DNA of 64,000 nt from Bacilli bacterium. Its GTDB lineage: Bacteria; Bacillota_I; Bacilli_A; ML615J-28; CAG-698. The stretch's first letter is position 1. The number at the start of each line of letters is the position of its first letter. The notes below the pieces were generated by a model. That model was not told the DNA's origin, ran no database searches, and saw only the letters and a program-made list of their open reading frames with translations. Shown piece after piece: positions 1 through 64,000 of this stretch. The position numbers were made by a program, and so were the translations under genes. The stretch spans positions 1 through 64,000 of the forward strand of contig JAFZWP010000013.1 in the NCBI GenBank assembly GCA_017617065.1. Reading direction: 5' to 3'.

Positions 1-470
<470 letters not shown>

Positions 471-473
471 CTA

Positions 474-1046
474 TTATTTACTTTCTTCATTTGGTTTTTG
501 ATTTACCTTTACTAAGCTAACTCTTAGTACACGATCTTTATACATATAACCTGTTTGCATCTCTTGGATTATTAATCCTTCTTCTACATTTTCATCATAA
601 GTAGTTTCTACCGCATGATGAAAACGAGGATCAAACTTTTCACCTAAGGCATTAATTTTCTTAACGCCATTCTTTTCTAAAACATCTTTAAAGTTTTTGT
701 TAATCATTTGAAAACCAAGTAGGAAGTTCTTAAGTTCTTCATTATCAGTTTTCATGTTTAAAGCCTTATCGAAAATATCAAATCCAGTGATTAGTTCTTC
801 TAACAAACTTTGATAAGCATATTTTCTTTCACGATTTCTTTCCTCAGTAATACGCTTTTTATAATTTTCAAGTTCAGCTAATGCTCTTAAATAATCATTA
901 TTCTTCTCTTCTAATTTTAATTTAAGTTCATCAACTTCACTTTTTGGCTCTTCTTGAGGACTGTCTTCTAATTTCTCATCTACCATGCCAGATTTTTCTT
1001 GTTCTTCAAGTTCTTCTTCACGGTAACGATTATTAACATTTTTCAC
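474..1046 (-). CDS. grpE: Nucleotide exchange factor GrpE
   Basis: Co-chaperone that releases ADP from DnaK. The 190 residues have the usual GrpE plan: an acidic, poorly conserved N-terminus (about 1-40), a long coiled-coil helix (about 40-90, containing LAELENYKKR), and a C-terminal beta domain with GEKFDPRFHHAV and the closing YMYKDRVLRVSLVKV. The start is GTG, preceded by AAGGAGG at a somewhat long 11-base spacing; no in-frame ATG fits better. It lies between hrcA (16 bases upstream) and dnaK, so it should share the CIRCE-controlled heat-shock promoter. Confidence 0.96.
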   Translation of the reverse strand: MKNVNNRYREEELEEQEKSGMVDEKLEDSPQEEPKSEVDELKLKLEEKNNDYLRALAELENYKKRITEERNRERKYAYQSLLEELITGFDIFDKALNMKTDNEELKNFLLGFQMINKNFKDVLEKNGVKKINALGEKFDPRFHHAVETTYDENVEEGLIIQEMQTGYMYKDRVLRVSLVKVNQKPNEESK

Positions 1047-1062
1047 TCTTAAGCATACCTCC

Positions 1063-2079
1063 TTACTTCATTTTTCCTATATATGAAGCAATGTAGTCAA
1101 GTAATGGAATTACTCTTCTATAATCCATTCTCTTAGGACCAATTACCGCAATAGCACCTCTATCACCAGTCTCTGATTCATAAGGAACGCTTATTACAGT
1201 ACAATCTTCCATCGCTTTAACTTCATTGTCACTACCAATTTTAACTGTAATACTACGATTATTAACATCAACAACTTGCATGATGTTTTCATCATCCATC
1301 GCTTCAAATAATGATTTAACTTTATCTACATCTTGAAACTCTGGTTGATCTAAGAAGTTTTCTTGTCCTTTCATATAGTATTGGTCTTTTGCCATACTAG
1401 CAAAAGCTTGAACTAAAATACCAACAAGTTCTTCATTGTATTCAATTTGTTTTCTAATTCCTGCTTCCGCAAATCTATTCTTAAGCGTTCTATCAATATC
1501 CGATATTGGACAATCATATAATAGATCACTAAGTAAATTAATTACTTTTTCAATATCTTTAGTATTAATATCATCAGGAATTAATATCTTCTTCGTTTCC
1601 ACGTATCCTTTATCAGTTACCATCAATAATACTGCTAAATTATTACCTAAATTAACAATTTGTAATTTCTTAATTTTAGATGTATGAGCAGTATCACCTA
1701 AAGCAACAGATGCATAATTTGTTAAGTCAGCAACAAGCGCCATTGATTCTTTAATTGCTTGTTCACGACTCATTAAATTACGTTCAAAGATTGAATCAAT
1801 CATTGGAAACTCATCATATTCTTTTTCTTTATTTTGTTCTAAAATATATTCTACATATACTTTATAACCAGCTTCTGATGGAATTCTACCGCTTGAAGTA
1901 TGTGTTTTTTGAATTAAACCCATTTCTTCTAAGGCTGCCATTTCGTTTCTAATGGTAGCACTAGAATAAGTAAAATCATCTAGGTTAGCTAGTGCTTTTG
2001 ATCCCACTGGTTCAGCTGTACGCACATATTCTTCGATAATCCATTGAAGTATTTTCTTTTGTCTAGCAGTTAATAACAT
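1063..2079 (-). CDS. hrcA: Heat-inducible transcription repressor HrcA
   Basis: Repressor of class I heat-shock genes that binds CIRCE operators. The N-terminal winged helix carries LTARQKKILQWIIEEYV and TYSSATIRNEMAALEEMGLI; a GAF-like domain and dimerisation segment follow, ending in RMDYRRVIPLLDYIA. I place the start at the ATG giving MLLTARQ (338 residues), because a GAGG ribosome site lies 8 bases upstream and family members begin there. A longer reading from a GTG at 2100 would overlap the CIRCE element and has no ribosome site. It is the first gene of hrcA-grpE-dnaK and is probably autoregulated. Confidence 0.96.
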   Translation of the reverse strand: MLLTARQKKILQWIIEEYVRTAEPVGSKALANLDDFTYSSATIRNEMAALEEMGLIQKTHTSSGRIPSEAGYKVYVEYILEQNKEKEYDEFPMIDSIFERNLMSREQAIKESMALVADLTNYASVALGDTAHTSKIKKLQIVNLGNNLAVLLMVTDKGYVETKKILIPDDINTKDIEKVINLLSDLLYDCPISDIDRTLKNRFAEAGIRKQIEYNEELVGILVQAFASMAKDQYYMKGQENFLDQPEFQDVDKVKSLFEAMDDENIMQVVDVNNRSITVKIGSDNEVKAMEDCTVISVPYESETGDRGAIAVIGPKRMDYRRVIPLLDYIASYIGKMK

Positions 2080-2093
2080 AATCATTACCTCAC

Positions 2094-2120
2094 TTAGCAC
2101 TCTTTATACCTTACTGCTAA
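2094..2120 (-). promoter_or_regulatory. CIRCE operator, proximal copy
   Basis: Inverted repeat with nine-base halves and a nine-base spacer. Read on the plus strand the left half ttagcactc is a perfect CIRCE half-site and the right half tactgctaa differs at two positions from gagtgctaa. It sits between the -10 box and the hrcA start codon, so bound HrcA would block the transcription start region. Confidence 0.85.
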
Positions 2121-2124
2121 TACC

Positions 2125-2153
2125 ATTATAAACTAGTACATTAGCACTGTCAA
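2125..2153 (-). promoter_or_regulatory. hrcA operon sigma-A promoter
   Basis: On the minus strand the -35 box TTGACA (2148-2153) and the -10 box TATAAT (2125-2130) are both perfect and exactly 17 bases apart. The -35 box lies inside the distal CIRCE copy, and the proximal CIRCE copy lies just downstream of the -10 box. Confidence 0.9.
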
Positions 2154-2167
2154 TAGGAAAGTGCTAA
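2141..2167 (-). promoter_or_regulatory. CIRCE operator, distal copy
   Basis: Plus-strand halves ttagcactg and aagtgctaa, nine bases each with nine between; each half differs from consensus at one position. It contains the -35 box of the hrcA promoter, so HrcA binding here competes directly with RNA polymerase. Confidence 0.88.
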
Positions 2168-2190
2168 AAATTTAAGAATTATTTAAGGTT

Positions 2191-2215
2191 AAAAAAAGAG
2201 TATCGTATGATACTC
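2191..2215 (-). terminator. Terminator after patatin gene
   Basis: Seven-base stem gagtatc/gatactc with a four-base loop, followed on the minus strand by seven T. It lies just past the patatin stop and before the hrcA regulatory region, separating the two units. Confidence 0.85.
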
Positions 2216-2221
2216 ATTTTC

Positions 2222-3166
2222 TTATTCATATAGTCTTAATAATTGCTTCTTTTTTAGACGCCAACTAAGTTTATTGCAAAGTTTTTTATCCATAAAGTCA
2301 ATTGCATCAAGTAGGCCTCTTCTGCGTAAGTCTTTGATATTGTCTGTAGCAAATAGTGCGCAGCTTCCTAAAGACTCTTTTGGTGCTATTACTTCTAGAT
2401 TTAACTCTTCGTCAATGATTTCACCCACATTAGTCCTAATGATTACTAAATCTTTATAACCTTTTTTCTTTAAAGTTTCATATGGGCAATTAGCATAAGC
2501 ACCGCCATCAAAATATTTATCACCATCTATTTCCATTGGTTTAAATGGCGGATTAGAAGCACTAGCTATTACGTAATCAGCTAGTTTACCTTTTTTTATC
2601 TCTTCTTTACTAATCTCAACAGGTGTCATTTGCATATTTTGATAAAAGCGACCAGGATAGTCAGGTTTAAACATATCAATAACTATGCTTAACGGATTTA
2701 AAATTTTCTTTAATCCTTCTAATATTAGATTCTTAGTTTGTGTCATTTTACAGGTTACTAAATAAAATTCACATTTATTTTTTCTAATAGCATCTTCATT
2801 AACATTATCATAAATAACTTTACGATAGCCATCGGTTAGCGAATTAAGAAGTTTAGATGTATCATGTAGACCGCTTTTGAAGAAATTAATCTTATCAAAA
2901 CTTACTAGATTGTTTTTATGGTAAAAGTCATTTAGTATTTCATCAAATTTATCATCATTAAACATCTTGCCACCTGATAAATTAGACCAGAATTCATCAA
3001 GACGTTTGTTTTTACCTTCTAGATAAAGCGCTCCATTTACAGCGCCATAACTAGTACCCGCAATTGCATCAAACTTGTATCCTACCGCTTCTAATACGGC
3101 AAGTACACCATTTTGATAAGCGCATTTTGCACCACCACCTTCTAAAACTAAACTCATTTTCTTCAT
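2222..3166 (-). CDS. Patatin-like phospholipase
   Basis: Predicted serine lipid acyl hydrolase of the patatin (RssA/YjjU-like) family, acting on membrane phospholipids. The oxyanion loop is LEGGGAKCAYQNGVL, the nucleophile elbow is GTSYG, and the catalytic dyad Asp is in YFDGGAYANCPY, so the Ser-Asp pair is complete. No signal peptide is seen. The start chosen (MKKMSLVLEGGG, 314 residues) has a GAGG ribosome site at 7 bases; the frame could extend 13 codons further but without a ribosome site and into the preceding gene. It begins one base after the stop of the zinc-ribbon gene, suggesting cotranscription. The substrate is not visible from sequence. Confidence 0.9.
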   Translation of the reverse strand: MKKMSLVLEGGGAKCAYQNGVLAVLEAVGYKFDAIAGTSYGAVNGALYLEGKNKRLDEFWSNLSGGKMFNDDKFDEILNDFYHKNNLVSFDKINFFKSGLHDTSKLLNSLTDGYRKVIYDNVNEDAIRKNKCEFYLVTCKMTQTKNLILEGLKKILNPLSIVIDMFKPDYPGRFYQNMQMTPVEISKEEIKKGKLADYVIASASNPPFKPMEIDGDKYFDGGAYANCPYETLKKKGYKDLVIIRTNVGEIIDEELNLEVIAPKESLGSCALFATDNIKDLRRRGLLDAIDFMDKKLCNKLSWRLKKKQLLRLYE

Positions 3167-3167
3167 A

Positions 3168-3527
3168 TTATGTCCTCGCATCAATTGCCACGCTAACAAT
3201 AACAATAATTATATACATAATAACTAGGCTGCCAAGCGCTGAAGCTATTATATTTAAAACAATACCAGCTCTTGCTTCACCTTTAACATCTTCATTTTTA
3301 GTTTTTAATGCTATTATCCCAAAAATTAAACCAGGCACTGCGGTTAGTCCTAATACATAAATGCTGATGGGTATGCTTACGATACCCACAATTTTCGATA
3401 TGCGCGCAAAAACTCTCCAAGTGATCTCTGCCCCCGAATTATTATCTGTAAGCGCAGCTTTGCATCCACAATATTGGCAAAATACTGCATCACCCTTTAT
3501 CTCTTTTCCGCAGTTTCTACAATACAT
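3168..3527 (-). CDS. Zinc-ribbon DUF4190-like membrane protein, short copy
   Basis: A 119-residue protein of unknown function. The N-terminus is a zinc ribbon (CRNCGKEIKG...FCQYCG, two CxxC pairs); two hydrophobic segments follow (about 44-70 and 88-113) flanking the polar stretch ALKTKNEDVKGEARAG. This zinc ribbon plus two-helix plan is common in Bacillota membrane proteins annotated zinc_ribbon_2/DUF4190. It resembles the next upstream gene in plan, so the two probably arose by duplication. It is followed after one base by the patatin gene. The function is unassigned. Confidence 0.75.
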   Translation of the reverse strand: MYCRNCGKEIKGDAVFCQYCGCKAALTDNNSGAEITWRVFARISKIVGIVSIPISIYVLGLTAVPGLIFGIIALKTKNEDVKGEARAGIVLNIIASALGSLVIMYIIIVIVSVAIDART

Positions 3528-3557
3528 TCTGCCACCTCTTCTTGGTTATAATACGAA

Positions 3558-4013
3558 TTATCTATTTACTTCAATATCAATTCCAATGAATTCAAAGAAT
3601 TTTAATGCTTCTTCGCTAAGTGTGCCATTCATAGCTAAAATTGTCACAACAACAAATAAAGCAGTGTAAACAACAATGCTAATAACTAGTCCCCAAATTG
3701 ATAGTTTTAAGCCTTTAGCAGCTTTAGCTTGCTTATCAGGATTAGATGATTTTTTACCTAAAATTGAGAATACAATTCCAGGAACGCCAGTAGTTAGTCC
3801 AATAAAGAATAAAGAGCCAGCTAATGATACAATTCCTAAAATGAATCCTAATAGTGCAAATACTTTCCAAGGACCATTATCTTCATTTGCAGGAGTAGCT
3901 TCAGCTACTTCTATAGCTTCATTAACTTCTTCTTGGCCTCTTAAATCTGCACCGCAATATGGGCAGAATGCAGAACCATCTTCAACCATTTTTCCACATT
4001 TTTTACAATACAT
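3558..4013 (-). CDS. Zinc-ribbon DUF4190-like membrane protein, long copy
   Basis: A 151-residue protein: N-terminal zinc ribbon (CKKCGKMVEDGSAFCPYCG), an acidic linker (about 25-45), then two predicted membrane helices around WKVFALLGFILGIVSLAGSLFF and LKLSIWGLVISIVVYTALFVV, separated by a lysine-rich loop containing KSSNPDKQAKAAKG. It has a strong AAGGAGG site and its own promoter, and probably heads a three-gene unit with the shorter paralogue and the patatin. No enzymatic motif is visible; a small membrane sensor or scaffold role is only a guess. Confidence 0.75.
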   Translation of the reverse strand: MYCKKCGKMVEDGSAFCPYCGADLRGQEEVNEAIEVAEATPANEDNGPWKVFALLGFILGIVSLAGSLFFIGLTTGVPGIVFSILGKKSSNPDKQAKAAKGLKLSIWGLVISIVVYTALFVVVTILAMNGTLSEEALKFFEFIGIDIEVNR

Positions 4014-4039
4014 ATTAATACCTCCTTTAAGTTATATCC

Positions 4040-4068
4040 ATTATACCATAAAAGTTTACATTTGTTAA
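4040..4068 (-). promoter_or_regulatory. Promoter for zinc-ribbon/patatin unit
   Basis: Minus strand: -35 TTAACA (4063-4068), 17-base spacer, -10 TATAAT (4040-4045) with a TG extended -10. The -35 box overlaps the stop codon of the upstream metallo-hydrolase gene. Confidence 0.8.
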
Positions 4069-4694
4069 CGTTCACTAAAATAGTAGTTATTTTTTAAGAT
4101 ATAATTAATATCCGCATCATCTTCATGACCAGGATGAATAATTAAACCTGGATTATTTTTAAAATAAGTTTTTAAATTCTTAATAGTGTTTCTTAATACT
4201 GCTTCATTACCACTATATAAATCACATCTACCAACACCATCCCTAAATACAGTGTCTCCACTATAAAAGTCATTATCAATTCTGATGCAAATACTATCAC
4301 TAGTGTGACCCGGTGTATAAATAAATGTAATTAAATGATCATCAATACTAACTTTCTCATAATCATTAACAATATGCAGTCTTTCTTTATCAAAACTCAT
4401 TTCTATATTCATTCCCATTAAGCTGCTACAATTCTTACTTGCATCAGCTAACATAAAAATACCATTTTTCGTTAAGTAAAGTGGCACACTATAATAATCC
4501 ATCACTTCTTTCAAGCAATAAATATGATCAAAATGTCCATGAGTTATAACGATAAATAATAATTCATCTTCCCCAATGGCTTTTTTAATTAAATCAATAC
4601 TTACACAAGGATCAATAATTATTGCTTTTTGATTAAACTTAACAATATAACAATTTGCATCTACTGGTCCACCAACTATTTTTTTAATTTCCAT
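4065..4694 (-). CDS. MBL-fold metallo-hydrolase (glyoxalase II-like)
   Basis: Predicted cytosolic di-metal hydrolase of the metallo-beta-lactamase fold, closest in plan to glyoxalase II/YcbL proteins. The ligand motifs are THGHFDH (HxHxDH), TPGHTSDS, SGDTVFRDGVGRCDLY and the final HPGHEDD, so the metal site looks intact. The start chosen is the ATG with GGAG six bases upstream (209 residues); earlier in-frame TTG and ATG codons lie inside the MarR gene and lack that spacing. It overlaps the end of the MarR gene by 11 bases and is the last gene of the exporter-MarR-hydrolase unit. The natural substrate is unknown; thioesters or a drug-related compound are possible. Confidence 0.88.
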   Translation of the reverse strand: MEIKKIVGGPVDANCYIVKFNQKAIIIDPCVSIDLIKKAIGEDELLFIVITHGHFDHIYCLKEVMDYYSVPLYLTKNGIFMLADASKNCSSLMGMNIEMSFDKERLHIVNDYEKVSIDDHLITFIYTPGHTSDSICIRIDNDFYSGDTVFRDGVGRCDLYSGNEAVLRNTIKNLKTYFKNNPGLIIHPGHEDDADINYILKNNYYFSER

Positions 4695-5130
4695 TTTTAT
4701 CTCCATGAATTGCAAGAGTAGATAGATTACTTGATTTATTTAATAAATCAAAGAATTTATTTAAATCTTCTTCGCTAAATTCTTTAGTAATTAAGCCCAT
4801 CCATTCGTTTTCTGCTTCCATTAAGTCATTATAAACTAGTTTTAGTTTATCGGTAGGATATAAGTAACATATTCTTTTATCTAAATCATTTGTTTTCTTT
4901 ACAATAAAACCTTCACTAGCAAGATAATCAATAGCTCTAGTTGTATTAGATGGATGAACGTGAGTGAATTTTTTTATAACATCTCTACTAATACCCGGAT
5001 TATCTACAATCTTTTCAATAAGAATACGATAAGAATGATTTAAACCATATTTTTCTAATGCATTATCTAGATATACATGAGCATGTTTAGTTATAATTTC
5101 AAATGTTTTAAAATAGGCAGCATTATTCAT
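4684..5130 (-). CDS. MarR-family transcriptional regulator
   Basis: A 148-residue winged-helix repressor. The DNA-binding part is around ISRDVIKKFTHVHPSNTTRAIDYLASEGFIVKK, followed by the wing residues DLDKR typical of MarR (usually D-x-R-x). Flanking helices at both ends would form the dimer interface. It lies inside the same unit as the ABC exporter (8-base overlap upstream) and the metallo-hydrolase (overlap downstream), the usual arrangement for a local repressor that responds to the exporter's substrate. I see no clear operator palindrome. Confidence 0.85.
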   Translation of the reverse strand: MNNAAYFKTFEIITKHAHVYLDNALEKYGLNHSYRILIEKIVDNPGISRDVIKKFTHVHPSNTTRAIDYLASEGFIVKKTNDLDKRICYLYPTDKLKLVYNDLMEAENEWMGLITKEFSEEDLNKFFDLLNKSSNLSTLAIHGDKNGN

Positions 5131-6907
5131 TTGAGAAATCTTCTCCTATCAATTCTGGATTAAGTTTTAAAATTTCACTTGGTCTAAATTGTAGATTATA
5201 TAGTTTGGCATAAATGCCATCTAGTGCCATTAACTCTTCGTGAGTACCTTTTTCTCTAATCTCACCAGCGCCAATTACACATATTTCATCAGCATTTTTA
5301 ATGGTAGATAGCCTGTGAGCTACTACTAATGTAGTTCTACCTTTACACAGTTCATCTAGTGCTGCTTGAATCAATATTTCAGTTGTATTATCAAGAGAAC
5401 TTGTTGCTTCATCTAGAATTAAAATAGCTGGATTTTTTAAGAATACTCTAGCAATACTTAATCTTTGTTTTTGCCCACCAGATAGTTTAACGCCTCTTTC
5501 ACCGATTTCTGTATCATATCCATCAGGAAGACTAACTACATAATCATGAATATTAGCTTTTTTAGCTGCTTCATATACTTCTTCATCAGTTGCATCTAAT
5601 TTTCCATATAATATATTTTCTTTAATTGTGCCATTAAAAAGGAAAACATCTTGTTGAACAATACCGATGTTACGACGAAGTGAATCTAAGGTTACATCGT
5701 TTATATTTTGACCATCAATTAGTATTTCACCTTCATTTATATGATAAAAGTTTGGAATTAAATGGCAAATTGTGGTTTTACCACCACCTGATGGACCAAC
5801 TAATGCTAGCTTTTTACCAGCAGCAATATGTAGATTTATATCAAATAAGATTTGTTTATCTTCATTATATGAAAAATTAACATCCTTAAACTCTATTTCT
5901 CCATTAGTAACCACTAATTCTTTGGCGCCTACTGGGTCTAGTTCTTCATCTTCATCCATTATTTCTACAAATCTCTTGAAGCCAGTAGCTCCTTCTTGTA
6001 GTTGTTCCACAAATCCAATTAACATATTAATTGGAGAAATAAACAATCCTATACTTACAATAAAAGCCATATAGTCGCCTGCTGTAATATGCATTGCGGG
6101 ATCTGTACTAGCTATAAAGATACCACCAGCAATAAAGATAACGCAGTTAAAGAAATCAGTAACAAAAGAAGTTGATGACCCAAATTGGCCCATTGCTTTG
6201 TAACTCTTCTTTCTTGCCTCTACATACATTCCATTGCCTTTTTCAAACTTTTCTAATTCTTTATCACTATTTGTAAATGCTTTTGTAACTCTAACACCAG
6301 TAATGGAAGATTCTATGGCTGCATTAATCACCGCAATTGACTTTCTGCTTTCCATAAATGCATCTCTCATTCTTTTACGCATAATGATAGATACAACTAC
6401 TAAAACTGGTCCACAACAAAAGATAATCATTGTCAATCTAAAATTAATTGTACATAGATAGATAAATGAGCCAATTAACATTGCCCCTGATATAAATATA
6501 TTTTCAGGGCCATGATGAGCAAGCTCAGAAACTTGTTGCAAATCATTAGTCATTCTAGACATAATCTTACCGGTTTCATGATCATCATAATATTTATATG
6601 GTAGTTTTTGTAACTTATTAAATAAATCAGTACGCATCGCTGCTTGCATCTTAACACCAATTATATGTCCATAATATTGAACAAAATATCTTAGCATTGC
6701 TCTAACAGCATATATTCCAATTAATATACAACCAAAAATGATTACTAAATTTAGTTTAGTATCTGCATTCGGAATCCAATCATTCATCATATTTCTAGTA
6801 ATAATTGGATAAAACAAACCAATTATTGAAATCATAAATGATGCTAACATATCTAAAAACAGCATAAATCTATGAGGTTTATAATAACTTATAAATCTTT
6901 TAAACAT
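5123..6907 (-). CDS. ABC transporter, fused permease and ATPase (exporter type)
   Basis: A half-size ABC exporter of the MsbA/LmrA/BmrA type (594 residues) that should work as a dimer to export lipids or hydrophobic drugs. The N-terminal region (about 1-320) has six membrane helices and the coupling segment YYDDHETGKIMSRMTNDLQ. The ATPase domain (about 335-580) has Walker A GPSGGGKTT, signature LSGGQKQR, Walker B ILILDEATSSLD and switch His in VVAHRLST, so all catalytic motifs are present. It is the first gene of a unit with MarR and an MBL hydrolase, which suggests inducible efflux. The substrate is unknown. Confidence 0.93.
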   Translation of the reverse strand: MFKRFISYYKPHRFMLFLDMLASFMISIIGLFYPIITRNMMNDWIPNADTKLNLVIIFGCILIGIYAVRAMLRYFVQYYGHIIGVKMQAAMRTDLFNKLQKLPYKYYDDHETGKIMSRMTNDLQQVSELAHHGPENIFISGAMLIGSFIYLCTINFRLTMIIFCCGPVLVVVSIIMRKRMRDAFMESRKSIAVINAAIESSITGVRVTKAFTNSDKELEKFEKGNGMYVEARKKSYKAMGQFGSSTSFVTDFFNCVIFIAGGIFIASTDPAMHITAGDYMAFIVSIGLFISPINMLIGFVEQLQEGATGFKRFVEIMDEDEELDPVGAKELVVTNGEIEFKDVNFSYNEDKQILFDINLHIAAGKKLALVGPSGGGKTTICHLIPNFYHINEGEILIDGQNINDVTLDSLRRNIGIVQQDVFLFNGTIKENILYGKLDATDEEVYEAAKKANIHDYVVSLPDGYDTEIGERGVKLSGGQKQRLSIARVFLKNPAILILDEATSSLDNTTEILIQAALDELCKGRTTLVVAHRLSTIKNADEICVIGAGEIREKGTHEELMALDGIYAKLYNLQFRPSEILKLNPELIGEDFSNE

Positions 6908-6930
6908 ACTTCTACCTCTTTTATATACCC

Positions 6931-6959
6931 ATTATAAAGAAAAAAGATTGCATGCGCAA
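6931..6959 (-). promoter_or_regulatory. Probable promoter of the ABC-MarR-MBL unit
   Basis: Minus strand -10 TATAAT (6931-6936), and a weak -35 TTGCGC (6954-6959) at 17 bases that lies inside the der terminator stem. An AGAGG ribosome site follows before the ATG. Confidence 0.5.
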
Positions 6960-6967
6960 TCTTTTTT
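6939..6967 (-). terminator. Terminator after der
   Basis: Stem aagattgc/gcaatctt extended by A-T pairs, four-base loop, then a T run on the minus strand; it directly follows the der stop. Confidence 0.85.
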
Positions 6968-6971
6968 ATAA

Positions 6972-8279
6972 TTATTCTTTTTTCCTTAATTGGAATTTAA
7001 TTGGACATCCTACAAAATCAAAATTATCTCTAATTTGATTTTCTAAATATCTTTGGTAAGAAAAATGCATATGTTTTTCCGAATTAACAAATAATACAAA
7101 TGTTGGTGGACAAATATCACTTTGCGTTGCATAAGATAATTTTAATCTATTACCATTAAACATTGGTGGTTGATTAAGTAGCACTGCATCTTGTAATACA
7201 TCATTTAAAACACTTGTAGATATACGGCGGTTAAAGTTTAGATAAACTTGTAAGACTGAATCAACTAAAGTGTGAACTCTTTCATTGTTCTTAGCTGAAA
7301 TAAAGACAATTGGTGCAAAATCCATAAATTGGAAATTAACTCTAATCTTTTCTTCTAGCTTTTGCATTGTTTTATCATCTTTAACAACTGCATCCCATTT
7401 ATTAACTGCTATTACTAGACCTCGATTATATTCTCTAGCATACCCGGCAATTCTTTTATCTTGCTCTGAAAGTTCTTCTGTAGCATCTAGCATTATAACG
7501 GCTACATCGCATCTTTCAATTGCTTGCATTGCTCTTAAAACGCTATATTTTTCCGCGTTTTCGTAAATTTTACCTTGTTTTCTAATACCAGCTGTATCAA
7601 TAACTACATAAGTTTCGCCATTTCTAACAAACATAGTATCGATTGCATCCCTTGTAGTGCCTGCTACATCAGATACAATTACTCTATTTTCCCCAACAAT
7701 TGTATTAACAAGTGTTGATTTACCAACATTAGGTTGACCAATTAAGCAAAACTTTACGATACCTTCATCGTAATCTTTTCTTTCCTGTTTTGGCATTAGT
7801 TCCATTACTTTATCAAGTAGGTCACCAACTCCAATTCCATGAATTGCACTAATACCAACTACATCATCACATCCGAGACTATAAAAATCATAAATCAAGT
7901 CTTGCAAGCTTCCGTCATCTACTTTATTAGCGGCAATTACAACTGGTTTATCACTCTTTTTCAAGATGTTAACGACATCTTGATCTTCACTAGTGATTCC
8001 ACATCTTGCATCAACTACAAAGATGATGACATCGGCTTCATCGATTGCTAGGCTTGCTTGAGCTCTAATTTCTTTAGAAAAGGGCTCATCTCTTAAGATG
8101 ATCCCTCCTGTATCGATTATAGAAAACTCTTGATTTAACCATGAAGCTCTAGCATAAATTCGATCGCGAGTTACCCCACTAGCATCATCTGTAATTGATA
8201 GTTTATCGCCTATTATTCGATTAAATAAACTTGATTTCCCAACATTAGGTCTACCAACTATAGCTACAACTCCACGCAT
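6972..8279 (-). CDS. der: Ribosome assembly GTPase Der (EngA)
   Basis: Essential double GTPase that assists maturation of the 50S subunit. The 435 residues hold two G domains: G1 motifs GRPNVGKSS (near residue 8) and GQPNVGKST (near 180), G3 motifs DTGG and DTAG, G4 motifs ANKVD and NKWD. A KH-like C-terminal domain follows, ending in NFDFVGCPIKFQLRKK. Length and order match the family. It starts 11 bases after the cmk-S1 fusion stop, so it is likely cotranscribed from the promoter at 10570-10598. Confidence 0.97.
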   Translation of the reverse strand: MRGVVAIVGRPNVGKSSLFNRIIGDKLSITDDASGVTRDRIYARASWLNQEFSIIDTGGIILRDEPFSKEIRAQASLAIDEADVIIFVVDARCGITSEDQDVVNILKKSDKPVVIAANKVDDGSLQDLIYDFYSLGCDDVVGISAIHGIGVGDLLDKVMELMPKQERKDYDEGIVKFCLIGQPNVGKSTLVNTIVGENRVIVSDVAGTTRDAIDTMFVRNGETYVVIDTAGIRKQGKIYENAEKYSVLRAMQAIERCDVAVIMLDATEELSEQDKRIAGYAREYNRGLVIAVNKWDAVVKDDKTMQKLEEKIRVNFQFMDFAPIVFISAKNNERVHTLVDSVLQVYLNFNRRISTSVLNDVLQDAVLLNQPPMFNGNRLKLSYATQSDICPPTFVLFVNSEKHMHFSYQRYLENQIRDNFDFVGCPIKFQLRKKE

Positions 8280-8290
8280 AATTTATATCC

Positions 8291-10543
8291 CTATTTTAAA
8301 TTCTTATAATCATCTAAGTTTAAGAAATCGCCAAATGTATTAGTAACTTTATCGTTCTTCATATATTTGCCAAATTCTTTCTTATCAGCTTTAGGAGTGG
8401 CTTTTTCTACGTCTTCTCTTAAAGTGATGATTAATCTAGTTCTTTCTGGTTCAAATGCTCTAACTTTACCAGTTACTTCTTGACCTTCAAGTAAAACTGT
8501 ATCTTTAGGAACATTACCTTTTGGTAAATATCCGCTTAAACCATTAACATTAACTTTGAATCCTTCAGGTAAAATCTTAACGATAGTTCCAGTAACGGTA
8601 GCACCAATTACGAAGTTAGCTTCTTCCCAAGGATTAGCAACTAATTGCTTTAATGATAAGATGATACGTTTCTTATTTAAGTCAAGTTCAATAACTTTAG
8701 CTTCGATTTCGCTACCTTTTGTAACTAAATCTTCAATATTAGCATCTTTTTCCCAAGAAACTTCGCTCTTTGGTAAGAATCCTTGAACATGTTCATTTAA
8801 ATCTACAACTACACCAGCGTTATTGATATCGCTTGCGATACCTTTAACTGTAGCACCAACTTCACATGAATCGATGAAATCTTTCCAATAGTTAGGAATT
8901 AATGCTTTTCTTGATAAGTTAATACGATGTGTATCTACTTTAATAACTTGTACTTTTACAGCATCACCAGTGTTAAGTACTTTTTCAACTTTATTTACAC
9001 GATTGTGATCAATTTCTGAAATATGTAATAATCCTTCAACACCATGGCCAAGTTCTACAAATGCGCCATATGAAGTAATGTTTTTAACTGTACCATCAAA
9101 AACATCTCCTTCTTTAATTGAAGAAATAAAATCATTCTTTTCTTGTTTGTTTTTAATTGCATCAGCAACAGTTTGTGAAACAATTAAGCGGATATGGTTA
9201 TAATCCACACGAATTGGAACAACCTCAATCTCTTGTTTTACAAATGATGCAAGATCTGCATCTTTATCAGTAATTTGTGTAGATGGTAATAAACAAGTGT
9301 AACCTTCATGATCTAAAACTAAACCAACTTGGATAGCTTTAACTACTTTAGCTTTTAATACTTCATGATTAGCTACAGCTTCTTCGAATTTCTTTAAAGA
9401 TTCGCGTTTCTCTAATAATGTTTGTGAAAGTAATACTTTTCCACCATCAGGGAATACTTTCTTAACGATAGCTTCTAGTTCGTCACCTTCCATGAATTGA
9501 TCTACTAATTCTTCATCTTCATTAATATCAACTAAGTCATTTCTGAATAATAATCCTTCTTGACCATTTTCAAGTTGTACTAATACTCTTTCTTCTTTAG
9601 CAGGTCTAACTACCTTATCACCTTTTTTAACTTCTTTAGAAGCAGGTAATACTTCTAAAACAACAACTTTAACAAGTTGTAAAGGTTTTACTGAATTTTC
9701 TTCTTGAGTTTCAGCTTCCTCTTCGCTAGATACGCTAGCTTCTTCGTTTTCGGCAGCAACTTCTGTAGATTCTTCAGCTGGTTGAGCACTAACTTCTTGT
9801 TTTGTTACTTCTTCAACTTTTTCTTCTTGTGCAGCTTCTACTTGTTCTTCTGCCACGCTCATTTCAACGTTTTTGTTTTCTTCCATTTTAAATCCTCTCT
9901 CATTCACTAAACTTGTGATTTTTTCAACCACTTCACTGATACTTAGGTTTGTAGTGTCTATTTCAATAGCATCTTCTGCTTTACAAAGCGGAGCAATTTC
10001 ACGGTGACTATCTTTATAATCACGTGTAGCCATTTCATCCATTGTTTCTTCTAATGTTTGTACATTTTGACCTTTTTCTTCACGCTCTAACATTCTTCTT
10101 TTAGCACGTTCTGCTAAATCAGCTGTTAAGAAGATTTTTAAGTTTGCATTAGGTAAAACTACAGTACCGATGTCACGACCATCCATAATAATGGAAATAC
10201 TTTCGCCCATCTTACGTTGTAACTCTACCATTTTTTCCCTTACATAACCAAAATGACATACCATCGAAACATTTTTAGTAACCTCAAGAGTTCTAATAGC
10301 TTCCGCTACATTCTCACCATCTAAATATATTTCGTGGTTTCTAAACTCAATTGAAGTATCTTCTAGGAATCGATACTGCTCTTCATCTTCTAAATTGATG
10401 CCTAGTCTTAATGCTTTAACAGTACATGCTCTATACATTGCTCCTGTATCTAGATATTCAATACCTAGCTTATTTGCAAGTAATTTTGCAATCGTACTTT
10501 TACCAGCACCACTTGGTCCGTCAATAGCAATTTGCCACTTCAT
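8291..10543 (-). CDS. cmk-rpsA: Cytidylate kinase-ribosomal protein S1 fusion
   Basis: A 750-residue fusion. Residues 1-215 are cytidylate kinase (CMP/dCMP to CDP/dCDP): P-loop DGPSGAGKST, YLDTGAMYRA, and DGRDIGT. Residues about 220-285 are an acidic Glu/Ala/Val-rich linker. Residues about 285-720 are S1-type OB repeats, the clearest being VFDGTVKNITSYGAFVELG with VEGLLHISEI; the first is degenerate. cmk and an S1-like gene are neighbours in many bacteria; here they share one frame with no stop. Codon 220 is an ATG with its own good ribosome site (9884-9898), so a separate 531-residue S1 protein could also be made. der follows directly. Confidence 0.93.
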   Translation of the reverse strand: MKWQIAIDGPSGAGKSTIAKLLANKLGIEYLDTGAMYRACTVKALRLGINLEDEEQYRFLEDTSIEFRNHEIYLDGENVAEAIRTLEVTKNVSMVCHFGYVREKMVELQRKMGESISIIMDGRDIGTVVLPNANLKIFLTADLAERAKRRMLEREEKGQNVQTLEETMDEMATRDYKDSHREIAPLCKAEDAIEIDTTNLSISEVVEKITSLVNERGFKMEENKNVEMSVAEEQVEAAQEEKVEEVTKQEVSAQPAEESTEVAAENEEASVSSEEEAETQEENSVKPLQLVKVVVLEVLPASKEVKKGDKVVRPAKEERVLVQLENGQEGLLFRNDLVDINEDEELVDQFMEGDELEAIVKKVFPDGGKVLLSQTLLEKRESLKKFEEAVANHEVLKAKVVKAIQVGLVLDHEGYTCLLPSTQITDKDADLASFVKQEIEVVPIRVDYNHIRLIVSQTVADAIKNKQEKNDFISSIKEGDVFDGTVKNITSYGAFVELGHGVEGLLHISEIDHNRVNKVEKVLNTGDAVKVQVIKVDTHRINLSRKALIPNYWKDFIDSCEVGATVKGIASDINNAGVVVDLNEHVQGFLPKSEVSWEKDANIEDLVTKGSEIEAKVIELDLNKKRIILSLKQLVANPWEEANFVIGATVTGTIVKILPEGFKVNVNGLSGYLPKGNVPKDTVLLEGQEVTGKVRAFEPERTRLIITLREDVEKATPKADKKEFGKYMKNDKVTNTFGDFLNLDDYKNLK
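9884..9898 (-). promoter_or_regulatory. Internal ribosome site and ATG in the cmk-S1 fusion
   Basis: Minus strand AGAGGA (9893-9898), a short spacer, then an in-frame ATG at codon 220, exactly at the border between the kinase and the S1 linker. The arrangement is as good as the true starts nearby and could allow independent translation of the S1 part. Confidence 0.6.
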
Positions 10544-10569
10544 AAATCACCTCAAAACCTACAAAAACC

Positions 10570-10598
10570 ATTATAACATAATTATATATACATAGCAA
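10570..10598 (-). promoter_or_regulatory. Promoter of cmk-S1 and der
   Basis: Minus strand -35 TTGCTA (10593-10598), 17-base spacer, perfect -10 TATAAT (10570-10575), 27 bases before the cmk start. Confidence 0.75.
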
Positions 10599-10610
10599 AA
10601 CAATTTTTTT

Positions 10611-11396
10611 CTAATCATTTTTATCGATGACTAGCACATTAATCTTTCCCGATTTTTCCACATTCCCATCTAAGTTAATTAAATCAGGCTTTTTATAAAT
10701 ACTAAAGTCATAATTTTTACCTATAAATTTTACTCCATCAATATTTTTGTAAAATTCATACCCATGTGTATGTCCGCATACTAACACTTTACCATTTTTA
10801 GCTTCTTCATTAAAATAGCCCGCTTTATATTTACGCCAAGCAGAATCATATGCACATTTTTTAAGTAAAAATTCATCCTTTATATTACGCCAATTAGGAT
10901 CATAATATAAATCATTATTAATATCAGGATCATCTAAATTAGAACATGTAGATTTAATTCCTAAAGGAATAAAAGAATGGGTAAATATATATTTACCTAT
11001 TTCTTTATAATAACAAAAATCATCGCCTTGAATAAAATCTACTACTTCTTTAACAATTGTTTCTTTTTTTAATTCTTCAAAAGATAACTCTTTATTATTG
11101 GCAATTTGCGCCATTGAATCTAAGGTACCATCTTCTTTGTCACAAAAATCCGGCTTATCTTTATTAAACAAATTAACAAATAAATAATCATGATTACCTC
11201 TAATTAAAATTCTACGATTCCTTGGTAATCCTTTTATATATTTATAAACATCTAGAGCCTCGTTCCCTCTATCAAATAAGTCCCCACAGACTACTAATAT
11301 ATGCTCTTTGTTATTATAATCAAAGCCTGCTAAATCAATTGCTTCTTTAAATTCATAAAAAAAACCATGAATATCACTAGTAACAAAATATTTCAT
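10611..11396 (-). CDS. Metallophosphoesterase (Ser/Thr phosphatase-like)
   Basis: A 261-residue calcineurin-type phosphoesterase with the full metal motif series: SDIHG (near residue 8), CGDLFDRG, IRGNHDY and CGHTHG. The spacing resembles bacterial PrpA/PPP-type protein phosphatases and diadenosine tetraphosphatase-like enzymes, so the substrate may be phosphoprotein, ApnA or a nucleotide; sequence alone does not decide. There is no signal peptide. Its ATG overlaps the stop of the upstream SGNH hydrolase gene (TAATG), which indicates translational coupling. Confidence 0.88.
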   Translation of the reverse strand: MKYFVTSDIHGFFYEFKEAIDLAGFDYNNKEHILVVCGDLFDRGNEALDVYKYIKGLPRNRRILIRGNHDYLFVNLFNKDKPDFCDKEDGTLDSMAQIANNKELSFEELKKETIVKEVVDFIQGDDFCYYKEIGKYIFTHSFIPLGIKSTCSNLDDPDINNDLYYDPNWRNIKDEFLLKKCAYDSAWRKYKAGYFNEEAKNGKVLVCGHTHGYEFYKNIDGVKFIGKNYDFSIYKKPDLINLDGNVEKSGKINVLVIDKND

Positions 11397-12106
11397 TAGT
11401 GTCCTAATACCTCTTTTAATTTATTATTAATAATACCAGTTACTATTAAATAGCCTTCATGGGTAAAATGTAAGCCATCTGTTGTATAGCTAGAATATAT
11501 TTCTCCTGTTTCACTATTATAAAGAGCATCAAAGATATTTACATAATAATAATTATATTTTTGTGCTAATTGGAATAGCTTTATATTATTTTCCATCGCT
11601 ATTTTATTTTTATCTTTATGATCTAATCCCATTGCAGAAAGGGATACGATTATTACTTTAGTATTTGGTAAGTTATCTTTTAGGCCAATTAGTATATCTT
11701 CATAATCTTTAAACATCGTATTTAAATTATTACCACCAATTAATAAAACAACAGTTTGGGGTTTTAACTCATATATAGAGTAAGATAATCTACCTAATAC
11801 ATCAGTAGTTGTATCTCCCCCAATACCTCTATTTGATGTAACATAATCAGGATAATACTTAGCCACATCACATCCATCAGTTAAACTATCACCTAAAAAT
11901 GCTACTTCTACTTCATAATCATCAAATTCCTCGTTTTCCGCTAAGTATTGTTGCTTTTTATTTTCACGATATTCAGCTACCATCTTTTCCCATTCTTGCC
12001 TTTTTTTCTTATCAGGGATAATCTTTGTGAATAATATAACTAAATATATAGAAGCAGCAATAATTGCTACGCTAATAATACTTATGATTAAAACCTTTTT
12101 CTTCAT
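11396..12106 (-). CDS. Membrane-anchored SGNH/GDSL hydrolase
   Basis: A 236-residue esterase/lipase of the SGNH fold. An N-terminal hydrophobic segment (about 4-26) followed by a lysine-rich stretch looks like a single membrane anchor, placing the catalytic part outside. Catalytic blocks: GDSLTDG (nucleophile Ser), GIGGDTT (oxyanion Gly), GGNN (oxyanion Asn) and DGLHFTHEGY (Asp and His). Such enzymes often remove acetyl groups from cell-wall or secreted glycans, but no specific substrate can be named. It is coupled to the phosphoesterase downstream; an AGAGG ribosome site precedes the ATG. Confidence 0.88.
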   Translation of the reverse strand: MKKKVLIISIISVAIIAASIYLVILFTKIIPDKKKRQEWEKMVAEYRENKKQQYLAENEEFDDYEVEVAFLGDSLTDGCDVAKYYPDYVTSNRGIGGDTTTDVLGRLSYSIYELKPQTVVLLIGGNNLNTMFKDYEDILIGLKDNLPNTKVIIVSLSAMGLDHKDKNKIAMENNIKLFQLAQKYNYYYVNIFDALYNSETGEIYSSYTTDGLHFTHEGYLIVTGIINNKLKEVLGH

Positions 12107-12139
12107 ATTAATACCTCTTTTAATAATTATATCATTTAA

Positions 12140-12952
12140 TCATATTAAAGATTTTAAAAACCTTATGATATCCTCTAATATCATCTTATCATCTTTACCA
12201 ATCCAATTTCTATTAGCTTTTAATAGTCTATTTAAAAAATGTTTATTAGAAAAAGTCTTTTCAAGCCTTTCAGTAATATCAATTATACTTCTTTCTTTCC
12301 TTAATTCATCATTAAATATTAGTACATCGAATGCTTTAACTAATCTATCCTTATTAACACATTTTATTAGATAAAAAATATCATAAATATCTTTGTATCT
12401 TGTTGAAAAGGGACCAAATCTTAAAATAGTTTTTATTTTTTCTGCAAATATTTGTTCTTTTGAGTTAATAAGTAAAGAGATGCCTTCATTATTAAATGAA
12501 AGGTCAAAGCAATAATCATCTTGCTCTAGATTGATATATTTATGTACTCCTATATCAATTTTACAGAAAAGTTTATTATTAAAACTGTCTTCTATACTTA
12601 AATGTACTCTTTTTCCATAATAATCTTGATGTCTAAGCCTCTCAGGGCTTCCAATAATTTTTAAAAATATGCCTTCTATACCATTCAAGTCATCAATAAA
12701 TCGTTTTATCGAATTATCATTAATCGAATGCCCTATAAAATCAAAATCAATATCTAGAGTTGTTCTACGCATATTACCTGCAATATTACGCATAGCAACG
12801 CCTCCTTTAATTGTTATGCAATGAACGTATTTACTCTTTGATATTAATAATAAAATAATATCTTGGCATAGTTTTGCTTCCGCATATTCATCATCATAAC
12901 CTAATTCTTTATTTCTTTTTGCTAATTCATAAATATTTAATTTGTTAATCAC
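12140..12952 (-). CDS. abiEii: AbiEii-type nucleotidyltransferase toxin
   Basis: Predicted toxin of a type IV toxin-antitoxin/abortive-infection pair (AbiE). The 270 residues carry the family's nucleotidyltransferase signature: ITIKGGVAMRN followed by RRTTLDIDFDF, then the conserved EQIFAEKIKTIL and RYKDIYDIFYLI segments. Related toxins transfer nucleotides (in some cases to tRNA) and stop growth. The start is GTG, overlapping the antitoxin stop by four bases (GTGA), typical of this operon type. Antitoxin-first order and overlap support a functional pair. Whether it defends against phage or only maintains itself cannot be read here. Confidence 0.88.
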   Translation of the reverse strand: MINKLNIYELAKRNKELGYDDEYAEAKLCQDIILLLISKSKYVHCITIKGGVAMRNIAGNMRRTTLDIDFDFIGHSINDNSIKRFIDDLNGIEGIFLKIIGSPERLRHQDYYGKRVHLSIEDSFNNKLFCKIDIGVHKYINLEQDDYCFDLSFNNEGISLLINSKEQIFAEKIKTILRFGPFSTRYKDIYDIFYLIKCVNKDRLVKAFDVLIFNDELRKERSIIDITERLEKTFSNKHFLNRLLKANRNWIGKDDKMILEDIIRFLKSLI

Positions 12953-13491
12953 AAAACTTCTTCTTGTATTATTTTATGAATCATTTCTTTTTTTGGAAAA
13001 TACGTAAGAATATCTAAAATATATTGAAAATCAATGTCATCTATTTGTTTACGATAATAATTAATGATTTCTTTATAATAATCATAATCTATCATATTCT
13101 TATAACGAATTATCTCTATTAATAGTCTCTCTTTAGAATAAATACTAATTTTAGTGCCTAAGTATTCAATACTTGTTTCACCAATATTTAGGATTGAATC
13201 ATCCATATAATATTGTTTAATTGAGGAAATATTGTACTTAGAACCACTTTTGCTTGATGCTATATAATACTTATCAGGAATTACATCACTAATTCCATAA
13301 TAATAAAAAGCAGACTGCATTGTAAAGATAGGATTATTATATTTTTTAATAAAAACATCGAGTGATCGATATTTAGTATCATCAGAATATAGTCCCTTTT
13401 CAATTTTATATATTTCTTTTTTTTCAATAGCTTTACTTAAATTATAACTATTTTTGTATTTTTCTATTGCTTCATAATAGTTGTAAATCAT
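12949..13491 (-). CDS. abiEi: AbiEi-type antitoxin
   Basis: Predicted antitoxin partner of AbiEii. The 180 residues fit the AbiEi plan: an N-terminal winged-helix-like region (about 1-60, with YNLSKAIEKKEIYKIEKGLY as its core) and a C-terminal domain (about 60-180) with the typical FTMQSAFYYYGISDVIP and YSKERLLIEIIRYK segments. Family members bind promoter repeats and repress their own operon. An AAGGTGG ribosome site precedes the ATG. The pair has low GC like the surroundings, so composition gives no sign of recent transfer. Confidence 0.85.
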   Translation of the reverse strand: MIYNYYEAIEKYKNSYNLSKAIEKKEIYKIEKGLYSDDTKYRSLDVFIKKYNNPIFTMQSAFYYYGISDVIPDKYYIASSKSGSKYNISSIKQYYMDDSILNIGETSIEYLGTKISIYSKERLLIEIIRYKNMIDYDYYKEIINYYRKQIDDIDFQYILDILTYFPKKEMIHKIIQEEVL

Positions 13492-13647
13492 ATACCACCT
13501 TTTAAGTTAATACGCACAAAATTTTATTTTTTGTTCGTTTTTACACAAATAGTTTACATCTTCTTTTCCCAAAAATCAACAACTCATTAAAATAACTTAC
13601 CTCCCAAATATATATTTAAAATTTAAGCCCTTAATTTCTTAACAAAT

Positions 13648-13681
13648 TAAAAAAAATCTTGGCATTTCACAATGCCAAGAT
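13648..13681 (-). terminator. Terminator after VTT-acyltransferase gene
   Basis: Eleven-base perfect stem atcttggcatt/aatgccaagat, four-base loop, then a T run on the minus strand. It follows the stop at once and separates the lipid genes from the AbiE pair. Confidence 0.92.
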
Positions 13682-13682
13682 C

Positions 13683-15593
13683 TTATTTATTTTCTTGAAG
13701 TAGATCATAAAGTAATGCTACTTTAATACAAGTATCTTTATTCTCTTTAGGGTAGAAATAATACAATTCGTTATCATAATAACATTCATATTCTTCACCT
13801 ACACTAAATGGTAAGGCTTGTAAGTTTTCTACTAAATGAGTAAATTCTACTTCATTTTCTCCCACTTTGCCTCTAAAACTAAATGCATCTTTAGTTAAAG
13901 TACATACGCCTTCCCCATAAACATCATATTTTTTATTCTTAAAGCTAATTTTCTTAACAATAACTTCTTGAGTGATTAATTCATTAGGGCTAGATTTTAT
14001 AAACTTTCTTTCTTCATCTTTAATGAATTCATAATAATCATGAATTGTTTTAATGTTATATTCATTATCATTAAATCTAAAGTGTTCATCTAATTCTAAA
14101 CTAAATCCACAATCACAAGATAGTTTATTACCATCTGCTTTCATACTGAATTCTTTATGGCAATGAGGGCACTTATATAATACTTTATCTAAATTATAAG
14201 CTTTGTTATTATCTTTGAATTCATAATTTAAAGCATAATCAAATTCGTTATGCGCTAAATTGATTCTTATGATCTCATCTAGATCATTAACATCTAGATT
14301 ATCTAGTTCTTCTTTTTCAATAATGCGTTTCACTCTAACTTCACTTATTACACGCTTTTTAGCTTTGCGGTATTTAGAATTAGCTAAATAGTTACCACTT
14401 TGTTCTAATATTACTACTGTTAAGCCTAGTTTTTTTGCTAAATTAGCAGTTCCATTTGTTAATGGGCCAGTTGTTCCGTCAATAGAAAGCCTTGCTTCAG
14501 GATACATTAAGATTGATGTATCATCTTTTGCATACTTTAACATCTTCTTAACGGTTTCAATATCTGGGTTATATAGTGTTTTTGTGATAAAACCCAACTT
14601 ATTTAAGAACCATCTAGCAGCAGGAAATCTGTAATAATATTTATTGCAAATTAGAGCTGGACGATCAGGATCAATAAAGCGGAAGACATGATATATATCA
14701 TTAGCCGATAAATGGTTTGATAAATATAATTTAGCCCCGCTAATTGAACCCATCTTTTCATATAACTCATCTTCTACAGCTCTTAGTTTTGTAGTTTGTT
14801 TTACATATAGTCCCATTAAAAAGCCAGCAATTGGTGTATAGATACTATTAGGTGTACCTCTAACTTTTTTGCCATCAAATAAGAATTTACGGCTAATTAA
14901 GAACATACCAATAAATAAAATTGCCCCAAGTCCGATAATGATTAGTAAAAGTAACCAAATCGGTAAACTTTCCGTAATGAAATATTTAATACTTGTTCCC
15001 ATAATAATTGAAGTAACAATACTTGGAATTACGCCAGTAAAACAAGTTAAAATATATCTTCTGTATGATATTTTAGTATTAGATGCCCAGTAACATATCG
15101 CCCCAAAAGGAATAATTGGGGTAACAAATAAAAAATACATCAATATTTGTGTATTTTGATTTTTACGTTTAGTTGCTAAGTTTTTAATTCTTTTTTGTCC
15201 TTTTTCAATAAATTCATTATCGAATTTTAAAACATGAACTAAGAAATAAATAATACTAGCACCTAAACATACGCCTAAATCACAAAGTAAAATAGCAATA
15301 GGAAAGAAAAAGCTAAGCCCTGCTGGTATTTGAATAAATTCAGCAGGAATAAAGACAACTACCATTTCTAATGCTTCTACTAAGACAACAGTAATATAAC
15401 CAAACCAACCTTTACTACGCATAAATTCCTTTAAGCCTTCGTTATCGTTAGCTTTGGTTAGTCTTAATACTTCTAATATAATATTTCTAAACAGGAAGAA
15501 AAGCAGTCCAATGACAATAATTGTAATGATGGCAAAGACAATTCTTGTGACTATCTTCTTTTTCTTTTTAGCTTTCACTAAATCATTTTCCAT
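13683..15593 (-). CDS. VTT/DedA-like membrane domain fused to PlsC-type acyltransferase and zinc ribbon
   Basis: A 636-residue three-part protein. Residues about 15-245 are a VTT (TVP38/TMEM64, DedA-like) membrane domain with FIPAEFIQIPAG and VTPIIPFGAICYWASNTKISYRRY. Residues about 265-430 are a glycerophospholipid-type acyltransferase with HX4D motif NHLSAND and substrate motif MYPEARLS. A zinc ribbon (CPHC...CDCG) lies near 475-500 before a C-terminal beta-rich tail. VTT proteins move lipids across membranes; PlsC-like enzymes O-acylate lysolipids. The gene begins two bases after an OlsB-like N-acyltransferase, so I infer an OlsA-like role in making and perhaps flipping an acylated amino-acid lipid. 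The fusion itself is unusual. Confidence 0.85.
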   Translation of the reverse strand: MENDLVKAKKKKKIVTRIVFAIITIIVIGLLFFLFRNIILEVLRLTKANDNEGLKEFMRSKGWFGYITVVLVEALEMVVVFIPAEFIQIPAGLSFFFPIAILLCDLGVCLGASIIYFLVHVLKFDNEFIEKGQKRIKNLATKRKNQNTQILMYFLFVTPIIPFGAICYWASNTKISYRRYILTCFTGVIPSIVTSIIMGTSIKYFITESLPIWLLLLIIIGLGAILFIGMFLISRKFLFDGKKVRGTPNSIYTPIAGFLMGLYVKQTTKLRAVEDELYEKMGSISGAKLYLSNHLSANDIYHVFRFIDPDRPALICNKYYYRFPAARWFLNKLGFITKTLYNPDIETVKKMLKYAKDDTSILMYPEARLSIDGTTGPLTNGTANLAKKLGLTVVILEQSGNYLANSKYRKAKKRVISEVRVKRIIEKEELDNLDVNDLDEIIRINLAHNEFDYALNYEFKDNNKAYNLDKVLYKCPHCHKEFSMKADGNKLSCDCGFSLELDEHFRFNDNEYNIKTIHDYYEFIKDEERKFIKSSPNELITQEVIVKKISFKNKKYDVYGEGVCTLTKDAFSFRGKVGENEVEFTHLVENLQALPFSVGEEYECYYDNELYYFYPKENKDTCIKVALLYDLLQENK

Positions 15594-15595
15594 TA

Positions 15596-16351
15596 TTACT
15601 CACTCACATTAATATTTAATAGACGTTTTGCATATCTAATATCAATTTCATTGATATCTAAGATGATAAATACATCACAACTATTAAATCTATAATCAAT
15701 ACTGCCATCAATACTAACTTTATGACCTAGTTTCAAATATGTTCTTAAAAGCTTAGGTAGCTGTTCTTTAGCTAGTGTTTCATCGATATCTTCTTCTGCC
15801 ACATAATCAAAACTATATGCGTTAGCAACAGCTTTTATATCAAACCTAGTACAAGAATAATCTCTTTTTAGTAAGGCAAGCCCTTGGCCATAAATAGCTG
15901 GATTATGACCATGAAAACTACATAAACCCATTAAGTATCTACAATTATGTTCATTTGCATAATGGTGAATCCCAACAAATAAAAGTTGAATTACAAAGCC
16001 ATTTCGATATTCATTCCTTACAACTGCTCTACCTAATTCTAAAAATCTTTCACCTGAAGTTTTAATTTGATCAATATTATATTCATCTTCTGTTAAATAT
16101 TTATGATTCTTTATAGTATCAGGCGTAGCTATTCTATAAGTACCCGCAATGATTTTATTTTGCCTATCAATTACTAAGACTGAATCACTAAAATCATCAT
16201 ATCCATCATTATCTATCCCACCAACTGGTAGGCTTGGATCATAATCTCTAAGCAGATATTCATATCTTAGGCTTTGAACTTTTCTTACTTCTTCTAAATC
16301 ATTATGATTCATTAAGCGTATATTAAATTTCCCGACATTAAATTCTTTCAT
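15596..16351 (-). CDS. OlsB-like GNAT N-acyltransferase (PF13444 type)
   Basis: A 251-residue protein of the OlsB/hemolysin-like GNAT group, related to acyl-homoserine-lactone-synthase folds, which moves an acyl chain from acyl carrier protein to an amine. Diagnostic are FLELGRAVVRNEYRNG, the following LLFVGIHHYANEHNCRYLMGLCSF, and an N-terminal region with VQSLRYEYLLRDYDP and GTYRIATPDT. In ornithine-lipid pathways OlsB makes the lyso-lipid and a PlsC-like OlsA adds the second chain; the next gene encodes a PlsC-like domain. The amine acceptor (ornithine, lysine, glycine or other) cannot be told from sequence. Confidence 0.82.
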   Translation of the reverse strand: MKEFNVGKFNIRLMNHNDLEEVRKVQSLRYEYLLRDYDPSLPVGGIDNDGYDDFSDSVLVIDRQNKIIAGTYRIATPDTIKNHKYLTEDEYNIDQIKTSGERFLELGRAVVRNEYRNGFVIQLLFVGIHHYANEHNCRYLMGLCSFHGHNPAIYGQGLALLKRDYSCTRFDIKAVANAYSFDYVAEEDIDETLAKEQLPKLLRTYLKLGHKVSIDGSIDYRFNSCDVFIILDINEIDIRYAKRLLNINVSE

Positions 16352-16378
16352 AATAATTCCTCACTCCACTATTTATCC

Positions 16379-16407
16379 ATTTTACCATAAATCGTCTCAT
16401 AAAGCAA
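16379..16407 (-). promoter_or_regulatory. Promoter of the N-acyltransferase/VTT-PlsC unit
   Basis: Minus strand -10 TAAAAT (16379-16384) with extended TG, 17-base spacer, weak -35 TTGCTT (16402-16407); a GGAG/GAGG ribosome region precedes the ATG. Confidence 0.6.
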
Positions 16408-16422
16408 AATGTAAATGTTTTT

Positions 16423-16450
16423 AAAAAAAGACACAACTAATTTGTGTCTT
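16423..16450 (-). terminator. Terminator after rluB-type gene
   Basis: Nine-base stem aagacacaa/ttgtgtctt with five-base loop and T run on the minus strand; the stem reaches into the stop codon of the pseudouridine synthase gene. Confidence 0.88.
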
Positions 16451-17187
16451 TATTTAAAATTATTGCTACTAGCTAGCCCATATAAAGTTTTGATCTCATG
16501 TACAGTAAGCTCTCTTACTTCTCCTTCTTTTAAACCATCAATTGTCACACTGCCAAATCTAATTCTCGTTAGTCTTTTAACAGGATAGCCTAGCGTATCT
16601 AACATCTTTTTTACTTGATGGTTTTTACCTTCATTAATTATTAATCTAACTAAACTAGAATTATTTTTCTTATCATATTCTTCTATATAAAGTTTAGCAG
16701 GCCTTGTTACATAATCATCAACTTTAAAACCTTTAATTACTTTACCAATTAATTCTTTAGGAAAAATACCATCAACTCTAGCTAAATATTCTTTTTCAAT
16801 ATTTGATTTAGGACCTACTAACATATTCATAAAATCACCATCATTAGTTAGTAGTAATACGCCCTTCGTGTCACAGTCAAGTCTTCCTACTGGAAATACA
16901 CGATATGAATTAATCTCATCAGGTAGGATTGATATAACGCTTTTACGATTTTTTTCATCACTGGATGTAGATATTACTCCACGTGGTTTATTTAATACAT
17001 AATAAACATGTTCTTTTACTTCAATACTTTTACCATCTACAAGCACACTATCACCATCACTTACTTTAAATCCCATTTCGGTAATGATAGTACCATTTAC
17101 GCTTACATGGCCTTCAGAAATTAAAACTTCAGCTTTTCTTCGCGATGCCACTCCACATCTAGCTAAATATTTTTGCAGTCTTTCCAT
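16450..17187 (-). CDS. rluB: 16S/23S rRNA pseudouridine synthase, RsuA/RluB family
   Basis: Converts a specific rRNA uridine to pseudouridine. The 245 residues begin with an S4 RNA-binding domain (RLQKYLARCGVASRRKAEVLI), followed by the catalytic domain with VGRLDCDTKGVLLLTNDG, where the Asp of GRLD is the nucleophile, and the conserved EGKNHQVKKMLDTLGYPVKRL. The family covers RluB, RluE, RluF and RsuA; RluB is the usual single Bacillota member but the target site is inferred. The start lies 29 bases inside the preceding C26 gene, with a GGAG site at a long spacing. Likely cotranscribed with birA and the C26 gene. Confidence 0.9.
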   Translation of the reverse strand: MERLQKYLARCGVASRRKAEVLISEGHVSVNGTIITEMGFKVSDGDSVLVDGKSIEVKEHVYYVLNKPRGVISTSSDEKNRKSVISILPDEINSYRVFPVGRLDCDTKGVLLLTNDGDFMNMLVGPKSNIEKEYLARVDGIFPKELIGKVIKGFKVDDYVTRPAKLYIEEYDKKNNSSLVRLIINEGKNHQVKKMLDTLGYPVKRLTRIRFGSVTIDGLKEGEVRELTVHEIKTLYGLASSNNFK

Positions 17188-17812
17188 AGCTATCTAAATA
17201 CTCCTTAAATTTATTAATTAATGCTTTCGAGCTAAATGAAGATGCCATTTGTTCTGGATGCCACTGGCATCCTATAATTGGCAAATCTTCATGCATTACT
17301 GCTTCAATGTTTTCATCTTCTGCACAAATAGCGATTACTTTAAGCCCTTTAGCTAAATCTTTAATTGCTTGATGATGCATAGAATTAATACTGAACTTAT
17401 CTTCAAATAAAGGATCCATGCCAACCACTTCATGAAATCTATCTTTATGATTAGGAATATCTTGATACAAGCTTCCCCCTAAAAATACATTTATTGCTTG
17501 CATTCCTCTACAAATCCCCAAAAGTGGTATTTTATTATTAGCGCAGTATTCTACAATCCTTTTATCAAGTAGATCTATTTCTTTTAATGTGCAAAGACAA
17601 TTTTTGTTACTTTCCCCATAAAATGATGGATCTATATCATCACCACCACTTATGATAAAGCCATCACATGATGCTATCTTTTCATCTAAATAAATATCAT
17701 CATATTTTAAAACAACTGGTGATAGCTTGTTTTCCTCTAAATATTTAATATATTCAGGCTTAACAGCAAGTATATTTTCTTCATTTAATCTTGTAGTTAT
17801 TCCTATTTTCAT
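17159..17812 (-). CDS. Class I glutamine amidotransferase-like hydrolase (peptidase C26, PuuD-like)
   Basis: Predicted gamma-glutamyl hydrolase of the PuuD/C26 group, which cleaves gamma-glutamyl bonds such as in gamma-glutamyl-GABA. The nucleophile is in LGICRGMQAINV, the catalytic His-Glu in GCQWHPEQ, and MHHQAIKDLAKG is the family's conserved loop. I start it at MKIGITTRLNEE (217 residues), since that is where the family begins and a GGGG-type ribosome site lies upstream; the longer frame runs back into birA. No polyamine genes are nearby, so the physiological substrate is uncertain. Confidence 0.85.
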   Translation of the reverse strand: MKIGITTRLNEENILAVKPEYIKYLEENKLSPVVLKYDDIYLDEKIASCDGFIISGGDDIDPSFYGESNKNCLCTLKEIDLLDKRIVEYCANNKIPLLGICRGMQAINVFLGGSLYQDIPNHKDRFHEVVGMDPLFEDKFSINSMHHQAIKDLAKGLKVIAICAEDENIEAVMHEDLPIIGCQWHPEQMASSFSSKALINKFKEYLDSYGKTAKIFS

Positions 17813-17846
17813 CTTATTACCCCAAAAGATTTTATCATATCTATTA

Positions 17847-18815
17847 TTATTTGTTAACGATGATTCTAACTTCACCACTATTTAGGTTGACTTGCTTACC
17901 TTCAGCCTCAACTAGCAAACTACAATCATCATTTACTTTTAATACTAAAGCTTTATATTTTTCATCATTATATAAATTACATACTTCTACCGTTTTACCA
18001 ATTAGTAATTGATGAAGCTTATATGTATTTATAAAACTATAATTACCATTTAAATAATCTAAGTAATGAATTTTAAATTTCTTTAAAATAGTGCTAGCTA
18101 CCTTATTTAAATCATATGGTCGATCTAAAATAAAGGTTGCGATATCTTTAATTTCCTCATTTAAGCCATTTTTAGGTTTAAATAAATTAATACCAATCCC
18201 AATTACACAATAATCTAAGCTATTAGCTTCTATTTTAATAGCCCCTTCCGATAATATTCCACACACTTTTTTATCATTTAAATATAAATCATTAACCCAT
18301 TTAATACCTAAGTCGATATTTAATTCTTCAAATATCGCTTCATACACGCTAACTGCACTTAAAACTGTTAAATAAATGGAATTTTCTACTTTAATTTTAG
18401 GTTTAACTAATATTGAAAAATATAACCCCGCATCTTTAGGTGAATAAAACTTACGGTTTAGCCTACCTCTACCACTAGTTTGTTCCCTAGCAAATACTAC
18501 TTTTCCTTCGCTAAATTCTTCATTTTTAGATTTTAGATAGGTGGATGTGGATGTGATGGAATCAAATACCGATATATCATAGAATTTATCATCTAAATAA
18601 TGATTAATCACCTCTTTATTAACAAAAGGCACATAATCTACTAATTTATACCCCATATTTTGCTTAGAATCTATTTTTATACCTTCTTCAGCTAACTTTA
18701 CCACTGCTTTCCAAATTGCATTACGGCTCACACCTAAAATTGAAGCAATTTCAGATCCTGATATATAATCTTGATGATTTAATAATATTTTTAATAATTC
18801 TTCTTTTGTATTCAT
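17847..18815 (-). CDS. birA: Biotin-protein ligase with DNA-binding domain (BirA)
   Basis: Attaches biotin to carboxylases via biotinyl-AMP and, as a class II ligase, can repress genes. The 322 residues hold an N-terminal winged helix (about 1-62, ISGSEIASILGVSRNAIWKAV), the catalytic centre with TSGRGRLNRKFYSP and GIKWVNDLYLNDKKVCGIL, and a C-terminal SH3-like domain (about 272-322). Its promoter overlaps a 12-base inverted repeat of the form TGTCAACC-N14-GGTTGACA, close in layout to known BirA operators, so autoregulation is plausible. The first nine codons and this promoter are repeated 3698 bases away (22486-22589). Confidence 0.93.
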   Translation of the reverse strand: MNTKEELLKILLNHQDYISGSEIASILGVSRNAIWKAVVKLAEEGIKIDSKQNMGYKLVDYVPFVNKEVINHYLDDKFYDISVFDSITSTSTYLKSKNEEFSEGKVVFAREQTSGRGRLNRKFYSPKDAGLYFSILVKPKIKVENSIYLTVLSAVSVYEAIFEELNIDLGIKWVNDLYLNDKKVCGILSEGAIKIEANSLDYCVIGIGINLFKPKNGLNEEIKDIATFILDRPYDLNKVASTILKKFKIHYLDYLNGNYSFINTYKLHQLLIGKTVEVCNLYNDEKYKALVLKVNDDCSLLVEAEGKQVNLNSGEVRIIVNK

Positions 18816-18836
18816 AATTTCTACCTATTAATAGCG

Positions 18837-18865
18837 ATTATATAGTTATTTAAAAAAAATGTCAA
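18837..18865 (-). promoter_or_regulatory. birA: birA promoter
   Basis: Minus strand -35 TTGACA (18860-18865), 17 bases, -10 TATAAT (18837-18842): both boxes perfect. The -35 box is one arm of the inverted repeat at 18858-18891, so a protein bound to that repeat would block transcription. Confidence 0.88.
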
Positions 18866-18891
18866 CCTATCTTTGTTTTTAGGTTGACATT
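18850..18891 (-). terminator. Inverted repeat: terminator of lipoprotein gene and possible BirA operator
   Basis: Arms of 12 bases (18858-18869 and 18880-18891) around a 10-base loop, followed on the minus strand by eight T. As RNA it is a rho-independent terminator for the lipoprotein gene. As DNA it has the BirA-operator form TGTCAACC-N14-GGTTGACA and covers the birA -35 box. Either or both roles are possible. Confidence 0.75.
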
Positions 18892-18929
18892 TGTTTATAT
18901 ATCTTTTTTTGTTAATGAGAATATCTTTA

Positions 18930-19952
18930 CTATTCACACCAGATGCCTATAAATGGATTAGTGTATTCAAAGATGATACCACCGATTTTATCTTTTACTT
19001 GTATTTGAGCATGCTCCCATGGCCCATCATATATTACTGCATAAGCATCACCATATTTTCCATAATATTTCTTGATTTTGAAATCATCTTTATTCACATA
19101 CATTGTAGAACTGTATGTTAAATATAATTTGTCAATTATTTTGTTTTTAACGTTCTCATTAATAACTTCATCAAATTCTATTTTCTTTACAAAAATATCA
19201 TGAATTATTGTTAGATTTTCATAACTAATTATCCCTAGTTCGTATGCATCTTCCAAATTATAATGTTTCATACCCGTTTGATCTCCGTTTACATCAAGGG
19301 CAAGTCCAAAAAACTTTTTTCTAAAATTAGAATAATCTAAAGGTAATAATGAAATATATGTTTGACTATAATAAGGGGTTACATTTGTTTTATTGACAAT
19401 GCTAACAACAACATAACCGCTTCCATATACTTTAATATCCAAAGGAATAATCGCATCATTTGCATATGGTTGCATTAAGAAAACTTCATTATCATAATCT
19501 CCGTATAGTCGTTCCTCATACAATTCAAAAAACTGTTGATTGTCAACTAAAATGTTAGTATAAGGTAAGTCTAATAAATAAATATATGATGCAATATGGT
19601 GATTATCATTTATTAACTTATTATTATTTAGGAAACCACAATATCTCTTTTGAATAAACAATGAATCAAGTTCATTTATATCAATAATTGAATCAAGTAA
19701 AACGAAACCACCGTCTGAATTCAAATTATTTCCCCACTCTAAATTACTAATTAATTCATCAATGTCGCTATGAGAAAGTTGATAATCGTGTCTTTTCTCT
19801 AAATCATCATTGGTCAATATGAAATTAGTGCTAGTTGTTTCTTTTATATCATTATTATTGCAAGATTCATTGATGTTCAATGAGTCACTACTTGTACAAC
19901 CGCCAATAGCAAAAATCAAATACAATATAATTATTATAAATGCTTTTTTCAT
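18930..19952 (-). CDS. Predicted lipoprotein of unknown function
   Basis: A 340-residue secreted lipoprotein: signal peptide about 1-17 with lipobox AIGGC and an Asn/Ser/Thr-rich linker to about residue 45. I recognise no family in the rest, which alternates hydrophobic and aromatic strands (for example YVVVSIVNKTNV) and ends near IFEYTNPFIGIWCE. It has a clear AAAGGAG ribosome site and follows the subtilase gene by 127 bases on the same strand, inside the segment bounded by birA repeats. A partner role for the protease (inhibitor, substrate or immunity) is only a guess. Confidence 0.75.
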   Translation of the reverse strand: MKKAFIIIILYLIFAIGGCTSSDSLNINESCNNNDIKETTSTNFILTNDDLEKRHDYQLSHSDIDELISNLEWGNNLNSDGGFVLLDSIIDINELDSLFIQKRYCGFLNNNKLINDNHHIASYIYLLDLPYTNILVDNQQFFELYEERLYGDYDNEVFLMQPYANDAIIPLDIKVYGSGYVVVSIVNKTNVTPYYSQTYISLLPLDYSNFRKKFFGLALDVNGDQTGMKHYNLEDAYELGIISYENLTIIHDIFVKKIEFDEVINENVKNKIIDKLYLTYSSTMYVNKDDFKIKKYYGKYGDAYAVIYDGPWEHAQIQVKDKIGGIIFEYTNPFIGIWCE

Positions 19953-20079
19953 AAGATAACTCCTTTGTATGCTCTATAATAGTAATATGATTTGTGCTAG
20001 TAATCATAACATTTGCTTTTTGATCAATTATTTAAAAAATGCGAAATATTAAACAGTGTATATCCATTATTAGCCATTA

Positions 20080-22275
20080 TCAACGAACATAATATTTATA
20101 TTCCTCTTCTTCTGTAATTATAAAAGGTGGAATACGATTCATTTTTGTATACTTAGTTTCTTTATAAATAGTAAATGACAACGTACCATTCAAATAAGCA
20201 TCAATGTCTGCATCTGCTAACACTATTACTCCATTTGGTAATATATAACTTCCATTAATAGTTCTTGGAAGATTGTTTGAAGTAAATGGGACAATTCCCA
20301 TTGATGCATATCCTCCACAAATTATACATGTTTTATATGGCTGTCCTGGAGGAGTAGGCCCTTGTGTTATCGCATGCACTTGAGTATAACAATAACCACA
20401 TTCACATTCAACATTATGTTCAGTCAAGTTTAGCCATTCATATGAATAACTATGTATATGATTATATATAGATATTTGCGTATTAATTGTTCCACTTTGA
20501 GAGCCATTGCTAAACTTTACTCTTAAATAATATGTACCAGTTGATAAATATTTAATGAAATGATCAACATTGTTAGAATTGTTTAAATCTGTGTAACTTA
20601 GTTGATTAAAATTGCTATCATATAATATTACATCTATCGGATATGAAGCAGATATATTAAAATCATACTCATTTGAATATGTAACATTTAGTTTATAAAA
20701 ACCATTATCGTTAATAAAATAATCGTTGTTTGCTAATACAGTATGACTAATATTAATAGTATTACCGTTAAGAGTATATGGGATTGAAGCATAAGTTGTT
20801 AATGTGTACTTAACTGCCCCATATGCATCTAATCTACCATCAGCTACGCATAAATTATTAAATGGAGTACCCAAGTCATTTGTGATGGCACTATTAATTA
20901 TTGAAGATTTAATTATTGAGGCAATTTGAGATTTGGTATAATTAGCTGGTGAATTATCTAAAATATTCCACAAAATTGCTGCGGTTCCAGTCACATATGG
21001 TGTGGCCATTGAAGTGCCTGGCCATGAAATATATTCACTATCATCAACGTTTTCTGGAACAGTGCTAAGTATGTTATGGCCTGGCGCAAAAATGCTGACT
21101 GATTCTTCACCATAATTAGAAAGCGGCCATTGAACTGCCAAAGTTAAATCACCTGTAGAGAATTCCATATATGCTCCGACCGAAATCACTCTATCACTGA
21201 ACGATTGATTGTGTGAATAATCGGAAGGGTAAACTGGAATTATATCATTATTATCTGCTATTTCATCATCTCCACCATTTCCAGATGCGGCAATAAATAA
21301 GCCACTAAAAAATGCAATAGCATCTTTTCTAGCAACATTATCACTATCACCGCCACCACTATAATTAATTATGTCAACACCATTTACTGCTGCCCAATAA
21401 ATGGCCCTTGTAACTGCAGCTATATCCCATATATATTCTAGCTCATTGCTATCCCAATACGAAACTTGAAGTGGTATCAATTCAACATTCCAAGCCACTC
21501 CTGTTACTCCATTTGGATTCATGCCCGTAGCTCCAATAATTCCACTCACATGAGTTCCATGTCCATTAGGATCATTGCTTAATGGGCCAGGAGTATTTGT
21601 ATATATATCAGTCATATTCACAAAATCTCCACCGCTAGTTGAAATATTGGCAGATATATCTGAGTGATTAAACATTCCAGTATCAATCACAGCAACTTTA
21701 ATTGCAGAATTTCCGGTTGAAAAATCCCACGCTTCTTCAGCATTAATTCCAACTTCGCTATGTAATCCCCAAAGTAATGGATATCTATGTATTCCTGAAG
21801 GCGGCACCGAAGCAGAAGCAGGTTGAGCATTTGAATACTCATAATTATTGGGCCCAACCCATAAGACATCATCTATTTTCTCAATCTCATGTATTGTATC
21901 GATTACGTTTTGTTTTGTTTTTATCGTTAGTTTTAATTGCAATATTTGCCTAAATTCTTTCATATTTACCGATGATTCATCTGTTATTTTTATATTAGTA
22001 TATGTTAAATCGTAAATGTCATCTATCAATATGCCTGAAAAAAATGCTTTATCATATTTCTTGTTGACTTCACTTACATTTTTTTTCATTACAACTAAAA
22101 CACTACTATCATCAAAAGAATCATCTATTTTTACATTTGAATATAATTTCTCTTCAACATAATTTTTTGCAATTATGATAATGCTATTCCGAACAAGTAC
22201 AACCAGTGCTGTTAGCACAAGCAAAACTAAAGAACAAATTATCTTTAATATTTCATAAATAATTCTATTATTCAC
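20080..22275 (-). CDS. Membrane-anchored subtilisin-like serine protease (S8)
   Basis: A 731-residue subtilase with an intact triad: Asp in VAVIDTGM, His in GHGTHVSG, Ser in GTSMATPYVTG; the oxyanion Asn is in AASGNGG. An N-terminal hydrophobic segment (about 10-38) is a signal anchor, followed by a propeptide-like region to about 165. After the catalytic domain (about 170-490) come a PPC-like beta domain (about 500-605) and a Cys motif (CECGYCYTQVH...CIICGG, near 635-665) of a kind seen in clostridial surface proteins, probably metal-binding. The start is GTG with GGAG upstream. It lies between copies of the birA 5' region, suggesting acquisition by insertion. Confidence 0.92.
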   Translation of the reverse strand: MNNRIIYEILKIICSLVLLVLTALVVLVRNSIIIIAKNYVEEKLYSNVKIDDSFDDSSVLVVMKKNVSEVNKKYDKAFFSGILIDDIYDLTYTNIKITDESSVNMKEFRQILQLKLTIKTKQNVIDTIHEIEKIDDVLWVGPNNYEYSNAQPASASVPPSGIHRYPLLWGLHSEVGINAEEAWDFSTGNSAIKVAVIDTGMFNHSDISANISTSGGDFVNMTDIYTNTPGPLSNDPNGHGTHVSGIIGATGMNPNGVTGVAWNVELIPLQVSYWDSNELEYIWDIAAVTRAIYWAAVNGVDIINYSGGGDSDNVARKDAIAFFSGLFIAASGNGGDDEIADNNDIIPVYPSDYSHNQSFSDRVISVGAYMEFSTGDLTLAVQWPLSNYGEESVSIFAPGHNILSTVPENVDDSEYISWPGTSMATPYVTGTAAILWNILDNSPANYTKSQIASIIKSSIINSAITNDLGTPFNNLCVADGRLDAYGAVKYTLTTYASIPYTLNGNTINISHTVLANNDYFINDNGFYKLNVTYSNEYDFNISASYPIDVILYDSNFNQLSYTDLNNSNNVDHFIKYLSTGTYYLRVKFSNGSQSGTINTQISIYNHIHSYSYEWLNLTEHNVECECGYCYTQVHAITQGPTPPGQPYKTCIICGGYASMGIVPFTSNNLPRTINGSYILPNGVIVLADADIDAYLNGTLSFTIYKETKYTKMNRIPPFIITEEEEYKYYVR

Positions 22276-22450
22276 GACTTACTTTCTCCATTAAATTATT
22301 CTTTTTATTGATTACATTATATCAAAACTACTGATTAATACAATATAATTTTGCTAAATCATTGTAACACAGCACATAGATTAATTGCTTTTTTTTAATA
22401 TATAACAACTATTATAACTCTAATTGCGTCGATTTCATTAATTACATTGT

Positions 22451-22513
22451 TTAATATATAACAAAGATAATGCTTTTAATTAGTGTTTTTAATAATTCTT
22501 CTTTTGTATTCAT
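22451..22513 (-). pseudogene. birA 5' remnant
   Basis: A minus-strand frame starts with the same nine codons as birA (MNTKEELLK), then diverges and stops after 20 residues. The ribosome site, start region and promoter upstream are near-identical to those of birA. It looks like the scar of a duplication or insertion, not a working gene. Confidence 0.8.
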
Positions 22514-22589
22514 AATTTCTACCTATTAATAGCGATTATATAGTTATTAATAAAAAATGTCAACCTACCTATAAATATAGGTTGACGTT
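22486..22589 (-). repeat. Direct repeat copy B (birA 5' end and promoter)
   Basis: Matches 18788-18891 at a constant offset of 3698 bases: 63 identical bases, then two changes in 19, then arms of the inverted repeat conserved (one change) around an unrelated 10-base loop. Same orientation as copy A. Confidence 0.9.
22535..22563 (-). promoter_or_regulatory. Duplicated birA-type promoter reading into the subtilase
   Basis: Minus strand -35 TTGACA (22558-22563), 17 bases, -10 TATAAT (22535-22540). Both boxes survive in copy B and point toward the subtilase gene 260 bases away, so the island could be expressed with birA-like control. Confidence 0.7.
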
Positions 22590-22660
22590 ATTCCAAACTA
22601 ACATTTTGTGAATTTATCAATAATGCACCTATGTTGACCCCATGGAATCAAATACAATTC

Positions 22661-22677
22661 TCCCACAACTTGTGGGA
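22661..22677. repeat. Short perfect palindrome
   Basis: Seventeen bases, tcccacaa-c-ttgtggga, between the birA remnant and the miaA terminator. It has no T run and could be a protein-binding site; nothing more can be said. Confidence 0.5.
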
Positions 22678-22716
22678 AAGTTTCAAAAAAGCATTTGCAT
22701 AAAAAATGATTTATAT

Positions 22717-22747
22717 TAAAAGAGACCATTTCATAATGGTCTCTTTT
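22717..22747 (-). terminator. Terminator after miaA
   Basis: Long stem aaaagagaccatt/aatggtctctttt with a four-base loop just past the miaA stop; T-rich on both sides, so it may work in both directions. It marks the end of mutS-mutL-miaA. Confidence 0.9.
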
Positions 22748-22751
22748 ACAT

Positions 22752-23615
22752 TTATTCGTTCAAAATAAAGTTTTCTACCAAATCAACTATTTTATTGTAG
22801 TCGCTATTACCAATTACATAATATTTAGAATACTTATTTTTACTTCCTCTAAACCAAGTTAGTTGCCTTTTCGCATAATTTCTTGTTTTTTGTTTAATAA
22901 TAGCACTAGCTAAATCTATAGATATTTTATTATCTAAGTAATCATTTAATTCTTTATAACCAATTTCTTTTAATTTAGATAAATCAATACCTTCTTCTTT
23001 TAAAGCCTTAACTTCATTTAGCCAACCAGCATCTATCATCTTATCGAATCTGCTATTAATCTTTTCGTATAAAGTGTCTCTAGATTCATCTAGAGTAATA
23101 TATAGAATATCATAAACTTCGGTTGGTGTTTTTTTAACACTTCCTGCTATTTCTAAATACCTTAGAACTCTTTTTCTGTTATTAGGATGAGTTTTAGCTG
23201 CTAAAAGGGGATCTTTAGATTTAAGTAATTCATACAAATCTTCGTTATTTAAATCATATTCTAAATCTTTATCTCTAGCATTATTATCTAAATCATAATC
23301 AAGAAGGGCTGAATCAATATATAACCCACTTCCGCCTGATATGATGCTACAATCAAACTTATCAATTATTGGTCTAGCTAAATCTTGATAATCTTTAATG
23401 GAAAAATCACTTGTTGGGTCTAAAAATTTGAATAAATAAGTATCAATTCCTTTAATTTCTTCATCTTTTACATTAGCTGTACCAATATCCATTCTTTTCT
23501 TCATCTGGCTAGCATCGCCATTTATAAATGGTAAATTAAACATTCTTGCTAGATTTGTAGCTAGAGCCGTTTTACCAATGCCAGTCGGGCCACTAATTAC
23601 AATTACTTTTCTCAT
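22752..23615 (-). CDS. miaA: tRNA dimethylallyltransferase MiaA
   Basis: Adds a dimethylallyl group to A37 of tRNAs reading UNN codons. The 287 residues show the P-loop GPTGIGKTALA, the FINGDASQMKKRMDIGTA segment (usual DSxQxYxxMDIGTAK, with Ala at the normal Ser), SGGSGLYI, the swivel helix NNRKRVLRYLEI and the C-terminal KQKTRNYAKRQLTWFRG. It is slightly short for the family (about 300). The ATG overlaps the mutL stop as ATGA, giving a mutS-mutL-miaA operon, an order common in Bacillota. Confidence 0.94.
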   Translation of the reverse strand: MRKVIVISGPTGIGKTALATNLARMFNLPFINGDASQMKKRMDIGTANVKDEEIKGIDTYLFKFLDPTSDFSIKDYQDLARPIIDKFDCSIISGGSGLYIDSALLDYDLDNNARDKDLEYDLNNEDLYELLKSKDPLLAAKTHPNNRKRVLRYLEIAGSVKKTPTEVYDILYITLDESRDTLYEKINSRFDKMIDAGWLNEVKALKEEGIDLSKLKEIGYKELNDYLDNKISIDLASAIIKQKTRNYAKRQLTWFRGSKNKYSKYYVIGNSDYNKIVDLVENFILNE

Positions 23616-25453
23616 ACGATACGTTTAAACCACTTTTCTATTTCGTATTTAGTAAACTTAACGATAACTGGTCTACCATGAGGACAAGTATATGGATTTT
23701 TAGTCTTATTTAATAAATTAAGTAACATTCTTGCTTCTTCTTCAGAATGATATTCATTTCCTTTAATAGCAGCTTTACATGCAAGTGATTTAGCTAAACT
23801 ATCTAAGAATTCTTCTTTTTTAGTTTTAGTACCACGAATTAGTGAATTAAATATTTCTTCTAAATAATCATTAATCTTACTCTTAGGAATCCATGTTCCA
23901 ATTGATCTTACTACATAAGTCGTACCACCAAAGTTTTCAATTTCAATTCCCAATTCTTTTAACTCTTCTATCTTGGCTTCAATCATTAGGGCTTCTGAAG
24001 GTGTAAATGTATAAGAAATTGGAACTAATAATTCATAACTTAATATTTTATCATTAGATAACTTATCATAAATTTGTTCGTAATTTATTCTTTCCGCGGC
24101 AGCATGTTGATCAATTAAATAAAAGTTTTCTTCGCCTTGAGCTAAAATATATGTTTCAAATAATTGGCCTACATAATTCATTAAAGGTAATTTGTTATCG
24201 TTATCTTCGGAACTAAGGGCAATTCCATCACTAAATAGTTTTAATTCTTCATATACAGGTGCACTAGGCTCAATATTTTCTTCAAATGGATCAGCATCTT
24301 CTTCACTAAAAATTATACTAGGTGCTTCACTTACAACTATTTCTTTATCAAAATCAAAACTAATGTCACTATCTTCATCATCATTATCTTGTTCATCTAT
24401 ATCAATTTCTTCTAAGAAAGGATCAGAATCTGCTAAATCATTAATTTCTTTTTGTTCTACGATCAAACTATTATTATCTAATATTTCACTAATAGCATCT
24501 TTTACTAATTCATCTAATTCTTCTTCCATGCTAAATCTAACTTCAGCTTTAGCTGGATGAACATTTACATCAACAAGTCCTGCATCACATGTAATTTGAA
24601 TAATGGTAATTGGATATTTACCAACCATTAAGCGAGTTCCATATCCTTTAATAATCGCATTAGTAATATTATAATTTCTAATTAATCTACCATTTACTAA
24701 TATTGTGATATGTTGTTTTGATGATCTAGTAACACTTATTTTAGATGTATATCCTTCTACACTAAAATAGTTGCTTTCTTTAGCAAATGCTAACATATTT
24801 CTTGCTACATCAAACCCATATACACTACTTATTACTTCTAACTGGTCATCATTTCCATATGTTTGGAAAATAGTTTTACCATTTGCAATAAACAAAAATG
24901 CAATATCTGGATAGGCAAAAGCAATTTTAGTCAAATAATCACTAACAAAACTTACTTCATTATTAGCATTTGATAGCTGAGCAAGTCTTGCTGGAGTGTT
25001 ATAAAATAAATCTTTAACGCTAATTGTAGTTCCTTTAGGTAAACTAATTGTACCTTCAGCTACTAATTTTTCATCCTTAAACCTTAAACTAATCCCTTTT
25101 CCATCAACTGTGCTAGTTTTAATCGTTAGATTACTAACTGCACAAATTGAAGGCAAAGCTTCCCCTCTAAAGCCTAAAGTGTTGATATTGAATAAGTCAT
25201 CAGAGTTTTTGATTTTACTAGTATAGTGTGGAAGTACACAACACTTAGCATCAATTACATCCATTCCTATACCATTATCAGAAACAATTATTTCTTTTAG
25301 ACCTGATTCAACAAGTTCTACTTTAATGTTTGTAGCTAAAGCATCAATAGAGTTTTCTACAAGTTCTTTTACTACACTTGCTACTCTTTCAATTACTTCG
25401 CCAGCAGCTATTAAATTAGCAACTTTGGTGTCAAGTTTAAGGATTCTTCCCAT
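23612..25453 (-). CDS. mutL: DNA mismatch repair protein MutL
   Basis: Links MutS recognition to strand excision. The N-terminal GHKL ATPase shows ELVENSIDA, DNGIGM and NTLGFRGEALPS; an acidic linker (about 335-405) joins the C-terminal dimerisation domain. That domain has DQHAAAERINYE (the DQHA-x2-E-x4-E endonuclease motif) and CPHGRP near the end, so this is the latent-endonuclease MutL type found in bacteria lacking MutH. Length 613 is typical. It starts four bases after mutS with an AAAGGA site. Confidence 0.96.
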   Translation of the reverse strand: MGRILKLDTKVANLIAAGEVIERVASVVKELVENSIDALATNIKVELVESGLKEIIVSDNGIGMDVIDAKCCVLPHYTSKIKNSDDLFNINTLGFRGEALPSICAVSNLTIKTSTVDGKGISLRFKDEKLVAEGTISLPKGTTISVKDLFYNTPARLAQLSNANNEVSFVSDYLTKIAFAYPDIAFLFIANGKTIFQTYGNDDQLEVISSVYGFDVARNMLAFAKESNYFSVEGYTSKISVTRSSKQHITILVNGRLIRNYNITNAIIKGYGTRLMVGKYPITIIQITCDAGLVDVNVHPAKAEVRFSMEEELDELVKDAISEILDNNSLIVEQKEINDLADSDPFLEEIDIDEQDNDDEDSDISFDFDKEIVVSEAPSIIFSEEDADPFEENIEPSAPVYEELKLFSDGIALSSEDNDNKLPLMNYVGQLFETYILAQGEENFYLIDQHAAAERINYEQIYDKLSNDKILSYELLVPISYTFTPSEALMIEAKIEELKELGIEIENFGGTTYVVRSIGTWIPKSKINDYLEEIFNSLIRGTKTKKEEFLDSLAKSLACKAAIKGNEYHSEEEARMLLNLLNKTKNPYTCPHGRPVIVKFTKYEIEKWFKRIV

Positions 25454-25457
25454 AATT

Positions 25458-28022
25458 TTATCCTTTCAATTTCTTTTGTAATTCGTTTAATTTGATTAAT
25501 GCATCTAGTGGATTCATTTCATATAAATTCATATTTGTTAAGTCATTTAAGACAATCTTTTCTACTTCTGTCTTTGAATCATACAAAAGTGGAGCCACAT
25601 AATTATATGGTGATAATTTATCAGCATCAATTCTATTTTGTTCTTGTAATTTATTAAGCAAATCATTTGCCCTCAAAATTACATCAAGTGGAATTTTAGC
25701 AAGCTTTGCTACATTAATTCCATAACTCTTATCGATTGCTCCATCTTTCACTTTATGAAGAAATACTATTTCGCCATCTACGTTTTCGGCACTTACATGT
25801 ACATTTTTAAGATGAGCAAGTGATGCCTCTAGTGCCGTAAGTTCGTGGTAATGCGTTGAAAACAACATTTTAGCTTTTACTTTATCATGAACATATTCTA
25901 CAATCGCTTGGGCTAGAGCAATACCATCATAGGTTGCTGTCCCTCTACCTATTTCATCAAATAAAATTAATGATTTGGTTGTGGCATTCTTTAGGGCATT
26001 ATTTACTTCTGCCATTTCTACCATAAAGGTAGACTGGCCACTTACAATATCATCAGCCGCCCCAATTCTTGTAAAGATTTGATCAAAGATAGGAAGCTTA
26101 GCACTCTTTGCTGGGACGTAAGACCCAATTTGAGCCATAATAGCAATTAAAGCAATTTGTCGCATATAAGTAGATTTACCACTCATATTAGGTCCTGTTA
26201 TTAAAATAACAGATTCTTCATCCATCTTTAAATCATTAGCAACAAATTGACAATTCTTTTCTACGACTGGATGACGACCTTCTTTAATATCAATAGCCCC
26301 ATCAGTAATTATAGGTCTAGTGTATTTATTCTCATTAGCAACTTTAGCAAATGATGCCATCATATCAATCATGGCTATAGTTTTAGCTAAATCTTGTAAG
26401 ATAAGAGTATATTCTTTAATCTTATTTCTTATTTCACTAAATAGTTCATGTTCTAAAGCAATTGATTCTTCTAAAGCACGCAAGATCATTGCTTCTTTTT
26501 CTTTTAATTCTTGAGTAATATAACGTTCTGCATTAACTAATGTTTGTTTACGAATATAACCATATTCATCTTTAATTAAATTGCTATTTAGTTTACTTAC
26601 TTCAATATAATAACCAAATACTTTGTTATAACCAACTTTTAGTTGTTTAATACCCGTTCTTTCTCTTTCTTTGTTTTCTAACCCTACTAAGAAAGATTTA
26701 GAATCTTTATTAATACTACGTAATTCGTCTAACTTTTCATTATATTTAGCTTTAATTACGCCACCATCTTTAATTGAGTATGGCGCATCTTCATTAATTG
26801 AAGCATCAATTAAATGATATAAATCATCATAATCTTTAAAATGGGAATCTAAATCATATAAATTACTAATTTTAATCTTTTCAATTAATTTCTTAAGTCT
26901 AGGAATAGCGGCAAGTGATTTTTTAAGTTGCAAAAGATCTTTAGGATTAGCATTTTCATAACTTATACGACCAACAATTCTTTCTAAATCATAAACATCA
27001 TCTAATACTTTTCTTACTTCACTAGTTTCAATAAATGCTTTCTTCATTAAATCGATCGTATCATATCTTTTTTCGATTTCAATTTGATCGATTAATGGTA
27101 AAACTAGACTACGTTTTAAGAATCTTGTTCCCATAGCAGTCGAGCATTTATTTAGGGTAGCAAATAATGTATTTTGATATGTACCAAAACGTAAAGTTTC
27201 GGTTAATTCTAGGTTACGACGGGATGCTATATCGATCTTTAAATAACTATTTACATTGTATTTAACCACTTTTTGTAAATGAACTAGATTACGCATTTGC
27301 GTTCTAGTGATGTAATTTAAAAGCCTAGCGTAGTTTTTAACTTCATCTACATCTAGTCCTTCCATTAAACTCTTAGTATAAGATGGGCTTGTAGCATTTG
27401 GTTCAATTGAAACTAAGAAATTATATACTTTTTGTAAAGGTGTAAATATTTCTTTATTAAACTTTTCACTAACTACTACTTCTTTAGATTGTAGTTTCAT
27501 AATTTCAGCGAATAACAGGCTATCATCTAGAGGAATATTTGTTAAATATCCAGCTCCAGTTGATAAATCCAGATAACTTAAGATATATCTATTTTTATCA
27601 CCTGATATTGATAATATGTAATTAAAATCACTAGCATTAATGGCACCAGCATCAATCACTGTACCTGGTGTAACTATTCTAATGACTTCTCTTTTAACAA
27701 TTCCTTTAGCGCTCTTTGGATCTTCCACTTGTTCTACAATTCCTACTTTAAATCCATTAGCAGCTAGTGTATCAATATATGAATCAACAGCATGATATGG
27801 TACTCCACACATTGGTACCCTTTCATCTACGCCTGCATCTTTACCAGTTAGTACAATTTCAAGTATTCTACTAGCAACAATGGCATCATTAAAAAACAAC
27901 TCATAGAAGTCGCCAACTCGATATAATAATAATGTGTCTGGATATTGTTCTTTAATCTCTAAATACTGCCTAATCATTGGCGAGTATTGTAATTTATCAA
28001 TATCATTAAAATTATTTTCCAT
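25458..28022 (-). CDS. mutS: DNA mismatch repair protein MutS
   Basis: Mismatch-binding ATPase (MutS1). The 854 residues carry the N-terminal mismatch wedge with GDFYELF (Phe-x-Glu motif), the connector and clamp domains, and the ATPase with Walker A TGPNMSGKSTYMRQ, FMVEMAEV, Walker B LILFDEIGRGTATYDG and FSTHYHEL. The C-terminal tail is complete (LYEMNPLDALIKLNELQKKL). It heads mutS-mutL-miaA and has its own promoter upstream at 28047-28076. Confidence 0.97.
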   Translation of the reverse strand: MENNFNDIDKLQYSPMIRQYLEIKEQYPDTLLLYRVGDFYELFFNDAIVASRILEIVLTGKDAGVDERVPMCGVPYHAVDSYIDTLAANGFKVGIVEQVEDPKSAKGIVKREVIRIVTPGTVIDAGAINASDFNYILSISGDKNRYILSYLDLSTGAGYLTNIPLDDSLLFAEIMKLQSKEVVVSEKFNKEIFTPLQKVYNFLVSIEPNATSPSYTKSLMEGLDVDEVKNYARLLNYITRTQMRNLVHLQKVVKYNVNSYLKIDIASRRNLELTETLRFGTYQNTLFATLNKCSTAMGTRFLKRSLVLPLIDQIEIEKRYDTIDLMKKAFIETSEVRKVLDDVYDLERIVGRISYENANPKDLLQLKKSLAAIPRLKKLIEKIKISNLYDLDSHFKDYDDLYHLIDASINEDAPYSIKDGGVIKAKYNEKLDELRSINKDSKSFLVGLENKERERTGIKQLKVGYNKVFGYYIEVSKLNSNLIKDEYGYIRKQTLVNAERYITQELKEKEAMILRALEESIALEHELFSEIRNKIKEYTLILQDLAKTIAMIDMMASFAKVANENKYTRPIITDGAIDIKEGRHPVVEKNCQFVANDLKMDEESVILITGPNMSGKSTYMRQIALIAIMAQIGSYVPAKSAKLPIFDQIFTRIGAADDIVSGQSTFMVEMAEVNNALKNATTKSLILFDEIGRGTATYDGIALAQAIVEYVHDKVKAKMLFSTHYHELTALEASLAHLKNVHVSAENVDGEIVFLHKVKDGAIDKSYGINVAKLAKIPLDVILRANDLLNKLQEQNRIDADKLSPYNYVAPLLYDSKTEVEKIVLNDLTNMNLYEMNPLDALIKLNELQKKLKG

Positions 28023-28046
28023 TTTATCACCTATATTATTACAACC

Positions 28047-28076
28047 ATTATATCATATTATTGGTTATATTTACAA
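28047..28076 (-). promoter_or_regulatory. mutS: mutS promoter
   Basis: Minus strand -10 TATAAT (28047-28052) and -35 TTGTAA (28071-28076), 18 bases apart, shortly before an AGGTGA ribosome site and the mutS ATG. Confidence 0.65.
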
Positions 28077-28085
28077 TTTATAAAC

Positions 28086-28111
28086 AAAAGCTGAAACAAA
28101 TGTTTCAGCTT
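28086..28111 (-). terminator. Terminator after ECF S-component gene
   Basis: Eleven-base perfect stem aagctgaaaca/tgtttcagctt with a two-base centre, followed by a broken T run on the minus strand; it lies between the S component and the mutS promoter. Confidence 0.82.
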
Positions 28112-28115
28112 GCTT

Positions 28116-28748
28116 TTAAAACTTAATTTTTTCAATTGATTTACTAACTATTGCGGTAACTATTATACCTAAGGCCATTTCTGGTAACATATTTAATAAT
28201 ACCACAGTTCCAAATAACCATTTTGTTACACTCATTGTATCAGCTAGTAGTGCTGTAATATCAGTATAATGGAATATTAATAACATAGTCATTGTAAAGA
28301 TTGTATTAAATAGTGGAACTAAAGCTCCTACTATTACACCCCTAACAATACTATTTTTAACTGCTTTTTTAATTAAAGCATAAATAAATACTACAACTAT
28401 ACCCATTAAAGCGCGTGGTAAGACTGATACTAATGGGTTTTGGAAATATGGATCTAAGACTGAAGCTGGAGCGAATGATCTAATCCAGCTACATATTCCA
28501 AAAGCAATACCTAAAGCTATTCCATATCCTTTTTTTTCGATGCAACAAATCCCTACTGCTACTGGTAAGAAGACTGTTGTAGGGGAAACAAAACCTAATG
28601 GAATAAAACCAAGAATTGTCCAAGCAAAAGCAAACATCAAAGCAATTAAAATACCAGTAAACGTAATACTTTTAATTTCTTGATATAGTTTAGGCTTACG
28701 CTCTTCCGATTCTACAATTACTTCTTCTTTAATTTCTTCTTTTTCCAT
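28116..28748 (-). CDS. ECF transporter S component (vitamin uptake, substrate unknown)
   Basis: A 210-residue membrane protein with a charged N-terminus (about 1-28) and about six hydrophobic segments. The pattern FVSPTTVFLPVAVG, KGYGIALGIAFGICSWIR and NPLVSVLPRALMGI is that of S components of energy-coupling-factor transporters, which bind a vitamin and dock on a shared EcfAAT module. No ECF ATPase or T component is in the window. It lies 10 bases after obgE with an AGAGGAT site, so it is probably cotranscribed with it. The vitamin cannot be named from sequence. Confidence 0.75.
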   Translation of the reverse strand: MEKEEIKEEVIVESEERKPKLYQEIKSITFTGILIALMFAFAWTILGFIPLGFVSPTTVFLPVAVGICCIEKKGYGIALGIAFGICSWIRSFAPASVLDPYFQNPLVSVLPRALMGIVVVFIYALIKKAVKNSIVRGVIVGALVPLFNTIFTMTMLLIFHYTDITALLADTMSVTKWLFGTVVLLNMLPEMALGIIVTAIVSKSIEKIKF

Positions 28749-28757
28749 AACTATCCT

Positions 28758-30035
28758 CTAGTCAAAGAATTCAAATTCATAATCAAAGATTCTAACAGTG
28801 TCACCATCTTTAACACCTAATTCGCGTAATTTGGCATCAACTCCTAAATCTCTAAGTCTTTTAGCTAATAATCTTACTTGTTCTTCATTTTCTAAGTCTG
28901 TAGAATCGAAATATTTCTTAACTCTTGGTCCGCTTACTTCATATACGCCATCACTAGCAAGTTTAACTGTAAACTTTTCTACAGGTGGCGTGAATTTGTA
29001 TTCTACAACTTCATCAGTTACTGGACTATCAAAGTCAGTAATCTCAATAGTATCAAGTAAGTCAGCGATTTTGTAAAGTAAGATATCTAGATTATCATTA
29101 GTATATGCACTAATTGGAATTACTTCTAAATCTGGTAATTTCTTTTTGAATTCTTCTAAATTAGCCTCTGCTTCTGGCATATCCATCTTATTAGCAACTA
29201 CGATTTGCGGACGAAGCATAAGTTTTGGGTTATAAGTTTCTAATTCTTTATTAATAGTTAGATAATCAGTATATGGATCTCTACCATCAATTCTTGCCAT
29301 ATCGATAATATGAACTATTACTCTAGTTCTTTCAATATGTCTTAAAAATTCAAAGCCTAAGCCGGCACCCTGACTTGCGCCTTCAATTAAGCCTGGTAAG
29401 TCAGCTATTACAAAGCTTCTACCATCTTTGGCTTTAGCAACTCCTAAGTTAGGAGCAAGCGTAGTAAAATGGTATTCCGCAATCTTAGGTCTACATGCTG
29501 AAACTACACTAATAAGTGTGCTTTTGCCTACACTTGGAAAGCCAACTAAGCCTACATCTGCTAAAACTTTTAATTCTACACGGATGAATTTAGCTTCTCC
29601 TGGTTCACCTTTTTCGCAAATCTCCGGAGCGGGTACTCTAGGAGTAGCAAAACTAGTGTTACCTCTGCCGCCTCTTCCACCTTTAGCGATAACTACTTCT
29701 TCGCCATGCTTTGTAATATCGGCGATAACGATACCTTTTTCTAGGTCATGAACGACACTTCCGATTGGTACTTTTACATATACATCATCCGCTGCTGCCC
29801 CAAACATATTCTTAGGCATGCCGTTTTCACCGTTTTCGGCTTTGATCTTCATTCTAAATTTTAGATCCATTAAAGTAGTAAGCCCACTATCACCAACAAA
29901 TATGATAGAACCGCCTCTACCACCATCCCCACCAGCTGGTCCGCCTTTAGGGACATATTTCTCACGTCTAAAGGCAACTATGCCATTACCACCGTTACCA
30001 GCTTGGACGCGAATCTTTACATCATCAATAAACAT
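28758..30035 (-). CDS. obgE: Ribosome assembly GTPase ObgE/CgtA
   Basis: Obg-family GTPase active in 50S maturation and stress signalling. The 425 residues show the glycine-rich Obg domain ([20 protein letters not shown]), the G domain with [25 protein letters not shown] and ANKMD, and a C-terminal OCT domain (about 345-425) typical of Bacillota. The neighbours rpmA, prp and rplU are the usual company. It has a separate -10 TATAAT (30060-30065) after the rpmA terminator. Confidence 0.97.
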
Positions 30036-30074
30036 AATTCCTTTAGTCCTTTCTTAATCATTATACATCTTCTT

Positions 30075-30104
30075 AAAAAAAAGCATAACTTTTTAGCTAT
30101 GCTT
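30075..30104 (-). terminator. Terminator after rpmA
   Basis: Ten-base stem aagcataact/agctatgctt with one G-T type mismatch and a tttt loop, then eight T on the minus strand; it separates rplU-prp-rpmA from obgE. Confidence 0.88.
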
Positions 30105-30128
30105 ATTTATTTTATCATTTAGTTTTTC

Positions 30129-30410
30129 TTATTTTGCTTCGTAAACTGAAACTTGTTTTTTGTTTCTACCTTTACGTTCAAATTTTACATATCCATCAAC
30201 TTTAGCAAACAATGTATCATCTCCACCAATACCAACATTAGTTCCAGGGAAAATAACTGTGCCTCTTTGACGATAAATAATTGATCCAGCTGTAGCGAAC
30301 TCGCCATCGCTCATTTTAGCACCTAAACGCTTAGCATGAGAGTCACGACCGTTCTTTGTTGAAGAACCAGCTTTCTTTGAAGCGAAAAACTGAATATTAA
30401 ATCTTAACAT
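30129..30410 (-). CDS. rpmA: 50S ribosomal protein L27 with cleavable N-terminus
   Basis: Bacterial L27 reaching the peptidyl transferase centre. The 93 residues start with [10 protein letters not shown], the Bacillota-type extension removed by Prp before ASKKAG, then the conserved [15 protein letters not shown] and the beta core. The ribosome site AGGAGG has ideal spacing. The processing protease gene prp lies just upstream, as expected, since uncleaved L27 would block the ribosome. Confidence 0.98.
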
Positions 30411-30442
30411 TTCTCTTTCCTCCTAAAATATATTTATCAAGT

Positions 30443-30754
30443 TTATTCATTAATAATGGTTACATATGCTTTATAATCATATGCAATACCTTCTAATACA
30501 TCAACTAAATTATCCATAACTAGTTTAGTTACATCATTAGAATTATTAATCTTTAGTTCCATAAATGGTTTTGCTTCATCAGTATTAAATGTGAAATCAC
30601 ATTTAGCTTTATTTAACATTCCATATGAAACATACATAGCAGTCGTAATAGAACTACACACAATATCACTACCTTTATTAGCATATCCAGAATGACCAGT
30701 TACCTTAATAACCTTAACCAAATTATCTTCTTTTTTAATGCTAATTTTTGTCAT
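30443..30754 (-). CDS. prp: L27-processing cysteine protease Prp (YsxB)
   Basis: Cysteine protease that trims the N-terminal leader of L27. The 103 residues show the catalytic His in VTGHSGYANKG and the catalytic Cys in DIVCSSITT, at the family's spacing. It lies between rplU (5 bases upstream) and rpmA, the conserved gene order in bacteria whose L27 has the leader. Confidence 0.93.
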   Translation of the reverse strand: MTKISIKKEDNLVKVIKVTGHSGYANKGSDIVCSSITTAMYVSYGMLNKAKCDFTFNTDEAKPFMELKINNSNDVTKLVMDNLVDVLEGIAYDYKAYVTIINE

Positions 30755-30759
30755 TGAAA

Positions 30760-31065
30760 TTAACCTTCAATACTAGTGATTTGAATCTTAGTAAATGGTT
30801 GACGATGACCTTGTTTCTTGTGATAATTTTTCTTTGATTTGTACTTGTAAACGATGATCTTCTTTGCTTTACCTTGAGCTAATACTTTACCAGTAACTTT
30901 AGCACCTTTAACGTATGGAGCACCGATCTTGTCATCAAGCATTAAAACTTTATCAAAAACAACGTTAGCGCCTTCATTAACATCTAATTTTTCAACGAAA
31001 ATAACTTCGTCTTGCGCAACATGGTATTGTTTACCACCAGTTTCAATAATTGCATACATTTGCAC
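30760..31065 (-). CDS. rplU: 50S ribosomal protein L21
   Basis: L21 binds 23S rRNA in the 50S subunit. The 101 residues show [13 protein letters not shown] at the start and the C-terminal [17 protein letters not shown] typical of the family. Two start codons are close (MQM); the first has AAGGAGG at nine bases and is preferred. It heads rplU-prp-rpmA behind a strong promoter and a structured leader. Confidence 0.97.
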
Positions 31066-31153
31066 ACACCTCCTTATAAATTTTTAAGACACGCCATTAA
31101 GGTGAGATTTCTCTACTTACAAACCCATTCAGTGCGGTTGTGCCTTACACAAC
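31066..31153 (-). ncRNA. L21 leader (cis-regulatory mRNA leader)
   Basis: The transcribed region between the promoter and the rplU ribosome site contains paired GTGTAAGGCACAACCGCAC and CTCACCTTAATGGCG-like segments, matching the L21 leader known in Bacillota for autoregulation by L21. I judge by position and these segments; a covariance search was not possible here. Confidence 0.72.
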
Positions 31154-31159
31154 AATAGC

Positions 31160-31188
31160 ATTATACTCTAAATCAGTATAAATTGCAA
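31160..31188 (-). promoter_or_regulatory. rplU operon promoter
   Basis: Minus strand -35 TTGCAA (31183-31188), 17 bases, perfect -10 TATAAT (31160-31165). Confidence 0.85.
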
Positions 31189-31203
31189 GCATTTTTATTA
31201 TTC

Positions 31204-32715
31204 TTACTTTTTTGGATATTTAGCAGCCATATATTCTGCTACTACATCTCTAACTAAATCGCCAGTATCACTAGCTTCAATTGCTTTAGTATTAAAAGCA
31301 TTATAGTTTTCATATACATAACTAATAATAGCAACATTATAAACTTGGTTAGCTTTAAATAAATCACCAGAGTTTAACATTGATTCATCAACTGTATAAT
31401 ATAAACTAGAATTTATGGCATTTTCTAAATCTCTTCCATTCATTTTAATAATGAATATAGTATTGTCAAATGGAAAAACATTATAAATATCACTATAAGT
31501 TATATCTCCAGATGCAATTGTGGATCTAATACCACCAACATTACAAATACCTACTTCTACTTCATATTTATTTCTTAATGCATCACAACATAGTTTTCCT
31601 AGGTTTTCTTTACTAAAGTTTCTAGATGAATAAGCTACAATCGAATTTGTTTCTTTTATATCCTTATAACGTTTATATAAAAGATCATATGCTGCCTTAT
31701 TTGATTCGTATCTAGAAGGATAATAATGATTAATGCTACCATTTGATACCGGTTTATCATCATTCATAGAAATATTTATCGTCCCATTGCTGCTATTGTA
31801 TCCTCTACATTGAATAACTGGAATTATATATCCATCACTTCTAGTTAAATGATCAGCATTTTCAGTATGTGTATGTCCACAAATAATAGCATCTATTCTA
31901 GCATCATCAGAAATTGATGCAATCCTATTATTTGTATTCTCGTCATATTCATGAATTGATACGATAACTACATCACATTTCTCTTCTGTTCTTAATTTTT
32001 TCGCATATTCTCTAATTAGCGGAACTGGGTCTACAAATTTATAATCAGCTACCATACTTGCTGCAATTGAACTAGTTAAGCCTTCGCCAATACAACCAAT
32101 TACACCAACTTTATAACCATTACATTCTTCAATTGAATAAGCGGAAAGCCAACTAGGCATTGCGTTTGTGGATTTAAGATAAATATTGCAACCTAATATT
32201 TCGCAATCTTCATTTAATTCGCCATTATCAGGGTTACCATCTTTATAAGCAGCAATTTTATCAATACCCCAGTCAAATTCGTGATTACCTATAACAAAGC
32301 AATCAAAATTTTCTAAATTCATCCATTCGATAGCTGGTAAGCCATATAGTGAATTAGAAAATTGCGTTCCTTGGAACATATCACCATTGCTGATTTTGAT
32401 ATAATCATCATTTTCCTCAAGTGAATGAAGAATTGTAGATGTCTTATCAAGCCCTGCATATATTTCCACATCTTCATCCGTAATTAAGTGTCCATGAACA
32501 TCATTCATTGTAAAGAAATTAACAGTATGGTGTAGATGAATCGGTTCATCATCACCACTATTTCCTTGGTTTTGGCCGCCCTGGTTACCACCTTGGTTTT
32601 CCCCACCTTGGTTAGTGCCTTGATTCCCACCAAAATCAAGATTAATATCACAACCAACTAAACTAATTAAAAATAAAGATAAAACTATTAAAGTTAATAA
32701 TTTAAATTTTTTCAT
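31204..32715 (-). CDS. 5'-nucleotidase/2',3'-cyclic phosphodiesterase-like lipoprotein (UshA family)
   Basis: A 503-residue surface lipoprotein that should release phosphate or nucleosides from external nucleotides. Lipobox LVGC ends the signal peptide near residue 22, then a Gly/Asn/Gln-rich linker (about 30-58) reaches the metallophosphatase domain: NDVHGHL, GNHEFDWG, SIHEYDE and GHTHTEN. The C-terminal 5'-nucleotidase domain (about 345-500) has NVGGIRSTIASGDI and the substrate loop VFPFDNT. Its start overlaps the CvpA stop (TAATG). The linker is like those of two other lipoproteins in this window. Confidence 0.92.
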   Translation of the reverse strand: MKKFKLLTLIVLSLFLISLVGCDINLDFGGNQGTNQGGENQGGNQGGQNQGNSGDDEPIHLHHTVNFFTMNDVHGHLITDEDVEIYAGLDKTSTILHSLEENDDYIKISNGDMFQGTQFSNSLYGLPAIEWMNLENFDCFVIGNHEFDWGIDKIAAYKDGNPDNGELNEDCEILGCNIYLKSTNAMPSWLSAYSIEECNGYKVGVIGCIGEGLTSSIAASMVADYKFVDPVPLIREYAKKLRTEEKCDVVIVSIHEYDENTNNRIASISDDARIDAIICGHTHTENADHLTRSDGYIIPVIQCRGYNSSNGTINISMNDDKPVSNGSINHYYPSRYESNKAAYDLLYKRYKDIKETNSIVAYSSRNFSKENLGKLCCDALRNKYEVEVGICNVGGIRSTIASGDITYSDIYNVFPFDNTIFIIKMNGRDLENAINSSLYYTVDESMLNSGDLFKANQVYNVAIISYVYENYNAFNTKAIEASDTGDLVRDVVAEYMAAKYPKK

Positions 32716-33227
32716 TATTTCTTACCTATCATTTCTATAATTTTAGTAATAAAGTTATTTTCGTATAACCAAATAGTTATTCCCCATCCTTTATTCTCTA
32801 GATCAATCCATCTAGAAAATAAATCATGAACAAAACCAATTTTATTAAGTGCTTGATAAGCAATTAATACAACACAGACAATAATTGCCGCTTTTGCTAA
32901 CCCCCAAGCAAGTCCAAGCACTCTATTTACTAATCCAAGTGGTGACTTTTCTGTACCTTTAGAAATAAGGTGCCCAATTATTCTAATAACTAAGAATACA
33001 ACCACAAATATAACTAAATAATAAATACATTTTGTGGAAGTATCCATCGTATCAAAATCCGCAAATAAATTAATTATTGGCCTACTAAAAAATATTACAC
33101 AAGCAACAGCCCCAACTATTGCAAGTATTGAAAAAATTTGTTTAGTTAATCCCTTAAATAAACCAATTAGCCCAAGTAAGGCGGCTAGCCCAATAATTAT
33201 CATATCAGTTATTTGAAGAAAACTCAT
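32715..33227 (-). CDS. CvpA-family membrane protein
   Basis: A 170-residue protein with four hydrophobic segments (about 7-25, 29-48, 66-86, 103-125), matching the CvpA/colicin V production family; SPLGLVNRVLGLAWGLAKAAIIV is the family's most conserved part. Homologues are linked to envelope maintenance, but the biochemical role is not established. A strong AGGAGG site fixes the start; it overlaps the end of the cca gene by 23 bases and is coupled to the nucleotidase downstream. Confidence 0.85.
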   Translation of the reverse strand: MSFLQITDMIIIGLAALLGLIGLFKGLTKQIFSILAIVGAVACVIFFSRPIINLFADFDTMDTSTKCIYYLVIFVVVFLVIRIIGHLISKGTEKSPLGLVNRVLGLAWGLAKAAIIVCVVLIAYQALNKIGFVHDLFSRWIDLENKGWGITIWLYENNFITKIIEMIGKK

Positions 33228-34806
33228 TTTTTCCTCCTAAATATTTTTTAATTTGTTCACATCTATTAAATCTTTCTAATTCGTAATATCTTTTATACCA
33301 ATAATCTAAAGATTCTAAATGTATTATGTAATTATCTAGATTATATTCTAAATCGCAAATTTTTAAAGCATTATCTTCTTTTACTACTAAATCAATATCA
33401 ATATTATCAATCTTGAAATTATAAATATAACCCCATTTAAGATGCGGATTAGTAGCTAATTTATCAATTTCTTCTTTTACAATTTCATAGTCTTCTTTAG
33501 ATACTGATAAATCTAGATCACCAAAATAATCTACGATTCCTCTAAAGTATAACATGGCACTAGCTCCAATTGAAAAAGATGCATTATATTTATTAAAGAT
33601 ATTAGTCAATTTCTTTAATACTTCTATTTTCTTTTTTAAATAATTAGCTTTGCCATATTTATTAAATAAATAATCTTTAATAACATCTTGATTATTTTCT
33701 AGATTACCTTTTACTACTTCACTAAATACTTCTTCAATGGCATCTTTAATTTCTTTCCCATCAAAACAGGTGGCTACTTTTACGTTTCTTCCATTAACTG
33801 CAAGCATACTATTTTCATAACCTAGGTCGATAGCTTTATTCAATACATCTATATTTGTATAAGATAAACCTATTAATTTATGATAACCATTTAAGTCTTT
33901 ATAATAATCTAGCCCCATCTTATGAAGTAATATTCTTGTATTTACTAAATCATTATTAGTAATTAAATCATTATTTCTAATTACTGATTTGATTCTATTA
34001 GCAAGTACATTTGGAAATCTGAAATTATTAATTGCTTTATCTAAGTTAGTTACATCACTAAATAAAATAACTAATTTATATAATAATTCATTAGTATTTA
34101 ATCTAAGTAGCCCTACATTAATGCCATTTAATTCAGGAATTAAATATTTAAATAATTCATAATATTCTTCTATGATGTTTTCAATTCCACCTGTAGCTAT
34201 TTTACATACTTCTTCTGTAAGGCGTTCTTTAGATATATTTTTAAGTAATTTATAATCTTTAAAGATAGCAATTTTCGTCTCTTCTTCAATTTTAAAGTTT
34301 AATTTAGCACTAAAACGGATTGCTCTAAAAATTCTAAGTGAGTCTTCCACAAATCTATCATGAGGTATACCAACACATCTAATAATGCCAGCATTTAAGT
34401 CTTTAATGCCACCTACTAAATCAATAATTTTATCGTTCTTTACATCATATGCGATTGCATTAACACTAAAATCTCTTCTTAAAACATCACTTTCAAGTGT
34501 TGCATCGAACCTAACTTCACGTGGGTGTCTGTTATCCACATACCCATCTTCACTTCTGAATGTGGTAATTTCAATGAGGGAGCCTTCATAATTTATGCCA
34601 ATGGTGCCAAATTTTTCCCCATAACTAAAGATTTGGTAATCTTTATATACTTCTTTAATTTGGGTAGGAGTTGCATTTGTACATGCATCATAATCATGGC
34701 ATTCCTTACCTAAAAGGGTGTCCCTTACAACACCACCTACTAGATATACTTCGTAACCTTTGCTATTTAGTTTTTTAAGTAAGTTTAAAATGCCCCTATC
34801 AAACAT
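33205..34806 (-). CDS. cca: CCA-adding tRNA nucleotidyltransferase with extra C-terminal nucleotidyltransferase-like domain
   Basis: Adds or repairs the 3' CCA of tRNA. The catalytic head shows LVGGVVRDTLLG, the metal motif HDYDACTNA, EITTFRSEDGY and RRDFSVNAIAYD; the neck follows with DRFVEDSLRIFRAIRFSAK. Class II enzymes end near 400-450 residues, but here residues about 400-525 form a further module: SIGASAMLYFRG then DYFGDLDLSVS and NIDIDLVV, a pattern like a second minimal nucleotidyltransferase fold (G-x-S plus D-x-D). Its activity is unknown. It lies nine bases after an alpha/beta hydrolase gene. Confidence 0.88.
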   Translation of the reverse strand: MFDRGILNLLKKLNSKGYEVYLVGGVVRDTLLGKECHDYDACTNATPTQIKEVYKDYQIFSYGEKFGTIGINYEGSLIEITTFRSEDGYVDNRHPREVRFDATLESDVLRRDFSVNAIAYDVKNDKIIDLVGGIKDLNAGIIRCVGIPHDRFVEDSLRIFRAIRFSAKLNFKIEEETKIAIFKDYKLLKNISKERLTEEVCKIATGGIENIIEEYYELFKYLIPELNGINVGLLRLNTNELLYKLVILFSDVTNLDKAINNFRFPNVLANRIKSVIRNNDLITNNDLVNTRILLHKMGLDYYKDLNGYHKLIGLSYTNIDVLNKAIDLGYENSMLAVNGRNVKVATCFDGKEIKDAIEEVFSEVVKGNLENNQDVIKDYLFNKYGKANYLKKKIEVLKKLTNIFNKYNASFSIGASAMLYFRGIVDYFGDLDLSVSKEDYEIVKEEIDKLATNPHLKWGYIYNFKIDNIDIDLVVKEDNALKICDLEYNLDNYIIHLESLDYWYKRYYELERFNRCEQIKKYLGGKNEFSSNN

Positions 34807-34815
34807 AATTACTCC

Positions 34816-35466
34816 TTATAAATCGATATAATCTAACAATTTATCACTATGTACTATATAACTACCATGATTTTCATTGGGTATAATTATAAGTTTTGAT
34901 CCTACTAGCCATTTATTAGCTAATTTTATATGACGTTTTTTCATACAATCATCTTCCCCATAAATTAGCGTTACTTTAGCTTTTAAATCTTTAAAATCAC
35001 TTTTAGTAAAATATGGAGAATTAATCATCATTAAAGTATTAGGATCTTTTGTATACTTATAATCCCTCTTCATTGCTCTTAAATCTTTATTTTTAATGCC
35101 ACTTGGAAATAGATTAATACCACTTAAATATATCGCATCAATTTCAAAATATAGTTTACTAGCTAAGAATAGTGCTACTATTGCTCCGTCACTAAATCCG
35201 TAAACTGTGATATTTTTTAATTCTAGTTTACGAATAAAGATAGCAATGTCAAAGGCAATATCAATATAAGTAACATTATTAGTTTTAGTTGTTCGCCCGT
35301 GATTGCGTGAATCAATTGCATAAATATGGTATCTATCTTGCAATTTTTCGATTAATTCTTGAAAGATAGAACAATCTTCTCCATTTCCATGAAGTAAGAT
35401 TAAGGTTTTATCACTATTACCATATTCTTCATAATAATAATCTAGGCCATTAATTTTAATATACAT
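34816..35466 (-). CDS. Alpha/beta hydrolase
   Basis: A 216-residue cytosolic hydrolase of the alpha/beta fold. The oxyanion segment is LLHGNGED, the nucleophile elbow GFSDGA, the acid in YGEDDC and the catalytic His in NENHGSY. The short cap and overall size fit small esterases or acyl hydrolases; no substrate can be given. It is read away from the potassium channel gene and toward cca. Confidence 0.87.
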   Translation of the reverse strand: MYIKINGLDYYYEEYGNSDKTLILLHGNGEDCSIFQELIEKLQDRYHIYAIDSRNHGRTTKTNNVTYIDIAFDIAIFIRKLELKNITVYGFSDGAIVALFLASKLYFEIDAIYLSGINLFPSGIKNKDLRAMKRDYKYTKDPNTLMMINSPYFTKSDFKDLKAKVTLIYGEDDCMKKRHIKLANKWLVGSKLIIIPNENHGSYIVHSDKLLDYIDL

Positions 35467-35581
35467 AATATACTTCTATTTTCTCCCATTCTATTTTAAC
35501 ATATTTTATCTAATTACTAAACAAGAGATAGAATATTAAAGTAAAATTTGTTATAATGGTTATATTAAAAGAGGTAATAAT

Positions 35582-36451
35582 ATGAACATAAAAAAGTTAA
35601 ACAAAAAAGTAAACAAAAGTATCATTATTAGTATAATCGTTATCGCGATTGCAATAGCTACCATGATAATGGCTTATTTAAATATTGGTTATATAAATGC
35701 CTTAGAAGAAAACATTACTAATCAAGTAAAAATCTATACAATCGTTGTGTATGGATGTGTAGCCTTTTTACAAGCTGTATTTTATATTAAGAATTTTAAA
35801 AAGCCTGGTGCTTTTAGATTTATATTATTTGCAATAGTAAGTGTAGCATGTAGCGCAATAGTTGCGATATTTAATGATTACCCTTGGGCTTACATAGTAG
35901 CATCAATTTTATTCTTTGGCGTAGCAATTCTTGGTAGACTTATTTCTATTGTGAAAGTAAGAACACCTAGAAATATCTTAATAAATATCTTACTATTAGT
36001 AATCTTTGGTGCAATTTTAGTAGCATCACTAACTAGATTAAATGAACCTAACAAACTATTCTCTACTACTATGGTTTGTGCAACAGTCGTAGTTATAACT
36101 ATGTGTTATATCTTAATTGAATCATTCCAGCGAATTAGATTACATAATATTAGTGAAATAATTAAAAGAACTTATGTATTCGAAATATTGCTTGGATTAC
36201 TTTCACTAATTGTTAGTTTTTCATTTATCTTTACATTATTTGAAGATATTAGTTTTCAAGATGCTTTATGGTACTGTTTTGCAGTCGTTACTACAATTGG
36301 TTTTGGTGATGTAACAGTTAAGACTATGATTTGTAGAATAATGTCGGTTGTGCTTGGAATGTATGGCTTAATCGTAGTAGCAGTTATCACATCAGTAATT
36401 GTCAATTATTATAACGAATCAAAAAATATCGATAAACAAATTAAAAAATAA
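35582..36451 (+). CDS. Potassium channel family protein
   Basis: A 289-residue membrane protein. Residues about 15-175 contain several hydrophobic helices, and the C-terminal part is a pore module: helix at about 197-217, selectivity filter TTIGFGD near 240, and an inner helix (GLIVVAVITSVIVNYY). No RCK or cyclic-nucleotide domain follows. This fits a 2TM-type pore with an added N-terminal helical region, not a clear S4 voltage sensor, as I see no Arg ladder. A -10 TATAAT (35553-35558) and AGAGG precede the ATG. It is the first plus-strand gene of the window. Confidence 0.85.
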   Translation: MNIKKLNKKVNKSIIISIIVIAIAIATMIMAYLNIGYINALEENITNQVKIYTIVVYGCVAFLQAVFYIKNFKKPGAFRFILFAIVSVACSAIVAIFNDYPWAYIVASILFFGVAILGRLISIVKVRTPRNILINILLLVIFGAILVASLTRLNEPNKLFSTTMVCATVVVITMCYILIESFQRIRLHNISEIIKRTYVFEILLGLLSLIVSFSFIFTLFEDISFQDALWYCFAVVTTIGFGDVTVKTMICRIMSVVLGMYGLIVVAVITSVIVNYYNESKNIDKQIKK

Positions 36452-36480
36452 AAAATATCACCTCTCGGTGATATTTTTTT
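36449..36480. terminator. Bidirectional terminator between channel and DUF368 genes
   Basis: Stem aaaaatatcacc/ggtgatattttt with a tctc loop and T runs on both strands, between two converging genes. Confidence 0.92.
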
Positions 36481-37393
36481 ACTCAATATTTTCTTCTTCT
36501 TTTTGATTTTTTTTAGATAAAACTGTTGGGATCACATAAACTAGCACTATACCTACAATAAACATAATACTTGCGATAATGTAACCTAATGCACCAGTTG
36601 AAGATATTTTATCAATGTAATCTTCATTTGTATAAATCAACCAAAATACCGCAAAAGGACTAGCTACTAAGATGCCTAATATTGACATATAAACAACTAC
36701 TGGCCATTTTTCTAATGCTTTCTTTAAAAACTTTGATATAGCTACAAGTCCAATTATAATACCAATCCCAAAGGCGCCAATGCACAGTAGTGATATCCAG
36801 TACCCATTAAAAGTAAACTTGACTAGTTCGATAATTAAACTCTTTATATGTGCCATTACAAAAAAGAAATAACCAAATATCATTAAAATTAGGGCACCAG
36901 ATAGTCCTGGTACTACCATGGCAGCTGCGCATAATGCTCCTAAAGCAAATAAAATAAGTGGTACATACCAATAAAATGTTTCATTATCAACGTTTTTATT
37001 TAAGAATGGTAATATTACTATTATTGAAGCAAAGATTACAAAACATATAATACTTATTATATTAATCTTTCCACTTTCCTTAATTAATTTTATAACTCCA
37101 GGATAACTTGCTATAACTAAACCAGTTATAAAGAAAGCAGTTTGAACAGGAAACAAACCAATTAACTCGCTAATTGCTAATATTCCTACAATTACGCCAA
37201 TTACCATACCAATTAAAAATGCCCAGCATTGCTTAAAAGTTTGTTTGAAGTTAGAAAACAAATCACCAAACATTGTGACAAATCTATCATATACCCCTAG
37301 TATTACGGCTGCTGTTCCACCGCTAAATCCGGGGATTAAGTTAGAGATGCCCACGCCAAAGCCTTTAAAGAAATCGATTATCTTATTTTTCAT
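36479..37393 (-). CDS. DUF368 protein, PopT-type undecaprenyl phosphate translocase
   Basis: A 304-residue polytopic membrane protein of DUF368. It has the two related motifs GISNLIPGFSGGTAAVILGVYD (near residue 15) and MVVPGLSGALILMIFGYFF (near 170). DUF368 proteins (PopT) and DedA proteins (UptA) were shown to recycle undecaprenyl phosphate across the membrane for wall synthesis, which suggests a wall-bearing cell. The start MKNKIIDFF is chosen for its AGAGG site; ten upstream codons would overlap the neighbouring terminator. The function here is by family only. Confidence 0.85.
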   Translation of the reverse strand: MKNKIIDFFKGFGVGISNLIPGFSGGTAAVILGVYDRFVTMFGDLFSNFKQTFKQCWAFLIGMVIGVIVGILAISELIGLFPVQTAFFITGLVIASYPGVIKLIKESGKINIISIICFVIFASIIVILPFLNKNVDNETFYWYVPLILFALGALCAAAMVVPGLSGALILMIFGYFFFVMAHIKSLIIELVKFTFNGYWISLLCIGAFGIGIIIGLVAISKFLKKALEKWPVVVYMSILGILVASPFAVFWLIYTNEDYIDKISSTGALGYIIASIMFIVGIVLVYVIPTVLSKKNQKEEENIE

Positions 37394-37410
37394 AATAACC
37401 TCTTTTATTA

Positions 37411-37446
37411 AAAATATTATCAATCATACAATTGATAATATTTTTT
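37411..37446 (-). terminator. Terminator after polysaccharide dehydratase gene
   Basis: Stem aaaatattatcaat/attgataatatttt with six-base loop and T run, directly after the stop of the dehydratase on the minus strand. Confidence 0.82.
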
Positions 37447-37452
37447 AATTAA

Positions 37453-39324
37453 TTAGTTCTTTTTATAATTATAAGTTGGAACTAATTTTTGTACTAATTC
37501 TCTTATGTTATCTTTTTCATTTACAGCAGCTTCTACTAATTCATTTAATTCTGCCATAAATGTTTCTTCATCATATTCAATAGGTTTACCGATGTGAATA
37601 AGATTATTGTCAGTAGTCTTTAATCCTTCTTCATCCATCAATAATTCTTCATATAGTTTTTCACCAGGACGAAGTCCAGTGATTTCAATCTTCATATCTA
37701 CATTAGGAGTATAACCAGATAATCTTATTAGATTTACAGCTAAGTCATAAATCTTAACTGGTTTACCCATATCTAGAACAAAGATTTCTCCACCTTTAGC
37801 ATAATACCCTGCTTGTAAAACTAAGCTAACAGCTTCAGGTATCGTCATAAAGAATCTAGTAATATCTTTATGAGTTACACAAACTGGTCCGCCATGCTTA
37901 ATTTGTTCTTTAAATAGTGGAATTACTGATCCATTAGAACCAAGTACATTACCAAATCTTACTGCTACAAACTCAGTGTTACCTGGAAGTTTGTTGGCAT
38001 GTTGAATAACCATTTCACAAATACGTTTACTAGCACCCATTATATTAGTTGGGTTAACGGCTTTATCAGTAGAGATTTGTAAAAATCTCTTAACGCCATA
38101 TTTAGCAGCACAATTTGTTAAAACAATTGCACCAATAACATTATTTTTAATGGCTTCATTAGGACTAGTTTCCATTAGTGGTACATGTTTATGAGCTGCT
38201 GCGTGATAAACTAGATCAGGTTTATATGTTTTAAACACAGCATCCATTTTAATTTCATCACATACATTAGCAATTAATACAAGTAGATTTAATCCACTAA
38301 CATCGCGTTTTAATTCTTGTTCGATTGCATAAGCATTATTTTCATAAAAATCTAGAATGATTAATTGCTTTGGTGAGCATTTAGCAATTTGACGACAAAG
38401 TTCTGATCCGATTGATCCACCGCCACCAGTAACTAATACTACTTTATCTTTTAAGTCAGCTTTAATTTCATCGTTGTTAACAACGATTGGATCTCTACCA
38501 AGTAAGTCTTCTACTTCTACATCTCTAATGCCTTTAAGTAAGCTTGCATCCTTAATTAATTGATATACACCGGGAAGTGTTTGAATATGACACTTAGTAT
38601 CTTGACAAACATGAATGATTTCAGCTACATCTTTAGCTTTCGCAGAAGGCATAGCAATAATAATTCTATCAATTTTAAATTTATTAGCTGCTTCAACGAT
38701 CTTTTCTCTACCGCCGTATACTTTAACACCTGATAGAGTGCTTCCTTGTTTTTCAATGCTATCATCGATTAAGCAAACTGGATCCATGTTTAAGCTTTTT
38801 TCATTTCTAATTTCTTTGATTAAAGCAATTCCAGCGTCGCCTGCTCCAATTATCATTACTTTAGTCATATTAGATTTATCTTCCACATACTTATTCTCAT
38901 AATCACCAATTACATGGCGAATACCACGATATCCAAATCGTATAAAGAACGAGAAAATCATTTGCAGTAAGAAGAATACAAAGCACCATCTAAACATTAA
39001 AAGTTGGAATGAATCAACTACATTATTAGCAATTGCCATTACACTACAGTTGATTACAAGTGTAACAAGTGATGCTGCTACAATTCTAACTGCTTCATTG
39101 ATGCTTGCATATTTCCATAAGCTAGAATAAATTCTTAGAGCAATATTTGCAAGTATTGCAATAACTGTAATTATAAATGAATAGATAAATACATGATGAT
39201 AATCAGGTTCACCACTACCATTTACAATATATTCAGCTAAAAACGAACTAGTCATCAAAGTAACTATATCGTATGCTAAAAGCAACATCATCTTAAATTG
39301 ACGACCTTTAAAGAAATTCTTCAT
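37453..39324 (-). CDS. Membrane nucleoside-diphosphate-sugar 4,6-dehydratase (CapD/PglF-like)
   Basis: A 623-residue protein. Four membrane helices (about 10-130), a Rossmann-type CoA-binding-like domain with IIGAGDAG (about 150-270), then an extended SDR domain with VTGGGGSIGSELCRQI, VYHAAAHKHVPLME and STDKAVNPTNIMGASKR. The Met-x3-Lys in place of Tyr-x3-Lys is typical of UDP-GlcNAc 4,6-dehydratases such as PglF/WbpM. Product: an UDP-4-keto-6-deoxy sugar for surface polysaccharide or glycoprotein. Neighbouring genes could supply UDP-HexNAc, but it has its own promoter and terminator. Confidence 0.92.
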   Translation of the reverse strand: MKNFFKGRQFKMMLLLAYDIVTLMTSSFLAEYIVNGSGEPDYHHVFIYSFIITVIAILANIALRIYSSLWKYASINEAVRIVAASLVTLVINCSVMAIANNVVDSFQLLMFRWCFVFFLLQMIFSFFIRFGYRGIRHVIGDYENKYVEDKSNMTKVMIIGAGDAGIALIKEIRNEKSLNMDPVCLIDDSIEKQGSTLSGVKVYGGREKIVEAANKFKIDRIIIAMPSAKAKDVAEIIHVCQDTKCHIQTLPGVYQLIKDASLLKGIRDVEVEDLLGRDPIVVNNDEIKADLKDKVVLVTGGGGSIGSELCRQIAKCSPKQLIILDFYENNAYAIEQELKRDVSGLNLLVLIANVCDEIKMDAVFKTYKPDLVYHAAAHKHVPLMETSPNEAIKNNVIGAIVLTNCAAKYGVKRFLQISTDKAVNPTNIMGASKRICEMVIQHANKLPGNTEFVAVRFGNVLGSNGSVIPLFKEQIKHGGPVCVTHKDITRFFMTIPEAVSLVLQAGYYAKGGEIFVLDMGKPVKIYDLAVNLIRLSGYTPNVDMKIEITGLRPGEKLYEELLMDEEGLKTTDNNLIHIGKPIEYDEETFMAELNELVEAAVNEKDNIRELVQKLVPTYNYKKN

Positions 39325-39355
39325 CTAAATAGCCTCTTTTCATAAGTCTCAACCC

Positions 39356-39384
39356 ATTATACATAATTAATCATAATAAAGCAA
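39356..39384 (-). promoter_or_regulatory. Promoter of the dehydratase gene
   Basis: Minus strand -10 TATAAT (39356-39361) with extended TG, 17 bases, -35 TTGCTT (39379-39384); right after the terminator of the upstream unit. Confidence 0.7.
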
Positions 39385-39385
39385 G

Positions 39386-39409
39386 ATAAAAACTCCCTAT
39401 CAAGGGAGT
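39386..39409 (-). terminator. Terminator after uridylyltransferase gene
   Basis: Stem actccct/agggagt with atca loop and five T on the minus strand, four bases past the stop. Confidence 0.88.
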
Positions 39410-39413
39410 CTAA

Positions 39414-40139
39414 TTATTTATTATTTAGGTATTCTTCTTCAGCTTTATGTAAAGTATCTAAATCATTAATACCTACGAACTTCTCATAACAAGCAAATGG
39501 CAATGAATTTACTTTATGATTTTTTCCTATTATTTCTACGATATCAGTAAAGTAATATTCGCCACTTACGCTACTAGTTTTAACGTTATGCAATGCTTCA
39601 TACATAAGATGCATATCAACACAGTAAAGTCCGCTATTAACTTCATTAATCTTACGTTGTTCTTCAGTTGCATCTTTGTGTTCAATGATACGTTTAAATA
39701 CGCCATCCTCTTTATAGATTCTACCATATCCAGTTGGATCCGGTTGAATTGAAGATACTACTGTTAAAGCTACTTTAGTATCTAAAAAGTTATTAATTGT
39801 TTCATTAATAATACTACTATCTACTCTTGGCATATCACCAGGAAGTACTACGCATAAAGCATCATTATCATCAACTAATCCTTCAGTACATAATACTGCA
39901 TGACCAGTTCCTAATTGTTGATCCTGGATTGCGTATTTTACAGAATCACCAAGGATATCATAAATGTATTCTTTTTTATAACCTACAATAACGATAATAT
40001 CATCAAAATTACATTTTTTACATTCTTCAACGATTCTTAAAACCATTGGTTTGCCAGCAAATAGATGAGCACATTTAGGCTCTTCACTTTTCATTCTTGT
40101 GCCTTTACCAGCAGCAAGGATAATAGCATATTTTTTCAT
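39414..40139 (-). CDS. Nucleotidyltransferase, GlmU N-terminal domain only
   Basis: A 241-residue sugar-1-phosphate uridylyltransferase. The signature LAAGKGTRMKSEEPK opens the protein, followed by QQLGTGHAV, LPGDMPR, GYGRI, IIEHKDAT and NSGLYC, all as in the pyrophosphorylase half of GlmU. The left-handed beta-helix acetyltransferase half of GlmU is absent; the frame stops cleanly at 241. It therefore needs an already acetylated substrate. The gene 15 bases upstream encodes a NahK-like kinase that would supply HexNAc-1-phosphate, giving UDP-HexNAc. Confidence 0.9.
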   Translation of the reverse strand: MKKYAIILAAGKGTRMKSEEPKCAHLFAGKPMVLRIVEECKKCNFDDIIVIVGYKKEYIYDILGDSVKYAIQDQQLGTGHAVLCTEGLVDDNDALCVVLPGDMPRVDSSIINETINNFLDTKVALTVVSSIQPDPTGYGRIYKEDGVFKRIIEHKDATEEQRKINEVNSGLYCVDMHLMYEALHNVKTSSVSGEYYFTDIVEIIGKNHKVNSLPFACYEKFVGINDLDTLHKAEEEYLNNK

Positions 40140-40154
40140 TTTTTTCTTCTTTCT

Positions 40155-41294
40155 TTATTCGTTATCTAGAGTATATTCAGGACCGAAATCAAGTTCTTCT
40201 AGAATCTTACGAATAATACCATTAATTGCTTGTTCGTTCTTTTCTAATTCTTTAACAAATTGTAATTGGCATCTAGCACGTTCTAAATTGTGTTTAGGAC
40301 GAGCAATCTTGAAGTATTCATCACCATTAATATAGTCATTTAAGAAACGCATAGATATTTCTAAGGCGATGATTTGACAAGATTTATATAAACCCCTTAC
40401 TTCTTCAGGAACAATTAAGTTCTTTACTTCTTTTAGGAATGCTCTAGTAAATGCTTCGAAGAAGTCAAGTCTTACATGAACTTTAGTTAAATCAACTTCA
40501 TCTTCTTCAGCTGTACATGCACCAATTCTAATAGCATCACCAAAATCAAATAACATTGATCCTCTCATAACTGTATCTAAATCAATTAAGCAAATTGCTT
40601 TACCAGTCTTATCATCAATTAAAACATTACTTGGCTTTGTATCGTTGTGAGCAACACGACGGGGAATCCTCTTTTCATCAATTCTTAAAGTAATCCAGTT
40701 CATACATGAAGCACGATCACGAATTGCTTTAATTTCCTTTTTACATTCCTCAACTCTACCGACACGGTCAAGCTTTACATCATCTAAGAAATGACGATAA
40801 CGATATGGAGTATCGTGGAAATGAATAATTGTTTCATCTAATACACGTGTATGGAAACCAGATAACATACATTGGAATTCACCAATTGCTCTACCAATTT
40901 CAGCAAACATTTCTGGAGTATCTACATTTTGATAAGCAGTAGCATCATCAATATATTGAAGACAACGCCAATAATTATCATTTCTAATTACGATATCTTG
41001 ATCATATCTTGATTTAACAACATTTAATACAGCACGATTAGGATCTTTTCCTTCATATATTACTTTCTTACGAATATAATCAGTAACTTCAGTAATATTA
41101 TGCATAACGCCAAAAGGGCTTGGAAATACAAAGTTATTGATTCTTTGTAGAATGTACAATGCCTCTGGCATTGTGATAAGATATGTAGAATTAATATGGC
41201 CACCATTTAATTCGCGAATTTCAACAATCTTATCAACATTCACAAATTCCGCAGCGACTTTTCTTAATTCGGCTAATCTTTCACCATCAATCAT
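40155..41294 (-). CDS. N-acetylhexosamine 1-kinase-like phosphotransferase (NahK family)
   Basis: A 379-residue kinase of the aminoglycoside phosphotransferase fold. The segments ELNGGHINSTYLI, YILQRINNFVFPSP, RVAHNDTKPSNVLID (catalytic HND) and LIDLDTVMRGSMLFDFGDAIR match NahK of bifidobacteria, which phosphorylates GlcNAc/GalNAc at C1 during use of host milk and mucin glycans. AAGGAG at ten bases supports the start. It precedes the uridylyltransferase and follows mscL by 24 bases. Specificity within the family (GlcNAc, GalNAc or another sugar) is inferred. Confidence 0.82.
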   Translation of the reverse strand: MIDGERLAELRKVAAEFVNVDKIVEIRELNGGHINSTYLITMPEALYILQRINNFVFPSPFGVMHNITEVTDYIRKKVIYEGKDPNRAVLNVVKSRYDQDIVIRNDNYWRCLQYIDDATAYQNVDTPEMFAEIGRAIGEFQCMLSGFHTRVLDETIIHFHDTPYRYRHFLDDVKLDRVGRVEECKKEIKAIRDRASCMNWITLRIDEKRIPRRVAHNDTKPSNVLIDDKTGKAICLIDLDTVMRGSMLFDFGDAIRIGACTAEEDEVDLTKVHVRLDFFEAFTRAFLKEVKNLIVPEEVRGLYKSCQIIALEISMRFLNDYINGDEYFKIARPKHNLERARCQLQFVKELEKNEQAINGIIRKILEELDFGPEYTLDNE

Positions 41295-41318
41295 TTGAAA
41301 AATTCTCCTTAAAATATT

Positions 41319-41840
41319 TTATTCTTTTGCCTTTAATAAGTCTCTAATTTCAGAAAGTAATTTAATGTCTTCAGGAACAACAGGTTCTGCAGGCGCAGGT
41401 TCTGGTTCTGGAGCTGGTTCTTCAGCTTGTTTCTTAGCTTCAAGTTCTGCTTTAGCTTTTTCAGCTTTAGCTTTAGCAGTGTTAATAGCCTTAACAATAA
41501 TAAATAATACTAATGCTGTTGCTAAGAATGTAATAATAGCACTAATAACTTCGCTCCATAAAATGGCAACTTCTTCCCTTGCAGCTACAATTACTTCGCC
41601 TGTAACTGCATCAGCAACTTCAGCTACAGCTGGTTTTAATACAGTTTTGAAAGTTCCAGATTCCCCAATTGGAATTAATGAAATAAGTGGTTTTAATACA
41701 TAATTAACTACGGCAGTAATGATTGCTGTGAATGCAGCACCAATAATCATACCAACAGCTAAATCAAGAACACTTCCTCGACTAATAAATTCTTTAAATT
41801 CTTTAATTAAACCTTTTTTATTTGGATCTTTTTTACTCAT
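41319..41840 (-). CDS. mscL: Large-conductance mechanosensitive channel MscL
   Basis: Pressure-relief channel opened by membrane tension. Conserved are EFKEFISRGSVLDLAVGMIIG, the pore helix with FTAIITAVV, and a second helix (about 100-122). The periplasmic loop is longer than usual (with VAEVADAVTGEV), and the C-terminus is long, with a Lys/Ala/Glu helix and a Pro-Glu-Ala run (EEPAPEPEPAPAEP) before a final helix; 173 residues against about 130-150 normally. The start MSKKDPN is supported by AAGGAG at eight bases; a nine-codon longer start lacks a site. Confidence 0.93.
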   Translation of the reverse strand: MSKKDPNKKGLIKEFKEFISRGSVLDLAVGMIIGAAFTAIITAVVNYVLKPLISLIPIGESGTFKTVLKPAVAEVADAVTGEVIVAAREEVAILWSEVISAIITFLATALVLFIIVKAINTAKAKAEKAKAELEAKKQAEEPAPEPEPAPAEPVVPEDIKLLSEIRDLLKAKE

Positions 41841-41915
41841 ATTTGTGTCTCCTTTACACATATCCATTTTACCATATTTTTTTAAAAATGTATAGTTATT
41901 AACAAGTATTAACTA

Positions 41916-42755
41916 TTATCTTATTTCAATAATACCATTACACTCCATAACTGGGTGTTCTTTTATAACTTCCCCAACGCTATCTACAACAATCTTACCC
42001 GATTTTGGATTCTTAATTGAATCAACGTGACCAATAATTGTAGCTTCTACATCACTATATTCAAATGCTAGGTCACAATCTTCCATTGTACAATTAATTA
42101 GTTTTAAATTTTTAGCATAACATAAAGGTTGAGTTCCACTAATTTTACAATTAACTAAAGTCAATCCATCAGAAAACCAACCTAAATATTCACCCTTAAC
42201 AACCGAGTTTGATACTAATACATTCTTAGAATGCCAAAAAGCATCTTTAGTATCTAACACGCTATTTCTTATTTCCACATTCTCTGTATATTGATATGTA
42301 TATTTTCCTGATTGGAGAATATCCATACATTTAATGTTACTAGATTTTAAGAACAAATATTCACTATTAATCCTAGTGTCTACTAGTGTGACTTTATCGC
42401 ACATCCATCCAAATTCTTTAGAATCAATGTCACATCTTTCAATATATGTATTAATACTTTCTCTTAAACACTTAACACCAGTTATTTTAGTATTAATAAT
42501 CTTACCATCTTCCGCATACCAAATAGGAGCTCTACAGCCATCATTTAAAAAAGAATCAATAATTGAATACTTCTTTGCATGCCAAAGAGGATATCTAAGA
42601 TCAAAATTAGTATTCTTAACAATGATATCTCTAGTTTCTTTTAATGCTGATTCGCCATCTTCTTCACCTGCAAATCTACACTGTTCTACTAGCGCATCAG
42701 TTAAGTTATATAATGCTCTTTCTTCATCAAATGTTTTATTTTTAATTTCTATCAT
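41916..42755 (-). CDS. DUF3737 family protein
   Basis: A 279-residue cytosolic protein of the DUF3737 group, whose function is not established. The sequence is a run of short repeated strands of the kind SVLDTKDAFWHSKNVLVSNSVV and LVNCKISGTQPLCYAKNLKLINC, so a right-handed beta-helix similar to pectin-lyase or hexapeptide-like folds is likely. The start MIEIKNKTF is chosen because GAGG lies eight bases upstream; the longer frame runs over its own promoter. It is monocistronic and read from the promoter at 42774-42802. Confidence 0.85.
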   Translation of the reverse strand: MIEIKNKTFDEERALYNLTDALVEQCRFAGEEDGESALKETRDIIVKNTNFDLRYPLWHAKKYSIIDSFLNDGCRAPIWYAEDGKIINTKITGVKCLRESINTYIERCDIDSKEFGWMCDKVTLVDTRINSEYLFLKSSNIKCMDILQSGKYTYQYTENVEIRNSVLDTKDAFWHSKNVLVSNSVVKGEYLGWFSDGLTLVNCKISGTQPLCYAKNLKLINCTMEDCDLAFEYSDVEATIIGHVDSIKNPKSGKIVVDSVGEVIKEHPVMECNGIIEIR

Positions 42756-42773
42756 AATACTTACCTCTATCGC

Positions 42774-42802
42774 ATTATAACAAAGAGCAAATCTAATCGC
42801 AA
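42774..42802 (-). promoter_or_regulatory. Promoter of the DUF3737 gene
   Basis: Minus strand -35 TTGCGA (42797-42802), 17 bases, -10 TATAAT (42774-42779). Confidence 0.75.
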
Positions 42803-42850
42803 ATAAAATACTTTTTTTATTTATTCCATCATACATTTTTAAAAAAACAC

Positions 42851-42879
42851 TTGCATAAAATGCCCCAATTTGTTATAAT
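42851..42879 (+). promoter_or_regulatory. Promoter of tRNA-Gly
   Basis: -35 TTGCAT (42851-42856), 17 bases, perfect -10 TATAAT (42874-42879), 15 bases before the tRNA. Confidence 0.85.
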
Positions 42880-42894
42880 GGTAAAGTAAGTTGT

Positions 42895-42969
42895 GCAGGT
42901 ATAGTACAACGGCTAATATGCGGCCTTGCCATGGCTGAGATGCGAGTTCGATTCTCGTTACCTGCTCCA
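42895..42969 (+). tRNA. tRNA-Gly (anticodon GCC)
   Basis: Cloverleaf built by eye: acceptor GCAGGTA/TACCTGC, anticodon stem CGGCC/GGCTG around loop TTGCCAT (anticodon GCC), T-arm with TTCGATT, and encoded CCA at the 3' end. The D stem is short. It stands alone between its own promoter and a terminator. Confidence 0.93.
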
Positions 42970-42979
42970 TTGATATTTA

Positions 42980-43005
42980 GACTTTGAGAAATCAAAGTCT
43001 TTTTT
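42980..43005 (+). terminator. Terminator after tRNA-Gly
   Basis: Eight-base stem gactttga/tcaaagtc with gaaa loop and six T. Confidence 0.93.
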
Positions 43006-43063
43006 ATTTATATTCAAGACTTTTAATTCAATTAATGTTATAATTTTATTAGGAGATAAAAAA

Positions 43064-44152
43064 ATGCGCAAATTACTTCATAAACTAAAAAATTATATAT
43101 GTTATTGTGGAATTGAAAAAGATGAATACAATACAATAAAAAAAGAAGCTTATATTTCTAACTTCGGTGTTTGGAAAGTATTACACATTTTAATGTTTGC
43201 TGCTTTTGGATTTTTATTCATAGGCTCGCTATTTTCTGATTCAATGAAGGTTAATATGGTAACCTACTTAGTAGCTTTCTCATATTCTTTAGTTTCATCA
43301 ATCTTATTCTTGTTTGTATTCAAAAAAGATGCATTGATAGCACAATTCTATATTTATTTATCAATCCTATTATTATTCGTAATCTCAGCCCTAATCGCTA
43401 CAAAAAGGCCCGATAATTTAGCTGTAACATTTATGGTATTACTCGTTCTTACGCCAATGTTTATGATTGATAAACCATATTATATGTCAATAGTTTTAAT
43501 CATTGCATCTATCATCTTCTTAGTTTGGATAAAAGATGTTAAATCTCATGAAAACTGGATTGGTGATATGGTAAATGCGATTACATTTTGTTCAATTGGA
43601 ATATTTATTCATATAATATCTAATTCAATTCGAATTAAAGAATTCATATATATGCGTAAGATTAATATTCAAAAGGATACTGATGATTTAACTGGATTAA
43701 TGAATAAAGGTGCAATCATTAGAAATATCAATGAATTCTTAGCTACATCTAATAATAAAGGTATCTTGTTTATGTTAGATGTAAACAAATTCAAATCAAT
43801 AAATGATACTTACGGGCATGATGTTGGTGATGATGTTTTAAAACAAATTGGTGAATATTTAGCTAATAAATTCTCTAAATCAAGAATCATTGGCCGTTTT
43901 GGCGGTGACGAATTCATTATCTTCGTAGAAGGTGAAAATGATTTAGCAGTTGCTACCAATTTAGCAAAAGATATATGTAAAGATGTAGCAAAATACATTA
44001 AAACTCCGGATTATAACCGCCAAGTAAATGTAACAATAGGTATTGCTATCTATCGTGGTGAAGAAAAGTATTATTCAGAAATCTTTAAAAAAGCTGACAT
44101 TGCCTTATACAATGCCAAAAATAAAGATAAATGTGATTATTTAATTTATTAA
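43064..44152 (+). CDS. Membrane diguanylate cyclase (GGDEF)
   Basis: Predicted to make cyclic di-GMP. Residues about 35-190 hold about six membrane helices with little extracellular sequence; the GGDEF domain (about 195-360) has DTDDLTGLMNKGAI at its start and the intact catalytic GRFGGDEF, then VTIGIAIY. No RxxD inhibitory site precedes GGDEF (the sequence is SRIIG), so product inhibition may be absent. No other c-di-GMP gene is in the window. AGGAG and -10 TATAAT (43039-43044) precede the ATG. Confidence 0.93.
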   Translation: MRKLLHKLKNYICYCGIEKDEYNTIKKEAYISNFGVWKVLHILMFAAFGFLFIGSLFSDSMKVNMVTYLVAFSYSLVSSILFLFVFKKDALIAQFYIYLSILLLFVISALIATKRPDNLAVTFMVLLVLTPMFMIDKPYYMSIVLIIASIIFLVWIKDVKSHENWIGDMVNAITFCSIGIFIHIISNSIRIKEFIYMRKINIQKDTDDLTGLMNKGAIIRNINEFLATSNNKGILFMLDVNKFKSINDTYGHDVGDDVLKQIGEYLANKFSKSRIIGRFGGDEFIIFVEGENDLAVATNLAKDICKDVAKYIKTPDYNRQVNVTIGIAIYRGEEKYYSEIFKKADIALYNAKNKDKCDYLIY

Positions 44153-44178
44153 GCAAAGCATTATGCTTTGCTTTTTTT
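44151..44178 (+). terminator. Terminator after diguanylate cyclase
   Basis: Ten-base stem aagcaaagca/tgctttgctt with tta loop and a T run, overlapping the stop codon. Confidence 0.92.
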
Positions 44179-44220
44179 CTTAAAGATTACTTAACTTTAA
44201 AAACATAAAACGCTTAACAT

Positions 44221-44250
44221 TTGACTAGTTTATATAAATCATTTTATAAT
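44221..44250 (+). promoter_or_regulatory. Promoter of the MacB-like ABC gene
   Basis: -35 TTGACT (44221-44226), 18 bases, -10 TATAAT (44245-44250), followed by an AGGAG ribosome site before the ATG. Confidence 0.8.
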
Positions 44251-44274
44251 TTAAAATGAATAGGAGCGTAAATT

Positions 44275-47256
44275 ATGCTTGAACTTAAAAATATAACAAA
44301 AGTATATCATACTGGTGGGGAAGATGTTCATGCCTTAAAAGGCATTAACTTATCTTTTCGTGAAAACGAATTTGTCTCAATATTAGGGCCATCAGGCTGT
44401 GGAAAGACGACAATGCTTAATATCATTGGAGGGCTAGATCAATATACCGATGGCGACCTAATTATCAATTCCCGTTCCACAAAATGTTATAAAGATCGTG
44501 ATTGGGATACATATCGCAATCACTCAATTGGTTTTGTTTTCCAATCTTATAACTTAATCCCTCATCAAACAGCATTGCAGAATGTGGAACTAGCGCTGAC
44601 TTTATCTGGCGTTAGTAAGCATGAAAGGCGCAAAAAAGCAATTGAAGCCTTAAGTCAAGTAGGATTATCTGACCAATTAAAGAAAAAGCCAAATGAAATG
44701 TCAGGTGGTCAAATGCAAAGAGTTGCTATTGCTAGAGCAATAGTAAATGATCCTGATATCATCCTTGCAGACGAACCAACTGGTGCTCTAGATACCGAAA
44801 CTAGTATCCAAGTTATGGATATTCTAAAAGAAATATCTAAAAACAGATTAGTAATTATGGTTACTCACAATCCTGATATTGCTTCTTCTTATTCTACGCG
44901 TATCGTAAAGATGTTAGATGGCCTAATTATTGATGATTCAATGCCACTAAGTGATGAAGAAATTAAAGAGGCAAATGCCAAAGATAGCCAAAAGACTTAT
45001 AACAATAAAAAACCTTCAATGTCTTTTGTTACTTCTTTTCTTTTATCACTAAAGAATTTAATTACAAAACATGGTAGAACAATTCTAACTAGTTTCGCTG
45101 GTTCAATTGGTATTATTGGTATTGCTTTAATTTATGCAGTATCAGCAGGAGCTACAAAGTACATAAATGATGTTCAAGAAGAAACACTAGCTAGTTACCC
45201 TTTAACAATTCAGGAAGAAAATGTTAGCTTGGCTTCGCTAATTAATACATTTATGGGCAAAGCTGAAACTATTGAAGAACATGAAAACGATGCTGTCTAT
45301 AAAAAAGCAATGTTAGCGCAAATGGTTAATTCACTTAACACTTTGGAAGCTGATACAAATGATTTAAAATCATTTAAAGCATATTTAGAAGAGCAATTAG
45401 CAATTGAAGATAGCAAATTATCTGAAGCAATATCTGCTGTCCAATATTCATACAATACTAACTTAATTGTATATACCAAGAATGTTGATGGAGAGGTCAT
45501 CAAATCAGATACAAATGAAGCAATGATGACTATAATGAAAGATTATCTAAATATGGATATGTCTACATGGATGAGTGCCGCATCAAGCGGGCCACTTAGT
45601 TCATTTGTATATACAGGATCAGATATGTGGCATGAATTGATTCCAGGAACTAATGGTAAACCAATTAATGATGTTTATGATAAACAATATGAATTAGTTT
45701 ACGGATCATGGCCAGCTAGATACGATGAGGTAGTTATATTTGTAGATAAGAATAATGAAATTGATGATTTAACATTATATGCATTAGGTTTAGAATCATG
45801 GGATGAAATTAAAAAGATTGCGGAAGCTGCAATGAATAATACTACAGTTGAAGTAAATTCAAATAGTTGGACATATAAACAAATTTGTGACATGGAATTT
45901 AGAACCATCCTTAGTTCTAATTGTTATTCATATAATCCTTATACTAAAACATATTATGATTTAACATCTAATGCTACAATGCTTTCTTCTTTATACGAAA
46001 ATAAATCTACTCCACTTAAAGTTGTTGGAATTGTTAAGCCTAGTGAAGGTAGTGTATCGGGAATTGATTCAGGTATTGGTTATACTCATAAATTAACTGA
46101 ATACATTATTACTGAAGCATATAATTCAGATTCTTCAAAAGCACAAATTGCAAGTCCTGAAACTGATATCTTTACTAATTTACCATTTAAACCAGCAGTT
46201 GAGTTATCTACTTCTGCTAAAGCAGATTATTTTAGAGATTATGTTGCTTCTTTATCCACAAAAGAAAAGAGTGATTTATATACTGAAATTGCCTGCATTC
46301 CTGAAGATGAATATGTAAATAATCAAGTAGAGGCCACTCTTGCATCTATGACTAGGGCACAAAAAGAGGATATGTTATTCCAAGTGGTTAAATCACAAAT
46401 GCCAACTTTTGATGATGATACAATTAAAATGTATCTTCATACAATGGGTGAAGATGATTTAAATAATACATTATCACAACTACTTGCTATGCAAATTAGG
46501 CAACAATTTGCTTCTTCTGTTAGGGAAGAATTAGATCAAATTGAAGATAGTGAAAAAGCAGCTATGTTAGATGCAAAAGTAGCTACAGCTGATGATGAAG
46601 AACTTGCTAGTTATTATGATTCCGTTTTAGAATTTTCTTCTTCTACTTATGAAGCTAATTTAGTAAAACTTGGTTGTCTTGATTTAGATAGTCCTTCTGC
46701 TATTAGTTTATATTCAATATCATTTAAAGCAAAAGATGATGTTAAGGCAGAAATTGAAGCATATAATAGCAATGTAGATGAGACAAAAGAAATATCATAT
46801 ACTGATTATGTAGGTTTAATTATGTCATCAATTACAACAATCATTAATGCCATAACTATTATTCTAATGGCATTTGTTGGAGTATCACTTGTAGTATCTT
46901 CAATAATGATTGGCGTAATAACATTAATATCAGTACAAGAAAGAACAAAAGAAATCGGAATTTTAAGAGCAATTGGAGCATCAAAAGCCAATGTATCAAG
47001 TATGTTTAACGCAGAAACATTAATTATTGGTTTTACATCAGGTATCTTTGGTGTTTTAATTACTTACATCTTATGCATTCCAATTAATATAATTTTACGT
47101 TATTTCACTGATATTACTAATTTGCACGCTTTTTTACCTCCGTATGTGGCAATAATACTAGTAGCTATTAGTATGTTACTAACATTAATTGCCGGTATAA
47201 TCCCTTCTAGAAGCGCCGCAAGAAAAGATCCGGTCGTAGCGCTAAGAACTGAATAA
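44275..47256 (+). CDS. ABC transporter with ATPase fused to FtsX-type permease (MacB-like)
   Basis: A 993-residue single-chain mechanotransmission-type ABC protein. The N-terminal ATPase (about 1-235) shows GPSGCGKTTMLNIIGGLD, Q-loop FVFQSYN, signature MSGGQMQR, Walker B IILADEPTGALD and VTHNPD, the LolD/MacB group. One membrane helix (about 270-290) leads to an unusually large extracytoplasmic region (about 300-840), then three helices of an FtsX domain with QERTKEIGILRAIGASKANV and IPSRSAARKDPVVALR at the end. Such proteins export peptides or lipoproteins or drive envelope processes. It forms its own unit; the cargo is unknown. Confidence 0.92.
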   Translation: MLELKNITKVYHTGGEDVHALKGINLSFRENEFVSILGPSGCGKTTMLNIIGGLDQYTDGDLIINSRSTKCYKDRDWDTYRNHSIGFVFQSYNLIPHQTALQNVELALTLSGVSKHERRKKAIEALSQVGLSDQLKKKPNEMSGGQMQRVAIARAIVNDPDIILADEPTGALDTETSIQVMDILKEISKNRLVIMVTHNPDIASSYSTRIVKMLDGLIIDDSMPLSDEEIKEANAKDSQKTYNNKKPSMSFVTSFLLSLKNLITKHGRTILTSFAGSIGIIGIALIYAVSAGATKYINDVQEETLASYPLTIQEENVSLASLINTFMGKAETIEEHENDAVYKKAMLAQMVNSLNTLEADTNDLKSFKAYLEEQLAIEDSKLSEAISAVQYSYNTNLIVYTKNVDGEVIKSDTNEAMMTIMKDYLNMDMSTWMSAASSGPLSSFVYTGSDMWHELIPGTNGKPINDVYDKQYELVYGSWPARYDEVVIFVDKNNEIDDLTLYALGLESWDEIKKIAEAAMNNTTVEVNSNSWTYKQICDMEFRTILSSNCYSYNPYTKTYYDLTSNATMLSSLYENKSTPLKVVGIVKPSEGSVSGIDSGIGYTHKLTEYIITEAYNSDSSKAQIASPETDIFTNLPFKPAVELSTSAKADYFRDYVASLSTKEKSDLYTEIACIPEDEYVNNQVEATLASMTRAQKEDMLFQVVKSQMPTFDDDTIKMYLHTMGEDDLNNTLSQLLAMQIRQQFASSVREELDQIEDSEKAAMLDAKVATADDEELASYYDSVLEFSSSTYEANLVKLGCLDLDSPSAISLYSISFKAKDDVKAEIEAYNSNVDETKEISYTDYVGLIMSSITTIINAITIILMAFVGVSLVVSSIMIGVITLISVQERTKEIGILRAIGASKANVSSMFNAETLIIGFTSGIFGVLITYILCIPINIILRYFTDITNLHAFLPPYVAIILVAISMLLTLIAGIIPSRSAARKDPVVALRTE

Positions 47257-47267
47257 ACTTAAATTTT

Positions 47268-47300
47268 GAGCCAATTTTTATAAAATTTGGCTCTTTTTTT
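47268..47300 (+). terminator. Terminator after MacB-like gene
   Basis: Stem gagccaattttt/aaaatttggctc with a short loop and seven T. Confidence 0.9.
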
Positions 47301-47355
47301 AATTTTATTGTTGATTTTTTTATAATTGTGATAAAATATATTTGGAGGTGGATTT

Positions 47356-47565
47356 ATGGCAAACACTAAAACTATTTATCATGTATCTAAGAGAGATAAT
47401 GATGGACGTGAATGGAAAGTATTCATTCAAGGATCAGACAAAGTAATTAAGCTATTTAAGACACAAAAAGAAGCTCTAGACTATGCACAAGGATTATGTA
47501 AGAACAAAAACGATGGTTCTACAGTAATGTTACATGGCTTAGATGGAAAAATGAGAAAATATTAA
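47356..47565 (+). CDS. DUF2188 small protein
   Basis: A 69-residue protein of the DUF2188 family, function unknown. Visible are the family's HVSKRDNDGREWKVFIQGSDK and KTQKEALDYAQGL segments, suggesting a small alpha/beta fold. A strong GGAGGTGG site supports translation. It stands alone between two terminators; no functional link to neighbours is evident. Confidence 0.82.
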   Translation: MANTKTIYHVSKRDNDGREWKVFIQGSDKVIKLFKTQKEALDYAQGLCKNKNDGSTVMLHGLDGKMRKY

Positions 47566-47571
47566 TAACCA

Positions 47572-47603
47572 AAAATAGATAGGTGTAAACCTATCTATTT
47601 TCG
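47572..47603. terminator. Terminator between DUF2188 and ssb genes
   Basis: Stem aaaatagataggt/acctatctatttt with gtaa loop, T-rich on both strands, between converging genes. Confidence 0.82.
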
Positions 47604-47666
47604 TTATATTTGATATATTTTTGCTAGGGACATATATCATATTAGAAGTGATTGAGGGAGCGTGGG

Positions 47667-48104
47667 TTATTCTTCTTCTTTTACTTCTTTTTTCTTTGCT
47701 TTTTTAACTTCTTTTTCGATTGCTTCGTTTATATCTCTACATTCATCATCATCAACTTGGATATTCTTGATGTCTTTTTCTTTTTGCGGGATGGCATTAA
47801 TAAAGGCAACGCGTTCACCAATAATATCGATAGATTTTACACGTACGCCACCGACTTCTTGATAGTGGGTAACAAGTCGTCCTTTAACTCCGATTACACT
47901 GCCTGGTCCGCAATAAGTATATACTGCATCCGCATATCCTTGCCAAATAGTAACAGGAAAGAAATCAGTTTCCCTAGTTCCTTCTTGGCTTTTAAAAGGG
48001 CGATCAACAGCTAAATCGAAATTGCATACTTTAGAACCATCATCAAATATTTTAATACGAGGTTCACTTGAAACGCGTCCTACTAAAACAAGATTATTTA
48101 GCAC
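47667..48104 (-). CDS. ssb: Single-stranded DNA-binding protein
   Basis: OB-fold protein that coats single-stranded DNA. The N-terminal 105 residues match SSB: NLVLVGRVSSEPRI, VCNFDLAVDRPF, DFFPVTIWQGYADAVYTYCGPG and VKGRLVTHY. The C-terminal tail is charged (EKEVKKAKKKEVKEEE) and lacks the usual acidic tip ending in Ile-Pro-Phe that recruits partner proteins. It may be a second or specialised SSB. The start is GTG with AAAGGAG upstream; monocistronic on the minus strand. Confidence 0.9.
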   Translation of the reverse strand: MLNNLVLVGRVSSEPRIKIFDDGSKVCNFDLAVDRPFKSQEGTRETDFFPVTIWQGYADAVYTYCGPGSVIGVKGRLVTHYQEVGGVRVKSIDIIGERVAFINAIPQKEKDIKNIQVDDDECRDINEAIEKEVKKAKKKEVKEEE

Positions 48105-48233
48105 TAATTACTCCTTTCTTTACTAGCCATCTTAATTATAGATAATTATTAAATATTTTAAAAACTAGCTAAAACTATCATTTTATTGTTTCCAAAGTCT
48201 ATTTTCCTAAATAAGTTTTATATATAGATATTT

Positions 48234-48276
48234 AAAAGCCATTCTTATCATATATTGATAAAAATGGCTTATTTTT
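48234..48276. terminator. Terminator after lacI-type gene
   Basis: Long stem aagccattcttatca paired with tgataaaaatggctt (one mismatch), five-base loop, T-rich on both sides; it lies downstream of the LacI-type gene and ahead of ssb. Confidence 0.75.
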
Positions 48277-48311
48277 ATACATTTTATAAAAAATGTCGGT
48301 TTTTAAATCTC

Positions 48312-49301
48312 TTATTTTTCCAAACTACTATCGCGTTTAATTACATTAGCGCTATTTACATAAAGCGCTTCAGTCGTTGTTTTCTTATTAATAATATCAA
48401 TAGCATATTTTGCTACCCTCTTACCATATCCAAACCAATCAACTGAGATTGTAGATAAAGATGGGCTAATCAATGATGCTTTATCAATATTATCAAAACC
48501 TGTTACTTTTACATCTTTAGGTACATTATAGCCTGCTTCTTTGATAGCGCGCATTGCTCCAATTGCTAATTCATCATTTCCACACATCAATGCATCAAAC
48601 ATAAGTTTATTATTTTTAAGTACTTCTTTAATAGTTAAGTAGCCTTTTTCTTCGGTAAATGAATCGGCATCAAATATGATATCCTCTCTAAACTCTAGAT
48701 TCATAGATTCAAGTGCGCGCTTGTAGCCATTAAATCTTGTGGAATTATGATATGAAGCATGTGGCCCTAATAAATAAGCAATATGTTTACAACCACTATT
48801 TATTAAATCAAGTGTTTGATTATACATTCCTTCTTCATTATTAACATCTGCCATATAGATATTATCACCGCTGGCAAATTTATCTAGCACTACAATTGGT
48901 AGAATTGAAGCTATATCTTTAAGCAAATTAATATCAAGTTTAGGATCCATAATAATAGCTAAATCAACCATTCTACCTCTAATCATTGATAGATTAGAAT
49001 CAGGAATCATAACTAGCATATTATATCTAGAATCATATTCTTTAAAACCACTAACAAGTCCAGATAAAACTGTATGGTGAATTGGTCCATCAAAGTCAGG
49101 AATAAAGACACCAATATTAAATGATTTTTTACGTTTTAATCCACTTGCATATGCACTAGGAACATAGTTTAATTCTTCTGCTGCCTTCAAGATTTTATTT
49201 CTTGTGTTTTCCGGAATTTCTTTACTTCCATTCAATGCATAAGAAACAGTTGTAACCGAATAATTACAATATTTAGCTAAATCTTTAATTGTAACGTTCA
49301 T
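48312..49301 (-). CDS. LacI-family transcriptional regulator
   Basis: A 329-residue repressor. The N-terminal helix-turn-helix is VTIKDLAKYCNYSVTTVSYALNG with the hinge helix around YVPSAYASGLKRKKS; the rest (about 60-329) is a periplasmic-binding-protein-like sugar-sensing domain (NIGVFIPDFDGP, GCKHIAYLLG, GFDNIDKASLISPSLSTISVD). It is the first gene after the long glycan operon on the same strand, separated by a terminator, so it is the likely local regulator of that locus. Its effector would be a sugar derived from the glycan. Confidence 0.9.
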   Translation of the reverse strand: MNVTIKDLAKYCNYSVTTVSYALNGSKEIPENTRNKILKAAEELNYVPSAYASGLKRKKSFNIGVFIPDFDGPIHHTVLSGLVSGFKEYDSRYNMLVMIPDSNLSMIRGRMVDLAIIMDPKLDINLLKDIASILPIVVLDKFASGDNIYMADVNNEEGMYNQTLDLINSGCKHIAYLLGPHASYHNSTRFNGYKRALESMNLEFREDIIFDADSFTEEKGYLTIKEVLKNNKLMFDALMCGNDELAIGAMRAIKEAGYNVPKDVKVTGFDNIDKASLISPSLSTISVDWFGYGKRVAKYAIDIINKKTTTEALYVNSANVIKRDSSLEK

Positions 49302-49320
49302 AGTATGTTGTTTCCTTTCT

Positions 49321-49356
49321 TATTTAATAAAGCAATAATTATTATTTTATTAAATA
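49321..49356. repeat. AT-rich inverted repeat upstream of lacI-type gene
   Basis: Ten-base perfect arms tatttaataa (49321-49330) and ttattaaata (49347-49356) with a 16-base AT spacer, between the operon terminator and the LacI ATG. It could be an autoregulatory site, but AT richness makes chance likely. Confidence 0.3.
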
Positions 49357-49398
49357 AAAAAGGAAGGATTGGCTGCACCCCGAAGAGTGCAACCAATC
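49355..49398 (-). terminator. Terminator of the glycan operon
   Basis: Stem gattggctgcaccc with gagtgcaaccaatc (two mismatches), cgaa loop, then a T run on the minus strand, after the stop of the large lipoprotein. Confidence 0.88.
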
Positions 49399-49412
49399 AA
49401 TCTATTAAATTT

Positions 49413-52400
49413 TTATTCTTCTGGTAATTCTACTAGGAATACAAGTTCAGTGATTTCAACTGGATGACCAGTTCCAACTGAATCTGGATTAACGAATAAA
49501 ATCATAGCTTTCTTAGCAGGATCAATAGTCTTATCTGATAAATCCACTACTGCGCTTTGAACTTCGCCAGTAAATGTAACGAATGTTTCATGTTGATCGC
49601 CAGCCTTGAATAAAATTCTTTCGCCTTCAGTACCTTTTACAGTGTACTTAAATCCTTTATATCCTTCAACGCTTTGAGAAACTTCAATCCAGAAACTATC
49701 CCATGTATTAGTATTAGTAGTTGGTTTAGTTAATACTAATGCTTTTTCATAAGAGCATGGATCAGTTTTTTCAATTTTACCATTTAATAAGTTTAGAGCA
49801 TCTTTACCATCGCCTTGTAATTCTAATTTAGTAATTATAATTTGATGTCCTGTTCCACTTACACCAGGGTTAGCAAATAAAATCATAGTCTTTGCAGCTG
49901 CATTCCATTCGAAATTAGCAGGTAAATCAAATGCTACTTCTTGAACTTCACCAGTTAAAGCAACACTATGTTCACCAGCGCCTTTATCATTAGTCTTTAA
50001 TAACAAAGTTTCTCCAGCTGTACCTTTAACAGTAGCAACAACTTTAGTATAACCAGCAAGTTCAACATCACTTACAGTTAATCCAACCCAATCCCATTCG
50101 CCGCCACCAGTCTTAGCAATTCTTAATTGCCATTCATATTCGTGACCGTTAGCAGTTGTAGTAGGATTTGCTAGTAAATCTACATCGTGTTTAACTTCTT
50201 CTTGTGGTTGATCTGATAAAGAAGCTGCGTATACAAATTCAGAAATAATAATTTCATGACCTGAACCAGCGCCTTGTACATTAGGGAATACGATCATTGA
50301 TGATTTAGCTTTATCAAATGTTAAGTTAGCTAGATCAATAACACCTGTTGAAGGTTCATCACCTAAAGTGATCCATTCTTCACCAGCATTTTGGTCATTA
50401 GCCTTTAATAAAACTTTTTCACCAGCTGTACCTTTAACAGTATATTTAACACCTTCGTAGCCAGTTAAATCAGCGCCTAAGTCAATCTTAATGCAATCCC
50501 ATTCTTCAGTATTTGTAGTAGCTTTAACTAAAACAATTTGTCTTTCGAATGTGCAAGATGGTTCTTTTGCCATCTTACCTGCAAGTAAATCAACACTTGC
50601 TTCATCATTTTGTAATTCTAATTTACTAATTACAAATTCATGACCAGTTCCACTTGCATTTGGATTAGCAAATAAAATAATGTTTTGTTTACCTTCTAGC
50701 CAAACAGTATTTTCAGGGAATACAAATTCTACATCTTGAACTGTTCCATCACAAGTAACCCATTTTTCAAGTTGGTCATTTACTTTAAATAGAATTTGTT
50801 CGCCATTAGGGCCTTTAACTTGTGCAACTAACTTAGTGTAATCGTTGATATCAGCGCCTTCTACAGTTAGTCCAACCCATTCCCATTCACCGCCGCCATT
50901 CTTAGCAATGATAACTCTACGGCTTGCTTCAATTCCAGTTGGAGCAGTAATTACACCAGTTAATAAATCTTTATCTTCTTTTACTACTTCTTCAGGAGCA
51001 GAATAGTTTTGAACAAAGAATAATTGAGAAACTTCAACTTCATGGCCAGTTCCGTTTGCACCAGGGTTAGCAAATAATACTAATGCTGGTTTCTTAGCGT
51101 CAAAGTCAGCTTCATATTCGAAGTATAATGCTTGGTTTTCACCAGTTAAGTCTACCCATTTTTCAATCTTATCATAGATCTTAACTAATAATCTTTCGCC
51201 AGCTGTACCTTTAACAACCATTGATAATGCATTGAATCCTACTAAGTTAGCATCAGTTACATACTTAACATGATCCCAATTATAATCTTCACCTTCAAAT
51301 GCAGCCTTTTGGAATTTCAAAACGCCGTTTTGTAAAGTAAATGTAGTCTTAGTATTAGATTCACCTGCTTCATTAACTGGAGTTGACCAGCCAGTTGCAT
51401 TAGCTAGAGCATTATGTAATGCTGGATAATTACCAAATTGTAATGCAGCAATAGTGAAATCTCCAGAAGCACCTTCTGCGTCAGTTCCAGGGAAGATAAC
51501 TACTGCAAGCTTGCTCATATCCATCTTTACATCAAATTCTAAATCAAGTGATTGCATTTCGCCTGTAGCAGTAACGAATAATTCATAAGTATCATTAACC
51601 TTGAATAAGATTTGTTTGTCTTTAGGACCCATGAATGATACTCTTAGATGATCATATCCACTAGCATCAACGCCTTGGGCAAACTTAATACCTACCCATT
51701 CCCATTGACCTGCATCTGCACTCTTAGAAACAGTTAGCATATGAGTTTGTTCATTGTATGCTGCAGTTACATGAGATTCATCAGCTTTAACCAATTCACC
51801 ACCAAGGATGATGATATCTTCTTTAAGTTCTTTAGCTTTTTCCCATTTAGCAAATACTACTGCACCTTCTGCAGGCATCTTATCAAATGTAAATGGAGTA
51901 GTTAATGCGCTATCTGCATACCAACCAGCAAATACCCAACCAGCTCTTTCAGGATCAGCAGGAGCAGAAACTGTGGCACCAGCAACATCATAAATTTCAG
52001 CGATATCATCGCCTCCATTAACTGCGAAGTGAATTGCAGATTTTTGAGCAACATCAGCATCTACTGTACGATATAATTTAACGCTCTTAATCTTAACGTA
52101 TTCTGGAGTATCTCCGCATCCAGCAGTTCCACCATTTAAGAATACTAAGAATTTAGATCCGCTTACTGAACTAAAGTTGTCTTCAGTACCAGTGAAAATA
52201 ACTTTTTGTACCTCACCAGTAAATGTAACTGAAGCTTCAATAGCAGCTAAAGCATCGCCACCTTCAACTTTTACTACAGCAGTAGCATCTTTAGTACCAA
52301 TTAATTCTACTACAACAGTATTGTTGTGTTTTGTAGGTACAGGAATAACAGCAGCACAATATGACCATTCACCTTTTGCAGCTGTAGATGTAATCTTAAC

Positions 52401-53015
52401 GCCATCTTCTTCCTCAGCTAATTGGAATACGCCATCGTTATCACCAAATTTTAGAGGAACAGTAATTGAAGAACCTGTTTCATAAACTTGCCACTTAGCA
52501 TAAGCTGTAGTGTTAGTTCTAGGCATTACGAAAGATAGTTTATTAGTATAAGCTCTATCTGTATACCAACCAACAAATACATATCCTTCTCTAGTAGGAT
52601 CTTCAGGCATCTTAAATGTCTTACCACCTTCTAAAACGATTGGATCATAAGATTGTCCACCTTGAGAATCAAATGTTAATGTAGATACCCATTTAGCATA
52701 AAGATCTACATTTTGACTTGGCATAACTGATGGGAATTCATAAGGTTCTGTTAAGTCAACATCTGAATACCATCCACCAAATGTTAAATTAGCTTTAGTA
52801 GGATCAGCTGGTTTAGTAATAGCTGCACCAGCTTCAGCTTTAATAGCTGCTACTTCGCTTCCTTCGTTAGATTCAAAAGTAATAGTGTATTCTTGCTTTT
52901 GAGTTTGGCCTCCATTTTCGCCGCCATTGTTGCCACCATTGTCTTTTTTACAAGCAGCTAAAGAGAAAACCATTAAAAATGCAAATAAACAAATTAAAAA
53001 TCTTTTAAATTTCAT
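49413..53015 (-). CDS. Large repeat lipoprotein: InlB-type B repeats plus seven CBM-like modules
   Basis: A 1200-residue surface lipoprotein (lipobox SLAAC at residue 22, then an Asn/Gly linker). Three InlB B-type repeats end in FGGWYSDVDL...LYAKW (about 45-110), FVGWYTDRAY...AYAKW (115-175) and FAGWYADSAL...VFAKW (325-395). Around and after them I count seven beta-rich modules of about 120-130 residues; the last six share W-x-W (GGEWEWVGL, QWEWVGI), VKGTAGE, a LLKTND/ILFKVND strand and the end ILFANP..GTGHE..I..LEL. They resemble carbohydrate-binding beta-sandwiches but I name no family. Its place beside GH3 and GH144-like genes suggests glycan capture at the cell surface. Confidence 0.85.
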   Translation of the reverse strand: MKFKRFLICLFAFLMVFSLAACKKDNGGNNGGENGGQTQKQEYTITFESNEGSEVAAIKAEAGAAITKPADPTKANLTFGGWYSDVDLTEPYEFPSVMPSQNVDLYAKWVSTLTFDSQGGQSYDPIVLEGGKTFKMPEDPTREGYVFVGWYTDRAYTNKLSFVMPRTNTTAYAKWQVYETGSSITVPLKFGDNDGVFQLAEEEDGVKITSTAAKGEWSYCAAVIPVPTKHNNTVVVELIGTKDATAVVKVEGGDALAAIEASVTFTGEVQKVIFTGTEDNFSSVSGSKFLVFLNGGTAGCGDTPEYVKIKSVKLYRTVDADVAQKSAIHFAVNGGDDIAEIYDVAGATVSAPADPERAGWVFAGWYADSALTTPFTFDKMPAEGAVVFAKWEKAKELKEDIIILGGELVKADESHVTAAYNEQTHMLTVSKSADAGQWEWVGIKFAQGVDASGYDHLRVSFMGPKDKQILFKVNDTYELFVTATGEMQSLDLEFDVKMDMSKLAVVIFPGTDAEGASGDFTIAALQFGNYPALHNALANATGWSTPVNEAGESNTKTTFTLQNGVLKFQKAAFEGEDYNWDHVKYVTDANLVGFNALSMVVKGTAGERLLVKIYDKIEKWVDLTGENQALYFEYEADFDAKKPALVLFANPGANGTGHEVEVSQLFFVQNYSAPEEVVKEDKDLLTGVITAPTGIEASRRVIIAKNGGGEWEWVGLTVEGADINDYTKLVAQVKGPNGEQILFKVNDQLEKWVTCDGTVQDVEFVFPENTVWLEGKQNIILFANPNASGTGHEFVISKLELQNDEASVDLLAGKMAKEPSCTFERQIVLVKATTNTEEWDCIKIDLGADLTGYEGVKYTVKGTAGEKVLLKANDQNAGEEWITLGDEPSTGVIDLANLTFDKAKSSMIVFPNVQGAGSGHEIIISEFVYAASLSDQPQEEVKHDVDLLANPTTTANGHEYEWQLRIAKTGGGEWDWVGLTVSDVELAGYTKVVATVKGTAGETLLLKTNDKGAGEHSVALTGEVQEVAFDLPANFEWNAAAKTMILFANPGVSGTGHQIIITKLELQGDGKDALNLLNGKIEKTDPCSYEKALVLTKPTTNTNTWDSFWIEVSQSVEGYKGFKYTVKGTEGERILFKAGDQHETFVTFTGEVQSAVVDLSDKTIDPAKKAMILFVNPDSVGTGHPVEITELVFLVELPEE

Positions 53016-53041
53016 TTCAATCTCCTTCTTTTATATTTTGT

Positions 53042-55177
53042 TTATTTATCCAATTTTAAAGTAAATTCTTTAAAATTTTCTACCATACTGTTAGGGCCAA
53101 TAAATAGTTTGTATTTACCTAAATAATTAACCATTTTTTCGCCTTCATAATACATTAAATCTTTAGGATTTAAATCAAATGTTACTACCTTCTTCTCAAA
53201 AGCATTTAACGATACTTTCTTGAAGCCTTTCAACTCTTTTATTGGTCTTGACACATTTCCTGATGGAGCAGCTATGTAAAGTTGTACAACTTCAGCTCCT
53301 TTATAACTACTATCATTAACGATTTCTACCGATGCTTGCAGTTTATCACTTAAACCAATACTATCTTTAGATAACATTATATCGCCATAGATAAACTTCG
53401 AATAAGATAAACCATATCCAAATGGATACAATGGAGTAAGTTCCATATCGATATAACGCATCAAATAGTCGTTATTTCCCCCATCGTCATGTGGTCTACC
53501 ACTTGGTAGGCGATTATAGTAGATTGGTACTTGACCAATACCTCTTGGAAAACTAATTGTTAGCTTGCCTGATGGATTAATTTTTCCATACAAACAATCT
53601 ACAATCGCATCTCCACTCATTGTTCCTAAGAACCAAGCATAAAGAATTGCATGAACCTTATTCTCTTCATAAAGTTTTTTATACTTAGTTAACACAAGTG
53701 GTCTTCCACCAAATATAACAAGTACAATTCTTTTGTTAAGTTTTAGTAATTCTTCTAGTAATGCTTCATGTGCACTAATTACATCTAAAGACGTTCTTGA
53801 CTTGTTTTCGCCACTCATCCATTGCTCTTCGCCTATTGTTAATACAATCGTATCAGATTTACTTGCTACATTAATAGCTTCATCTAATAACTCTTTATTT
53901 GTATCAAACATATCAGAGCCTTTAGCATAAAGATAATGGTATCCTTTTTTATCAAGAGACTCTTTAATTGTAACTGTGTCATCAAAGTTAACCTTTCCTC
54001 CCCAAGCACCAATAACCTTTTTCTCATCCACAAACGGACCGATAAAGGCTATCTTTTGTTTTTTGGCTAGAGGCAAAATTGAATTATTCTCAAGTAAGCA
54101 CATAGCTTCACTTGCGACCTGATAAGCTATTTTTTTACTTTTTTCTTCTAAAAAGTAAGATTCAGAATTTTCATAAATTGCTTTATACGGATTATCAAAT
54201 AAACCCATTTTGTATTTGATATTTAAAACTCGATAACATGCTTCATCAATTAATCTTTCGTTTACTTCCCCAGCATTAACTAGTTCTTCTAAATTATCAA
54301 TAAAGCACCTAGTATACATCTCGTGGTCAACTCCCGCATTTATACCTTTTTTGGCACACTCACGGGTATCTATAGCACAGTGATGTTCTTTTACTTCTTC
54401 TAAAGAGCCCCAATCCGTAACAACAACATTTTTAAATCCTAATTTCTTTCTTAAAACATGACGTAACAGATAATCATTAATTGTTACTGGAACATCATTA
54501 AATGTATTAAATGATGACATTACCATTTCACAGCCATTATTAATTGCTTCTTTAAATGGTGGCAAGTAGTGATTAAATAGAGTCGTAGTACTCATTTCTA
54601 CGCCATCATAATCTCTACCACCTACACAGGCTCCATACCCAACATAATGTTTAGCACAGGCCCCAAGTCCACCTTTATGGTATCCTTTTACATAGGCCGC
54701 TGCTATATGTTTAGATAAATAAGCATCTTCACCATTGCCTTCCATAACACGTCCCCATCTTGCATCTCTTGCAATATCTAACATTGGGGAAAATGTTATG
54801 TTAACACCACTATGGGATGCTTCGTATCCAACCATCTTACAACCTTTTTCGATTAAAGATGGATTCCATGTAGCAGACATGGCAAGGTTAATTGGTAGCA
54901 TTGTCCTACAGCCATGAATAATATCATTACAAAACATCAATGGTATTTTATTTTTTGTTTCATTTACCGCAATCTCTTGTAATCTCTTAATTACATTTAC
55001 ATCATTTAAACCAATGATTGATCCTACTTCACCTTTATAAATAGAATCTAAGGTATTAGTAGTCCCATTTACATTTCCCGTAATTAATGACCCATCATAA
55101 GGAGATTGGTACATTTGACCAATCTTCTCACGCAGTGTCATTTTTTTCATTAAGTCTAAAACAAACTTGTTTTCCAT
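53042..55177 (-). CDS. Cytoplasmic GH3 beta-glucosidase
   Basis: A 711-residue glycoside hydrolase family 3 enzyme releasing glucose (or another sugar) from the non-reducing end of beta-linked oligosaccharides. The (beta/alpha)8 domain has the nucleophile Asp in NVVVTDWGS (near 258) and the family's SPMLDIARDARWGRVMEGNGED and CAKHYVGYG; the second domain has GEEQWMSGENKSR with the probable acid/base Glu; a fibronectin-III-like C-terminus follows. No signal peptide is seen, so it should act on imported oligosaccharides. Size and layout resemble GH3 enzymes of Listeria innocua acting on sophorose-type sugars. Confidence 0.93.
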   Translation of the reverse strand: MENKFVLDLMKKMTLREKIGQMYQSPYDGSLITGNVNGTTNTLDSIYKGEVGSIIGLNDVNVIKRLQEIAVNETKNKIPLMFCNDIIHGCRTMLPINLAMSATWNPSLIEKGCKMVGYEASHSGVNITFSPMLDIARDARWGRVMEGNGEDAYLSKHIAAAYVKGYHKGGLGACAKHYVGYGACVGGRDYDGVEMSTTTLFNHYLPPFKEAINNGCEMVMSSFNTFNDVPVTINDYLLRHVLRKKLGFKNVVVTDWGSLEEVKEHHCAIDTRECAKKGINAGVDHEMYTRCFIDNLEELVNAGEVNERLIDEACYRVLNIKYKMGLFDNPYKAIYENSESYFLEEKSKKIAYQVASEAMCLLENNSILPLAKKQKIAFIGPFVDEKKVIGAWGGKVNFDDTVTIKESLDKKGYHYLYAKGSDMFDTNKELLDEAINVASKSDTIVLTIGEEQWMSGENKSRTSLDVISAHEALLEELLKLNKRIVLVIFGGRPLVLTKYKKLYEENKVHAILYAWFLGTMSGDAIVDCLYGKINPSGKLTISFPRGIGQVPIYYNRLPSGRPHDDGGNNDYLMRYIDMELTPLYPFGYGLSYSKFIYGDIMLSKDSIGLSDKLQASVEIVNDSSYKGAEVVQLYIAAPSGNVSRPIKELKGFKKVSLNAFEKKVVTFDLNPKDLMYYEGEKMVNYLGKYKLFIGPNSMVENFKEFTLKLDK

Positions 55178-55184
55178 AATTTAC

Positions 55185-56537
55185 CTATAGTCTTGTAAAG
55201 CCAAGAATATCAATTGCATTTTGAATGTAATCAATTTGCATGAAGGTATCCCAAATGATTTCACTTCGATAATTTTCAATCATTAATACGGTAATTCCCT
55301 TGTCAATACCAATAACACTACCAGCAATCCATACTTTTTGGCCATCAAAATTGAATGCATCTTTAAAACCATATACACCAATTAGATCTCCATCTAGTAA
55401 TGTGGCATAGTTTTTAAATACTGGCATTACTTGATCAGGGGCAAATGGTAGTGATCCGATTGCTCCACAACAAGCAATGGTTCCATCATTTTTAAAGTTC
55501 TTCTGCATTCCTGTACCAGCTGGATATGTACCAAGTAAGCCGCTATATCCACCAGGAACATCTGATGCTGTTACACCCCATTGATCTTTCGCAAATGTAT
55601 TGAAGTTTTCTGGGTTAGTAACGCAGTATTCGTAATTAGCTAGCGTTGCCTCCACAGAATTATCAAACCAGTTTGTTCCATTTTCATCAACCATAAATCT
55701 AAAATCGATAAAAGCATGCGAGAATTGATAAGTAAATATTGATCCAAACCAAGAACAAATTGCTGTATGACCTTTATAAGTACCAGTATTACGTTTGAAC
55801 GCATAATATACTTTTTTATCAATTGGATGAGTTGGAGAACCGGCACCTAAAAAGTACATCATTAATTGTTCACCATATACATCCCAAGCTCCGCTAAAGT
55901 TAGATCCATCATATGACATATAGAAATTATTAGTTTTAGGATTTACAAACCAGTCCCATTCAGCTTCTTCATAAATTGATCTAGACAATCTTTCGACTTC
56001 ATCACCAAAATATTTTCCGGCAGCTAATGCTCCACAGAAGAATATGGCGGAATCGATATTTGATATTTCTGATCCACTAGCAACACTACCAGTTTTTTCT
56101 TGATAGAAATGATAATAGAATCCGTGAACTTTTGGTAAATCCTTTACATGACTTAATGTTAATAAACATCTATCATATCCTTCTTGACGGGTAATGTAAC
56201 CATTTTTAACTCCCGCAATATAGCTAGCTAATCCGTATCCAACAGACGCAATAGAAGCTAGGCCATTTGATGGATAGCGGTCAGGGATTAGACCGCATCC
56301 ACCAAGTAATTCATTAACATTTTGGGTCTCCCAAAAGAAATTAAAACTTGCTTCTTCTTCCTCAAGCATATATTGATTCTTTAAGTAAGTATCTCGTTTT
56401 GTAGGAGTTGTGCCACTATTACCACCTTGGTTATTACCATTATCTCCATTATTAGATGGATTATTAGTACATCCAGGAATTAAGAAGATTGCTAGTATTA
56501 GAATAACAAGTAAGAATTTTTTAATAAATTTATACAT
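55185..56537 (-). CDS. GH144-like glycoamylase-domain lipoprotein (putative endo-beta-1,2-glucanase)
   Basis: A 450-residue lipoprotein: signal peptide with lipobox IPGC (residue 23), an Asn/Gly linker (about 24-48), then an all-helical (alpha/alpha)6-like domain of the PF10091 glycoamylase family. Typical segments are EEASFNFFWETQN, SIASVGYGLASYIAG, DSAIFFCGALAAGKYF, WDVYGEQLMMYFLGAG, QFSHAFIDFR and the closing DQVMPVFKNY. Characterised PF10091 enzymes in GH144 cut beta-1,2-glucan into short sophoro-oligosaccharides. It overlaps the permease stop by one base and precedes GH3, which fits outside cutting, import and inside hydrolysis. Specificity is inferred. Confidence 0.8.
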   Translation of the reverse strand: MYKFIKKFLLVILILAIFLIPGCTNNPSNNGDNGNNQGGNSGTTPTKRDTYLKNQYMLEEEEASFNFFWETQNVNELLGGCGLIPDRYPSNGLASIASVGYGLASYIAGVKNGYITRQEGYDRCLLTLSHVKDLPKVHGFYYHFYQEKTGSVASGSEISNIDSAIFFCGALAAGKYFGDEVERLSRSIYEEAEWDWFVNPKTNNFYMSYDGSNFSGAWDVYGEQLMMYFLGAGSPTHPIDKKVYYAFKRNTGTYKGHTAICSWFGSIFTYQFSHAFIDFRFMVDENGTNWFDNSVEATLANYEYCVTNPENFNTFAKDQWGVTASDVPGGYSGLLGTYPAGTGMQKNFKNDGTIACCGAIGSLPFAPDQVMPVFKNYATLLDGDLIGVYGFKDAFNFDGQKVWIAGSVIGIDKGITVLMIENYRSEIIWDTFMQIDYIQNAIDILGFTRL

Positions 56538-58453
56538 TACATTCCTCCAAGACCTGTCTTATCAATTCCTTGTACAAACCATTTTTGTAAAATGAAGTAC
56601 ATGATTAATAAAGGTAATATACTAATTAATGTACCAGCCATATAAACTGCATCATTTAATTTATCAGTATAACTACTCGACTGTCCTGCCGACGCATATA
56701 CCGATCTATACGATTCTGCAAACCTTGATAACTGCATTGGTAGAGTCGAAGCATTAGAAATGTATAGTGAAGTAAGGTAAGTTTCATTCCAATACCATAC
56801 AAAATTAAATATGAATGCCACAATAAACATTGTTACTGATAGAGGGATTGCCACTCTAAAGAAGATTTTGAATGGTCCCGCACCATCTAGCATTGCTGCT
56901 TCATCTAATTCACGCGGTAACATGATAAAGAATTCATAGAACAATAAGATAAATATTGCATTCTTTAATCCTTGCGCAAATGTAGCAGGAAGAGCAAATG
57001 TTAATACTGATCCAAGTAAACCAAGCTTACTATAAGTAACATATGTTGGGATCATTAAGATTTGTGATGGAATAATAAATGAAGCAATAATTAAACCAAA
57101 CACAATCTTTTTACCTTTAAATTTAAACTTAGCTAGACCATATCCAACAAGAGATGTTGATGCAACTTGAAGTATTGTTGGAATAAATGCATAGTACACT
57201 GATTGGCCTAATGCTTTAAAGAAACCAATTGTCTTAAATGCCTTCACAAAGTTTTGGAAATATAACTTTGTTGGGATTAAACTTACGGATGGATTTAGCA
57301 CATCATCTGGTGATTGTAAGCTTATTAATAACATATAAATAAATGGATATAAGAAAGCAAAACTCATTACACCAAGTAATAAATATGTAAATATCTTAAC
57401 TACAATTCCATCTGATAAGTTTCTACCCAGTACGATTCTTTTTATCTTCTTACCTCTTGCTGTTGAATTAAAGAAATTAGGTTGAATATCATAACGCTTA
57501 GTTGTTGTGAAATATCCTTCAATTGAACCATATTTCTTTTCTTTTCTTCTAATCTTACCGAAGAAGATAAAGAATAATAAAGCAATGACGATAGCTAAAG
57601 CTAAGAAATATAGCCAAGCTAAAGCTGAAGAAAAACCAAAACCTTTACCAATTTGCGTATCAAACATACAACTCTTAATTACTGCAATTACACCATTATT
57701 ATCAAATGTGGCAAGTAATATAAATGTATAAACTAAATTGATAAATATAGCTGTCTTCAAAGCAGGTAGGGTAATTTTCCAAAATTGTTCCCAAACACTT
57801 GCTCCATCCATTTGGCTAGCTTCGTACATACTCTTATCTAATTTTTGTAAAACGGTTAAGTAAACTATTAACTGAACACCACTAAACCAAAACATATAAA
57901 CTAAATTTTGGAATGTCTTAACAATAAAATTAGAAACTGTTGCTCCAAGGGTAGAACCAATTAGGTTAACAATACCAAAATCACCAATAGTACTCATAAC
58001 GATAACATTTTTACTAACAAGTTCAGTCATTACTGGTCCAGATACAATTACAACCGGTAAGAAGAATATTGTTCTAAAGAATCCTCTTCCTTTAATGTTA
58101 CCATTTAGAATAACCGCAAATAATACCGCAAATACATTGATGATAAATACCATTATCAAGCTTTCTTTAAAGAAATTAAGTAATGCTTGAATCATTGTTC
58201 TGTCAGTTGTAAAGGCTGTTTGATAGTTGCCTAAACCAATCCATTCAGTTAAGATTCCATCAGCACTAATTGTAACTTTATTGAAACTCAAGAATAATGA
58301 ATAAATCATCGGAAAGGCACCAAATACTAAAAAGCCAATAATCCAAGGACTAACAAATAATAGGCCAGCTAAATTATCACGCTGTGCATTATTTAGTCTT
58401 TTCTTTTGTTTTTTAGTAAGTGGGGCTTGATTTAATGTCTTTACTTCTTCCAT
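56537..58453 (-). CDS. Single-chain fusion of two carbohydrate ABC permease subunits (MalF-MalG type)
   Basis: A 638-residue protein in which both membrane subunits of a sugar importer are joined. Residues about 1-300 are a MalF/UgpA-type permease (FVSPWIIGFLVFGAFPMIYSL) with EAA loop YEASQMDGASVWEQFWKITLP; residues about 345-638 are a MalG/UgpE-type permease with EAA loop DEAAMLDGAGPFKIFFRVAIP. The linker (about 300-345) is basic. These subunits are normally two genes; no stop or frameshift interrupts the frame. The ATPase is absent from the window, as is usual where a shared MsmX-type ATPase serves many importers. No binding protein is seen either. Confidence 0.9.
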   Translation of the reverse strand: MEEVKTLNQAPLTKKQKKRLNNAQRDNLAGLLFVSPWIIGFLVFGAFPMIYSLFLSFNKVTISADGILTEWIGLGNYQTAFTTDRTMIQALLNFFKESLIMVFIINVFAVLFAVILNGNIKGRGFFRTIFFLPVVIVSGPVMTELVSKNVIVMSTIGDFGIVNLIGSTLGATVSNFIVKTFQNLVYMFWFSGVQLIVYLTVLQKLDKSMYEASQMDGASVWEQFWKITLPALKTAIFINLVYTFILLATFDNNGVIAVIKSCMFDTQIGKGFGFSSALAWLYFLALAIVIALLFFIFFGKIRRKEKKYGSIEGYFTTTKRYDIQPNFFNSTARGKKIKRIVLGRNLSDGIVVKIFTYLLLGVMSFAFLYPFIYMLLISLQSPDDVLNPSVSLIPTKLYFQNFVKAFKTIGFFKALGQSVYYAFIPTILQVASTSLVGYGLAKFKFKGKKIVFGLIIASFIIPSQILMIPTYVTYSKLGLLGSVLTFALPATFAQGLKNAIFILLFYEFFIMLPRELDEAAMLDGAGPFKIFFRVAIPLSVTMFIVAFIFNFVWYWNETYLTSLYISNASTLPMQLSRFAESYRSVYASAGQSSSYTDKLNDAVYMAGTLISILPLLIMYFILQKWFVQGIDKTGLGGM

Positions 58454-60607
58454 CTAAGCCACCACATAACTTCTTGCATTCACAAGATGCCCTTCAAATG
58501 TATAATCATTATTTGTATAATTTACAATTACTTTTTTACCATTACTATATGTAACTACACTTACACCTTCAATTGGAATAATACGCCCTTCAATTGTAGC
58601 ACCACTTACTTGATTAAGGGCACTACTTATTAAAGCATATTCTTCTTTAATCATATCTGCTACAGAAGAATAATATGTAGCATAATAATCACTAGATAAC
58701 GTATTTGATAATAAATAACTTGGTTGTTTTGTAATTAAATAAGCAGGATTTACTCCATATTCAATACATTTCAAAACATCTAAATCAATATTTGAAGAGA
58801 AATTAAGGAATGGAGAATAATAATCAATATATCCTTTTAATAAGATTTGTAAGAATGGAACTGAATCAGTTACAAACCTACTTCTTTCGGAATAAAGAGG
58901 CATATTTAAATACTTAGAAGTATTTGCTAAGAAATAATAATTAGGTTTATACATCGGAAGCTTATTTTCCCCAAGTAAACCACTATAGTTTTCTAACATT
59001 TCACTTCTAGTTAGTTTATTATTCTTATCACCATATAGACGGTATCCAATTCCATCTAAAGCAAGTCTACCATCATATTTATCAACTGCTTTTAAAGTAT
59101 ATTTCATTACATCCTTAGCATTAGCATAGAATTTATATTTATTGGCTTCAACCGCAATATAATTCTTTTCATTATATAAATTAACTAATACTTTGTTAGG
59201 ATAACTCTTCTTTGAGTTATAACTTTCTACTGGATTATAGTAGAAATATGCTTCTAAATCTCTTAATTCATGCATTGAACCAAGTCGTCTATCAAATTGA
59301 TAATTCTTAACACTTTGATTTGAATAACCTTTTTTATTAAATGCACGTAAAGTATAGAATACATTATTAACACCATTACTATTTAAATCTTCATTAATAT
59401 GAATGATATCTCTAGTTGTAGTCATATTCTTATACTTTTTAAAGATTAAACCTTTTTCATAGTCACGGCCAAATGCTTCAATATGAGCATCAATTTCGCT
59501 ACTATCATTATTTCTAGATAGCTTTCCTTCGCTAATTAATTCTTCTTGATAAGCTTTAGCCATACCTAAGTAGTTAGCTTCCTCATTAGAAAGTATTGTG
59601 TATTCCACATCTATATCCACATCATAATTAGTTTCAGGAATCATAAGCATTTGTTCAGATCCAGGAATAGTTAAGTAATAAATCTCACGTGTATTGAATG
59701 TAGTATAAATAAAGTTAAATCCTTGATCGATGTTAGCAGGACTATATGTAAGGGTAGCAAACGCTTCGCCACTCTTAACATTGACTAACATTGCGTTTTG
59801 GTTAACACCATGACATATTCCATAAATTGGTAAGCTTAATACTTCATTTTCGGTATTTTTAGAAATATTAGCATCGGTTCCATAGAACTTTGCTGAATAT
59901 GTAGATGTAATTGGTGAAGTTGCAGTATATCTAACAAGTGCACCACTTCCTGAAGCTAAAAAGATATAGCCAGGAATATTATCTTTATAAACAGCACCTA
60001 AATATGGAAACATCGTAATAGCAGTTAGTCTATTTGTTCCGCTTTCAATAATTTCGTCAGCTTTAATAATAACTTCAATTGATGATTCTTTTAAAGTTAT
60101 TTCATAACTAAATTTAATATCAGCTTTATCTAGCACTACGTTTACTTTTAATGTGTTTGCGCTAACACTTTCTGTTAGTTTGGCATTTGTATCTGCCGCA
60201 TATACATCCTTAACATTACCATCTTCATTACGGTATAAAACTTTAAATGCTGATGATAATCTTTTCTTAACTGCATTATTAAAATCATATTGATCGATAT
60301 TTAAAATATCACTTGCCCAAATATAATTAGTAGTTTTGTTTTTAATCCTAACAGCGCCAGTTTTATTATTTGTATATAATTCTAGGTTAGCATTACTAAG
60401 TTTAAGATTAAAATCAGTTAAATCTACATCCCCTTGATTATATACAGTCTCATCATCCACATGTGTAAATAGTGATGAATCAAGGAAGAATTCAGCGCTT
60501 TCGCTAGCTTCTTCTTTTGCTTGAACTTTATTATTTGAAAGAGTCAAAACACAAACTGATAATAATGCAAAGATAAATAATGATAATAATCGCATTTTCT
60601 TTATCAT
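58454..60607 (-). CDS. Secreted DUF5696 protein
   Basis: A 717-residue exported protein with signal peptide (about 1-30, cleavage near VQA-KEE) and no lipobox. It matches the DUF5696 group, found next to sugar ABC permeases and Yip1-type proteins in Bacillota, with no established function. The first half is beta-rich (NLELYTNNKTGAVRIKNK, YIFLASGSGALVRY) like a galactose-mutarotase fold; the second half (about 390-700) reads like a TIM barrel (YYFLANTSKYLN, ALDGIGYRLYGD). A glycoside hydrolase role is plausible but I see no assigned catalytic pair. It overlaps the preceding gene by four bases. Confidence 0.78.
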   Translation of the reverse strand: MIKKMRLLSLFIFALLSVCVLTLSNNKVQAKEEASESAEFFLDSSLFTHVDDETVYNQGDVDLTDFNLKLSNANLELYTNNKTGAVRIKNKTTNYIWASDILNIDQYDFNNAVKKRLSSAFKVLYRNEDGNVKDVYAADTNAKLTESVSANTLKVNVVLDKADIKFSYEITLKESSIEVIIKADEIIESGTNRLTAITMFPYLGAVYKDNIPGYIFLASGSGALVRYTATSPITSTYSAKFYGTDANISKNTENEVLSLPIYGICHGVNQNAMLVNVKSGEAFATLTYSPANIDQGFNFIYTTFNTREIYYLTIPGSEQMLMIPETNYDVDIDVEYTILSNEEANYLGMAKAYQEELISEGKLSRNNDSSEIDAHIEAFGRDYEKGLIFKKYKNMTTTRDIIHINEDLNSNGVNNVFYTLRAFNKKGYSNQSVKNYQFDRRLGSMHELRDLEAYFYYNPVESYNSKKSYPNKVLVNLYNEKNYIAVEANKYKFYANAKDVMKYTLKAVDKYDGRLALDGIGYRLYGDKNNKLTRSEMLENYSGLLGENKLPMYKPNYYFLANTSKYLNMPLYSERSRFVTDSVPFLQILLKGYIDYYSPFLNFSSNIDLDVLKCIEYGVNPAYLITKQPSYLLSNTLSSDYYATYYSSVADMIKEEYALISSALNQVSGATIEGRIIPIEGVSVVTYSNGKKVIVNYTNNDYTFEGHLVNARSYVVA

Positions 60608-62652
60608 GTTCGATACACTCCTTCCCTAAATAATCCGATGATGAATTGAACAAATTGCATAGTTAGAATATAAAGTACTAAGTATAAAAGAACCATAATA
60701 ACTACTGCTAAGAATGTTAAGACGATATTTAAGATAAATTCACCAAGTTTATAATTATGAATTTGACTAATCATTATTATTAAATTAACGATTGACCAAG
60801 CCCATAACAATCCATTTAGTATTTGATATAAATAACCTTCATTATAAGTTAAGAAATTACTAATTAGGTCAACTGGAATCTTAAATAAGATAATAGGTGC
60901 AAATGATACCATTGTACCAATAAAGATATCTCTAAAGAATCCTTCACCACTTTGTAGAGTAGATACTAAATAGTTACCAACTACAAATAATAATATTATT
61001 AATCCCCATCTTAATAATTCAAAGGCAAAATTCATATCCTTTACATTTGCGCTTCTAAATAGATAGCCTCTTATGAAGTAATCACCAAATATATTAATTA
61101 AAATAAAGACAACGAATAATCCCCAAGCGGTTCTTGTTCTAATCTTTAAGCCAAACTTGATATCATAGAATACATCTTTTGGCTTTCTAAAGATCTTAAG
61201 TAAATATTTTAATTCATTTAGTAATTTAGAATTACTTAGTTTTTCTTTGACTTTAGTTAAATCAATCTTAGTTAGACTCCAAAGTTTAGAATATACATGG
61301 AATATCTTAAGTAGAATTAGTACAACTAATACTATAATCATCCAAACAAGATTGCGATTAAACCAATCATCTCTAAGTTCCCAATAAACTTCACTATAAC
61401 CAGCTTTATAATTAGCTAGTTTAAAATATTCAATAGCTTTATCATAATCTTCTAGTCTTTGAGCAATTTTACCTAGGCCAACATATGCTGATACGAAGCT
61501 TGCACTTTGGCGAAGTATTTCTTCGTAAGCAATAGTTGCTTGTTCATAATTACCTTCGTTATAAGCAAGAATTGCTTTTGTAACCGTAGATGCAAATGAA
61601 GTTTTTCTAAAGACTTGAATATTCTTTCCGCCACTATCTAAAACCCAAATGTTTTCACTACTATCAACTGCTATTCCTTTTGCACTATCAAATTCACCAA
61701 TTAGACTTGATCCTGATTTTGTGGAACCAAAACAGAATAGTAGGCTTCCATCAGGGTCCATTACTTGAACAACGCCTTCATTAGATGAATCTACTGTATA
61801 AATAAAACCATTTTTATCTACTGTAATATCTTTATATGAATTAGAGAAAAAGCCATCTTTTGCTAAAACATTAGTACCACTAATGTTATATTTTTTAAGA
61901 CTAATACCAGTTTCACCATCAATTACCGTATAAACTATGTTCTTTTTATCGATAGCTAAGTTAGTAGTTGCTTTTGGAGAAAGTGAAGCATAAGTTTCAC
62001 GATCTTCTTTTGATAAGAATAAACGTTTAATAAATAAAGATATAGTTAACTTTACATTATTAGGACCAAAGTAGCCCATGAATTCACCATCACTATTTAG
62101 TTGGATAATTCCAGTTGAGTTACCTTCACTAGTAATGAAGATATTGCCGTTCTTATCAACTACTACTTTAGTTGGACGGTACTGGCTATCTTCTCCAAAT
62201 AACGCTTCAACTGGGCGGCCAAATGTCTTTAGTAATGTGCCATCACCACCAAATTTATAAACATTCTTTTCATCTGCTACAAAAATATTTCCATTACCAT
62301 CAGTACATACACCTTGAGGACCAGACAGTGTCCCTTCCCCAATAGTAGTTACTGTAGCTGCACGCGTATCGTAGCGATATACTACTTTTGCTCCCTTATC
62401 CGCAATATAAGCTATATCATTATCATCGATATAGATATCTTGAGGATTTGTTAGCCCTATATTAATTACGTTAACTCCTTCATATGCTAGAGGCGAAATA
62501 TTAAGTTCACCTTCTAGACCAACCGCATATGTATTATATGGGTTATTGTTAATTTCACTTTTAGCTTCTACATGTTTACCATTTACGCAAACTACACAAA
62601 CAACGAATACTATTAGTACCATTAGTATTCTTTTAATCATATTCTTCTTCAT
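60604..62652 (-). CDS. NHL-repeat, TPR and Yip1-domain membrane protein
   Basis: A 682-residue protein with signal peptide (about 1-31), an extracytoplasmic beta-propeller of NHL repeats (about 65-350; LTNPQDIYIDDNDIAYIAD, LSGPQGVCTDGNGNIFVAD), a short TPR pair (about 360-420), a membrane helix (about 430-450), a cytosolic linker and a Yip1-like block of several helices (about 495-675). Such proteins travel with sugar ABC permeases and DUF5696 proteins in Bacillota. A sensor or scaffold for the transporter is my inference; no enzyme motif is seen. Its start overlaps the stop of the MalG-type permease by one base. Confidence 0.8.
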   Translation of the reverse strand: MKKNMIKRILMVLIVFVVCVVCVNGKHVEAKSEINNNPYNTYAVGLEGELNISPLAYEGVNVINIGLTNPQDIYIDDNDIAYIADKGAKVVYRYDTRAATVTTIGEGTLSGPQGVCTDGNGNIFVADEKNVYKFGGDGTLLKTFGRPVEALFGEDSQYRPTKVVVDKNGNIFITSEGNSTGIIQLNSDGEFMGYFGPNNVKLTISLFIKRLFLSKEDRETYASLSPKATTNLAIDKKNIVYTVIDGETGISLKKYNISGTNVLAKDGFFSNSYKDITVDKNGFIYTVDSSNEGVVQVMDPDGSLLFCFGSTKSGSSLIGEFDSAKGIAVDSSENIWVLDSGGKNIQVFRKTSFASTVTKAILAYNEGNYEQATIAYEEILRQSASFVSAYVGLGKIAQRLEDYDKAIEYFKLANYKAGYSEVYWELRDDWFNRNLVWMIIVLVVLILLKIFHVYSKLWSLTKIDLTKVKEKLSNSKLLNELKYLLKIFRKPKDVFYDIKFGLKIRTRTAWGLFVVFILINIFGDYFIRGYLFRSANVKDMNFAFELLRWGLIILLFVVGNYLVSTLQSGEGFFRDIFIGTMVSFAPIILFKIPVDLISNFLTYNEGYLYQILNGLLWAWSIVNLIIMISQIHNYKLGEFILNIVLTFLAVVIMVLLYLVLYILTMQFVQFIIGLFREGVYRT

Positions 62653-63524
62653 TATTTAATACCTGAATGAGACATAGTGTCCATAACCTTAGATTGTAAG
62701 AAGATAAAGATGACTAGATTTGGTACGAATATAATCAATGCTGCTGCTGCACTTACACCAGCTCCACTAATACTATTAGAGGCATTAGTTAAAGTTGATA
62801 AGTAGTAAGCAAATGTTTGAAATTCTTCTTGGTTAACATATAAATTTGATGTTTCAGTATTGTTCCAAGCCGTTTGGAAGGCAAGGATTGCTACTGTTAC
62901 TAAAGCAGGTTTAATTAGAGGTAGGATGATCTTCGTATAAATGAAGAAATCACCAGCACCATCCATTTTCGCTGCTTCGATTAATTCGTTTGGTACTTCA
63001 TCAATAAATTGTTTTACTAAAAACAGTCCTACTGGAATTGCAAGTAATGGTAAGATATGTGCCCATAAAGTATTAATAATTCCAATCTTGGAAATAATTA
63101 AGAATCTAGGAATTATAACTGCACAGCTTACGAACATCATTGATAAAGTATTGATTTCGAATAATACTGATTTTAATTTAAATTTTTTCTTTGATAAGAT
63201 GTAACCAGCCATTGAAGAAATGATAACTGATAGAGCCGTTACCGCTAAAGTAACAATAATACTATTGATTAAATAACGATAAATTGGAAGTCCAGTTGAA
63301 CCACTTCTTTGGAATAAATCCACAAAGTTACCAAATGTTGGGTTACGTACAAAGAATTTAGGTGGGAATTCTAACAACTCATCTAATGGTTTAAAGGCTG
63401 AAACAAACAAATAAACGATTGGTAAAGCCATAAACGCAGCAAGTGGTACGATGATGATGTAGAACTTGATTTGATCACGAGTGAAATGTTTAGGATTGAA
63501 CTTTGTTCCAGTATTATATCTCAT
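62652..63524 (-). CDS. Carbohydrate ABC transporter permease (MalG type)
   Basis: A 290-residue inner-membrane permease of a sugar importer with six helices. The EAA loop that contacts the ATPase is [20 protein letters not shown] (near residue 190). It starts inside the last four bases of the MalF-type gene and is the second gene of the visible operon. Together they form the normal two-subunit importer, distinct from the fused permease further along, so this locus encodes two membrane systems. Confidence 0.92.
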
Positions 63525-64000
63525 CGTTTTTTACCTCCTTTCTTCTCACGAAAGACACTAGTAAAAATACGATTGAAGATGTACACGATTATTAGTAAAA
63601 TTACTGATAATGCGGCACTCATACCAAGTTCTTTTCTTAAAACTCCATAGTCATCGATGTGGTTAACAACAAGTTGTCCGGCATTTTGTGGAGTTGGGTT
63701 AGATCCAGATAACTGAACACCAATTGCTCCGGCACTAAATGCACCAACGATTGCCATTACGGCACCGAATAACATTTGTGATTTCATATTTGGAACAGTA
63801 ATATAGAATATTTCTTGAATTCTATTTCTAACGCCATCAATGGCAGCTGCTTCGTATTGTTCTTGATCTACATTAAGTAGTCCTGATAGCATCGCTAAGA
63901 ATCCAATACCCATACTACTCCATAAAGTTACCATCATCATAACTGGCATTAAGTATTCAGGAGATTGTAACCACTGAACAGGTTCAGTTATGAAACCTAA
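63521..64000 (-). CDS. Carbohydrate ABC transporter permease (MalF type), 5' end outside window
   Basis: The C-terminal 159 residues of a MalF/UgpA-type permease. The frame is open to the last base, and the ATG near 63949 lies mid-protein (before [11 protein letters not shown]), so the true start is beyond the edge. The EAA loop is [22 protein letters not shown], and the end is basic (REKKGGKKR). It pairs with the MalG-type permease downstream. A solute-binding protein gene may lie just outside the window. Confidence 0.9.

Follow-up and report, generated by a model that had tools for sequence, protein, structure and literature searches.

A subtilase and lipoprotein gene pair between two copies of the birA control region: a candidate insertion with long target duplication in a Bacilli genome

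How did a subtilase gene and a lipoprotein gene come to lie between two copies of the control region of birA? The question arises in a window (the whole stretch of DNA that was analysed) of 64,000 nt from a gut-type Bacilli genome, Bacilli bacterium GCA_017617065.1 (contig JAFZWP010000013.1, positions 1-64,000). Two units, each with a BirA box, a promoter and nine birA codons, bracket a two-gene unit of a subtilase and a sensor-like lipoprotein (Table 1). Our best explanation, to which we give about an even chance, is a lineage-specific insertion beside birA through recombination without a dedicated recombinase, in which a long tract holding the birA operator-promoter became duplicated. Insertions with long target duplication, as described in PMC1643837 and PMC3031569, have flanking direct repeats and no transposase or integrase.

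Table 1. Features of the birA locus and its flanks, with positions in the window
Feature	Position	Strand	Remarks
Class-I glutamine amidotransferase (Peptidase C26), gat	17159..17878	-	Start overlaps the end of birA
birA, intact	17847..18815	-	N-terminal HTH (group II); HTH_11 E=2.5e-15
Repeat copy 1 (OP1)	18778..18891	-	BirA box and promoter, 5'UTR, start of the intact birA coding sequence
Promoter 1	18837..18865	-	TTGACA-17-TATAAT, 12/12 consensus
BirA box 1	18860..18889	.	TGTCAACC-N14-GGTTGACA, perfect palindrome, 0 mismatches; one arm is the -35
Lipoprotein	18930..19952	-	Lipobox ...AIGGC; homologous to the anti-sigma-like sensor part at G000:C21
S8 subtilase	20080..22275	-	N-terminal membrane/signal segment, Cys-rich C-terminal region; PF00082 E=1.3e-37
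Truncated birA 5' end	22451..22513	-	20-codon open frame MNTKEELLKTLIKSIIFVIY*, 9 codons identical to BirA
Repeat copy 2 (OP2)	22476..22589	-	Upstream of the subtilase
Promoter 2	22535..22563	-	TTGACA-17-TATAAT, 12/12
BirA box 2	22558..22587	.	One arm mismatch (GGTTGACG); spacer differs from box 1 at 6/14 bases
miaA operon terminator	22717..22748	-	14-bp stem; the scan lists the + strand, near-palindromic, folds on - too

A sequence-only reading of this DNA had reported a birA repeat of about 100 bases, whose copies lie 3698 bases apart and share an uninterrupted identical run of 63, and this was confirmed. In an exact-repeat scan of the window, positions 18788-18850 matched 22486-22548 over all 63 bases, in the same direction and with a start-to-start distance of 3698. 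The extended direct repeat has 114 nt with 89% identity, and it contains the birA promoter and birA codons 1-9. No second exact repeat of at least 24 bp was found beside it in the 64-kb window. In the 324 kb of the contig that were scanned, every other exact direct repeat with a spacing of 0.3-15 kb is shorter, and those of at least 25 bp are confined to two repetitive regions, 94-96 kb and 169-173 kb. The search for further copies, which that reading had called for, was extended to the DNA of the whole genome and found two copies only, plus a reverse match of the palindrome; thus a dispersed repeat family was ruled out. An Rfam scan gave no match above the gathering score. Gene and domain annotation agreed with the earlier claims that only a subtilase and a lipoprotein lie between the repeats and that the island has no integrase; no other recombinase gene is encoded in the insert.

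Both flanks had also been taken for conserved core DNA, which held for the miaA side and failed for the birA side. The gene order mutL-miaA-rluB is common in the family, rluB is directly after miaA in many members, and the miaA-rluB gap is ~80-150 bp in several genomes. The BirA proteins of the family match over the ligase domain only. Since the relatives have miaA-rluB and their BirA matches are limited to the ligase part, birA-gat is, judged by gene order and protein comparison, lineage-specific at the miaA site. A recent acquisition of birA from a known donor was considered and rejected: among 395 genomes of the class, no BirA matched better than 1e-56. The birA gene at OP1 retains its intact 5' end, operator and promoter.

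The only congener genome compared was that of the sister species, Bacilli bacterium RGIG10139 (G001, a JAGCUR MAG from yak rumen; its contig C6 is JAGCUR010000016.1). This assembly has no birA, no gat and no close rluB. A LacI gene follows miaA near a contig start, and the GNAT gene that is downstream of rluB is near the end of another contig. Because the sister contigs break at the miaA/rluB region, with transposon- or IS-like sequence at one end, the sister genome is uninformative as an empty site. No genome with an intact miaA-OP-birA arrangement and without the insert was found among the genomes compared, and thus we infer the gain, its direction and the order of events from one draft genome and the stretches used for comparison.

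On the minus strand, each repeat copy reads in the order palindrome, promoter (with the right arm of the palindrome as its -35), leader, start codon and nine birA codons. BirA box 1 forms an RNA hairpin of -15.4 kcal/mol (z -5.7), and each palindrome together with its T-run can fold into a hairpin like that of a terminator. PMC545781 prints predicted BirA sites of the forms aTGTcAACC-[N14]-GGTTgACAg and TTGTcAACC-[N14]-GGTTgACgA, the first of them in Table 1 of that paper. In this genome, BirA boxes with at most one mismatch are found only at the two repeat copies; with up to two mismatches, the number of matches equalled that of a reversed-pattern control, and only near-perfect sites were counted. 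In five genomes from another genus of the order, a TGTCAAC...GTTGACA palindrome is upstream of birA with its right arm as the -35, and the BirA proteins of these genomes align over the HTH region too. Since the same type of box is upstream of these five other birA genes, the repeat unit is, from sequence and conservation, best read as a birA autoregulation module, and both copies preserve it.

In the proposed mechanism, the subtilase-lipoprotein unit would have been inserted at the birA control region by recombination, and the control region would have been duplicated in the process. OP1 would continue to drive birA under autorepression by biotinyl-AMP-bound BirA, while OP2 would drive the subtilase and the lipoprotein, which might be expressed when biotin is scarce. 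Each palindrome with its T-run could also terminate the transcript from upstream, making the insert a self-contained transcription unit. Moreover, the direct repeats would permit precise RecA-type loss of 3698 bp, by which miaA-OP-birA would be restored. No predicted promoter ahead of the protease genes is as strong as OP2, which lies ~260 bp before the start of the subtilase, and the terminator scan showed no terminator-like site in that interval; thus, the protease operon has probably joined the BirA regulon and would rise at low biotin.

The protease genes might instead use a promoter of their own, with OP2 functionally irrelevant and the repeat a scar, which would be compatible with any origin of the island. 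Two weaker promoter-like sites are indeed closer to the subtilase (22438-22411, 10/12; 22325-22298, 9/12), but the promoter scan found about as many weak sites in the region as in shuffled sequence. OP2, with its 12/12 match, its preserved operator arms and the clear path to the subtilase, also argues against it. We regard this alternative as possible and give it an appreciable, though minor, weight.

There are 13 base differences between the repeat copies, and they are clustered. There are none in 63 bp and nine in the adjoining 39 bp (permutation p ~0.0009), and six of the nine fall in the 14-bp operator spacer. The operator arms changed at 1 of 16 positions, compared with 8 of 23 elsewhere (Fisher p=0.056). 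The clustering suits recombination between two alleles together with retained operator function, whereas a tandem copy that decayed uniformly would not be expected to show it. Functional constraint or gene conversion could mimic such clustering, and the tract beside the 63-bp core is short. This pattern bears on the main rival explanation, in which birA and its operator were duplicated in tandem and one gene body was then replaced by the subtilase and lipoprotein genes through illegitimate recombination, so that the control region itself received no insertion. Its strength is that the truncated frame is exactly a birA 5' end and adjoins the miaA-side flank, that the two copies have the same orientation, and that short-match deletions occur in the genus, as at the tmk site of the sister genome, where a subtilase remnant is left. 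However, the insert has no trace of birA past codon ~13 or of gat, and the clustered differences are unlike uniform decay unless gene conversion refreshed the 63 bp. We consider a tandem duplication with replacement of the body somewhat unlikely.

The sequence-only reading had proposed either an insertion that restored the birA 5' end, by analogy with att-site insertions, or a duplication with later gene gain. A gain that left a duplicated birA 5' end fits the locus, and the att-like analogy is weak. On that analogy, the island would be the remnant of a site-specifically integrated element with its att site at the birA 5' end and a recombinase that was lost or acts in trans. Integration at a 5' end that restores the promoter and the N-terminus is known for the dusA islands and for SXT at prfC (PMC8409611), and an identical core whose flanks diverge is reminiscent of attL/attR. 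However, the island encodes no integrase, the repeat has no further copy in the genome, and the cargo belongs to a family of chromosomal genes in this genus. Two tyrosine recombinases are encoded in the genome, on other contigs (C15 and C16); both have orthologues and conserved flanks in the sister species, and thus both are probably Xer-type. Since there are only these two and both are common to the sister species, site-specific integration is unlikely. An Xer/dif-type integration was rejected as well, as a dif-like site is absent from the repeat (the best dif match there ranks 334-611 among window positions). A viral source was also rejected; neither the exact repeat core nor a relative of the subtilase was present in the viral contigs of IMG/VR. 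A literature search found no case of birA as an integration site. Taken with the known 5'-end integrations, these results leave a remnant of a site-specific element quite improbable.

The subtilase has the Asp, His and Ser motifs of the catalytic triad (VAVIDTG, GHGTHV, GTSMATP). The lipoprotein had no Pfam or NCBIfam family match, and it is 27% identical (E ~1e-10 to 4e-13) to the homologous extracytoplasmic region of an anti-sigma-like protein from another locus of the same genome (G000:C21). There, the anti-sigma-like gene sits between an ECF sigma factor gene and a paralogous subtilase gene. The subtilase of the window and this paralogue are 44-49% identical overall, but the 3' 670 nt are 80.6% identical, compared with 40-60% in the catalytic part. 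Between this genome and the sister genome, the C-terminal end of the subtilase is only 55-57% identical, so the subtilase copies within this genome have exchanged sequence.

This higher identity within the genome indicates that the cargo evolved in this lineage, and it speaks against contamination. An assembly artefact or contamination that joined two loci through the 63-bp repeat might be suspected, as this is a draft metagenome-assembled genome of 24 contigs with a contamination estimate of 5.1%. However, the contig has 328 kb, the rest of it shows synteny with the sister species at ~80-85%, the subtilase is closer in its C-terminal part to the paralogue in the same genome than either is to that of the sister, and the repeat copies are not identical, with 13 differences. 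Thus, we regard an artefact as very unlikely.

Related units in the sister genome bear on whether the cargo can be gained and lost. At the acpP site of the sister, a lipoprotein-subtilase fusion separates acpP from a transporter gene, and near pepP the sister has a lipoprotein-subtilase pair next to an ISL3 transposase. The acpP and pepP sites of this genome are empty, with the neighbour genes directly adjacent. At the tmk site, this genome has sigma, anti-sigma-like and subtilase genes, and the sister has only the subtilase remnant, which points to a deletion. These dispersed related units, present or absent between the sister species, support the gain and loss of the cargo. On either side of the acpP insertion of the sister lies a copy of the acpP terminator, a short duplication (46 nt, 78%); the empty acpP site of this genome has one terminator, which is closest to the right copy of the sister. 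A survey of this contig covered 17 indels or replacements (500 bp or more) between the two genomes. Flanking repeats were above shuffled controls only at acpP and at two repetitive or Ala-rich stretches, and thus indels in the genus do not commonly have long repeats at their flanks. The island in the window is a second case, but it was chosen for its repeat, so the link between subtilase units and duplicated boundaries is no more than suggestive. It is conceivable, though we think it unlikely, that the subtilase-sensor units of the genus are a family that moves without a recombinase and settles at the boundaries of transcription units. Such units would duplicate the boundary element (the birA operator-promoter or the acpP terminator) and thereby insulate themselves, and at birA they would have captured a biotin-responsive switch.

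The birA locus is a small and clear candidate for a gain of genes in which a regulatory switch was duplicated. A single event would both insert genes and place them under an existing repressor, and the target gene would retain its control. The movement of genes that leaves long duplications without a transposase or integrase has been an open question since the Helicobacter observations, and the birA locus and the sites in the sister species are a testable case beyond restriction-modification genes.

Several known systems resemble this locus in part. The ECF sigma, anti-sigma-like and subtilase locus of the same genome shares with the window a paralogous subtilase and a homologous sensor domain, but the sensor of the window is a lipoprotein, with no sigma factor beside it and with the gene order reversed. 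As in the group II BirA regulon of B. subtilis, S. aureus and delta-proteobacteria, BirA here bears an HTH and its palindrome is of the type TGTCAACC-N14-GGTTGACA (predicted sites in PMC545781). However, sites with at most one mismatch are found here at birA and at the protease-operon copy, and not at biotin synthesis or transport genes. SXT at prfC and the dusA islands are similar in that the target gene keeps its promoter and start after the event (PMC8409611). In contrast to them, the birA island has no integrase or mobilisation genes and has 3.6 kb instead of tens of kb. Its repeat is 63-114 bp long, compared with an imperfect 21 bp, and nine codons of the N-terminus are identical. Insertion with long target duplication was reportedly described for Helicobacter pylori restriction-modification genes by Nobusato et al. 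in 2000 (Gene 259:99). The birA locus is like these Helicobacter pylori insertions in having repeats far longer than transposon duplications and no transposase or integrase. It differs from them in that no single-copy empty site was found at birA, the duplicated target is an operator-promoter together with the first codons of the gene, and the cargo is a protease-lipoprotein pair instead of a restriction-modification system.

Two lipoprotein genes associated with subtilases in the sister species G001 share about 150 bp at 89% identity at their starts, covering the promoter and the signal-peptide sequence, and diverge beyond it. These starts represent another duplicated 5' end. A lipoprotein-subtilase fusion is inserted after acpP in this species, with a copy of the acpP terminator on either side; the acpP site of G000, the genome containing the window, carries no insertion.

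The position downstream of miaA is variable within the genus, since in G001 the genes after miaA encode a LacI regulator and a large secreted protein. An AbiEii-type toxin and its partner are inserted in G000, and the two genes bordering them adjoin each other in G001. A long gene or array of G000, whose repeats are spaced by 273 bp (91 codons) or multiples of it, is also present in the sister species.

Features compared (C, contig; L, stretch of a contig)
Feature	Source	Coordinates
ECF sigma factor, anti-sigma-like sensor and subtilase operon upstream of tmk	G000:C21	L081:10295-14441
tmk-site subtilase remnant and split sigma factor gene	G001:C10	L141:6762-8741
C-terminal third of window subtilase vs paralogue	window vs G000:C21	20165-20832 vs L081:10373-11044
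Lipoprotein-subtilase fusion after acpP	G001:C9	L080:8393-11091
Shared 5' ends of two lipoprotein genes	G001	L079:225-373 and L080:8471-8623
miaA downstream region	G001:C6	L078:1-4085
AbiEii-type toxin (PF08843), small upstream partner	window	12140-13491
Long gene or array with repeats	G000:C18	169208-173050 (L151)

The window subtilase and its paralogue in the same genome are 80.6% identical in the C-terminal third and about 50% elsewhere, an unevenness that reflects gene conversion or a domain swap. The paralogue is encoded upstream of tmk in a single operon with an ECF sigma factor and an anti-sigma-like sensor protein. At the tmk site of G001, only the start and the end of the subtilase gene are left, joined together, and the sigma factor gene is broken into two frames. 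The C-terminal part of the G000 sensor is similar to the propeptide region of the subtilase, which suggests that there is a protease/inhibitor-like link to the sigma factor.
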